A stretch of 41,734 nucleotides of DNA, taken from Candidatus Brocadia sp. Its GTDB lineage: Bacteria; Planctomycetota; Brocadiia; Brocadiales; Brocadiaceae. Positions 1 through 41,734 of this stretch are shown piece after piece. The stretch's first letter is position 1. Every line of letters begins with the position of its first letter. Location of the stretch: the NCBI GenBank assembly GCA_011525665.1, contig WYAU01000028.1, positions 1 to 41,734 on the forward strand. Direction: 5' to 3'. A model generated the notes under the pieces. That model saw only the letters and a list, made by a program, of their open reading frames with translations. It had not been told where the DNA came from and did not search any database. The translations under genes and the position numbers were made by a program.

Positions 1-2
1 GC

Positions 3-311
3 ACGGTAGTTACAAAGGACTCGCTGGATACGATCTTTAAAAAAACCCTGAAAAACCGCCTGCCGACATTCTGCACGTCAGGCGCAATGGTTAAGGCGGG
101 TGCGCTGATTTCCCTTTCTCCTGATTATCGGCACATTGGCCTGCAGGCAGCCCGGCTTTCGGAAACGTTGTTACGTAATCCTGCAATAACCTCACTGGGC
201 ATTCAAAAACCCGATAAATTAAAACTCACCCTGAACACCCAAACGGCTGAGATAATAGGGGCAGATTTGCCGTCGATTAAATCCCGTGATGACATAGTCT
301 TGTATCCATAA
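3..311 (+). CDS. ABC-type substrate-binding protein, C-terminal end (partial)
   Basis: This is the last ~100 codons of a gene that begins before the window. The open frame runs from the left edge with no stop until 309. The sequence contains a stretch like the end of ABC_sub_bind (PF04392, TrpX-like) periplasmic proteins: a segment ending SGAMVKAGALISLSPDY, then a helix (HIGLQAARLSETLLRN) and a final strand with KLKLTLNTQTAEIIG. An ATG at 87 is internal and is not a believable start. The gene ends 24 bp before the histidine kinase and is probably in the same operon. In many two-component loci such a binding protein feeds the sensor domain of the neighbouring kinase, so it may be the sensory input here. 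Family assignment rests on a fragment only. Confidence 0.7.
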   Translation, partial: TVVTKDSLDTIFKKTLKNRLPTFCTSGAMVKAGALISLSPDYRHIGLQAARLSETLLRNPAITSLGIQKPDKLKLTLNTQTAEIIGADLPSIKSRDDIVLYP

Positions 312-334
312 TTACAGAGTAATTTTGAAATCAC

Positions 335-3300
335 ATGATTGGTATCCGTACAAAACTTATCCTCTTTATGAGTTCTCTGGTAATCATCATTGGCACACTC
401 AGTTGTCTGTTCTTTTTAATCCATGCAAAAAGACAGCAGGAAGAGGCGATGAAAAGTTTTGGCTCGTCCCTTGTTATGCTGCTTGCCCAGGATATCGAAG
501 TCAAACATGCCCTCAGTTACGCACAACCGGCCTTCCTTGATGCCCCTGTCAGGAGGATACGGGCGCTTGACAGGGAAGGGGAGATTGGTTACTTGCGCAT
601 ATCGACTGTCCAGTCGGCCCTGGCTGAAGAAAAGGCTCCGTGGGTAAGCATCGATATAAAAGAAATCCCCCACAGAAGAGACTCGCAAAATTATGAAATA
701 GTACTCACGCCGTGCATGCTTCCCTGTTCTCGGGAAGCATTTTATGATTTTTCTCTGCCCGTCCTTGAGAAACAAATATTTTCAGAGGAGGCATTTGCTG
801 CGCAGGTGTTGGAAGAAATCCCTGGAAAAACAAGACAACATACCCTGGGTTTTATACAAATCGGTTTATCCCCCCATAAATTAAATACAAGGATTCATAA
901 GATTATCTGGAGAAGCGTTATTCCGATGGGGCTAATTATCATTTTTGGCGGGATATGCATTACCGTTTTTCTCACCAAATACATTGTTTTGCCGTTGCAA
1001 CAAATGGCAAGCGTTACTCTCGATATTGCCAGGGGCGATCTTTCACGCACGGTGGAGGTCTATTCCAAAGACGAGATTGGACAACTGTCCCTGAATTTTA
1101 ATCAAATGACGTGTTCGCTCAGGACATCGTATGACGAGCTGAGGGAAGAAATTTCTGAACGCAAGAAGGCAGAGGAATTATTGAGGTATCGGGCAAAAAT
1201 GGAAGAAATTGTTGCGACCATATCGACAAACTTTATCGACCTGGCGGCGGCTGAGATTGATACCGGGATAAACCGCGCGCTGAAAATGATCGGTGAATTT
1301 GCCGGTGTTGACCGCAGCTATGTTTTTCTGTACTCGGATGGTGAAGAGAAGATGGACAACACGCATGAGTGGTGTGCGGAAGGAATTCTGCCACAAAGGG
1401 AAAACCTGAAAGGGGTTCCCGTCAACAATTTTGCGTGGGGAATAGAGAAGTTGAGGAGATTTGAAACTATTCATGTCGCCCGCATGTGTGACTTGCCCGA
1501 TTGTGCGAACGCCGAACGAGAACTGCAACAGGCGCAAGATGTTCAGTCATTTATCGTTGTTCCCATGATTTATGGCGGGTCTCTTGTCGGATTCTTGGGG
1601 TTTGATTCGGTCAGGAAGGAGACAACATGGACGGGTGAAGATATCGCTATGCTAAAAATGGTGGCGGAAATATTTGTTAATGCGCTTGAGCACAAGCGGA
1701 TGGAAGAAATGTTGTGGAAGGCAAACACGGAATTAGAAATGCGCGTTCAGAAACGCACTGGGGAGCTTTCAAAAGCAAACGAACTGTTAAAAGAAGAAAT
1801 CGCTGAACACAAGAAGGCGAAAGATGTATTGCGAAAGCACGAGATACTCATTTCCCAGATGTCTGATTTGGCGTATATTATTGATACGCAGGGAAATATT
1901 GTATTTGTAAATCCCCCCTTTGAAAAACTTACCGGCCACAGGCCTGGCGAGTTCATTGGAAGGCCTTTCTCTCCTCTCTTCGATGGAGAGAATCTGAAAA
2001 AAGGCATGGATTTTTACGCGCGGACACTGGGTGGAGATGCCCCCCAATTTGAACTTTGTTTCAAGGACACGGACATAGTGTGCGAATATAAAAATCTCCC
2101 TTTACGGGACGATCAGGGGAATGTCATCGGGGTTATTGGCGTTGCCAGGGATATTACCGAGCGCCAACGAATGGTCGATGCCCTGCGCCACGCAAAGGAT
2201 TATGCCGAAAACCTTATTGAAACGGCAAATGTAATGGTTGTGGGGCTGGACGTGATGGGGAATATCCAGATATTTAACAAGATCGCCGAGGAAATTACGG
2301 GTTATGAAAAAGGCGAGGTTTATGGCAAAAATTGGTTTGAAACACTTGTGCCCCGGAATATGTATCCCTCTGTTTGGCAGGAATTCATCCGTTGGCAGTC
2401 GGGGGGGCAGTTGATCAAGACCTTTGAAAACCCCCTTATTACGAAATCCGGCAAAAAGAGATACATCTCCTGGCAGAACAGCGAGGTGCGTGAACAGGGG
2501 AAGATTACGGGGACGATCTCCTTTGGGATCGACATTAGCGAGCAGAAGAGAACGAAGGAATTGGTCGAGCGGATGCGTCTGACTGCGTTTGTCAGGGACG
2601 TAGGGATCGCCCTTACCGAGGGTGATACCTTGCGCGAAATTCTCTGCCGCTGCGCTGAGGCCATAGTCAACAATCTCGACGCGGCATTTGCCCGTATCTG
2701 GACGCTGAACGAGGAAGAGAACGTTCTGGAATTGATGGCCAGCGCAGGGATGTATACCCATATAAATGGTTTCCATAGCAGAATTCCCGTTGGCAGATTG
2801 AAGATTGGACTTATTGCGCGGGAGCGCAAGCCGTACTTTACGAACTCCGTTATCGACGATTCACATATCAGCGACAGGGACTGGGTAAAACGGGAAGGGA
2901 TGGTTTCTTTTGCCGGGTTTCCCCTGGTTGTTGAGGATCGCCTGGTAGGGGTCCTTGTAATGTTTGCCCGCAAATCGGTTAACGAATTCATCTTCAGGGC
3001 TTTGGCTTCAGCAGCCGACATAATTGCGCTTGGCATTGCACGCAATCAGGCGGAGGAAACTCTTCGTATGAGTGAACGGAAGTATCGAATGCTGCTCGAA
3101 AACCTTCCTCAAAAAATATTTTATAAGGATGAGAATTCGGTTTATGTGTCCTGTAACGAAAACTATGCCCGGGATTTAAATATCTCCCCGGATGAAATTG
3201 CCGGTAAAACGGACTATGATTTTTTTCATCATGATTTAGCTGAAAAGTATATTGCGAATGATAGAAGAATTATGAAATCGGGACAAACGGAGGATATGGA

Positions 3301-4162
3301 GGAAAAATATACAAAAAACGGGCGTGAATTGATTGTCCATACGGTCAAGACTCCCATAAGAAATGAAAAGGGTAAAATCATTGGCATATTAGGTGTCTTC
3401 TGGGATGTAACGGAAAAAGTGACCTTGCAGATGGAGGCCATACGCTCGCGACACATGGTATCGCTGGGTGAGCTGGCGGCAGGGGTGGCCCATGAGATTA
3501 ATAATCCCATAACGGGTATCATCAACTGTGCCCAGATATTGGTTAACAAAAGTCATGCGGGAAGCAGAGAGCGTGATATTGCAAACCGTATTGTAAAAGA
3601 AGGAAACCGTATAGCCACCATAGTCCAGAGGCTTCTCTATTTCGCCCGGCCCGGCGACATAAAAGAGCAAAGGAGCATTGTGCGCCTGGGTGAAATAGTG
3701 TCTGATACGCTTGTGCTGGCAGAGGCGCAGTTAAGGAAGGACAACATTAAGTTATTTGTGGACATTCCCAAAAAACTACCCCTGGTAATTGCGCATCCTC
3801 AGCAGATTCAGCAGGTCTTTTTAAATATCATAAGTAACGCGCGGTATGCCTTGAATTATAAATACCAGGGAAAGCACGATAATAAGATTCTTGAGATTCG
3901 GGGGGAAGAAGAGGCTATGAATAATTCCCCCTCTGTAAAAATCACCTTTTGCGACCGGGGCTGTGGTATACCTGCCAATATTTTGGATAAGGTAATGAAT
4001 CCATTTTTTACGACGAAACCACGGGGTAAGGGAACGGGACTTGGTTTGAGCATCAGCCATGATGTTATCCGTGAACATGGCGGTAAGTTACTTATAGATT
4101 CTGTTGAAGGGGAATTTACCAGCGTTGCGGTTCTTTTGCCGTTGACGCAGAAAAAAGCGTGA
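335..4162 (+). CDS. Multi-sensor membrane histidine kinase (HAMP, 2 GAF, 3 PAS)
   Basis: A 1275-aa inner-membrane sensor kinase of a two-component system. Transmembrane helices lie at about residues 8-30 and 192-213, enclosing a ~160-residue periplasmic sensor. HAMP follows (~214-266), then GAF (~300-452), a coiled coil, PAS (~505-608), PAS (~622-735), GAF (~748-900) and PAS (~912-1024). The HisKA H-box reads AAGVAHEINNPITG, with the predicted phosphorylated His at residue 1053. The HATPase domain has an N-box (NIISNARYAL, ~1160), DRGCGIP and GKGTGLGLSIS. There is no C-terminal receiver, so phosphate should pass directly to the NtrC-type regulator 147 bp downstream. The first PAS is nearly the same as that of the HD-GYP protein at 6665. 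Three ATP-independent sensory inputs besides the periplasmic one suggest signal integration. The ligand cannot be read from the sequence. ATG at 335 has only a weak ribosome site, but TM1 follows it directly. Confidence 0.93.
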   Translation: MIGIRTKLILFMSSLVIIIGTLSCLFFLIHAKRQQEEAMKSFGSSLVMLLAQDIEVKHALSYAQPAFLDAPVRRIRALDREGEIGYLRISTVQSALAEEKAPWVSIDIKEIPHRRDSQNYEIVLTPCMLPCSREAFYDFSLPVLEKQIFSEEAFAAQVLEEIPGKTRQHTLGFIQIGLSPHKLNTRIHKIIWRSVIPMGLIIIFGGICITVFLTKYIVLPLQQMASVTLDIARGDLSRTVEVYSKDEIGQLSLNFNQMTCSLRTSYDELREEISERKKAEELLRYRAKMEEIVATISTNFIDLAAAEIDTGINRALKMIGEFAGVDRSYVFLYSDGEEKMDNTHEWCAEGILPQRENLKGVPVNNFAWGIEKLRRFETIHVARMCDLPDCANAERELQQAQDVQSFIVVPMIYGGSLVGFLGFDSVRKETTWTGEDIAMLKMVAEIFVNALEHKRMEEMLWKANTELEMRVQKRTGELSKANELLKEEIAEHKKAKDVLRKHEILISQMSDLAYIIDTQGNIVFVNPPFEKLTGHRPGEFIGRPFSPLFDGENLKKGMDFYARTLGGDAPQFELCFKDTDIVCEYKNLPLRDDQGNVIGVIGVARDITERQRMVDALRHAKDYAENLIETANVMVVGLDVMGNIQIFNKIAEEITGYEKGEVYGKNWFETLVPRNMYPSVWQEFIRWQSGGQLIKTFENPLITKSGKKRYISWQNSEVREQGKITGTISFGIDISEQKRTKELVERMRLTAFVRDVGIALTEGDTLREILCRCAEAIVNNLDAAFARIWTLNEEENVLELMASAGMYTHINGFHSRIPVGRLKIGLIARERKPYFTNSVIDDSHISDRDWVKREGMVSFAGFPLVVEDRLVGVLVMFARKSVNEFIFRALASAADIIALGIARNQAEETLRMSERKYRMLLENLPQKIFYKDENSVYVSCNENYARDLNISPDEIAGKTDYDFFHHDLAEKYIANDRRIMKSGQTEDMEEKYTKNGRELIVHTVKTPIRNEKGKIIGILGVFWDVTEKVTLQMEAIRSRHMVSLGELAAGVAHEINNPITGIINCAQILVNKSHAGSRERDIANRIVKEGNRIATIVQRLLYFARPGDIKEQRSIVRLGEIVSDTLVLAEAQLRKDNIKLFVDIPKKLPLVIAHPQQIQQVFLNIISNARYALNYKYQGKHDNKILEIRGEEEAMNNSPSVKITFCDRGCGIPANILDKVMNPFFTTKPRGKGTGLGLSISHDVIREHGGKLLIDSVEGEFTSVAVLLPLTQKKA

Positions 4163-4205
4163 CAAAATAGAGGATTTTCGGTTTCCTTTTGTTTGTACAA
4201 TCCAT

Positions 4206-4222
4206 TCGGCATGATTCTTGCT
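4206..4222 (+). promoter_or_regulatory. Sigma-54-type promoter for the NtrC-family regulator
   Basis: The bases CGGCAT-gattc-TTGCT match the sigma-54 consensus (TGGCAY-N5-TTGCW) except for the first T. The invariant GG (4208-4209) and GC (4220-4221) are exactly 10 nt apart, as required. It lies about 87 bp before the regulator's ATG in the gap after the kinase gene. Because that gene encodes a sigma-54 activator, autoregulation is a natural inference. Confidence 0.55.
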
Positions 4223-4308
4223 CATTCTTAAACCAGCAGAATTTTATAATTGCGGTTATAGCGCGAAGGGGTTATTTGCTTTGCGTTTTAGTGTTGCAGG
4301 AGGGAAGA

Positions 4309-6012
4309 ATGAAGGCGAAAATTCTTGTAATCGACGATGAAGAGAATATCAGATTTACCTTTGAAAGCTTTCTGCTGGACGAAGGATACGACGTCGCAAC
4401 CGCTGAGGATTATCAGGAGGCATTGGCAAAGATCGATGAATCGAATTTTGATGTGATATTTGCAGATATTGTGTTGGATGATAAGGATGGGATTGAAATC
4501 CTGAGATATATTAAGAACAAAAATCTCATATGCCCGGTGATAATGATTACCGGCGCTCCTGATATAGGGACTGCGTCGGATGCACTGAGGTTGGGCGCAT
4601 TCGATTATATTTCCAAACCTGTGTTGCAGGAAACCTTATTGCGTGTTACAAAGGTGGCGCTTCGGCACAAAGCGCTGGCGGATGAAAAAGAGAGATACCG
4701 CTCGAACCTTGAAGCGATATTCAGGAGCGTAAAGGATGCAATCATTACCGTAAATAAGGATTTAGTGGTGCTCGAGTTAAATGAAGCGGCCAAAGGTATT
4801 TGTCAGTTATCCCGTGATTCCATCGGTAAGCCGCTGAATTCACTTCCAAAACAGTGCAGCGGAAAGTGCTTTGATGCCGTTCGTAACACCATTTTAACAA
4901 AACAGCCTCTTGAAATATACAACATTGAATGCAAGCATAACGCGTATCCGCAGCAGGTTGTCAGCATTGCCACCTATCCCCTTTTGGATAATAAAGGCAT
5001 GTTTTCCGGTGTGGTATTGGTGGTAAGGGATGACACCCACCTGGCCGATCTGGAAAGGGATATGAAAGAACGCAGGAAATTCTATAATATTATAGGGAAA
5101 AGTGAGAAAATGCAGGCGGTTTACTTCCTGATAGAAGATCTTGCCGATGTGCAGACCACGGTGCTCATAACGGGAGAAAGCGGTACCGGGAAAGAGTTGG
5201 TTGCTGAAGCGCTCCATTACACGGGAGCGCGCAGCCACAAACCCCTCGTCAAAGTAAACTGCTCGGCATTGTCTGAAAATTTACTGGAAAGTGAGCTCTT
5301 TGGCCATGTGAAAGGTTCCTTTACCGGCGCCGCCCAGAATAGAATTGGCAGGTTTCAGAAAGCGGACGGTGGAACGATATTCCTTGACGAAATCGGGGAT
5401 ATATCCCCGAGGATACAACTCCAGTTATTGAGGGTGTTGCAGGAAAAAGAATTTGAGCGTGTTGGAGAATCGAATCCTATCAAGGTCGATGTGCGTGTTG
5501 TTGCCGCTACGAACCAGAGTCTGCAGGAAAAAGTCAAACACGGTGAGTTCCGGGAAGATCTGTATTACCGCCTTAAAGTCGTGGAACTCAATCTCCCCCC
5601 TCTGCGGGAAAGGCTGGAAGATATGCCGCAGCTTGTAAATCACTTTTTAAAAAAGTTCAATAAGAAGCTAAACAAGGATATTGCGGCGACATCGGCAGAT
5701 GTCCAGAAAATATTTATGAATTATTCATGGCCTGGCAACGTGCGGGAACTGGAACATACGCTGGAGCATGCATTTATTCTTTGTCATCAGAGCATTATTA
5801 CGGCGGATCATTTACCGCTTGCTTTTAAAGACGTAATTGGTGTCAAATTACGTCCATCAAAAGACTTAAGAATAGATGAATCAAAGGCTATCCTCCAGGC
5901 GCTTGAACAATCTGCATGGAATAAGGCCAGGGCTGCGAGGCTATTAGGTATGAGCAGGCGTACTGTCTATCGAAAGATGAAAGAGTACAATATTGAAGCG
6001 CAAGGAAAATGA
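4309..6012 (+). CDS. NtrC-family sigma-54-dependent response regulator
   Basis: A 567-aa cytoplasmic activator, partner of the kinase upstream. Its receiver has the acidic pair D9/D10, phospho-acceptor D53 ([10 protein letters not shown]) and the KP motif. A PAS-like domain follows (~128-240). The AAA+ sigma-54 interaction domain has Walker A GESGTGKE (~289), Walker B TIFLDE (D360/E361) and the sigma-54 contact loop as GSFTGA (336-341) where most members have GAFTGA. The C-terminus is a Fis-type helix-turn-helix ([16 protein letters not shown]). The frame is open from 4189, but ATG 4309 is preceded by AGGAGGG at ideal spacing and begins directly with the receiver, so it is chosen. An extra PAS between receiver and AAA+ is less usual and suggests a second, cytoplasmic signal. 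Targets are unknown. A second sigma-54-like element lies at 6435. Confidence 0.95.
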
Positions 6013-6016
6013 CATG

Positions 6017-6038
6017 AAACATTTTTTAAAAAATGTTT
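6017..6038 (+). terminator. AT-rich palindromic terminator after the regulator gene
   Basis: A perfect 22-nt palindrome (AAACATTTTTT and its complement) begins 5 nt after the regulator's stop codon and runs into further T residues to 6042. The stem is AT-rich with no loop, so it would be a weak rho-independent terminator at best. Confidence 0.4.
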
Positions 6039-6085
6039 TTTTGGAGATTCAGCCTCTGTTTTCCCGATTGTTTTTCTTGTATATT

Positions 6086-6141
6086 GTGTGACATGACACA
6101 CAAGTGTGACGTCACACTTGTGTGTCATGTCACGCTTTTTT
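6086..6141. repeat. 46-nt perfect palindrome followed by a T run
   Basis: Bases 6088-6110 are the exact reverse complement of 6111-6133, with no spacer. With one mismatch the symmetry extends to 6086-6135. The symmetric centre reads TGTGACGTCACA, and each arm holds a further inverted pair of TGTGAC-like half-sites (TGTGACATGACACA on the left). Six T residues follow (6136-6141). It could be a very long terminator stem, or a multi-site operator/enhancer such as an NtrC-type upstream activating sequence. The outer 14 bases (6128-6141, complement strand) also occur at 4151-4164, just upstream of the sigma-54-like promoter at 4206. Confidence 0.85.
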
Positions 6142-6434
6142 CGGATGATTATGAATGGATGCATGGTATTTTCATCGTTTTTGTAAATGCCCTTCTTAAT
6201 TAGAATTTCAACCCCTCTGAAATAGTTGTTAAAACACTTCCTCTTTCTTCTTCAGTAAGTCTTAAATTGTTATTTAGCAATAATTTAACTTCATATAAAT
6301 TTCAATTTTGACCCTTTTGCTTAACGCTTTGCTTTGCCAGGTGTGATCTTTTTCACTCCGGAATCTGGTAATGTTGCGTTTCCCGTCGCTGAAAACACCC
6401 TGGCGCTAAAGACAATAAGTATAATTTTCGCATT

Positions 6435-6450
6435 TGGCATATATTTTGAT
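6435..6450 (+). promoter_or_regulatory. Possible sigma-54-type promoter before the small membrane ORF
   Basis: TGGCAT-atatt-TTGAT keeps a full -24 element and correct 10-nt spacing between GG (6436-6437) and the -12 G (6448). It has A for the usual C in the -12 GC. It lies ~68 bp before the 22-codon ORF and ~300 bp after the large palindrome. AT-rich surroundings raise the chance of a fortuitous match. Confidence 0.35.
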
Positions 6451-6517
6451 AGTATCACGAGCAATATTGCAAGTTTTTGTATGTGAAGATTTTTGATAAG
6501 AGAGCGAGGGCAATGAA

Positions 6518-6586
6518 ATGTATATATTTTTTACCTTTTTGATAATTAGCATTTTGATTTCTTTGGTAGCGGTGGCGCTCCTGTAA
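6518..6586 (+). CDS. Possible 22-aa single-span membrane peptide
   Basis: An ATG at 6518 opens 22 codons ending at TAA 6584-6586. The product starts MYIFFTFLIISILISL and ends VAVALL. It is wholly hydrophobic and just long enough for one transmembrane helix. GAGCGAGGG ends 8 nt before the ATG and can serve as ribosome site. A sigma-54-like element lies upstream, and a clear hairpin terminator begins at the stop codon, so the unit looks like a monocistronic transcript made for this peptide. It resembles in style the small accessory membrane peptides (KdpF, MgtS, CydX types) but is not recognisably any of them. The alternative is a small RNA ending at the same terminator. Confidence 0.45.
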   Translation: MYIFFTFLIISILISLVAVALL

Positions 6587-6616
6587 AAGGCCGCCCTATA
6601 TATAGCGGCCTTTTTA
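6585..6616 (+). terminator. Rho-independent terminator
   Basis: AAAAGGCCGC (6585-6594) pairs with GCGGCCTTTT (6605-6614) around a 10-nt AT-rich loop, followed by T residues. The first arm overlaps the stop codon of the 22-codon ORF. It separates that unit from the HD-GYP gene. Confidence 0.8.
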
Positions 6617-6664
6617 TGTGCAAAAATGCCTTGAGTTTCATTATTGAACTGGAGGGTGGCGAAA

Positions 6665-7822
6665 GTGGAAATACCAAAGGTTGTTTATAAATTGATGGAA
6701 AATGAGCTGATGAGAGTATTGCTTTCCGGAGTGACCGATCTTACTTACATTTACGATACGGAAGGGAACATTTTATTTGTAAATAAAGTGTTTGAAAAGC
6801 TTACGGGTCATAGACCGGAGGAGTTTTACGGAAAACCATTCGCAACCCTTTTTGACGAAGAGAACGTAAAAAAAGCGATGGATGCTTATACGCGGACGTT
6901 AAAGGGCAAGAGTCCCCACTATGCGCTCTATTTTAAAAATACAAAGATATTGTGCGAGTATAGAAATTTTCCACTGAGGGATCAGAAAGGGAAGATTATC
7001 GGGGTAATGGGGATAGCCAGAGATATTACCGCGCGGCAACATGCAGAAGAAGGATTGCGCGTGCTGAATGAATCTTTGGAAAAAAGAATGATCGAGCACT
7101 CATCAAGGCTTACGGAGTTGAATGAAGAGTTAATGGAAGAAATCAGTGCACGGAAACGGCAAGAGAAAGAGTTTACGCAAAGCATTGAGAAGCTCCAGAA
7201 ATCCGTAAGAGGCATTATCCAGACGTTGGCGCTAACGGTGGAGTCCCGTGATCCCTATTCAGCCGGCCACCAGAAACGGGTAGCCCTCTTGTCTTCCTGC
7301 ATAGCGGAAGAGATGGGTTTTACCAAAGGCAGGGTAGCGGGAGTTCGTTTGGCCGCATTGCTTCATGATATAGGGAAGATATCGGTGCCCGATGAAATTC
7401 TCAATAAGCCTGTTAGTCTTACCGAAGGTGAAATGAATGTGATCAGAGACCATACACAGGTGGGTTATGATATATTGAAGGAAATAGAATTCCCATGGTC
7501 TGTGGCCAGGATCGTGCTTCAACACCATGAAAGGATTAACGGCTCCGGATATCCCCTTGGTCTGTCAGGCGATGATATCCTCCCGGAAGCAAAAATTCTC
7601 GGTGTGGCCGACGTTGTTGATGCCATGGTCTCTCCCCGCGGTTATAGGGAGCCCTTTCCTTTAGATAAGGCATTGAACGAAATTTCACAAAACAGGGGCA
7701 TACTTTATGATTTCAGTGTGGTATCCGCTTGTTTGACTGTTTTTCATGAAAAAGGATTTAAATTTGAACGGGGAAACTATTCAAATTCAAGACAAATTGA
7801 AGACCTTTTGTTAATAGTTTGA
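6665..7822 (+). CDS. PAS / HD-GYP domain protein, probable cyclic-di-GMP phosphodiesterase
   Basis: A 385-aa cytoplasmic protein. An N-terminal PAS (~15-125, ending GVMGIARDIT) is followed by a coiled coil (~130-180) and an HD-GYP domain. The latter has SAGHQKRVALLS, the metal-binding HD pair H234/D235 in LLHDIGK, and the GYP motif as HHERINGSGYP (Asn where Asp is usual). Such domains hydrolyse cyclic di-GMP to pGpG or GMP. The frame is open from a TTG at 6644, but GGAGGG at 6651-6656 lies 8 nt before GTG 6665, so GTG is the likelier start. The PAS is strikingly like the first PAS of the kinase at 335 and suggests both read the same signal. It may act as an output branch of the same pathway. 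No receiver domain is present. Confidence 0.88.
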   Translation: MEIPKVVYKLMENELMRVLLSGVTDLTYIYDTEGNILFVNKVFEKLTGHRPEEFYGKPFATLFDEENVKKAMDAYTRTLKGKSPHYALYFKNTKILCEYRNFPLRDQKGKIIGVMGIARDITARQHAEEGLRVLNESLEKRMIEHSSRLTELNEELMEEISARKRQEKEFTQSIEKLQKSVRGIIQTLALTVESRDPYSAGHQKRVALLSSCIAEEMGFTKGRVAGVRLAALLHDIGKISVPDEILNKPVSLTEGEMNVIRDHTQVGYDILKEIEFPWSVARIVLQHHERINGSGYPLGLSGDDILPEAKILGVADVVDAMVSPRGYREPFPLDKALNEISQNRGILYDFSVVSACLTVFHEKGFKFERGNYSNSRQIEDLLLIV

Positions 7823-7879
7823 CAAATAAACAGTGATCCAAATTTGATCTTATGGGGTATGCGGGAAATGAGGTGTAAG

Positions 7880-8170
7880 ATGTCAGTAATAATCGTAGGG
7901 GGAGACCATCTGGGAAGTATTCCGAAAGAGCTTGACAAAATGGGGGTGACGGATATTCAGCACGTAACGGGCAGGACCGGGCAAAAGATCCGCGGGAGAA
8001 TTCCCGACAAGGCTGATTTTATCATTCTCCTCTACGATTTTGTCAATCATAACCTGGCTTATAAGATAAAGAAATTTGCCGGTAACCGGGGGATACCCAT
8101 CATCTATGCAAAAAGATCATGGTCCTCCATATACCAAAAGATGAAGGACAGCAGGATACCGCTTTCCTAG
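7880..8170 (+). CDS. DUF2325 family protein
   Basis: A 96-aa protein with the DUF2325 pattern: MSVIIVGGDHLGSIPKEL at the N-terminus, a central KADFIILLYDFVNHN, and a C-terminal GIPIIYAKRSWSSI. The family has a Rossmann-like fold and is often found near metal or redox functions; its role is unknown. ATG 7880 is preceded by GAGGTG at 5 nt and matches the family N-terminus, so upstream in-frame starts (7844, 7859) are not used. It lies 57 bp after the HD-GYP gene and may be cotranscribed. Confidence 0.8.
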   Translation: MSVIIVGGDHLGSIPKELDKMGVTDIQHVTGRTGQKIRGRIPDKADFIILLYDFVNHNLAYKIKKFAGNRGIPIIYAKRSWSSIYQKMKDSRIPLS

Positions 8171-8325
8171 ATAATGATACACACTGAACAGGGACAAACG
8201 GGTTTATCGTTCACCTGATCCCTGCGACGGCGGGGCTAGAGGATGTTTGTAAATTTTTTTCTCTTCCTGGATATGGTAATGGTTATAGTGTATATTTGCT
8301 GTCGTATTGAGAAAGGAAACTGTGT

Positions 8326-8577
8326 ATGACAACGAACACATTTTTTGTGTGCCCTAACTGCGGGAACGTGAGGAAATTTAAAATATTTACGAGTAACTTT
8401 CAGGTGATAGAACAATCCCCTGAAATGGGGGTGCGTATAGGCGAAAGCGGGGTCTTGCCCAGCCTGCGGCAAAACGATAATTACGTCGAATGTCAGCTCT
8501 GTTTTAAAAAATCGGATGTTGACATGGTAGCAGATATAGGCAGGAGATATATGCAAGAGACCCAGGGTGTGAAATGA
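8326..8577 (+). CDS. Small zinc-ribbon protein, hypothetical
   Basis: An 83-aa protein with two cysteine pairs, CPNCG (residues 9-13) and CQLC near residues 56-59, spaced as in a zinc ribbon. The part between them is polar and has no membrane segment. GAAAGGAAA upstream can serve as ribosome site. No function is recognised. The 155-bp gap before it holds a short inverted repeat (CAGGGA/TCCCTG, ~8190-8234) without a clear identity. Confidence 0.65.
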   Translation: MTTNTFFVCPNCGNVRKFKIFTSNFQVIEQSPEMGVRIGESGVLPSLRQNDNYVECQLCFKKSDVDMVADIGRRYMQETQGVK

Positions 8578-8757
8578 AACATCCCTGACATCCGGTCGTA
8601 AAAGGCGCTGCTCGCCGTTTGCCATTCCGAACAGGGCGAATATCTTCAGGATTTTACCTGGCGTTTAGCCGGTGAAACAAATTCTTCGCCTGCGTCCAAG
8701 GATATTCCTTCGTCTCTTCCGTTTTATCACAAGCAAAATCAAGAGGGGAAATTGTCG

Positions 8758-8786
8758 TTGACATTAAATTTACAAACTTGTACAAT
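8758..8786 (+). promoter_or_regulatory. Sigma-70 promoter upstream of acpS
   Basis: TTGACA (8758-8763) and TACAAT (8781-8786) are separated by exactly 17 bp, a near-consensus vegetative promoter. It lies in the 356-bp gap before acpS (8578-8933). Transcription from about 8793 would leave a ~140-nt leader. The rest of that gap shows no other gene. Confidence 0.7.
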
Positions 8787-8933
8787 GCCACCTTTGAGTC
8801 GTCAGATACTTGTATTATAAGCAGTTACAATAATTGTACCGAGATTGTAGAGGATTTCAATTTTACTTAAGAAGCTTTTGGGATGGCACGGACAAACTTC
8901 TTTTGCCCATGTTTAACGTGAGGTGGATAGGGT

Positions 8934-9323
8934 ATGTATGTGGGTATTGATATTATAGAAATAAAACGTATTGAAAAGCTGTTTTCTGCTAACGAAGGTT
9001 TTCTGAGAAGGATTTATACGGAAAAGGAAGTAGAGTATTGCAAGCAAAAGAAGAACAAATATCAGCATCTTGCGGCTCGTTTCGCCTCAAAAGAGGCGCT
9101 GTTTAAGGCGCTGGGGACCGGTTGGGTCGGTAAAATGAAATGGACGGACATTGAACTCTTGAATGATCAAACGGGCAGGCCTTATTTGAATCTTTATGGC
9201 AGTGTAAAAGAGATGGCTGATAAGAAATGTATTAACACTATTTCGGTATCATTATCCCACTGTCAGGATTACGCTATTGCACAGGTTTTGTTAGCGCCAA
9301 AGACAGTGCCGGAAGTGTTGTAG
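8934..9323 (+). CDS. acpS: Holo-[acyl-carrier-protein] synthase
   Basis: A 129-aa phosphopantetheinyl transferase that moves 4'-phosphopantetheine from CoA to the serine of apo-ACP. The N-terminal VGIDIIEIKRIEK carries the Mg-binding Asp (D6). FASKEALFKALGTG holds the second metal ligand (E54), and SVSLSHCQDYAIA is the usual C-terminal strand. Length is normal for the bacterial AcpS family. GAGGTGG precedes the ATG. Its position just before a radical SAM enzyme and two ketosynthase-like genes ties it to acyl-chain synthesis, but no ACP gene is visible in the window, so it may serve the whole cell. Confidence 0.93.
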   Translation: MYVGIDIIEIKRIEKLFSANEGFLRRIYTEKEVEYCKQKKNKYQHLAARFASKEALFKALGTGWVGKMKWTDIELLNDQTGRPYLNLYGSVKEMADKKCINTISVSLSHCQDYAIAQVLLAPKTVPEVL

Positions 9324-9502
9324 TGTGACTTCAGTCAGGCAGGTAAGAAATGACGACTGCCGTTATTTCGGGACATTGGCACACAGTGATTATTATAATA
9401 CCAGAATGGTGGCCGGAGGCACTACAGCCTGACATAATCCGCATCTCCAAAAAAACAAATGAAAGTGATTTTTGTGTTATCTGGATCTGAAAAGGAACGT
9501 TC

Positions 9503-10984
9503 ATGAAAAGACTCGTATTAATCAATCCTCATCCGATTGGAAATGTTGGTGAGGAGAATGTCTCAGTATTAAATCAAATGCCGGTGAATCTCGGCTATCT
9601 GAAGGTATTAACACCAAAACACTGGCAGGTCGATATTATCGATGAAACCCAGGAGCTTGCGATTGATGAGAATACAGGAGACATTACTTTTGATGGGGCT
9701 GACCTCGTTGGCATTACGTCGGTAAGTTATCAGGCCCATAGGGCATATCATATAGCGACTGCCTGTAAAAAACGGAGCATACCGGTGATTATGGGTGGTA
9801 TCCATGCAACGAGTTACCCGGAAGAGGCGGCAAAATATGTGGACTGTGTTGTGACCAGGGAAGCGGTAACTACCTGGGAAAAGATCATCGGTGATTTTGA
9901 AAAGGGCCATCTCCAGAAAAGATACGATGGCGTTCTGACGCCCATGGAACTGTATCAGGGGTTGCGCCCCGATAGAAAATATTTGAAGGATAAATATAAG
10001 TACCGGTATTCGGGTATTATAACGACTGCTGGGTGTCCTTTTAGTTGTGAGTTTTGTTCGGTCCCTCAGTTTCAGGGAAGGAAATATCGCGAAAGGCCCA
10101 TCGAGGATGTCCTCGACGAGTTCGAATCCATTAAGGGTCAGTATCGCGGTTTGATCCTGACGGATGAAAACTTCTACGGGCACAGCAAAAAGTCCAATGA
10201 GCGCGTCCGCGACCTTTTTAAAGGTATGGTGGAAAGAGGCATTTACCAGAACTGGTTTGGTTTCACCTCCCTTAATATTTATAAAGACGATGAAACACTC
10301 GAATATATGAGGAAGAGCGGATGTGTTGGGGTATTAATCGGCATTGAATCCATTAATGAAGAAGCCCTGAAGACGATGAACAAGAACGTGAACTTGCGCA
10401 TCTCCATCGAGAATTATTTTGAGGCCATAGCGAATATCCGTAAACACGGTCTTGCCGTGTGGGGGACGATGGTCTTTGGAAATGATGCCGATACCCCGGA
10501 AACCTTTAGGCAAGTTGCCGATTTTGTCCTCGATTCCCATGTCGACATCATGACCTGTGGTATTTTATGTCCGTTCATCAACACGCCGCTGTATCACCGG
10601 TTGAACGGCGAGGGAAGACTTTTCAGGACACACTTCCCGGAAGATTGGAAGTATTACACTTCGCACCACCTCACCTATGTCCTGAAAAACATGTCCCTGC
10701 AGGAACTCATCGATGGATTTCAGTATTTGTATGACAGGATTTATGCTACGGAGGTATTGCGGCAGAGATTCCAGAATGCAAAAGAGGTGCTGAAAGACAA
10801 CATGAATGCCGCTCTGTTTGCATTCAGGGTTAATCTGGATTGGCAGACCGTTTACCAGCACCTGATTCAAAATCTCAAAGAATTGCAGGCATCCGGGTTC
10901 TATGACGAGGCCCTAAAACGCTATCATCAAATGAAAAAAGCCGGGAAAAAGGCGGAATTGACGCCGGCCGAAGTCTCCCCGTAG
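9503..10984 (+). CDS. B12-binding-domain radical SAM enzyme
   Basis: A 493-aa enzyme. The N-terminal ~150 residues form a cobalamin-binding-type Rossmann domain (INPHPIGN at the start, PVIMGGIHATSYPEEA at ~95-110). It lacks the classical DxHxxG motif, as is common in this family. The radical SAM core has the [4Fe-4S] motif CPFSCEFC (C178, C182, C185). GVLIGIESI and GTMVFGND are typical later core strands. The last ~120 residues are helical and unassigned. Related enzymes (BchE, HpnP/HpnR, ladderane-cluster members) do methylation, cyclisation or other unactivated C-C chemistry. The location between acpS and a ketosynthase pair suggests a lipid or polyketide substrate. The exact reaction cannot be read. 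GAAAAGGAACG precedes ATG 9503. Confidence 0.88.
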   Translation: MKRLVLINPHPIGNVGEENVSVLNQMPVNLGYLKVLTPKHWQVDIIDETQELAIDENTGDITFDGADLVGITSVSYQAHRAYHIATACKKRSIPVIMGGIHATSYPEEAAKYVDCVVTREAVTTWEKIIGDFEKGHLQKRYDGVLTPMELYQGLRPDRKYLKDKYKYRYSGIITTAGCPFSCEFCSVPQFQGRKYRERPIEDVLDEFESIKGQYRGLILTDENFYGHSKKSNERVRDLFKGMVERGIYQNWFGFTSLNIYKDDETLEYMRKSGCVGVLIGIESINEEALKTMNKNVNLRISIENYFEAIANIRKHGLAVWGTMVFGNDADTPETFRQVADFVLDSHVDIMTCGILCPFINTPLYHRLNGEGRLFRTHFPEDWKYYTSHHLTYVLKNMSLQELIDGFQYLYDRIYATEVLRQRFQNAKEVLKDNMNAALFAFRVNLDWQTVYQHLIQNLKELQASGFYDEALKRYHQMKKAGKKAELTPAEVSP

Positions 10985-11056
10985 TGACAGGAAAAGAAGT
11001 AAGTACGCGTAAGGAATTTCAATCGTTATAATTAGTTGTTTGATTTTAATCATTGT

Positions 11057-11097
11057 AGGTCAACTCGTCCACATTAGTATGTGTGAATAGTTGACCT
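11057..11097 (+). terminator. Inverted repeat after the radical SAM gene
   Basis: AGGTCAACT (11057-11065) and AGTTGACCT (11089-11097) are perfect complements, with a second inner stem (CACAT/ATGTG) and a TAGT loop. A T-rich tract (TCTCTTGTTTTA) follows. It could end the radical SAM transcript or act as an operator for the ketosynthase gene. Confidence 0.45.
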
Positions 11098-11125
11098 CTC
11101 TTGTTTTAATGCGCAAAAAAATAGT

Positions 11126-11168
11126 AAGGGTGGATTCGGCGTAAAAACCGACGCCTTGCTCCATCCTT
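11126..11168 (+). promoter_or_regulatory. Leader hairpin before the first ketosynthase gene
   Basis: AAGGGTGGA (11126-11134) pairs with TCCATCCTT (11160-11168), including one G-U pair. An inner stem GGCGT/ACGCC closes an A-rich loop. The hairpin ends 19 nt before ATG 11188, and no Shine-Dalgarno sequence is seen in between, so it may influence translation. Confidence 0.4.
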
Positions 11169-11187
11169 ATAACGTGAAACGAATACT

Positions 11188-12399
11188 ATGTCAAAGATTG
11201 TAATTACAGGTTTAGGATTGGTCACGCCCGTTGGGATTGGAGTCAAGCAATGCTGGGAATCATTCATCCAGGGCAGGAACGGAGCTAATGAGATGAAATC
11301 CTTCGATACCTCTAAATACAAGGTACACCGCTCGTGCGAGGTAAAGGATTTTCACCTGGATGTTGAGTTAGAAAACCAGATTAAGGAAAACACCATCCAT
11401 AAATATGTTTACTACGCAGCCAGAGAGGCATTGCAGGAAAGTGGTTTGTCAGGAGACAAAAAATTTAACCGGGAGCGATTTGGCATCACCATCGGGACGT
11501 TGGCAGCCGAATTGACTCCTTTTGAAAGGCTCCTGCGGTTAGATACCTTAAAAAAAGATAACGGTTTCGATAAAATTGTTGCAGCCGTTTATCCGCCCAA
11601 TTCGATCACCAATATCCTCGCTCACTATTTTGATTTTGAAGGACCAGCTATGGTCTCACTGAATGCCTGCTCATCGGGCAATCACGCCATTGCATGGGCT
11701 TGCGAACTCCTTTTGGAGAACAAGGTCGATGTGATGATGGTCGGTGGAGGCGACATGATTCCGCAGACGGAGTTTACCCATTTCCATAACCTCAAGGCGC
11801 TGGCACCAGATTGCTGTCAACCCTTCGATAAAAACCGTCAGGGGCTTATGATTGGCGAAGGGGCGGGGATATTGATTATGGAGCGTTATGAATTTGCAAA
11901 AAAACGTGGGGCGACGATTATTGCCGGGATGGCGGGTTATGGGTTAAGTTGCGATGGATTCCACATGACGGCGCCCCATCCTGAGGGTGACGGGGCAGTA
12001 AAGTGCATGAGCGATGCGTTAAAGATGTCAAAACTTTCGCCCCGGGAAATTGGTTACATCAATGCCCATGGTACGGGTACGCCGCACAATGACAAGACCG
12101 AGACTATTGCAATAAAACGTGTATTTAACGAAGGGGCATATAAGATTCCCTGCAGTTCTACCAAATCCATGATCGGTCATCTCATGGGCGCTGCCAGCGC
12201 GGTAGAGTCGGTCGTCTGCTGTCTGGTATTAAGGCACGGAATTTTACCTCCGACGATTAATTATGAAACCCCTGATCCGGAATGCGACCTCGATTACGTA
12301 CCCAATACAGCGCGGGAGTTAAAAGTGAATCATGTCTTAAATAATTCCTTTGCCTTTGGTGGCAATAACGCCACGACGATATTTAGCAGGATGGATTAA
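11188..12399 (+). CDS. Beta-ketoacyl-ACP synthase (FabF-like), catalytically complete
   Basis: A 403-aa thiolase-fold condensing enzyme. It extends an acyl chain by decarboxylative condensation with malonyl-ACP. The nucleophile lies in SLNACSSGNHAIAW (C161) and the two histidines in INAHGTGTPHND (H294) and KSMIGHLMGAAS (H331). The C-terminal NNSFAFGGNNAT is typical of FabF/KAS II and type II PKS KS-alpha. It begins MSKIVITGLGLVTP, as expected. Its partner 87 bp downstream is a ketosynthase that has lost the triad, so this gene is probably the active (alpha) half of a heterodimer, not the general FabF. Substrate chain length is unknown. Ladderane-type or polyketide synthesis are both possible. 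Confidence 0.93.
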   Translation: MSKIVITGLGLVTPVGIGVKQCWESFIQGRNGANEMKSFDTSKYKVHRSCEVKDFHLDVELENQIKENTIHKYVYYAAREALQESGLSGDKKFNRERFGITIGTLAAELTPFERLLRLDTLKKDNGFDKIVAAVYPPNSITNILAHYFDFEGPAMVSLNACSSGNHAIAWACELLLENKVDVMMVGGGDMIPQTEFTHFHNLKALAPDCCQPFDKNRQGLMIGEGAGILIMERYEFAKKRGATIIAGMAGYGLSCDGFHMTAPHPEGDGAVKCMSDALKMSKLSPREIGYINAHGTGTPHNDKTETIAIKRVFNEGAYKIPCSSTKSMIGHLMGAASAVESVVCCLVLRHGILPPTINYETPDPECDLDYVPNTARELKVNHVLNNSFAFGGNNATTIFSRMD

Positions 12400-12403
12400 G
12401 TAT

Positions 12404-12422
12404 GTCCCGGGCTTGCCGGGAC
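12404..12422. repeat. GC-rich hairpin between the two ketosynthase genes
   Basis: GTCCCGG and CCGGGAC form a perfect 7-bp stem with a 5-nt loop, 4 nt after the first ketosynthase stop codon. There is no T run, so it is more likely an RNA-stability or processing element, or a small repeat, than a terminator. Confidence 0.5.
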
Positions 12423-12486
12423 GTAGTGAACCCCAGCGTTCCCTGTGTGTCTTTGACTCTTTTATAGCTAAAGTGTTACAAAACGT

Positions 12487-13722
12487 ATGAAAAAACGAGT
12501 CGTCATTACTGGTTTAGGTGTTGTTTCTCCCCTTGGATGCGGGATAGAAACGTTCTGGAATAATCTTTTGGAGGGAAAATCCGGCATTGCTCCCCTGTCC
12601 TCTCTTGACCTCTCTCCCTATAAATGCAAGCTGGGAGGCGAGGTGAGAGATCTTAAACCCGAAATATACCTTGGTAGTAAGGGTCTAAAATATTTGAACA
12701 AGGGTACACGGTTTTTAGGGTCCGCAGCAAAGATGGCCATTGATGACGGAAAACTCCCAACGGATGGTTCATTGTCGGAACAGATGGGCATTGTCATTGG
12801 CTCGTCTCTGGGAAATTTTTCAGAAACGACGGATTATTTTTATGAAATTATCAGGAATAATCCATCTGAATTATCACCCATGCTCAGTTATGACGTTGCC
12901 TTGAATTCTTCCATCAATTACGTATCGGTTATCTTTAAAATCAGGGGACTTGCGCGTACCATATCTGCGGGTTTTACATCAAGTACCGATGCCATAGGAG
13001 ACGCATACAAGATGATTCAGCGTGATATGGCGAAGGTAATTATTGCAGGCGGTGTCGAGCAGATATCCATTGACTTGTATCTGATATTCTCTATAAGGGG
13101 TCTGCTGTCCGGCCTTGACGGTACAAAAGAGGCAAGCTTACCCTTTGACAGGGAAAGGAATGGTTTTGTCATGGCAGAGGGCAGTTGTGTGGTTATCCTG
13201 GAAGAACTCCAGCATGCCCTGGACAGGGGAGCCCATATCTATGCAGAGATAAAAGGCTTTGGCACTGCCTTCGCGGGCGGTAAAAAATATTCAGAGGAGA
13301 TAAGAGTGCGTCGTGCTGAAAGGTCCATGCATGAAGCAATGGAAGACGCCGGGGTAAAAAGAGGGGACGTTAATCTCATCAGTGCAAATGCCAATGGATG
13401 CAAGGTGCAGGATGCAGTCGAAGCAAAGGCTATTCAGTCTTTGTTTGGTACGAACAACAATACTTTCTCTGTCTCCGCAATCAAATCGAATCTGGGTGAG
13501 GCCTATGGCACATCAGGTGCTGCCCAGCTCATTTCCACAGTCATGTCAATCAACACAGGCCTTATACCCCATATCATCAATCACAACAGTACGGATCCAG
13601 AAATCAGTCTGAGCCTTATCCTGGAAAAACCTCTCAAAAAAGAGATCAACTACGCAATCATAAACAACAGGGATTATGATGGGAATAATTCATGTTTGGT
13701 GGTAAGCAAGTTTGGCGAATAG
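12487..13722 (+). CDS. Ketosynthase-like protein lacking the catalytic triad (chain-length-factor-like)
   Basis: A 411-aa protein of the FabF fold (MKKRVVITGLGVVSPLG at the N-terminus, IIAGGVEQI, PFDRERNGFVMAEGS). The active site is gone. The Cys position reads ISAGFTSSTDAIG, with Phe at 163. The first His is Asn303 in SANANGCKVQDAVEAKA. The second is Glu338 in IKSNLGEAYGTSGAA, while the Lys (K333) is kept. The fold motifs around these sites are preserved, so this is not random decay. KS-beta/chain length factors of type II PKS likewise lack the Cys and pair with an active KS-alpha, and this gene follows an active ketosynthase in the same direction. It probably forms a heterodimer controlling chain length or shape. 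The last ~40 residues diverge. A pseudo-enzyme with another role cannot be excluded. Confidence 0.88.
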   Translation: MKKRVVITGLGVVSPLGCGIETFWNNLLEGKSGIAPLSSLDLSPYKCKLGGEVRDLKPEIYLGSKGLKYLNKGTRFLGSAAKMAIDDGKLPTDGSLSEQMGIVIGSSLGNFSETTDYFYEIIRNNPSELSPMLSYDVALNSSINYVSVIFKIRGLARTISAGFTSSTDAIGDAYKMIQRDMAKVIIAGGVEQISIDLYLIFSIRGLLSGLDGTKEASLPFDRERNGFVMAEGSCVVILEELQHALDRGAHIYAEIKGFGTAFAGGKKYSEEIRVRRAERSMHEAMEDAGVKRGDVNLISANANGCKVQDAVEAKAIQSLFGTNNNTFSVSAIKSNLGEAYGTSGAAQLISTVMSINTGLIPHIINHNSTDPEISLSLILEKPLKKEINYAIINNRDYDGNNSCLVVSKFGE

Positions 13723-13767
13723 GAGAACAATGAAAAGCAGGAAGGTGTTGATAATGCTGATTGTCTG

Positions 13768-14427
13768 TTACCTGAGGGCGTTTGCAATTTTTCTGCCCAG
13801 TTCTCTTGCGGCATTCAGGGCATCCTGCTGGTCTTCAAACCGGTTTATCCCGACAGATTCCACGGTAGCATCATGGCCAAACATCATCTTCACACCTGAC
13901 ATCTTGCAGTCGTTGCCGTATCCACATTTGATACAGGGGACGTTTCCCTGTATCTTGACGGCGCCTACAAAGTTCATACCCTCTTCCATCATGTAAAACA
14001 TAATGGCATTTATGCCCATATCGCCGGCGGGAGGCAACGCCTTGTTTTTATCAGGAACCGCACAGGTGACAATAGCGCCACCCGGCTTGCCGGCCATGAG
14101 GCCATGAATATGGCGGAGGGGATAGAGCCGTTCCAGAAATGCCTTTGTCAGGGAGTCTATCGTACTATACGGTGTATAGCAAGCGATAATCAAGGCATCG
14201 GCATCTTTTGCCTTTTCTGCCAGAGGAATTCCATCATCGCGGATGTTTGTACATTTGTTTGTTTTTACACAACCGAGACATGCCCTGCAGGGAGTAATGG
14301 AGTATTCTGCCAGTTTTATGAATTCCGTTTCCAGTCCGGTGGCCTCCAAGGCCGCTTTTAGTGCCCTATCGGTATTGCTGTCATAAACAGGAGACCCGGA
14401 AACACCAAGGACTTTTCGGACGGACAT
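13768..14427 (-). CDS. Iron-sulfur flavoprotein, NADPH-dependent FMN reductase family
   Basis: A 219-aa flavodoxin-like protein. VLGVSGSPVYDSNTDRALKA is the FMN phosphate loop of the family. CRACLGCVKTNKC (C47, C50, C53, C59) is the compact cysteine motif of Isf-type iron-sulfur flavoproteins, which binds a [4Fe-4S] cluster. YTPYSTIDSLTKAFLERL is the usual helix after the second FMN loop. Two more Cys pairs lie near residues 160-175 (CIKCGYGNDC), which is unusual and could bind a further metal. Such proteins shuttle electrons from ferredoxin to small acceptors. The start is ATG 14427, with AAGGAG 7 nt before it; the frame also has a TTG 6 bp upstream. It converges on the ketosynthase pair (45-bp gap) and so is not in their operon. 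Confidence 0.82.
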   Translation of the reverse strand: MSVRKVLGVSGSPVYDSNTDRALKAALEATGLETEFIKLAEYSITPCRACLGCVKTNKCTNIRDDGIPLAEKAKDADALIIACYTPYSTIDSLTKAFLERLYPLRHIHGLMAGKPGGAIVTCAVPDKNKALPPAGDMGINAIMFYMMEEGMNFVGAVKIQGNVPCIKCGYGNDCKMSGVKMMFGHDATVESVGINRFEDQQDALNAARELGRKIANALR

Positions 14428-14517
14428 GATCAATCTCCTTCACGGTCTGTTATGCTGCCAAAAGGCAAAAAAAGGGGAAATTACGCTGAAAATTCCTCCC
14501 CGTGTGCCGGACAAACG

Positions 14518-15174
14518 TCACGTATGTGATTCAAAACAAAGCGTCTCCGGTGATATAAGTATTCTTACCTTTCTGCCCTCGATTTTTAATCTGCCCTCTG
14601 CAAAGAGGCGTATTGCCTCGGGGTATGCCTCGCATTCCTCTTTAAAGACCCGCTCGGCGAGGGTATCCGGTGTGTCGTCATCAAGGACAGGGACAGTCCT
14701 CTGGATAATGATAGGGCCGTTGTCATAGATGTTATCGGCAAAATGTACCGTGCATCCGGAAACCTTTGCGCCGTAATTGATGACGGCCTCATGCACCTTT
14801 CTGCCGTAATATTGATGACCGCAAAAGGCGGGGATAAGACCCGGATGGATATTCATAACCTTTGCTTTGTACTTTTCAGGAATTTTATAAAAATGCACAA
14901 AACCGGCAAGGGTAACGAGGTCAATGGGGTACTTATCCAGTTCGGACGTAATGGCGTTACTGAAAGCATCCGTATCGCGGTAATCTGTGTAAGGTACCAC
15001 GGCCGTGGGAATATTGTGTTTCTTTGCACGTTCCAGGCCGGGGACGTTCGCCTTGCTGCTGATTACGACTTGAAGAGAAGCATGTAACTTCCCCGCTTCT
15101 ATGCGGTCTATAAAATTTTGAAGGGTATTGCCGCCGCCCGAAATCAACACCCCCAGGTTTAATTTTTTTATCAT
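14518..15174 (-). CDS. purN: Phosphoribosylglycinamide formyltransferase (GAR transformylase)
   Basis: A 218-aa enzyme of de novo purine synthesis that transfers a formyl group from 10-formyl-THF to GAR. LNLGVLISGGGNTLQNFID is the phosphate-binding N-terminus. MNIHPGLIPAF carries the catalytic Asn108 and His110, and DNIYDNGPII the catalytic Asp151. The frame is open further upstream (to 15291), but the family N-terminus fits ATG 15174. It is slightly longer than the E. coli enzyme at the C-terminus. It is divergent from hemL (110-bp gap) and 90 bp behind the flavoprotein gene when read on the minus strand. Confidence 0.93.
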   Translation of the reverse strand: MIKKLNLGVLISGGGNTLQNFIDRIEAGKLHASLQVVISSKANVPGLERAKKHNIPTAVVPYTDYRDTDAFSNAITSELDKYPIDLVTLAGFVHFYKIPEKYKAKVMNIHPGLIPAFCGHQYYGRKVHEAVINYGAKVSGCTVHFADNIYDNGPIIIQRTVPVLDDDTPDTLAERVFKEECEAYPEAIRLFAEGRLKIEGRKVRILISPETLCFESHT

Positions 15175-15190
15175 AAAATAAGCAAAAATA

Positions 15191-15219
15191 TTGACAACGA
15201 ATTTGCGATTTGCTATTAT
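15191..15219 (+). promoter_or_regulatory. Sigma-70 promoter of hemL
   Basis: TTGACA (15191-15196), a 17-bp spacer and TATTAT (15214-15219) form a near-consensus vegetative promoter in the gap between divergent purN and hemL. Transcription should start near 15226, about 60 bp before the hemL start. Confidence 0.7.
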
Positions 15220-15284
15220 GCTCGTCTTCTTGGTCTTGATGAAGACTTTCCAGAGAATACATAAAATATAAAAATAGCGTGTAT

Positions 15285-16577
15285 ATGTCAAAGATAATTA
15301 TTGAGAAATCAAAAAAGGCATTTGCCGAGGCACAGAGTTTTATACCGGGTGGAGTTAACAGTCCTGTCAGGGCCTTTGGCGCCGTAGGCGGTACGCCGAT
15401 TTTCATAAAGTCAGGATCGGGTTGCTATCTGACCGATGTTGACGGAAATAGATATATAGATTATGTGGGTTCGTGGGGGCCGCTTATTTTGGGGCACGCC
15501 GATCCGCGGGTGGTAAAAAAAATTCATGAGGCAGTTGCCAACGGGACGAGTTACGGCGCGCCAACTGAGTTAGAGGTACAACTTGCCCAGATCATTAAAG
15601 AGGCCATGCCATCGATAGAAAAGGTGCGGATGGTAAACTCCGGTACAGAGGCCACGATGAGCGCCATACGTTTAGCCAGGGGATTTACAAAACGGGATGG
15701 AGTGATTAAGTTCGAAGGGTGTTACCATGGACATGTGGATAGTTTGCTTATCCAGGCTGGTTCGGGTGCGACAACGTTAGGGACACCCACCAGTCCGGGT
15801 ATTCCGCAAGATTTTGTTAAGCATACCATATCCCTTCCCTATAACGATATAGATGCGGTAAATGAGGCTTGTTCAAAACGGGGAAAGGACATTGCGTGTA
15901 TTATTGTTGAGGCAGTTGCAGGTAATATGGGGGTTGTACCTCCTGAAAAAGGTTATTTGGAGGGGCTGAGAGAAATAACCAAAAAACATGGTATTGTGCT
16001 GATATTTGACGAGGTTATGACTGGTTTCAGGGTTGCGCATGGCGGTGTGCAGTCGCTCTATAACATTACACCTGACTTAACCACGCTGGGAAAGATTATT
16101 GGCGGGGGTCTCCCGGTTGGGGCGTATGGTGGTAAGAAAGAGATTATGGACAGTATCTCCCCGGTTGGTCCTGTATACCAGGCGGGCACGTTGTCGGGCA
16201 ATCCTGTGGCCATGACTGCTGGTATTGCCACCCTGGAAATACTTAGGGATGGTACTATTTATAAAACCCTGGAAGAAAAATCGAAACGGTTGGCAGCGGG
16301 TATGGAAAAGGCATGCAAGGATGCCGGGATACCGGCCTATCATACCCGTGTCGGTTCGATGTTGTGTACCTTTTTTACCGACCAGGCTGTTACGGATTAT
16401 ACTACTGCCAGGAAGAGCGATACAAAACGGTATGCAAAGTTTTTCCACGGCATGCTGGAAAGGGGGTTCTATTTTGCACCTTCACAGTTCGAGGCAGTAT
16501 TTGTTTCAACTGCTCATGGTGAAAAAGAAATTGATGCGACCATTGAAGCCCTCAGGGAAGTAATAAAAGGTTTTTAG
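15285..16577 (+). CDS. hemL: Glutamate-1-semialdehyde 2,1-aminomutase
   Basis: A 430-aa PLP enzyme converting glutamate-1-semialdehyde to 5-aminolevulinate in the C5 tetrapyrrole pathway. [13 protein letters not shown] at the N-terminus, [30 protein letters not shown] and [11 protein letters not shown] are all family signatures. The PLP lysine is K270 in [16 protein letters not shown]. Length is normal. ATG 15285 is chosen; an in-frame GTG lies 6 bp upstream and neither has a strong ribosome site. A heme-rich metabolism would need this pathway; precorrin-6A reductase at 28859 uses the same precursor branch. Confidence 0.96.
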
Positions 16578-16693
16578 AAGTTAGTTGTTCTTTGAATAAA
16601 TTGATATAGATCATTTGGTCATAGGTTTATAAATGACAGAAAAAAACCATTCTAAATTCTCCTTAGGACAAGGAAGGAAAAGGAGGGAAGGTT

Positions 16694-17323
16694 ATGAATA
16701 CAATAAATGTAAATAGCGACTTAAAGGGTGTACTTGAACGTATCAGTGGTATGTGCTTCAAGGTAGAGTCGATGTTGAGCCTTTGCATGGATGGTTTTAT
16801 GAAACATAAGATCAAATTGATCGATGAGGCGAAAAAGGTGAGCCAGGCCATACATAACGAAGAGAATGAATTGATAAGTCTGCTCAGCAATAAGGCCGCA
16901 AAGTCTGACATGGATAAGGAGTTGATAAAATCTATGATGGCGGTCGTAGGCCATATTGAAATGGCAACGAATGGCTTGGATGTCATCCTTCAAAATGTGC
17001 GGATTAAAGTGGGCGAAGGGGTACTGTTCAGCGACAAAGGTGTGAATGAGATATCTCATCTTTTTAAGGAAACCCTCAATGTATTAAAGACGGCCGGTGA
17101 TGCCATTTTGACTAAAAACGAGATCCTCAAAAAATATGTCACTGATAAATATGTACGTCTCGCTCAAACTGTTGAGGCCTATTCAGAAGAGCATGAGAAC
17201 CGATTAATTAAAGGGATATGTCAGCCCAAAAGCTCTTCGGTATATCTAAATATCGTTGACTCTCTGGTGAAGGTAGTTTGGCATGTGAAACAAGCTATAA
17301 ACAGGTTTTTTGGAAGCAGGTGA
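16694..17323 (+). CDS. PhoU-like helical protein preceding the ATP synthase operon
   Basis: A 209-aa, all-helical, soluble protein resembling the PhoU domain (PF01895), as in PhoU and the tail of NptA-type Na/phosphate cotransporters. It has two similar halves with charged heptad-like helices (KLIDEAKKVSQAIHNEENEL; VNEISHLFKETLNVL). No transmembrane segment or Pst genes are nearby. A strong purine-rich ribosome site (AAGGAGGGAAGG) precedes ATG 16694. The gene ends 4 nt before the first ATP synthase gene, so it is cotranscribed and probably translationally coupled with atpZ. A weak promoter-like TTGATA/TTTATA pair lies at 16601-16631. PhoU proteins sense or control phosphate uptake, so a link between phosphate status and ATP synthase is conceivable but inferred. 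Confidence 0.7.
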   Translation: MNTINVNSDLKGVLERISGMCFKVESMLSLCMDGFMKHKIKLIDEAKKVSQAIHNEENELISLLSNKAAKSDMDKELIKSMMAVVGHIEMATNGLDVILQNVRIKVGEGVLFSDKGVNEISHLFKETLNVLKTAGDAILTKNEILKKYVTDKYVRLAQTVEAYSEEHENRLIKGICQPKSSSVYLNIVDSLVKVVWHVKQAINRFFGSR

Positions 17324-17327
17324 TGGT

Positions 17328-17567
17328 TTGCCCCTCATCAGAAAAGATAAAGATAATGAAACGTATCGCATCATAGGGTTGGTTGGAAGTTTCGGTTTTA
17401 CGACTGCAGGTGCCATAGCAGGTGGGTATTTTCTGGGAAGTTATCTTGATAAAAAACTCAATACATACCCCTGGTTCATGTTAGTCTTTATTATGTTAGG
17501 GATTATTGGAAGTTTTATAGAATTTTTTAAGGTAATAAAGAAGTTGTTGGGTGAAAATAAAAAATAA
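17328..17567 (+). CDS. atpZ: AtpZ/AtpI-type ATP synthase accessory membrane protein
   Basis: A 79-aa protein with two membrane helices joined by GSYLDKKL. It fits the ATPase_gene1 (PF09527) family found first in many atp operons, thought to help c-ring assembly or Mg/Ca transport together with AtpI. The frame opens at a TTG at 17310, but AGCAGG at 17315-17320 is 7 nt before TTG 17328, just past the PhoU-like stop, so 17328 is preferred. It is followed 3 nt later by the second accessory gene. Confidence 0.75.
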   Translation: MPLIRKDKDNETYRIIGLVGSFGFTTAGAIAGGYFLGSYLDKKLNTYPWFMLVFIMLGIIGSFIEFFKVIKKLLGENKK

Positions 17568-17570
17568 ACT

Positions 17571-18044
17571 ATGATAACGGGCGATAAAACAAAAAATTTT
17601 TTGTTGCTTGATGATGGTTTCCCCGACAGGGTACTGAAGACATCATTTTATTTGTCGCTCATAGTAATTGTCTGTTCCCTATCGTATATGTCTTTCATGG
17701 GAACGGTGAGTGTTGCGGTGGGTTGTTGCATTAGCCTTATTTTATATAAAATGTTGTGGTGGACGATCCAATATGCGGTACGTCATAAGAGGTCTGAAAT
17801 TAAGGGTTTTTTTCTCAAGGTCAGTCTGGTAAAGTACGGTATCGTTGGGGTAATGCTGTTTTCCGCCTGTGTATTCCTGGAGGTCAATGTAGTTGCCCTG
17901 GCGCTGGGCTTGAGCATTGTGCTGATTGTGCTTGTTATGAAAATCGGAAGTAAATTATTGGTAAATTATATGAATAGGGCTGTTAAGGTTTCTTCTCGGA
18001 ATATTGGCGGTATTTCTGCCAATACAAGTCAGAAAGGGGTGTAA
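17571..18044 (+). CDS. atpI: ATP synthase subunit I-like membrane protein
   Basis: A 157-aa protein with four predicted membrane helices (about residues 24-43, 44-62, 83-105 and 107-130) and a basic loop KRSEIKGFFLKVSLVKYG, as in the ATP-synt_I (PF03899) family. It is a c-ring assembly factor by family knowledge. The position between atpZ and atpB is standard. Sequence conservation in this family is low, so the call depends partly on location. Confidence 0.7.
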   Translation: MITGDKTKNFLLLDDGFPDRVLKTSFYLSLIVIVCSLSYMSFMGTVSVAVGCCISLILYKMLWWTIQYAVRHKRSEIKGFFLKVSLVKYGIVGVMLFSACVFLEVNVVALALGLSIVLIVLVMKIGSKLLVNYMNRAVKVSSRNIGGISANTSQKGV

Positions 18045-18049
18045 GTTAC

Positions 18050-18808
18050 GTGTCTGGTGGTGAAAGTGAACTAACAACGGAATTACCTTCGTTTGTCGAT
18101 TTTGCGCCGATAGATGCCCATAGTCAATTTTTTGGACTCACCAAGCACGAGTGGGTGCCGATAATTATGTCTGCCACAATAATTATATTTCTGGGCCTGT
18201 TTTCAATACTTGCGACATGGAGGTTGAAAAGAGTACCCGGAAGGCTTCAGTCCTTGTTGGAAATTATTGTGGAAGGGCTCGAAAACTTTACCAAATCGCA
18301 GATGGGACGTGCTGCGGGTCCATTTATCCCGTTTATCGGGACGTTATTCATATACATCTTTGCTATGAATATGCTGGGGCAGATACCGCTCTTTCATTCC
18401 CCCACGAGTAATTTTAACACAACCATTTCTTTAACGTTAATCGTGTTCTTTGTTACCCATTTTCAGGGGGTCAAGAACAATGGTGTTGTGGGGTATCTCA
18501 AGCATATGGCCGGGAAACCAATCTGGCTTGCCCCGTTAGTATTTCCCCTGCACTTGATGCAGGAACTTCTCTCCCGGCCTCTGTCGCTTTCCATGCGTCT
18601 CTTTGGAAATATCATGGGTGAGGATACGATTATTGCGATATTCATCGGTCTTTCGCCGTTTCTCCTGGGTCTTATTCCGATCCCCATGCATTTACCGATG
18701 GTTTTCCTTGCCCTCTTAGGAAGTACCATACAGGCGATGATATTTTCTCTTTTGGCGAGTTTTTATATTGCGGGTGCAATTGGCATCCACGAGGAAGAGC
18801 ATCATTAA
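18050..18808 (+). CDS. atpB: ATP synthase Fo subunit a
   Basis: A 252-aa membrane subunit that forms the ion half-channels. The key arginine is R183 in SLSMRLFGNIMGEDTI, on the helix facing the c-ring. HLMQELLSRPLSL precedes it, and the C-terminus has IQAMIFSLLASFYIAGAI, the usual last helix. The start is GTG 18050, 6 nt after the atpI stop, with AAAGGGG upstream. The protein ends in a short acidic/His tail (EEEHH). Confidence 0.95.
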   Translation: MSGGESELTTELPSFVDFAPIDAHSQFFGLTKHEWVPIIMSATIIIFLGLFSILATWRLKRVPGRLQSLLEIIVEGLENFTKSQMGRAAGPFIPFIGTLFIYIFAMNMLGQIPLFHSPTSNFNTTISLTLIVFFVTHFQGVKNNGVVGYLKHMAGKPIWLAPLVFPLHLMQELLSRPLSLSMRLFGNIMGEDTIIAIFIGLSPFLLGLIPIPMHLPMVFLALLGSTIQAMIFSLLASFYIAGAIGIHEEEHH

Positions 18809-18834
18809 ATTTTTTTTAAAAAGGAGGTTGGGTC

Positions 18835-19107
18835 GTGATTTATTTTGCGTTATTGGCAATAGCGGTGGCTTTGATAGCAATTGCGGCGTTTGGTTGCGGT
18901 ATTGGGCAGGGTATTGCGGTTTATGGTGCAGCGAACAGCATGGCCAGGCAACCGGAGATTGCCGGAAAGGTGCAGTTGGTTATGTTTGTGGGTCTGGCTT
19001 TCATCGAGTCTTTGACAATTTATTCCCTGATGATGTCATTTATTCTTATGGGTAAATTACCAAAGACAGAAGCAGTTCTTGAGTTAATTCAGCACGCCGT
19101 TAAATAG
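18835..19107 (+). CDS. atpE: ATP synthase Fo subunit c
   Basis: A 90-aa hairpin of two membrane helices that builds the rotor ring. Helix 1 has the glycine pattern FGCGIGQGIAVYGA, the polar loop is ARQPE, and the ion-binding carboxylate is E58 in AFIESLTIYSLMM. Q25 in helix 1 plus E58, S59 and Y63 resemble the ligands of sodium-binding rings, but residue 60 is Leu where the clearest Na rings have Thr. Many proton-type rings share this mixed set, so ion choice is open. GTG start with AAGGAGG upstream at good spacing. It is longer at the C-terminus than the E. coli protein. Confidence 0.95.
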   Translation: MIYFALLAIAVALIAIAAFGCGIGQGIAVYGAANSMARQPEIAGKVQLVMFVGLAFIESLTIYSLMMSFILMGKLPKTEAVLELIQHAVK

Positions 19108-19125
19108 GCGTAGGAGGAAATTGGA

Positions 19126-19635
19126 TTGGATATTTTAAATACCCTTGGAATTAATCTCAAACCCATAATCATCCAGGGTGTAGGTTTCTTAATACTGCTT
19201 TTTGTCCTCAAAAAGTTCCTCTTCGGCAAGATTTCTGCCATGATAAAGGCCAGAACTGATGAGGTGAAAAATACCTATGAAAAAACCGAAAAGGACAGGA
19301 CAGAGGCTGAGAGGCTGTTGCTGGAATATCAAAGGAGGCTTGCAGAGGCTGAATCAGAAGCGGCAAGAAGAATACAGGAGTCTATCAACGAAGGAAATCG
19401 GATTAGTGGGGAGATTGTTAAACGTGCCAAGGAAGAGGTAGAGCAGATCAGGGTAAAGGCGCAAGAAAGCATTGAGCAGGAACGGAAGAAGGCCCTGACG
19501 GAAATCAGGAACCAGGTAGTAACTCTTTCTATCTTGGCTTCTTCAAAGATCATTCAGCAATCTATAAGTCAAAAGACGGCAGAAAAGCTCGTTGACGACT
19601 TTATTGAAGAAATAGGGGAATTGAGTGTTAGATAA
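19126..19635 (+). CDS. atpF: ATP synthase Fo subunit b
   Basis: A 169-aa peripheral stalk subunit. One membrane helix (about residues 10-30) is followed by a long charged coiled coil (EKTEKDRTEAERLLLEYQRR and onward). The start is TTG 19126, 8 nt after AGGAGG. The end overlaps the delta gene by 11 nt. Only one b-type gene is present, so the stalk is a b homodimer. Confidence 0.92.
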   Translation: MDILNTLGINLKPIIIQGVGFLILLFVLKKFLFGKISAMIKARTDEVKNTYEKTEKDRTEAERLLLEYQRRLAEAESEAARRIQESINEGNRISGEIVKRAKEEVEQIRVKAQESIEQERKKALTEIRNQVVTLSILASSKIIQQSISQKTAEKLVDDFIEEIGELSVR

Positions 19636-20173
19636 AAGTGTCGCAATTACATTTATCAATGCCCTTCTGGAAGTAGCTTCAAAGAAGGGACAGTTTGAGC
19701 AGATTGAAAAAGATTTGGATCTGGTTTGTGACGTAATCGTAAAACATGATAACCTTAAGAAGGTCTTGTTTCATCCGTCGATTTCACGAAGCGACAAGAA
19801 GGATTTGGTCAAAAATGTATTCGGTAAAACGGTTTCTCCCCTTATGACGAACTTTTTGTATTTGTTGGTTGACCGCCGCAAGGAAGAGATTTTGGAATTT
19901 ATCCCTGATGTATATAAAACGGTCACTGATGAAAAGAAGGGGGTCATAAAAGCCACGATACAGACGGTTATGCCTTTGACAGGGGACCGGCTGGATACTT
20001 TTAAGAAACAGTTGAAAAAGATTACGGGTAAAACGGTAGAGTTAGAGGTTGTCCAGAACCCGGATATTCTGGGGGGGATGGTAATCCAGATCGGCAACAA
20101 AATGATAGATGGAAGTGTTGCAAATAGATTAAAAAATCTAAAAACCAGATTGCTGTCATTGCGCACGGCATAG
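19625..20173 (+). CDS. atpH: ATP synthase F1 subunit delta
   Basis: A 182-aa stalk subunit joining b to the top of F1. The N-terminal helical domain (ITFINALLEVASKKGQFEQI) and the C-terminal part (LEVVQNPDILGGMVIQIGNKMIDGS) match the OSCP/delta family. GTG start inside the end of atpF, so translation is probably coupled. A 250-bp gap with a strong hairpin follows before atpA. Confidence 0.93.
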   Translation: MLDKSVAITFINALLEVASKKGQFEQIEKDLDLVCDVIVKHDNLKKVLFHPSISRSDKKDLVKNVFGKTVSPLMTNFLYLLVDRRKEEILEFIPDVYKTVTDEKKGVIKATIQTVMPLTGDRLDTFKKQLKKITGKTVELEVVQNPDILGGMVIQIGNKMIDGSVANRLKNLKTRLLSLRTA

Positions 20174-20269
20174 GTTTTTGTCTTCTTAAATAGAGAATTA
20201 CTCATAAGACTTGGTTCGCACATCTGTCGCTGTAATCAATTTTCAGGTTTGATGAAATGATTGAATTAA

Positions 20270-20294
20270 GTGGCAGGAGTTTTTCTCCTGCCAC
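20270..20294 (+). terminator. Hairpin inside the atp operon (atpH-atpA gap)
   Basis: GTGGCAGGAG (20270-20279) and CTCCTGCCAC (20285-20294) form a perfect 10-bp stem with a five-T loop. Only a short T tract (ACATTTT) follows. It may be an attenuator or RNA-processing/stability element separating the Fo-delta genes from atpA. The rest of 20174-20423 contains no gene and no clear promoter. Confidence 0.6.
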
Positions 20295-20423
20295 ACATTT
20301 TGGTAATTAAGAATTTCGATAGCTAAATTCTTCAGGCTTGTTGTATTTCAGAATGGCATAGGGAATAGCAAAACGTCATTCTGTGCAAAGTGAAGAATCT
20401 TATTTACAAGAGGAGTAGGTAAT

Positions 20424-21938
20424 ATGGCATTAGCATCCACGGATATTACTTCAATCATTAAAAAAGAGATTGAAGGGTATGAAGAAAAACTAAAATTAGA
20501 AAACGTCGGACACGTCATGCAGGTTGGTGACGGGGTTGCCCGTATTTACGGGCTTGATGATTGTTTGTCCAGTGAGCTGTTAGAATTCCCTGACAATGTA
20601 TACGGTATCGCCATGAACCTCGAGGAAGATAACGTAGGGGCTATTCTCCTTGGTTCTGATGAAAAAATTAAAGAAGGTGATATCGTAAAGACTACCGGGA
20701 AAATCGTCCAGGTACCTGTGGGAAAGGCTTTATTAGGCCGTGTAGTGAATGCTCTGGGTCAGCCTATTGATGGGAAAGGACCTATTGCTGCAGATCAATA
20801 CAGGCCAATCGAAGGTTCTTCTCCCAACGTGGTTGAGAGACAGCCTGTAAAAGAGCCATTACAGACCGGTATCAAGGCAATTGATGCAATGATTCCCATC
20901 GGTAGGGGTCAGCGTGAGCTTATTATCGGTGACAGACAAACGGGAAAGACCGCAATTCTTATTGATACCATAATTAACCAGCGTGAATCAGGGGTCTATT
21001 GCATTTATGTAGCGATCGGTCAAAAGATGTCCACGGTTGCCGACGTCGTTAAGACACTGGAAGACAATAAGGTGATGGACATAAGTATTGTTGTGGTAGC
21101 CTCTGCATCTGACCCTGCACCGCTTCAGTATATTGCACCCTATGCAGGGTGTGCCATGGGCGAATATTTTAGAGATAACGGAATGCATGCCGTGGTTATG
21201 TATGACGATTTGTATAAACATGCAATTGCTTATCGTCAAATTTCATTGCTCTTACGACGTCCGCCCGGTCGTGAAGCATTTCCGGGGGATATTTTCAACC
21301 TGCACTCACGTCTCCTGGAAAGGGCAGCCAAACTGAGCAGCGAGCTCGGCGGCGGTTCTTTAACAGCACTGCCGGTTGTGGAAACTCAGGGTGGTGATTA
21401 TTCAGCCTATATTCCTACAAACGTTATTTCCATTACTGATGGTCAGATCTACCTGGAAGGTGATTTGTTTAATGCCGGTATACGTCCTGCTATTTCGGTA
21501 GGTCTGTCGGTATCCAGGGTCGGTGGAAATGCCCAGATTTCAGCAATGAAAAAGGTCGCCGGCACGTTGCGGCTGACCTTAGCCCAATACAGGGAATTAG
21601 CCTCTTTTGCACAGTTTGGTTCTGAACTGGATAAATTTACTCAGGCACAGTTGTCCAAGGGCAGTAGGCTTGTAGAGCTGTTGAAACAGCCGCAGTATGC
21701 GCCGGTGCCGGTAGAAGAGCAGATTATGGCAATCTTTGCCGGTATTAATGGATATCTGGATGACGTTGCTGTAGATAAGGTTAGGGTCTTTGAAAAGGAA
21801 TTCCTGAAGTTTATGAGGGAGAAGTATGCCGCTATTGGTATCGAGATTAAAGAGAAGAAGAAACTCGATCCGGAAATAACGAATAAATTAGAGAATGCTA
21901 TCAAAGAATTCAAACAAATCTTTGCAAAAAAGGGCTAG
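20424..21938 (+). CDS. atpA: ATP synthase F1 subunit alpha
   Basis: A 504-aa non-catalytic nucleotide-binding subunit. The P-loop is GDRQTGKTA (from residue 170). [11 protein letters not shown] in the N-terminal barrel, and [15 protein letters not shown] with the arginine finger, are typical. Full length and standard. AAGAGGAG precedes ATG 20424. atpG follows after 3 nt. Confidence 0.98.
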
Positions 21939-21941
21939 GGA

Positions 21942-22817
21942 ATGCTGAGTACGAGAGAAATTAAACAACGAATCAGAAGTATTACGAGCATCAAGCAGAT
22001 TACCCGTGCCATGGAAATGGTGGCGGCAAGCAGGCTCAAAAAGGTTGAGTCAAGGGTTCTTGCCTCACGTACCTATACGGAAAAGATGCACTCCGTTTTA
22101 AGCCACCTGGTTTCTTCACTTGAAAGTACCCATCCATGGTTTGCAGAGAAAGATCAGGCGATTCCTGTTATAAAAGTCGTCCTGATTACGGCGGATAAAG
22201 GGCTTTGTGGTGCCTATAACAATAATATAATCCAGAAAGTTGTGAAATTTATTAAGGAAAAGACAGGCAAGGAGATCAAACTTACCCTTATTGGGAAGAA
22301 GGGATACCTGTATTTTTCGAAAGGAAGGTACGCTTCTCTCATAGAAAAGTACATTCCTGAGAGTGTGGAGAAACTTGGATACAGTCACGTGCTGGCATTG
22401 GCTGACCAGTTGATAAAAGGATATGAGGCAAATGAGTTCGGAGAATTGCATATATTCTTCACAAAGTTTCATACGGTAATGCAATCTTTTCCGACAAGTA
22501 TGCGATTGTTGCCCATAGAAAAGGGGACGTTCGGATCAGAGGAGAAAAAACCCGGTGGTGAATATATTTTTGAACCGTCTCCGGTGCAGATCATTAGTCA
22601 TCTATTCCCGAAATTTGTGGAAACCCGGCTTTATCAGTGTGTCCTGGAATCCCTGACATCCGAGTATGCTGCCAGGCGTGTAGCCATGATTGCGGCGACA
22701 GAGAATGCCGGCGAAATGATTGATGAATTGACCAGCTCATACAATAAGGCGCGGCAGGCGGCAATCACCAAGGAATTACTGGAAGTTGTCTCTGGTGCCG
22801 AGGCCCTTGTACGATAA
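21942..22817 (+). CDS. atpG: ATP synthase F1 subunit gamma
   Basis: A 291-aa central shaft. The N-terminal helix has IKQRIRSITSIKQITRAMEMVAAS, the middle has ITADKGLCGAYN, and the C-terminal helix has RRVAMIAATENAGEMIDEL, all family signatures. The coupling methionine and overall length are normal. A 147-bp gap without any recognised gene separates it from atpD. Confidence 0.97.
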   Translation: MLSTREIKQRIRSITSIKQITRAMEMVAASRLKKVESRVLASRTYTEKMHSVLSHLVSSLESTHPWFAEKDQAIPVIKVVLITADKGLCGAYNNNIIQKVVKFIKEKTGKEIKLTLIGKKGYLYFSKGRYASLIEKYIPESVEKLGYSHVLALADQLIKGYEANEFGELHIFFTKFHTVMQSFPTSMRLLPIEKGTFGSEEKKPGGEYIFEPSPVQIISHLFPKFVETRLYQCVLESLTSEYAARRVAMIAATENAGEMIDELTSSYNKARQAAITKELLEVVSGAEALVR

Positions 22818-22925
22818 TGGAATAAAATATCACAGGAAACGCGGGAAGAAGGTTGGGATTGAAATTAATTGTTTACAATAGGCGAAAATAGTTAAAAGTT
22901 TTTCCTCCCCATACTCTGTGGTTAA

Positions 22926-24389
<1,464 letters not shown>

Positions 24390-24390
24390 A

Positions 24391-24795
24391 ATGGCTAAAA
24401 CATTCAAACTGGAGATTATTACACCTGAAAAAGTTGTTTATAGTGATTCGGTTCAAAGTATTTCTGCCGATGGTACTGAGGGTTCCTTTGGCGTCCTTGC
24501 GGACCACGCACCATTGATTACGGAATTGAAAACGAGTATTTTGACAGTAAATGACGCAAATAACAAGACAATACGGCTTGCACTCGACAGGGGTTTTTTA
24601 GAGGTCATGGCAAACAACGTCGTTGTTTTGAGCGATGCGTGCGTTACAGAAGGCGATGTGAATGTTGAAAAAGTGAGCGCTGAAAAAGATGCTGCGGAAA
24701 AGACTTTATCCAGTGGCGGGAGTGCCGAGGAGAAAGAAAAGGCGCAAGCCATTCTCACGCGAGCTAACACGTGGCTAAAGCTTGCGAATAAATAG
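24391..24795 (+). CDS. atpC: ATP synthase F1 subunit epsilon
   Basis: A 134-aa rotor subunit. The beta-barrel domain has LEIITPEKVVYSD and EGSFGVLADHAPLIT, and a C-terminal helical hairpin is present (~90-134), so the inhibitory arm is complete. ATG 24391 directly follows the atpD stop; an in-frame GTG 9 bp upstream lies inside atpD. A terminator follows 18 bp later, marking the operon end. Confidence 0.95.
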   Translation: MAKTFKLEIITPEKVVYSDSVQSISADGTEGSFGVLADHAPLITELKTSILTVNDANNKTIRLALDRGFLEVMANNVVVLSDACVTEGDVNVEKVSAEKDAAEKTLSSGGSAEEKEKAQAILTRANTWLKLANK

Positions 24796-24813
24796 AAATG
24801 TTTTATGGAATGT

Positions 24814-24866
24814 AAAATCCCCTTGGTTTCCCGCTATTTGGAAAGGGAAAGCAAGGGGATTTTTTT
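24814..24866 (+). terminator. Terminator of the atp operon
   Basis: AAAATCCCCTTG (24814-24825) pairs with CAAGGGGATTTT (24852-24863). A second inner stem (TTTCCC/GGGAAA) is present, and T residues run to 24866. It stands 18 bp after atpC. Confidence 0.9.
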
Positions 24867-24902
24867 GTCTCTAAAAAAGTATAGTATGAACGGTTTTCAT
24901 TT

Positions 24903-24911
24903 TGGTATAAT
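24903..24911 (+). promoter_or_regulatory. Extended -10 promoter before the Uma2-family gene
   Basis: TGGTATAAT is an exact extended -10 element (TGnTATAAT). No good -35 is seen 17 bp upstream. The downstream gene starts at 25089, leaving a leader of ~170 nt. Confidence 0.4.
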
Positions 24912-25088
24912 ATTGCAATGTGAGCATAGCACAACAAAAAAGAGTTACTTAATATAATTAATAACAAATATTCACGTCTGTTTTTTTAACAAATTCGAAA
25001 TTCAAATAATGAAATCGAATTTTAAAGGTGGATTAAGCGGTGAGGACTATTAACGCATAGGCAAGTTTATAAGTATCATGGTGGTTAT

Positions 25089-25631
25089 ATGCAAACAAGT
25101 ATAAGATACAATTATCAGGATTATTTGCAACTCCCGGAGGATAAACGATACGAGATTATTGATGGAGACCTGTTTATTATGGTACCTTCACCTAATGAAA
25201 GCCATCAGCGTATTTTGGCTAATATTTTTAACATTGTTTCGAATCATGTTAAAAAAAGTAAACTGGGAAATATTTATTTTGCGCCCTTTGATGTCCTCTT
25301 TTCAGACGAAGATATCGTACAGTCCGATATCATTTTCATTTCCCACGAAAATAAGAAAATTATTACAAAGGACAATATTAAAGGTGCGCCCGATTTGATT
25401 GTTGAGGTATTCTCGCCTTCCACATTTAAGCGAGATACAGGAATTAAAAAGAAATTATACGCAAGGCATGGAGTGAGAGAGTACTGGATTGTTGACCCTG
25501 AGCGTGAGACGGTTGAGGTGTTTCTCTTAAGAGGTAAGGAATTTGAAGGTAGAAGATATGGCGTAAAAGACTCCATAAGTTCGACCGTGATTAAGGATCT
25601 GAATATCGAAGTAAAGGAAATTTTCGTTTAA
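25089..25631 (+). CDS. Uma2 family protein (PD-(D/E)XK nuclease-like)
   Basis: A 180-aa protein of the Uma2/DUF820 family. The N-terminus LPEDKRYEIIDGDLFIM and the core with VQSDIIFI, GAPDLIVEVFSPST and KKKLYARHGVREYWIVDPE match closely. D and E of PDLIVEV and the following Lys form the PD-(D/E)XK-like catalytic set. The family is abundant in cyanobacteria, planctomycetes and other large genomes; its role is not settled. It stands alone, with repeats on its 3' side. Confidence 0.88.
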   Translation: MQTSIRYNYQDYLQLPEDKRYEIIDGDLFIMVPSPNESHQRILANIFNIVSNHVKKSKLGNIYFAPFDVLFSDEDIVQSDIIFISHENKKIITKDNIKGAPDLIVEVFSPSTFKRDTGIKKKLYARHGVREYWIVDPERETVEVFLLRGKEFEGRRYGVKDSISSTVIKDLNIEVKEIFV

Positions 25632-25649
25632 AAAGTATGCAACGAATCA

Positions 25650-25726
25650 GCCCGCAAAAAACGCAAAAAGCACAAAAAGAAGATTAAAGGAGCGTGTTTT
25701 CGTGAGCTTTTGCGTATTTCGTGGGC
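25650..25726. repeat. Imperfect inverted repeat between the Uma2 and rfbB genes
   Basis: The left arm (25650-25672, starting GCCCGC and A-rich with CGCAAAAAGC) is an imperfect reverse complement of the right arm (25701-25726, GCTTTTGCGTATTTCG). A 28-nt centre separates them. It may be a small dispersed repeat or a weak terminator for the Uma2 gene. Confidence 0.45.
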
Positions 25727-25757
25727 CATAATATCTGGCTGATTGAGTAGGTGGTTT

Positions 25758-26801
25758 ATGTCTATACTTATAACAGGTGGCGCGGGATTTATTGGAAGTC
25801 ACTTTGTCCGCCGAGTTATCAATCAAGGCAATCGGGCGGTAGTACTTGATAAATTGACCTATGCAGGAAATCTTGAAAATCTGAAAGAGATTATAGAAGA
25901 CTCAAAAACATCCCGGCAGTTTAAGTTTTACAAGGGTGACATCTGCAATCAGGAGTTAGTGGAGCATATCCTGTCTGAGGAAGGTATTGATACGGTCGTC
26001 AACTTTGCAGCCGAATCACATGTTGACCGAAGTATTAGCAGTGCAAGTAACTTCATTGATACCGACATGAAGGGCGTTTTTGTCCTACTCGAGGCGTCGA
26101 GATGTTTCAAGATACAGAAATTTATACAAATATCTACAGACGAGGTTTATGGGACGGCCTATCAGGGTGCATTTAAGGAGACGGACGCCTTAAACCCAAG
26201 TAATCCTTATTCTGCAAGCAAAGCGGGCGGTGATAGGCTGGCTTATGCCTATTGGGTAACCTATCGGTTACCCATCATTATTACCAGGGCTTCCAATAAC
26301 TACGGTCCCAATCAACATCCGGAGAAATTCATTCCGCTCTTTATCACCAATGCATTGGAGGATAAAAAGCTGCCACTGTATGGCGACGGAAAGCAGGTAA
26401 GGGATTGGGTTCATGTTGCAGACCACTGTGCCGCCATTGATTTTCTCGTGACACAAGGGAAGGACGGTGAGGTGTATAATATTGGAGGGGGGAATGAGCG
26501 GTATAATATCGATACGGCGCATTTCATCCTGGACGAGCTCAAAAAACCTCGCTCATTAATAGAACATGTGAAAGACAGGGAAGGACACGACAGACGCTAT
26601 GCCTTAGATTGTACGAAGCTCATGTCCTTAGGTTGGAAACCGCAAATAAAATTTGAAAACGGCCTGAAAGATACGATACAATGGTACAGGAATAATGAGG
26701 CATGGTGGAAGCGGATAAAGAACGGTGAATTTATGGAGTATTATAACAAGCAATACAGTCACCGGTTTGCAGATACAGGTGTGCAGCAAAATCTTAAGTA
26801 G
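25758..26801 (+). CDS. rfbB: dTDP-glucose 4,6-dehydratase
   Basis: A 347-aa extended short-chain dehydrogenase that makes dTDP-4-keto-6-deoxyglucose for surface sugars. The NAD motif is GGAGFIG (7-13). The substrate/catalytic set TDE is at 127-129 (STDEVYG), and YSASK holds Y151 and K155. TYAGNLENL, NNYGPNQHPEKFIP and YGDGKQVRDWVHV are characteristic of RfbB and not of GalE. ATG 25758 with TAGGTGG upstream is chosen over an upstream GTG. The other rml genes are not nearby. The enzyme may serve a glycan pathway encoded elsewhere. Confidence 0.92.
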   Translation: MSILITGGAGFIGSHFVRRVINQGNRAVVLDKLTYAGNLENLKEIIEDSKTSRQFKFYKGDICNQELVEHILSEEGIDTVVNFAAESHVDRSISSASNFIDTDMKGVFVLLEASRCFKIQKFIQISTDEVYGTAYQGAFKETDALNPSNPYSASKAGGDRLAYAYWVTYRLPIIITRASNNYGPNQHPEKFIPLFITNALEDKKLPLYGDGKQVRDWVHVADHCAAIDFLVTQGKDGEVYNIGGGNERYNIDTAHFILDELKKPRSLIEHVKDREGHDRRYALDCTKLMSLGWKPQIKFENGLKDTIQWYRNNEAWWKRIKNGEFMEYYNKQYSHRFADTGVQQNLK

Positions 26802-26826
26802 CGCATTTGTTTAAAAGGGAGGTGTT

Positions 26827-27279
26827 ATGATGTATACGACAATTTTAAAAAATACAAGCCTGGTTGTGAACTTAAGGGAAAAATCAGTACACCTTTTAGC
26901 AGCTATCCATAATTTTAAGGAAGTGCACAAAACTTTTTTAATGAAATGTGCCATTATATTCATGTCGGTAAAGATAGGGCTCATCCTCCTTGCCACCTTT
27001 TCAGCAGTGGTCTTCTTACTGGGTTCTGCAATGCCATATCTTGCCACAGAAATGTCAAAGACGAAGGCAATGCTCTTCGCATCTCCCCTGATATTGATAA
27101 TTATGCTGAAGTTGTACTTTATCGGTAAGATATTGATGACCTGTGACAGGTCTGGTTTGATAATTAAATCTGTTGTTAATGTACTGTTACTGAAAGGCAG
27201 GCAAGGTCTGCGCCGCGTACGGGTAACTATTCCGGCAGATTTATCACCGTTTTCCCTGGAAAAGGTCAAAAATCGGTAA
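26827..27279 (+). CDS. Hypothetical membrane protein
   Basis: A 150-aa protein not recognised. Two strongly hydrophobic segments lie at about residues 40-68 (CAIIFMSVKIGLILLATFSA) and 84-104 (MLFASPLILIIMLKLYFIG). The N-terminal 38 residues and the C-terminal 45 are basic and soluble. GGGAGGTG precedes the double ATG at 26827. It follows rfbB by 25 bp and may be in its operon, which would fit a role in the envelope, but nothing in the sequence shows a function. Confidence 0.6.
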   Translation: MMYTTILKNTSLVVNLREKSVHLLAAIHNFKEVHKTFLMKCAIIFMSVKIGLILLATFSAVVFLLGSAMPYLATEMSKTKAMLFASPLILIIMLKLYFIGKILMTCDRSGLIIKSVVNVLLLKGRQGLRRVRVTIPADLSPFSLEKVKNR

Positions 27280-27416
27280 ATTATGGCGTACAAATTTCTG
27301 TTGAAGGAATTTTCAACCGGCAGCGAAACCGTCCCGGATCTCAATGTAATGACATTGTCCATCAGGGGAAGGAAAATACTGTACGCCTTTTATCAAAAGG
27401 GAGATGGGAGAAGTTC

Positions 27417-27436
27417 CCTCTCCCTGGCGGGAGAGG
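27417..27436. repeat. Hairpin between convergent genes
   Basis: CCTCTCCC and GGGAGAGG form an 8-bp stem with a TGGC loop. It lies between the ends of the membrane-protein gene and tsaB. It looks like a REP-type small palindrome and could also act as a bidirectional terminator. Bases 27280-27416 hold no convincing gene. Confidence 0.5.
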
Positions 27437-27462
27437 ATAATGGGGATGTATACTTAGTTTTG

Positions 27463-28236
27463 TCATTTCCTGCCTTCCCGTTTTTCAATAGCCTCAGCCT
27501 GTCGCAGATAGAGTGGCAATAATGTATTTAGATCGCATCGGTGGCCGGATTCGAACATCCTTTCTCCTAACAAGGCCACATGCTCGATATTCGGTATTGC
27601 CCGCTCCTCTTTGTCTATAAAGATGTCCTTTTGATGAAAAATGTCCTTGTAAGGTGATACACCACCCCCAAAGATAATTACCGGCCGTGGAAGGAGAGAC
27701 AAAAGTTTTTCCGGAGGAATTACCAGAAACTCAGACATCCTTTCCCTTCGTACACTTTTCCACCCTTCTTCCTGACTGGCAGGGGTAAGCTTATAGATAC
27801 ATGCGTACACATGGTTTCGTCTTGCATCAAGGATAGGGCAAATATAGTATTCCTGCGGGAAACCATTTTTTTGAGGCATGTCTTTTGTTCCCTCTTGCGA
27901 AGAGAGAGGAATAGGGGGGGGGATTGGGTTATAGTTTTCAGCAATAATGTCGAATATTGGCACGTCAACAACGGGTTTATTTAATGCATAGGACAGTGTC
28001 TTCGTACAGGTCACGCCTACCCGCAGCCCGGTATATGAGCCTGGTCCGACATCGACAGCGATAAGGTCTATATCTTCGGGTGTCCAGCCGATTTCAGAAA
28101 AGGCGCTCTTTATGGTTGGCACCAATTCCTTACCGTATTGCATGCCACCTAAATCCTTTACAAGGATAATATGCTTGTTTTCACAAATGGCAATTCCACC
28201 AATATTCCCCGATGTTTCTATTCCAAGTACTTTCAT
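27463..28236 (-). CDS. tsaB: tRNA threonylcarbamoyladenosine biosynthesis protein TsaB
   Basis: A 257-aa ASKHA-fold partner of TsaD/TsaE in making t6A37 of ANN-decoding tRNAs. MKVLGIETSG at the start, and IDLIAVDVGPGSYTGLRVGV at ~57-76 are diagnostic. CPILDARRNHVYACIY marks the second half. Residues ~104-128 form a proline-rich, low-complexity insert that looks repeat-derived (see 27853-27927). The C-terminus (YLRQAEA) is standard, so the gene should be functional. Confidence 0.9.
   Translation of the reverse strand: MKVLGIETSGNIGGIAICENKHIILVKDLGGMQYGKELVPTIKSAFSEIGWTPEDIDLIAVDVGPGSYTGLRVGVTCTKTLSYALNKPVVDVPIFDIIAENYNPIPPPIPLSSQEGTKDMPQKNGFPQEYYICPILDARRNHVYACIYKLTPASQEEGWKSVRRERMSEFLVIPPEKLLSLLPRPVIIFGGGVSPYKDIFHQKDIFIDKEERAIPNIEHVALLGERMFESGHRCDLNTLLPLYLRQAEAIEKREGRK
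27853..27927 (-). repeat. Repeat-like in-frame insert within tsaB
   Basis: This 75-bp stretch encodes a proline-rich segment (NPIPPPIPLSSQEGTKDM and on) that interrupts the conserved core of TsaB between AEN and YYICPILDARR. On the plus strand it includes CCCTCTTGCGAAGAGAG, a palindromic string like the REP-type hairpin at 27417. It appears to be an in-frame repeat insertion. Confidence 0.45.
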
Positions 28237-28413
28237 AGAGTAAAATTTATACCTTTTTCATGGGGTTTTATGCTTCTGCCGTCTGAAAACGGTATGGATA
28301 AGAAGAAAATTCCTCTGCACTAATACACAGAGAATAGCAGAAATAACCGGGAAATGAAACTGCTAATTCATGCAAAAATGACCTGTTTTTTTCTTTTGTG
28401 AGAGGGGTAGTTC

Positions 28414-28548
28414 ATGGCTGTAGATTATGGCAAGCAAATAAAAAAGCAACCTCTGTCAAGGTTGAATCGGTTTTTTGCCAGTAAAAACATTTTTCATGAG
28501 AAGCAACCGATTGATTACAAATCCGAAATCCTATTAAATTCTGAGTGA
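28414..28548 (+). CDS. Possible 44-aa small protein
   Basis: ATG 28414 opens 44 codons to TGA 28546. The product is basic at first (MAVDYGKQIKKQPLSRLNRF) and soluble. GAGAGGGG lies 6 nt before the ATG, a better ribosome site than many genes here have. It is the only candidate in the 620-bp space between tsaB and the cobK-type gene (28237-28858), where no RNA gene was recognised. A short CAACCT/AGGTTG hairpin falls inside it. No family is recognised, and it may be chance. Confidence 0.3.
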   Translation: MAVDYGKQIKKQPLSRLNRFFASKNIFHEKQPIDYKSEILLNSE

Positions 28549-28858
28549 TATGCTCTGCATCGAAGTTTCGAAAAGAGGAAAAACTGATACACCAATTTTA
28601 TGGAAAAGCCGTGATTTGATAAAGAACATAATTGTTTCAGGGAGATAGTTTTATAATTGACCATAAATTTCATTTCCTGTACTATAGCAAGGTATAACGA
28701 AAGGTTCAATCGTTACTCAGTTAGACATAAGATTGGTAACGGAATTGCCCGTCATGGATAAAAATCGGGGATTATGACTGATTACACAAAAAAACATAGC
28801 GAATCAATACGGAGGGAATTATTTTATCCTTGGCGTGCGTATCGATGCATAGTGAAAC

Positions 28859-29614
28859 ATGATTCTCGTATTATCAGGCACTGAAGAAGGAAAAGAAATC
28901 GTCAGAAGACTCCATGAAGAAGGACTGCCTCTCTTAACAACCGTTGCAACGGAATATGGAAAAAAGATGTTTGAACAACTGGGACTGGAGTCAGTGTGTC
29001 TGCAGGGGCGGTTGGATGCAAACGGATTTTTCCGGCTGATACAGGAAAAAGGGATACATACGGTAGTGGATGCCACCCATCCATATGCCATCGAGGTGTC
29101 CCGGAATGCAATGGACGCCTGCAAAAGAACCAACGTACAATACGTGCGTTTCGAAAGGCAAGGCATGACAATTCCGGCGCATCCCTTGATCCGCAGGGTA
29201 AAGAGTCTGACGGAGGCTGTTGATGCGTCCAGAACGCTTGGCAAAAGGATATTTCTGACAACGGGCATATCGAGCGTGGCCGGGTTTATCATTTTAAAGG
29301 ATGAAAAAGAATTATACGTGCGTATCCTGCCCGTCCCCGGGCACATTGCCTTGTGTCTGGATATGGGGATACCGCCTGCAAACATCATTGCCATGCATGG
29401 CCCGTTCTCAGAGGATTTAAACCGGGCAATGTTCAAACAGTATCGGGTTAATACAGTGGTAACCAAGGACAGCGGCGAAACGGGGGGGGTATTGGAAAAG
29501 ATTCACGCGGCATGCAGTGAAGGGATAGACACGGTGGTTATTGAAAGACCACGTCTTGAGTATCCTCAAAAGTACACGTCTGTTGAAGAAGTGATACATA
29601 CAGTTAAAACATAA
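28859..29614 (+). CDS. cobK: Precorrin-6A (cobalt-precorrin-6A) reductase
   Basis: A 251-aa NAD(P)H-dependent reductase of the corrin ring, CobK/CbiJ family. MILVLSGTEEGKEIVRRL is the typical nucleotide-binding N-terminus. TVVDATHPYAIEVSRNA, FLTTGISSVAGF and MHGPFSEDLN are family motifs, and VVTKDSGETGG near the C-terminus is diagnostic. It serves cobalamin synthesis. No other cob genes are in the window, so it is separate from a cob cluster. A B12-type radical SAM enzyme in the same window would be a consumer of the cofactor. Confidence 0.92.
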   Translation: MILVLSGTEEGKEIVRRLHEEGLPLLTTVATEYGKKMFEQLGLESVCLQGRLDANGFFRLIQEKGIHTVVDATHPYAIEVSRNAMDACKRTNVQYVRFERQGMTIPAHPLIRRVKSLTEAVDASRTLGKRIFLTTGISSVAGFIILKDEKELYVRILPVPGHIALCLDMGIPPANIIAMHGPFSEDLNRAMFKQYRVNTVVTKDSGETGGVLEKIHAACSEGIDTVVIERPRLEYPQKYTSVEEVIHTVKT

Positions 29615-29707
29615 GTGAAACCGTGAAGAACCTTATGAATTCATTTTTATGGTTAAAGAGAAAATTAACACTGCGAATTTCAATACTTGTCATAAAGAGA
29701 TGCTGTT

Positions 29708-30154
29708 ATGATTATTAAGGTCTGGTGGATATGGATGGCTTTTGCGGCAATCTTTATTATAACCGAAATTTTTACAGCAGGGTTTTTCCTCCTTTGGTTC
29801 GGTATAGGTGCAGCAATAGCCGGTATTCTGGCAATTTTTGACCTGAATCTTAGCTGGCAATGGGGAACTTTTCTTGTTGTATCGGGCGGACTTTTTGTCA
29901 TTTCGCGAAGGTTTGCAGAAGGGGTTACTAGGAAACAGCCTGCGGGAATTGGTGCCGACCGCTTTATCGGGAAAAGAGGTATTGTACTGGAAGAGATTGA
30001 CAATATCAGGGATACCGGGCGCGTCAGGGTTGAAAAAGAGGACTGGTGGGCAGTAAGCGAGACGGGTGAAGTTATTCCGGCAGAAAAAAAGATCGAAGTG
30101 ATCAGGCTGACGGGAACCCGCCTTGTGGTCAGGGCATTAAAGGAGGAAGGGTAA
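29708..30154 (+). CDS. NfeD-like membrane protein
   Basis: A 148-aa protein. Two or three membrane helices lie at ~5-70 ([20 protein letters not shown]) and an OB-fold domain at ~80-148, with [15 protein letters not shown] and [15 protein letters not shown]. This is the short NfeD type without the protease part. It sits directly before the SPFH gene (1 nt gap), the usual pairing: NfeD partners with stomatin-like proteins in membrane microdomains. Confidence 0.9.
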
Positions 30155-30155
30155 G

Positions 30156-31064
30156 ATGATTGCGCTAAATCAAATAATCGTGTTTATCATTGTTGCAATT
30201 GTTATCTTTGTAGTTGCTGCTACGGGAATAAAGATCGTCAGACCCTGGCAAAAGGGACTGGTGGAAAGAATGGGGAAATATCAGCGCACAGTGGACAGCG
30301 GGTTAACGATTATCGTTCCCTTTTTAGAAAAAATGACAAAGGTGGATATGCGGGAGCAGGTGGTGGATGTCCCCCCGCAGGGGGTCATCACAAAAGATAA
30401 CGTAGTCGTCGAGGTGGACGCGGTGATCTACTATATGGTTACCGATCCGGTACAGGTTGCATATAATGTGGCGAATTATTACATGGCCGTTACTAAACTT
30501 GCCCAAACGAATCTGAGGAATCTGGTTGGTGATTTGGCCCTGGACGAAACGCTTACTTCACGGGAGCTTATCAACGCCAAGTTGCGGGATATCCTTGATA
30601 GCGCCACTGACAAGTGGGGTACAAAGGTCACCCGGGTTGAGTTGCAGAGGATAGAACCACCCAAAGATGTTACTGAAGCCATGCATCGTCAGATGAAGGC
30701 AGAACGGGAAAGGCGCGCAATGATCCTTGAGGCCGAAGGACACAAAAAATCAGCGATTCTTAAGGCCGAAGGGGATGCGGAAGCGATTATGAAGGTTGCT
30801 GAAGCGGAAAAGTTTAAAAGGCTGACCGTGGCCAAGGGTGAGGCAGAGGCCATACAAACCGTCTTTGACGCTATCCATGCGGGAAGGCCGACAAATGACT
30901 TAATTGCCATAAAATATCTTGAAGCACTTCAAAAGATTGCTGACGGACAGGCGACGAAGGTATTCCTGCCGTATGAGGCGACGGGGATTCTCGGAAGCAT
31001 TGCCGGGATTGGTGAACTCCTGAAGGAAAAGCTTTCACCGGGAAAAAATGAAAAACAAACGTAA
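30156..31064 (+). CDS. SPFH/stomatin family protein (QmcA-like)
   Basis: A 302-aa protein. One N-terminal membrane anchor (~8-28) is followed by the SPFH domain ([39 protein letters not shown]), then an alanine/glutamate-rich coiled coil ([20 protein letters not shown]). It ends with a helical tail. Such proteins scaffold membrane microdomains and protease complexes. Cotranscribed with the NfeD partner; AGGAGGAAGGG upstream serves as ribosome site. Confidence 0.93.
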
Positions 31065-31213
31065 TAAAAAGATGGTATTTATTGCAGGGAAAGCGTGTAA
31101 AAAGAAGCTATGGTAACCGCTCTTTATCATCTTCCCGCTCGTGCTTTTGGCCTGCGATTTATGGATCGGTTTGTTAAAAGCTAATGCAAACTATTTATTC
31201 CTATCTGTAATGC

Positions 31214-31984
31214 ATGGAAATATGGCAAATTCCGGTTATCTTTACCGTTGGCATCATAGCGGGGATTATTAACACCCTGGCGGGTGGAGGCTCGCTCCTT
31301 TCCCTGCCTATGCTTATTTTTCTCGGCCTGCCAGCGACTGTGGCAAATGGCACCAACCGCCTTGCAATTACGGTTCAGAGTATATTTGCAGTTACTGGCT
31401 TTAAAAGGAAAGGTGTTTCGAATTTTAAATTAAGTCTTCTCATGTCAGTACCTACACTTGTGGGAGCCGTTGTTGGCGCCCGGCTTGCCGTAAATATATC
31501 CGATCTCCTGTTCAAAAGAATACTGGCCATCATCATGCTCTTTGTCCTTGGAATTATCTTATGGAACCCGATACAAAGGCGTTATGGTGCTATCCTGGAT
31601 AATACAGGCGTGATCAGTGTGAGTTGGAGCCGCCGCATAGTTCTGATAATTGCCTTTTTCTTTATTGGAATTTACGGTGGCTTTATCCAGGCGGGTATCG
31701 GCTTCTTGATCATCGCAGTCTTAACTACGATGTGTGGACTAAACCTTGTGGAGACCAATAGCCACAAGGTGTTTATTGTCGGTATCAACGCATTGTTTGC
31801 ATTGCTTGTGTTTGTGTTTCATAAGAAAATACACTGGCCGGTCGGTCTGGCTTTGGCGGCCGGTAACGGTTTTGGTGGCTGGCTCGGCAGTCATCTGGCG
31901 GTTACCAGGGGTGAACGTTTTATACGTTTCGTGCTTACTGTTAGTGTTATTGCAATGGCAGCAAGGCTTTTAGTCTCGAGATAG
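31214..31984 (+). CDS. TauE/SafE family sulfite/anion exporter-like permease
   Basis: A 256-aa membrane protein with about eight helices. The N-terminal GIIAGIINTLAGGGSLLSLPML and the repeat at ~150 (FIGIYGGFIQAGIGFLIIAVL) are the paired signatures of the family (PF01925). NGTNRLAI and ETNSHKVFIVGINA also fit. Substrate unknown; sulfite, sulfonates or organic anions are common. It stands alone. The following 296 bp (31985-32280) show no convincing gene. Confidence 0.9.
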   Translation: MEIWQIPVIFTVGIIAGIINTLAGGGSLLSLPMLIFLGLPATVANGTNRLAITVQSIFAVTGFKRKGVSNFKLSLLMSVPTLVGAVVGARLAVNISDLLFKRILAIIMLFVLGIILWNPIQRRYGAILDNTGVISVSWSRRIVLIIAFFFIGIYGGFIQAGIGFLIIAVLTTMCGLNLVETNSHKVFIVGINALFALLVFVFHKKIHWPVGLALAAGNGFGGWLGSHLAVTRGERFIRFVLTVSVIAMAARLLVSR

Positions 31985-32280
31985 AAGAGAAAACAAAAAG
32001 TCTGGATATTGAAGAACGGTTAATGAATTTGCTGTTTTTGTAACACGCAGAAGAGAACCGCTCAGAAAAGGAGCAAAAAACTTCATACTTCGGGATTCCT
32101 TATTTCGATGAGAGGACTCACCGGAACATCCACAATATCAAGTAATTCAAAGGATTATTCATCTGATAATGGTTAATTTCCCAAACAAAATTTGTCCAAC
32201 TGCAAGCCATAGAGGGAAGAACCCGCTGGCTTTATTATAATTTCCGGAAGGATATCTTAACAAAAAAGTGAGAGGGTTTC

Positions 32281-33345
32281 GTGTTTATGCGACAATCTGG
32301 TGTTTTACACGACAGAATATCCCTTCAAGCCGCTCCTATTGGTATTGGTACTTACCTGGGCAAAGAGGACGACAGGACGGATGAACTTTATCTTGACGCA
32401 ATCACCGGGGCGGTTGAACAAGGGTGTAATGTCATCGACACTGCAATAAACTACAGAGGAATGAGGAGCGAGCGGGTCGTCGGACAGGCGGTGCAGAGAC
32501 TGGCGAAGAAATACCCGGATATTCGCGAAAAACTCGTTATAGCAACCAAAGGCGGTTTTATCCCGGCTAACAGTGCGTCCGGGGAAGAGCCTTCCGAATT
32601 TTTCCGGAACCGCTCCGTAATGAAAGGCATGTTCAATGAGGAAGACATTGTTCAGGGATGCCACTCTCTGAAGCCTGAATTTATCCATGAATGTGTTTTG
32701 ATGAGCCTGGAAAATCTGGGACTAAAATACATCGACATATACTATATCCATAATCCTGAAATACAACTCACTGAATTGTCTGCGAATGAATTTTATCACA
32801 GGCTTTCTAAGGCGTTCGAGGTTTTGGAAGGTTTGGTACGGGATGGGCGTATCCGCATGTACGGTACAGCGACCTGGGATGGGTACCGTTTAGATGCCTA
32901 TGACCCGAACAGACTCTCTCTCAAGCGCGTGATTCAGGCGGCTGAGGCGGTTACGGTAGGGTCACAGCACCACTTCCGGGCCGTTCAACTACCCATAAAT
33001 ATTTATATGCCCGAGGCTGCAACACTGCAGAATCAGGAACTCCATGGCAAATGGGTCACCCTCCTTGAAGCCTCCGAAGGAATGGGTATTTATGTTATGT
33101 CCAGTGCAACCCTATTACAAACCCATACCCTGAAGGAAAATAAATTGTTCTCTTTTCAGGCGCTTGATAACCTTGGCACCAGTGCCGCCCGCCGTGCAAT
33201 CCAGGTTATCCGTTCACTCCGTGGCGTAACAACCTCACTGGTGGGTATGAAGACGGTTAATCATGTGCAGGAAAATCTTCAGTTGCTGAAAGTACCCAGG
33301 CTAGACCCTGAAGAGGCCATTAAAATAATCGGTGAATTTGCATAG
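32281..33345 (+). CDS. Aldo/keto reductase family protein
   Basis: A 354-aa TIM-barrel oxidoreductase. The family tetrad is visible: D53 (NVIDTAINYRG), Y58, K90 (VIATKGG) and His in YYIHNPE. LGLKYIDIYYIHNP and VRDGRIRMYGTATWDG are typical. Catalytic residues are intact. It acts on carbonyls with NADPH; the substrate is unknown. GTG 32281 lies 4 nt after GAGAGGG and ATG 32287 lies 10 nt after it, so either could be the start. Confidence 0.87.
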   Translation: MFMRQSGVLHDRISLQAAPIGIGTYLGKEDDRTDELYLDAITGAVEQGCNVIDTAINYRGMRSERVVGQAVQRLAKKYPDIREKLVIATKGGFIPANSASGEEPSEFFRNRSVMKGMFNEEDIVQGCHSLKPEFIHECVLMSLENLGLKYIDIYYIHNPEIQLTELSANEFYHRLSKAFEVLEGLVRDGRIRMYGTATWDGYRLDAYDPNRLSLKRVIQAAEAVTVGSQHHFRAVQLPINIYMPEAATLQNQELHGKWVTLLEASEGMGIYVMSSATLLQTHTLKENKLFSFQALDNLGTSAARRAIQVIRSLRGVTTSLVGMKTVNHVQENLQLLKVPRLDPEEAIKIIGEFA

Positions 33346-33538
33346 TACAAAACGATCATAATGTAAAGGGAAATAGGTTTTACTTTGATCTTCTCTACTC
33401 TTTTCAAATGGAAAATATATTGAAATAGCCGTTTAAATGCCTTATACTTCGTACGATATTTCAAGCCTTTTTATACCATCACTGCAGATATAAATAAATT
33501 AGGTCTTCGGCTGGACAAGGCACGGTCGGTGTAATATC

Positions 33539-33570
33539 CTGTAGACGCAATTCATGAATTGCGTCTACAG
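33539..33570. repeat. 32-bp perfect palindrome (dispersed-repeat type)
   Basis: CTGTAGACGCAATTCA and its exact complement meet without a spacer around CATG. It lies between convergent genes in a 252-bp gap that has no other gene. The form GTAGACGCAATTCATGAATTG is that of small palindromic repeats found in many copies in some genomes. It may also form a bidirectional terminator. Confidence 0.8.
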
Positions 33571-33597
33571 AAATTGTTGCAGTTAAAGCCATGAACG

Positions 33598-34857
33598 TTA
33601 TTCAGATGGTACTATTACATCTAAATATGCGGAAAACAAGGCATTCCGGTCATTCCGTTTTTTTACCGTATCGAGCATGGTCTGCAGACTCCTTTCCGTC
33701 TTTCCGGAATAAACTATTTTACCATTTATTGATACGCGTACGGGCTTTTCCATAGCTATAAGTTCTTCGTCCAAATACAGACGAAGGGCGTTGACCCCAT
33801 GTGTAGCAAGAGAGACCTCATTGTCCTTTCTTATTTCCGCCTCAACGGTTGCCGTCTCAGATAATCCTTCGGACTTCGTCATACGCCCGAAAGCATCCCT
33901 GCGAACGGAAAGCTGTCCCACCAATTGGGAAAATTCTGTAATCTCAATCCAGAAGGAAGAGGGGTATTTGGGAGAATCTGTGGAAAATTTTATTTGCTTC
34001 GGATAGGGCGATCTTTTCTGCGTACGGAACCAGTCAAGAATCTTGTCTGTTTCAGTTGCTGGAAACTGATGTTTCAACTCAGGCAATTCTTTATAAGTAA
34101 CACGATAGCCAAGCTTTTCCAATCTCGAGCTTGCGTCCCTTGCAGCCGCTACCGGAATGACGGTATCTCTGGCTCCGTGTACGATCAGGACAGGCACCTC
34201 TATCAGGTTTACCAAAAGGGAAGGTAGGGGGCATTCACCGGCAACAGGATTTATGGCCGCAAAGAGTGAAGGATAACGGATGGCCAGATACCATACGCCG
34301 TGTCCGCCGCTGGAAAACCCTGTCAGATAGATTCTGTTGGTGTCTACAGGGTAATCCTGTTTAACCTTATCGAGTACCGAAAGTACAAATCTTTCCGGCT
34401 CTTCCTTCCACCACAGACCGGAGCCATATGTAGGAGCCACAAAGATAAATTCATTCTTGTGCTCTGATGACTTTAGCCACGTCATTATCTGCCCGTAACC
34501 ACCGCCTCCAACCCCGTGCAATGACAGTACAACAGGCCAGGACCTGTCAGACGCATAAGAAGGTGGTATATATACGAAATACTCCCCCTTCTTTTCACCA
34601 ACAGGGGCAAACTCTCTGTGTATGCCCGGCTGCTGAGACGTGAAGTTTGCAGAAGCACTGACCCATTCTCTCACCTCACCGAAACGTGCTCCTAACTCCT
34701 CCAATTTCTTAAGTATCCTATCCCTTTCATCTGTACGGGTGCTTCCCAGGAATCTGCTCACCAATAATTGTCCATCTGATTTTCTCTCCGGCCCGGCATG
34801 GACCGGTAGAGAAGCAATCAGGACAAGAAATATGATAATAAAAGGATATCTGCGCAT
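33598..34857 (-). CDS. Secreted alpha/beta-hydrolase (esterase/depolymerase type)
   Basis: A 419-aa exported protein. A signal peptide (PFIIIFLVLIASLPVHA) has a cleavage site near residue 21. YFVYIPPSYASDRSWPVVLSLHG is the first strand and oxyanion region. The nucleophile elbow is GFSSG with S182, the acid D231 (HGARDTVIP), and the base H263 (LKHQFP), a complete triad. Related families are LpqC-type polyhydroxybutyrate depolymerases and feruloyl esterases. A C-terminal domain (~285-419) is beta-rich and unassigned. Acts outside the cytoplasm on an unknown ester. Confidence 0.87.
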   Translation of the reverse strand: MRRYPFIIIFLVLIASLPVHAGPERKSDGQLLVSRFLGSTRTDERDRILKKLEELGARFGEVREWVSASANFTSQQPGIHREFAPVGEKKGEYFVYIPPSYASDRSWPVVLSLHGVGGGGYGQIMTWLKSSEHKNEFIFVAPTYGSGLWWKEEPERFVLSVLDKVKQDYPVDTNRIYLTGFSSGGHGVWYLAIRYPSLFAAINPVAGECPLPSLLVNLIEVPVLIVHGARDTVIPVAAARDASSRLEKLGYRVTYKELPELKHQFPATETDKILDWFRTQKRSPYPKQIKFSTDSPKYPSSFWIEITEFSQLVGQLSVRRDAFGRMTKSEGLSETATVEAEIRKDNEVSLATHGVNALRLYLDEELIAMEKPVRVSINGKIVYSGKTERSLQTMLDTVKKRNDRNALFSAYLDVIVPSE

Positions 34858-34999
34858 GATAATTATTTTTCAGACAACTCCATCAAGAATAAAATGACGA
34901 TTACGTTTAATGCGGAAAAGGCCGCTCGCAAAAACGGGAAATGTTTTCGGGTTGTGTGAAAATGGGTTTTCTATCATGTTTCTTTCTACGATTGTAAAC

Positions 35000-35344
35000 T
35001 TACCTAATATTGGCAACGCCGGCGCTCTTAAGGATCGCTAATAAAGTTTGAGCAGGTTCTTCAAATGTAAAAGGATCGAAACGGAAGCTTGCCTTTTTTG
35101 ATAAATCATCATCCAAAATCGTCGCGATAACCCTGATGGGGAATTGAGATGTTTTTTGCTGCGAATTGTCACGGCGTCGGGAAACTTTGCAAGGAATCGT
35201 TTATATCTTTAAAAAAGTCCCCGATCAAATGCCAGAAACCTGCCCTCAGATTTGTCGATATCTATGGGTGTTCCACGGGAATCAGAAGGACTTTGCAATA
35301 CCTCAAACAAGGTTTATCTCAGCGCCAAAACTGTCTGACAACGT
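35000..35344 (-). pseudogene. Decayed gene downstream of exonuclease III
   Basis: The minus strand holds coding-like pieces in different frames, split by stops. From high to low coordinates these are TLSDSFGAEINLV, then EVLQSPSDSRGTPIDID through RFLAFDRGLF, then KDINDSLQSFPTP, and finally SQFPIRVIATILDDDLSKK ending at LLAILKSAGVANIR. At least two frameshifts or stops would be needed to join them. The parent family is not recognised. Coordinates are approximate. Bases 34858-34999 hold nothing recognisable. The plus-strand frame in the same place is taken as a shadow. Confidence 0.4.
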
Positions 35345-36115
35345 TTAAATATCAAATTCGGCTACAATGAAGGTATGATCCGACGGTTTTTCAGAAAGCC
35401 TCGGGGCGACATCAATCCGTGCCATTGTTGATTTCTCTGCCAGGGGCAGGGTTGCCCAGATATGGTCAATCCTCCAGCCCTTTTTTCTGGCAATTGCATT
35501 TTTTACCCGATAATCCCAGAAGGTATACTGTTCGGGACCATGCTGATGCAACCGGAAAACGTCAACGAATCCCCATTCTTTAAATCTCCGGAGGGCCGCG
35601 TGTTCATCGGGATGGAAACATATGCCTCCCCGCAGATGATCCGGGTCATAGACATCAATGGGTTCAGGGGCGACATTGAAATCACCCATCCATAGCAATG
35701 CCCTGTCAGGTCGAAAGTTTTTGTTAAAATAGTCATACAATCTTTGAAACCATTCTAATTTATACCGGAATTGTTTCAAAAGCGGATGGACACCCTGAGG
35801 GATATAAGTATTGACTACTGGAATTTTATTTACGGTGGCAGTAATCAGGCGTGTCCCCTCGGATGCATCTTCGTCAAAGCCTACACGGACGTCTTTCAGC
35901 GGGGTTTTGCTTATTATAGCTACACCGTTGTATGACTTTTCGCCACGGAAGACAGCATGGTAATTTATCTCATGAAAAGCGGTTTTGGGAAATTCACCGT
36001 CCGGCGTCTTTGTCTCCTGGAGACAAAGAATATCTGGCGATTCTTTCTGTAGCCAGTCAAGGACTATGTTTAATCTGGCCCTCAGCGAATTGACATTAAA
36101 GCTGGCAACTTTCAT
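35345..36115 (-). CDS. xth: Exodeoxyribonuclease III
   Basis: A 256-aa Mg-dependent AP endonuclease and 3'-5' exonuclease of base-excision repair. MKVASFNVNSLRARL, ILCLQETKT (metal-binding Glu), NTYIPQG, LLWMGDFNVAPEPIDVYDP and the C-terminal PSDHTFIVAEF (catalytic Asp-His) are all present and in order. Length normal. It ends right next to a decayed gene. It stands apart from other repair genes. Confidence 0.95.
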   Translation of the reverse strand: MKVASFNVNSLRARLNIVLDWLQKESPDILCLQETKTPDGEFPKTAFHEINYHAVFRGEKSYNGVAIISKTPLKDVRVGFDEDASEGTRLITATVNKIPVVNTYIPQGVHPLLKQFRYKLEWFQRLYDYFNKNFRPDRALLWMGDFNVAPEPIDVYDPDHLRGGICFHPDEHAALRRFKEWGFVDVFRLHQHGPEQYTFWDYRVKNAIARKKGWRIDHIWATLPLAEKSTMARIDVAPRLSEKPSDHTFIVAEFDI

Positions 36116-36186
36116 AGGGAAAGACGTACACTATCGGTTTACACGGGTTTTCTTATACAGCAGCTTTCATTCAGGAACGCCTGTTT

Positions 36187-36810
36187 TCAATACTTTTTGC
36201 GTAGGTAAGCAACGGCATCTTCGGAAAGGAATTGAATGTGGTCGCCTCCGCGAAGAATAATCTCGCATGCCAATTCAAAAAAACTTGCCTTTTGTATGAC
36301 GTCATTGAAATTTTTTCCCGCAGTTACCAGTCCGTGATTCTTCAAGATTACGAGATCGTGCCCTTTCATAGCTTCGATAACTCCCCGTGCAAGGTCGGTC
36401 GATCCGGGATTCAGGTAAGGTACAACTGCAATGGGGCCAATATAGTAGGGAATTTCAGGAATAACAAAAAAATTTTTCTGCTCTCTGCCACGGCAGGCCA
36501 CTGCTGTGGCAAAAGGTGTTTGGAAGTGCAGAACCACATTGACGTCGGAACGCTCACGGAGTATGCCAAAATGGAACCCGCTTTCTGCAGAAGGCCTCTT
36601 TTCGTTCAGAACAGTGCCATCCGGAATCCGGCAAACTGCTATCTGCTCCCCGGTAAGTTCGCCCATCCACGAACGGGTTGCGGTAATAAGCATATATTCT
36701 TTTACCCGCCAGGATAAATTTCCGCTGCTGCAACGTACCAGTCCAAACGCTGCTACCCTGCGGCAGGCAGCGGCGAACTCTTCTAAATGGTTTTCAGAGA
36801 CATGATCCAT
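36187..36810 (-). CDS. Class II aldolase/adducin-like protein
   Basis: A 207-aa protein of the fuculose-phosphate aldolase fold. SGNLSWR, ITATRSWMGEL and the zinc region are recognisable: E76 (SAESGFHFGI), H95 in VLHFQTPFATA, and H159 in LKNHGLVTAG. The second His of the usual HxH is Gln97, so metal binding may differ. The frame is open upstream to 36918, but ATG 36810 gives the family N-terminus, without a clear ribosome site. Substrate unknown; sugar-phosphate aldolase, epimerase or dehydratase roles exist in this fold. Confidence 0.75.
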   Translation of the reverse strand: MDHVSENHLEEFAAACRRVAAFGLVRCSSGNLSWRVKEYMLITATRSWMGELTGEQIAVCRIPDGTVLNEKRPSAESGFHFGILRERSDVNVVLHFQTPFATAVACRGREQKNFFVIPEIPYYIGPIAVVPYLNPGSTDLARGVIEAMKGHDLVILKNHGLVTAGKNFNDVIQKASFFELACEIILRGGDHIQFLSEDAVAYLRKKY

Positions 36811-37022
36811 AAATTTTTTTGACCGCAGGCAACAGCAAACGTTCGTTATTTTAAACAATGAAGAGATTTGAATGCAAGAAAAACATTTGCAGAGAGACGG
36901 GGTTTCTCCGAGAAACAAACAGGAGATGATACGGTGAGGAACGAAACCTTATAACTTCTCAACTTCTTCACCGTTTGTCTTTTGCTCTGTTCTCATGGGT
37001 AAGCGAACCGATATCCTCCTCA

Positions 37023-37319
37023 TTATTTATAATAATTGCAGGTTGAATCTCCTGACGAGAATGACGGAGGTGCAGTGCATCGTTCGAGGAATTCCAGATA
37101 CATATACGCTTCTTCAAAGGTTCGTCCGCACATCTCTTCCGCAGGCCGAAGGTTTAAGCAAACCTCAGGCCTTTCCCGTTTACCCATAAGGAGGCAACGA
37201 TTATCCGGACTGAGTTGCAGACACCGGACGCCGGCGGGCTTGCCGTCCGGCATACCCGGAATCGGGGACGAAATGGATAATGCAATACAACATGCCCCGC
37301 ACCCTATTCTACATTCCAA
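37023..37319 (-). CDS. YkgJ-type cysteine cluster protein
   Basis: A 98-aa protein with CRIGCGACCIALSISSP at the N-terminus and further Cys in RCLQLSPDNRCLL and PEVCLNLRPAEEMCG. This matches the small YkgJ/UPF0153 family thought to bind zinc or an iron-sulfur cluster. Length is usual. The role is unknown. Confidence 0.82.
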   Translation of the reverse strand: MECRIGCGACCIALSISSPIPGMPDGKPAGVRCLQLSPDNRCLLMGKRERPEVCLNLRPAEEMCGRTFEEAYMYLEFLERCTAPPSFSSGDSTCNYYK

Positions 37320-37437
37320 ACAAAATCCTCCTGAAGCACCCTAAATTCGTAAGCGTCAGTGGGTGCACAAATCCCGTGCGGCACGCTTTGAACAGCATTC
37401 TGCCGCCGTTTTGATTGAATACAGAGGCGCGTCTTTC

Positions 37438-38610
37438 TCATTTCACCGAAATCTGCTTTTTCACTGTGTCCGAGATTTCCCGGAGCAGTGTTTCATCCGG
37501 GACATACTGAATCTTTATGGTTTCCATCATCTCAAAACCGCATTCTTTCAAAACGCTCTCTATATGATTGACCGCCTGCCCTCCCCAGCCATAAGAGCCA
37601 AAAGCAAGTCCAACCCTGTTTTTCGGAGATAGCCCCTTTAAATACGTCAAAAACCCTGACACCGTAGGGAGCATATTGCTATTCAAGGTAGGAGAACCCA
37701 CGCAAATAAACTGCGCAGTCAAAACATCTGCAATGATATCGGAGATATGATTTTTTCTAAGATTGAGCATCTTTGCGCAAATCCCCTGAGATTCAAAGGC
37801 TTCCTGTATCGTTTGAGCAAGCTTTTCCGTGGAACCCCACATGGTATCAAAGATTATCAGCCCTTTTTTTTCTGTCCGGTTGGCAGCCCATTTCCTGTAT
37901 TCATCTACAATGACATTTACATGAGAACGCCAGATAACACCATGGCTTGGGGCAATCATGTCAATGGGAAGAGGAGAAATCAAATCCATCGCCTTCTGAA
38001 CCAGGCCGGAATAAGGTAAAACAATATTGGCATAATACTTTTTTGCTTCTTCAACGACAATACCCCGGGAACATTCATCATCAAACCTCTCAGAAGAGGC
38101 AATATGTTGTCCAAAGGCATCGTTGGAAAAAAGAATATTATCTTCCACCAGGTAACTCACCATATTGTCCGGCCAGTGAACCATGGGAGTAAGAATAAAT
38201 TTTATATTTTTATTGCCGAGAGAAATCGTTTCGTCCGACTTGACGACCTGAAAATTCCAATCCTTGTTTTTATAATGGGCTATGAGCCCCTTCTGTCCGT
38301 TCGGGGATGTTATAATTGTGGCATTTTTCGCCGTTTTCATGAGCAGAGGCAGGCTGCCCGAATGGTCCATTTCCACATGGTTTGAGATAATGTAGTGGAT
38401 CCTGGAAGGATCTGTGAGATGTGATAGCCTCCGTATCATTTTGTCATAAAGATAAGGCCTTACGTTGTCGATTAAGGTAATTTTCTCATCCAGTATCAGG
38501 TATGCGTTATACGTTGAACCCCGGTGAGTCGAATAGCCGTGAAAATTCCTCAAATCCCAGTCTATTTCTCCGACCCAATAAACATTTTCCTTTAGTTTTA
38601 TTGGCTTCAT
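37438..38610 (-). CDS. fprA: Class A flavodiiron protein (NO/O2 reductase)
   Basis: A 390-aa cytoplasmic enzyme reducing NO to N2O and/or O2 to water. The beta-lactamase-like domain holds the di-iron ligands: H78, E80, D82 and H83 (NHVEMDHSG), H145 (MVHWPDNM), D164 (SNDAFGQH) and H223 (PSHGVIWR). The flavodoxin domain starts near 253 (IIFDTMWGSTEKLA) and binds FMN. It has no rubredoxin extension, so an outside donor is needed. It is a plausible protector against O2 and NO in an anaerobe handling nitrogen oxides. It is transcribed alone, with no gene in 38611-38827. Confidence 0.94.
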   Translation of the reverse strand: MKPIKLKENVYWVGEIDWDLRNFHGYSTHRGSTYNAYLILDEKITLIDNVRPYLYDKMIRRLSHLTDPSRIHYIISNHVEMDHSGSLPLLMKTAKNATIITSPNGQKGLIAHYKNKDWNFQVVKSDETISLGNKNIKFILTPMVHWPDNMVSYLVEDNILFSNDAFGQHIASSERFDDECSRGIVVEEAKKYYANIVLPYSGLVQKAMDLISPLPIDMIAPSHGVIWRSHVNVIVDEYRKWAANRTEKKGLIIFDTMWGSTEKLAQTIQEAFESQGICAKMLNLRKNHISDIIADVLTAQFICVGSPTLNSNMLPTVSGFLTYLKGLSPKNRVGLAFGSYGWGGQAVNHIESVLKECGFEMMETIKIQYVPDETLLREISDTVKKQISVK

Positions 38611-38827
38611 AAATCTCTCTCCTCAGGATAAACACGGACAAACAAAGTTTGCCCGTACCGCCCTAAATTCCATTCCTCGTAAATTACCTCTCCGTAAAAG
38701 AGTAACAGTTCACTCCGTCTTTCATCACGCCCTGCGAAAAAAATAGCATCCGTGTTTATTATATAGAGATACTCCACATGTTTCCAAAGTAATTTTACCA
38801 GCGTTGGAGCATAGGAGGGGGAACTTT

Positions 38828-40390
38828 TTATTTCAAACGAAAAACTTTAAAGCCGGGAAGACTGACATCATTGTCTGGCATTGTCAGGGGAAAATACCAT
38901 TGCTTCGAAAAATGATCGAGATAATCCTTATCCGTATCGTAAAAAACGAAAAGCGCAGATTTTGGCATAGGACCTTTATAACTAAACCGCTCATAAAGTT
39001 TCTTCTTTTCCGGAGTACTTCCCATACCGCCCAGCTCTAACAGCCAGAGCAGCTTTATCCGATGCCTTTGCTCTTTCGGCATTAGATAGTAGAATGTAAA
39101 TACATTGATATTTGAGATAAATATCGACTCGGCGTCCGTCTGTGCCAGCTTTTCCACTATCCGGCGATGGTCATAATAATCCCAGGTGTTGTCGTATTTA
39201 CCGCCCACATAGACAGAAGGGCTGATAACGCCGCTTGAGCGGCTGTTCGGAATATAGTAATTCATCATAAGGAGCATCAAATGCAGTGAAATCATGACGC
39301 CACCGATAATGCGCCACCTCCATGCATAGAGGTCTTCCATCCATATTCCGATCAAAATCGGAAAGATCCATACCGGAATCAACCAGAGGCGTGAACCCAT
39401 TGAGCCAAATGGTGTCATCCGCCAGATTCCCATGAAGTTAAAAACGAGAAAAACCCATATCCCCCAGAATAGTTTCTTTTCTTCTTTCCCGTGTTTTGAG
39501 AAGTAAAATGTGGCCGGAACGACAAGTGAAAATCCCAGTATACCCCATACACAGGGAACGACGCTCCCTCCTGAAAAACGGGCAGAGAGACCATCGCCTG
39601 AGAGCGTATAGAAAAGATTGGAAAGTGAAGTTTGCAGCGAAGCCGGAGGGATATCCGGCCTTTTTTGAAACAAAACGTTTCCATAAATAAATGCTGAAAC
39701 AAATCTCGGTGTGAATCCCACCACAATTCCGAGTGAACAGAAGGCGCTGTTGATGAAAAATTGCCGGAGCCCGGGCCTCATGAATAATACGTAACACATA
39801 ACAAGAGACAGGGCGCTGGGCAGGAATATTATATGATTCCATACGCCAAGTGATAACTGAATGCCGGCGAGGATAAACCCTGTTCTGCTGATGTACTGTC
39901 TTTGGCTCCGGCATAGTCTCACATACACCCAGACCGTTCCAAAAAAAAGGAAAGGATTCAGGACAAATACATCTCCGCTCAGTCGTGAAAGCATGATGAC
40001 AGAAGGAAAGGTTATAAGGAGGAAAGCAATCCATCGTGCACGAACAGGAGAAAATTGCCGAACAATGTCATAAATTGCGGTAATCGTTATGAGTGTGAAA
40101 ATCGGACCCGGACACCGCAAGCTCCAGATAGAATTCCCGAAAATCTTTGTAATGAAGGCAAGCAAGTATGAATGGAGGGGAGAGGTATAGTAATTGAAAA
40201 TGCCGTACAGCGGCCTGGCGCCATCAAGGATCATTTCTGCAAAAAGACCAAATACCGCTTCATCCCGGTGCAGTCCGACAATATCCTCCAGTTCCCAAAA
40301 TAGAATAATGATGCCTGTGCATAGCCAGGCGGGATACCATGCTCTTTTTTTTATTTCATTCACCATTTTTGGCAGTTTTCTTTTTATCAC
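38828..40390 (-). CDS. GT39-type membrane glycosyltransferase (ArnT/PMT-like)
   Basis: A 520-aa integral membrane protein with about ten helices. GLHRDEAVFGLFAEMILDG near residue 40 carries the acidic motif (DE) of GT-C enzymes, which use lipid-linked sugars. NYYTSPLHSYLLAFITKIFG follows as in the RgtA/B/C/D-like group. A soluble C-terminal part (~395-520) faces the periplasm. GTG 40390 lies behind GGAGGG. The sugar and acceptor are unknown; lipid A, glycans or proteins are possible. Confidence 0.8.
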   Translation of the reverse strand: MIKRKLPKMVNEIKKRAWYPAWLCTGIIILFWELEDIVGLHRDEAVFGLFAEMILDGARPLYGIFNYYTSPLHSYLLAFITKIFGNSIWSLRCPGPIFTLITITAIYDIVRQFSPVRARWIAFLLITFPSVIMLSRLSGDVFVLNPFLFFGTVWVYVRLCRSQRQYISRTGFILAGIQLSLGVWNHIIFLPSALSLVMCYVLFMRPGLRQFFINSAFCSLGIVVGFTPRFVSAFIYGNVLFQKRPDIPPASLQTSLSNLFYTLSGDGLSARFSGGSVVPCVWGILGFSLVVPATFYFSKHGKEEKKLFWGIWVFLVFNFMGIWRMTPFGSMGSRLWLIPVWIFPILIGIWMEDLYAWRWRIIGGVMISLHLMLLMMNYYIPNSRSSGVISPSVYVGGKYDNTWDYYDHRRIVEKLAQTDAESIFISNINVFTFYYLMPKEQRHRIKLLWLLELGGMGSTPEKKKLYERFSYKGPMPKSALFVFYDTDKDYLDHFSKQWYFPLTMPDNDVSLPGFKVFRLK

Positions 40391-40647
40391 CCGGCCCTCC
40401 GTAACAATACCGGCATATGTGCACGAACGGGCGGTCTGACGGAATAAGATGCGGTTACCGCATCGCCTTTTTGCAGCCGGGAGAGGTGCTGCAATACCCC
40501 TTTTTACAGGCCTCTTTTGCGTCGTGGGGGGAATCTCTCCATCGGGGGGAAACGCGTTCCCTTATCGGAAGCAATAAACTCCGGAATATAACTGCAAACA
40601 GGGAACAGGGAATAAATCTGACCGTGCTCATCCAATAACATGAATTA

Positions 40648-41298
40648 TTATTTCCCTTTCAGCGTATCCTGATAGAGTTCCCGGAATTTCTTTACCTTGG
40701 GGTCAATTATGATACGGCAATATGCTTGTCCGGGATTCAGTTTATAGTAATCCTGGTGATAATCTTCTGCCTTATAAAAGGCCTTAAATGGCACAATCTC
40801 GGTCACGATAGGATCGCTCCATAATTTCTCTGACTGAATCTCACGGAGCACCTCCCCGGCGATGGCCCTTTGTTCCTGACTACGGTAGAAAATCACTGAA
40901 CGGTACTGTGTTCCGACATCCGGGCCCTGGCGGTTCAGGGTAGTGGGGTCATGTACGGTGAAGAAAATTCTGAGAATTTTCTTCACTGAAATGACCTTCG
41001 GATCGAATGTGACCTGTACCACTTCGGCATGTCCTGTCTTCCCTGTACAGACCTGTTGGTACGTAGGATCATCCACCCGGCCGCCTGAATACCCGGATTC
41101 CACCTGCTCCACCCCTTCCAGCTCTTCAAAGATCGCTTCGATGCACCAGAAACAGCCCCCGCCAAACGTCACGATTTCTTTGTTTTGCGAGGAAGTGACA
41201 GCTAGATCCTTTGATTGGTTCATATTTACAGGGTCCTTCAAAGTGCCGGACAGCACCACGCTGCCCAGTAATAAGCCTAAAAATACTTGTGTGATCAT
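40648..41298 (-). CDS. msrA: Exported peptide-methionine (S)-S-oxide reductase
   Basis: A 216-aa enzyme repairing Met-S-sulfoxide. The catalytic motif is GGCFWCIE (C49, C52). GYSGG, GHAEVVQVTFDP and FYKAEDYHQDYY are conserved. The first ~20 residues (MITQVFLGLLLGSVVLSG) form a signal peptide or lipoprotein-like anchor, so it probably acts outside the cytoplasm. The resolving Cys is not obvious; one Cys lies in QAYCRI near the end. Confidence 0.94.
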   Translation of the reverse strand: MITQVFLGLLLGSVVLSGTLKDPVNMNQSKDLAVTSSQNKEIVTFGGGCFWCIEAIFEELEGVEQVESGYSGGRVDDPTYQQVCTGKTGHAEVVQVTFDPKVISVKKILRIFFTVHDPTTLNRQGPDVGTQYRSVIFYRSQEQRAIAGEVLREIQSEKLWSDPIVTEIVPFKAFYKAEDYHQDYYKLNPGQAYCRIIIDPKVKKFRELYQDTLKGK

Positions 41299-41734
41299 AG
41301 AAAAGTATGTACCTCATGGCTTTGCCGCAAAAAAATATCAGATGACAATGATTCCTCCAGTGAGTAATGCGATGTGATACCCCCCGGGATACAAAAGAAG
41401 CTATCTTCGTCATGACTGAATTTTATGCCATGCTTCACGGCAAAAGTCAATAATTAACTAAGCAAAAAACTGAGCAAAGGTCTTACTCCTTTCCGGAAAG
41501 CGATTACTTTCGGAGCCAAACTATTTGCAAGATTATCATGTCCTTTGCATGAAAATATTCCTTTTCCGAGAACGTCCAGGAACAAGTTAATTCCCTTCCT
41601 GGGAGGGGCTAACCCGCATTTCTCACAGAGGGTAATTTGTGATATCAAAAGGTTTCAAAATACATAATGAGTTTGGTATCCAAGACTGATTTTTCTGCTT
41701 TTATGCATCAACATTGAATATCCTGATCGTTTTA
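41299..41734. other. Right end of window, no confident gene
   Basis: The 436 bp before the window end hold only a doubtful 64-codon minus-strand frame (41454-41648, TTG start, with one CEKCG cysteine pair). No ribosome site or family was recognised, so it is not called. The region might be the edge of a gene or repeat outside the window. Confidence 0.3.

Follow-up and report, generated by a model that had tools for sequence, protein, structure and literature searches.

The locus

The window, by which we mean the whole stretch of 41,734 nucleotides analysed here, is one contig (C16) of a 3.63 Mb genome (G000). Its forward strand carries a short gene block in which an intact ketosynthase (KS) is followed by a second protein of the same fold that lacks the catalytic residues (KS'). 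The block and its immediate surroundings comprise the following features:

8934..9323, forward strand: AcpS, holo-ACP synthase (kuste2802-like); Pfam ACPS, 5.7e-20; opens the conserved block
9503..10984, forward strand: B12-binding radical SAM protein (kuste2803-like); Pfam Radical_SAM, B12-binding and DUF4070
11188..12399, forward strand: intact KS (kuste2804-like) with C161/H294/K326/H331; nearest solved chain 9s5h_B, E 4e-121
12400..12486, forward strand: gap of 87 bases between KS and KS'; GC-rich hairpin at 12404-12422 (z -2.57), without a T run directly after it
12487..13722, forward strand: KS' (kuste2805-like), catalytically dead, with F163, N301, K333, E338 and Q347; nearest solved chain 9s5h_C, E 7e-86
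13768-14433, other strand: flavodoxin-like protein, named by eye
14518-15291, other strand: PurN, named by eye

The two opposite-strand genes that come after KS' indicate that the block ends with it. The block corresponds to the kuste2802-2803-2804-2805 set of Kuenenia stuttgartiensis, and its last gene is the orthologue of kuste2805, as judged by matching residues, neighbours and anammox host. The hairpin in the gap reads GTCCCGG...CCGGGAC, and genomes in which KS and KS' abut have no space for it. A few kb downstream of this lipid block lies an ATP synthase operon (AtpI-like to epsilon, 17310-24795).

The active site of KS'

The KS' reading frame (12487-13722) is intact and codes for 411 amino acids, which the N- and C-terminal ketoacyl-synt domains of Pfam (PF00109 and PF02801) cover as a full-length ketosynthase fold. 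Direct reading gives F163, N301, N303, K333 and E338; the catalytic Cys and both catalytic His are gone, with Phe163, Asn301 and Glu338 in their stead, while Lys333 is kept. The first-pass annotation had named Phe163, Asn303 and Glu338 as the replacements. Phe163 and Glu338 stand, but in alignment it is Asn301 that falls on the first catalytic His (FabF His298), Asn303 occupying the position of the conserved Thr300, which matches the Asn298/Asn300 of an earlier tabulation (PMC2649909). That annotation was right in reporting that the active-site Lys (K333) is preserved and that KS' directly follows a ketosynthase with a complete triad, C161/H294/H331, both of which are confirmed by direct reading. 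A second-shell Glu (E342 in the numbering of PMC2649909) is likewise replaced, by Q347. Read from its residues, KS' would be excluded from normal chain elongation. As a FabF/FabB condensing enzyme it was rejected, the triad being absent and the TIGR03150 score being 319 bits against a cut-off of 494. The NCBIfam search with KS' returned only FabF-type and other ketosynthase models, all of them below cut-off, and no model named for a chain length factor (CLF) was matched in it.

Conservation across the order

Of 59 genomes from the order to which this one belongs, 54 encode a KS' orthologue that shares about 50% identity or more, is complete or almost complete and has no internal stop. Among the 54 distinct orthologues, drawn from five family groups of this one order, F163, K333, E338 and Q347 are invariant and N301 is present in 53; the Cys/His/His triad is intact in all 46 distinct partner KS. 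The median dN/dS is about 0.09 for KS' and about 0.05 for KS, and KS' is under purifying selection. That the residue changes might reflect sequencing error or gene decay is rejected as scarcely credible, given their presence in 54/54 orthologues that lack internal stops and have a dN/dS of about 0.09; the first refuting condition set by the first-pass annotation, absence of the changes from close homologues, thus does not apply. No match to KS' at E <= 1e-80 was found among 231 sampled Planctomycetota outside the order. HZS-alpha (PF18582) is encoded in 39 of the 59 genomes, in four of the five family groups, and the order therefore appears to be the anammox order. A search of the window's own genome for PF18582 gave no match, perhaps because the assembly is fragmented; the anammox host first proposed for this DNA is borne out at the level of the order.

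The order AcpS, B12 radical SAM, KS, KS' is kept in the family groups wherever the contig is long enough, and the radical SAM protein in this place is 68-96% identical throughout the order. The stop of KS and the start of KS' are often adjacent in other anammox genomes, or overlap by 4 bases. Where the contig extends far enough, KS' almost always adjoins an intact KS; in one genome (G042) the two lie 4.4 kb apart, so that tight coupling is not essential. The correlation of KS' and KS distances (0.977, against 0.949 with the neighbouring radical SAM) was set aside as evidence of partner choice, as it is too weak: the one value barely exceeds the other, and shared ancestry would give such values.

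Other ketosynthase pairs in the same genome

The window pair is not the only one in this genome. A second pair lies on contig C106 (KS at 13451, KS' at 14727), followed by two further genes, the second encoding a radical SAM protein, and this arrangement matches kuste3605-3608; the radical SAM protein of the window is 54% identical to that of this paralogous cluster. A third pair, of a dead and an intact ketosynthase in reversed order, is found on contig C5 (reading frames near 11985-13211 and 13328-14551 of locus L081). Its dead member, possibly kuste3348-like, has Ala at the Cys position with a Cys beside it; Ser and Phe take the places of the two His. A further ketosynthase at L081:16774-18003 keeps the Cys and the first His and has Gln at the second His; it branches beside the KS' clade (82/92).

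Descent of the pair

In a maximum-likelihood tree of 67 ketosynthases, KS' sequences form one clade (100/100) and their KS partners another (99/98), which answers in the affirmative the question, raised in the first-pass annotation, whether KS' forms a clade of its own among FabF homologues. Both clades hold three matching lineages, namely anammox 2804/2805, anammox 3605/3606 and metagenome-assembled genomes (MAGs) of Omnitrophota, and in both the Omnitrophota are sister to 3605/3606 (97/92 for KS' and 90/62 for KS). Given these congruent trees, the KS/KS' pair descends as a unit. A tree in which KS' 2805 and KS 2804 form a joint clade is rejected (AU p 8.7e-5), and KS' is thus no local tandem duplicate of its neighbour. 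KS' and actinobacterial CLFs are separate in the best tree, although a tree that joins them is not rejected (AU p 0.146). An aryl polyene protein in the CLF position was included as a reference; its branch is too long to place.

The Omnitrophota KS' carry Phe at 163, Ser or Ala at 301, Lys at 333 and Glu at 338. An intact KS, FabG and ACP are encoded in their clusters, some of which add FabZ or an FAD oxidoreductase (products named by eye). The members with the Cys-to-Phe change, all in clusters with FabG, ACP and intact KS, are:

L099:5001-6254, KS'
L102:671-1912, KS'
L113:1308-2549, KS'
L141:4995-6116, KS'

The last of these is shorter (373 amino acids) and may miss a piece around residue 215; its cluster also holds FabZ and an upstream gene resembling a B12-type radical SAM protein.

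Structural evidence for pairing

Modelled alone, KS' adopts the ketosynthase fold (pLDDT 87.9, pTM 0.90; Z about 56-60 to FabF and to chains of KS/CLF entries) except for segment 109-140, a part that lies at the dimer face of ketosynthases. Because KS and KS' share a reading frame, it was possible to model a fusion that runs through the intervening stops. The fusion exists only as a model and forces the chains together; within that limit, AlphaFold2 predicts a KS-CLF pseudodimer (pTM 0.90), in which the pLDDT of segment 109-140 rises from about 40 to 66-81. The top PDB match of the whole fusion, and the best over both halves, is the KS-CLF of PfaC (6riw, TM 0.79), which is part of one polypeptide of a multidomain PUFA synthase and matches at 19% identity; 6riw is favoured in such a search because it is a natural single chain of two ketosynthases. 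The fused model supports a KS/KS' heterodimer without proving it.

Stronger support for pairing comes from the chain content of PDB entries 9s5h and 9s5i. Among solved structures, their chains come out closest to the window pair in sequence search, and they hold equal numbers of an intact KS (chain B) and a dead KS' (chain C); 9s5i also holds the matching ACP. They represent the paralogous Kuste3605/3606 type, whose cluster carries ACP and FabZ. Their KS' is close to that encoded on contig C106 of the present genome and 38% identical to the window KS', and has V/N/E at the catalytic positions, Val rather than Phe.

Relation to earlier work and to known partner systems

The first-pass annotation had judged that a dedicated KS/CLF-like heterodimer here would be new or little described, and comparison with the literature supports this at most in part. 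Rattray et al. (2009) tabulated F163/N298/N300/C302/K328/E333 for Kuste2805 and interpreted it as an unusual FabB that takes a different substrate (PMC2649909). Kuste2805 was expressed in 2016 as a "non-canonical FabB" (PMC4790861), and a 2022 study of anammox origins placed kuste2805, 3603, 3605 and 3606 among the candidate ladderane genes and stated that four candidates may have been gained when anammox arose (PMC9387917). Paralogous chains are present in 9s5h/9s5i, for which no paper was found in the literature searched. Kuste2804/Kuste2805 and the window pair are alike in locus order (AcpS, B12 radical SAM, FabF, KS') and in active-site residues; the accessible part of the 2009 paper does not present Kuste2805 as a partner of Kuste2804 or as a CLF-like subunit. 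CLF-like sequences in Planctomycetes and Omnitrophica appear in a 2023 catalogue (PMC10132072). A literature search that covered few subscription journals found no statement of a CLF reading of 2804/2805, of order-wide pairing or of co-descent with Omnitrophota. What the present analysis adds, as worked out here, is the fixed pairing across the anammox order and the sister pair in Omnitrophota.

The KS/CLF of type II PKS (actinorhodin, 1tqy; ishigamide Iga11-Iga12, 6kxd) likewise consists of an adjacent KS and a dead partner of the same fold. By residue pattern KS' was rejected as an actinobacterial type II PKS CLF: four sampled actinobacterial CLFs have Q, H or G at 163, D at 301 and R at 338, whereas KS' has an invariant Phe at 163. 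At F111/T114/F118 of KS', alignments place F/T/F of the actinorhodin CLF (F109/T112/F116), its known positions of chain-length control. T114 is invariant among KS', position 111 is F or Y and position 118 is F or T; the correspondence is suggestive only. Intact KS and dead partner also form heterodimers acting on ACP-bound chains in the aryl polyene (ApeO-ApeC) and cispentacin (AmcF-AmcG) systems (PMC8358021, PMC10698177). KS' differs from both of these partners in being full length with its ketosynthase motifs retained, AbApeC being reduced to one thiolase domain and AmcG having no known motifs.

A proposed CLF-like heterodimer and its rivals

We consider it likely, with a probability of roughly three in four, that KS (11188-12399) and KS' (12487-13722) form an obligate heterodimer in which KS' is a non-catalytic, CLF-like subunit that shapes the pocket. 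The KS/CLF-like logic first put forward for this locus is supported by the conserved tandem, the co-descent of the pair, the predicted pseudodimer and the presence of both paralogous chains in 9s5h/9s5i. The heterodimer of the window pair, the shaping of its tunnel and its product are what we infer from these lines of evidence. KS would do the chemistry, with Cys161 taking the growing acyl chain from ACP and the two His decarboxylating malonyl-ACP. KS', with Phe for Cys, would load no chain and, with Asn and Glu for the two His, would perform no decarboxylation; it would close the dimer, form the far wall of the acyl tunnel, contribute to the surface on which ACP docks and thereby determine, as a chain length factor does, which chain is made. 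Probably the enzyme makes a special acyl chain, perhaps a polyunsaturated one, for anammox lipids.

Other roles for KS' have to be weighed against a CLF-like subunit. It could be a cyclisation factor like AmcG, such that after extension by KS the polar Asn301 and Glu338 help to close a ring. Ladderane lipids are polycyclic, AmcF-AmcG pairs an intact KS with a motif-lacking partner for one C2 extension and ring closure (PMC10698177), and N301 and E338 are almost invariant, which seems more than a passive pocket would require. We nevertheless think this unlikely, for AmcG has no known motifs whereas KS' has the full-length ketosynthase fold, the NCBIfam AmcF model scores well below cut-off on both KS and KS', and no chemistry has been established for ring closure in ladderanes. 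Alternatively KS' could have a chemistry of its own, for example bringing into fatty acid synthesis a ladderane unit preformed outside FASII (Rattray et al. 2009). The lost residues, which rule out normal elongation, and the invariance of Lys333 and an acidic 338 speak for it (PMC2649909), yet position 163 offers no nucleophile, its Phe being invariant, and the fixed neighbour with a full triad accounts for condensation without KS'; we regard it as decidedly unlikely. We hold it to be more improbable still that KS' forms homodimers instead of pairing with KS and serves, as a pseudoenzyme, to bind ACP or to regulate other lipid enzymes: the 4.4 kb separation in G042 would agree with independence, but the pair-wise co-descent and the joint presence of the paralogous chains in 9s5h/9s5i do not.

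Implications for anammox lipid biology

We know of no established route by which anammox bacteria build ladderane lipids, and a role for KS/KS' in them is putative only. Counting against the heterodimer, an E. coli study in which kuste2804 and kuste2805 were placed in different operons obtained mostly insoluble protein from kuste2802-2805 and saw no new fatty acid (PMC4790861). Should KS and KS' prove to be a single enzyme, co-expression would be called for; AmcG, for comparison, was soluble only in the presence of AmcF. Omnitrophota are a phylum that lies outside the anammox order, and they provide a comparison set with which the chain-building parts may be separated from the parts for ladderane chemistry. 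It is possible, if on the doubtful side, that anammox bacteria and some Omnitrophota share a KS/KS' heterodimer lineage apart from the classical type II PKS CLFs, in whose dead subunit the nucleophile site is plugged (by Phe, Val or Ile, and in some by Glu) and which makes an unusual polyunsaturated acyl chain, in anammox bacteria the ladderane precursor. Were this true, a polyene-type type II synthase would stand at the start of the ladderane pathway.
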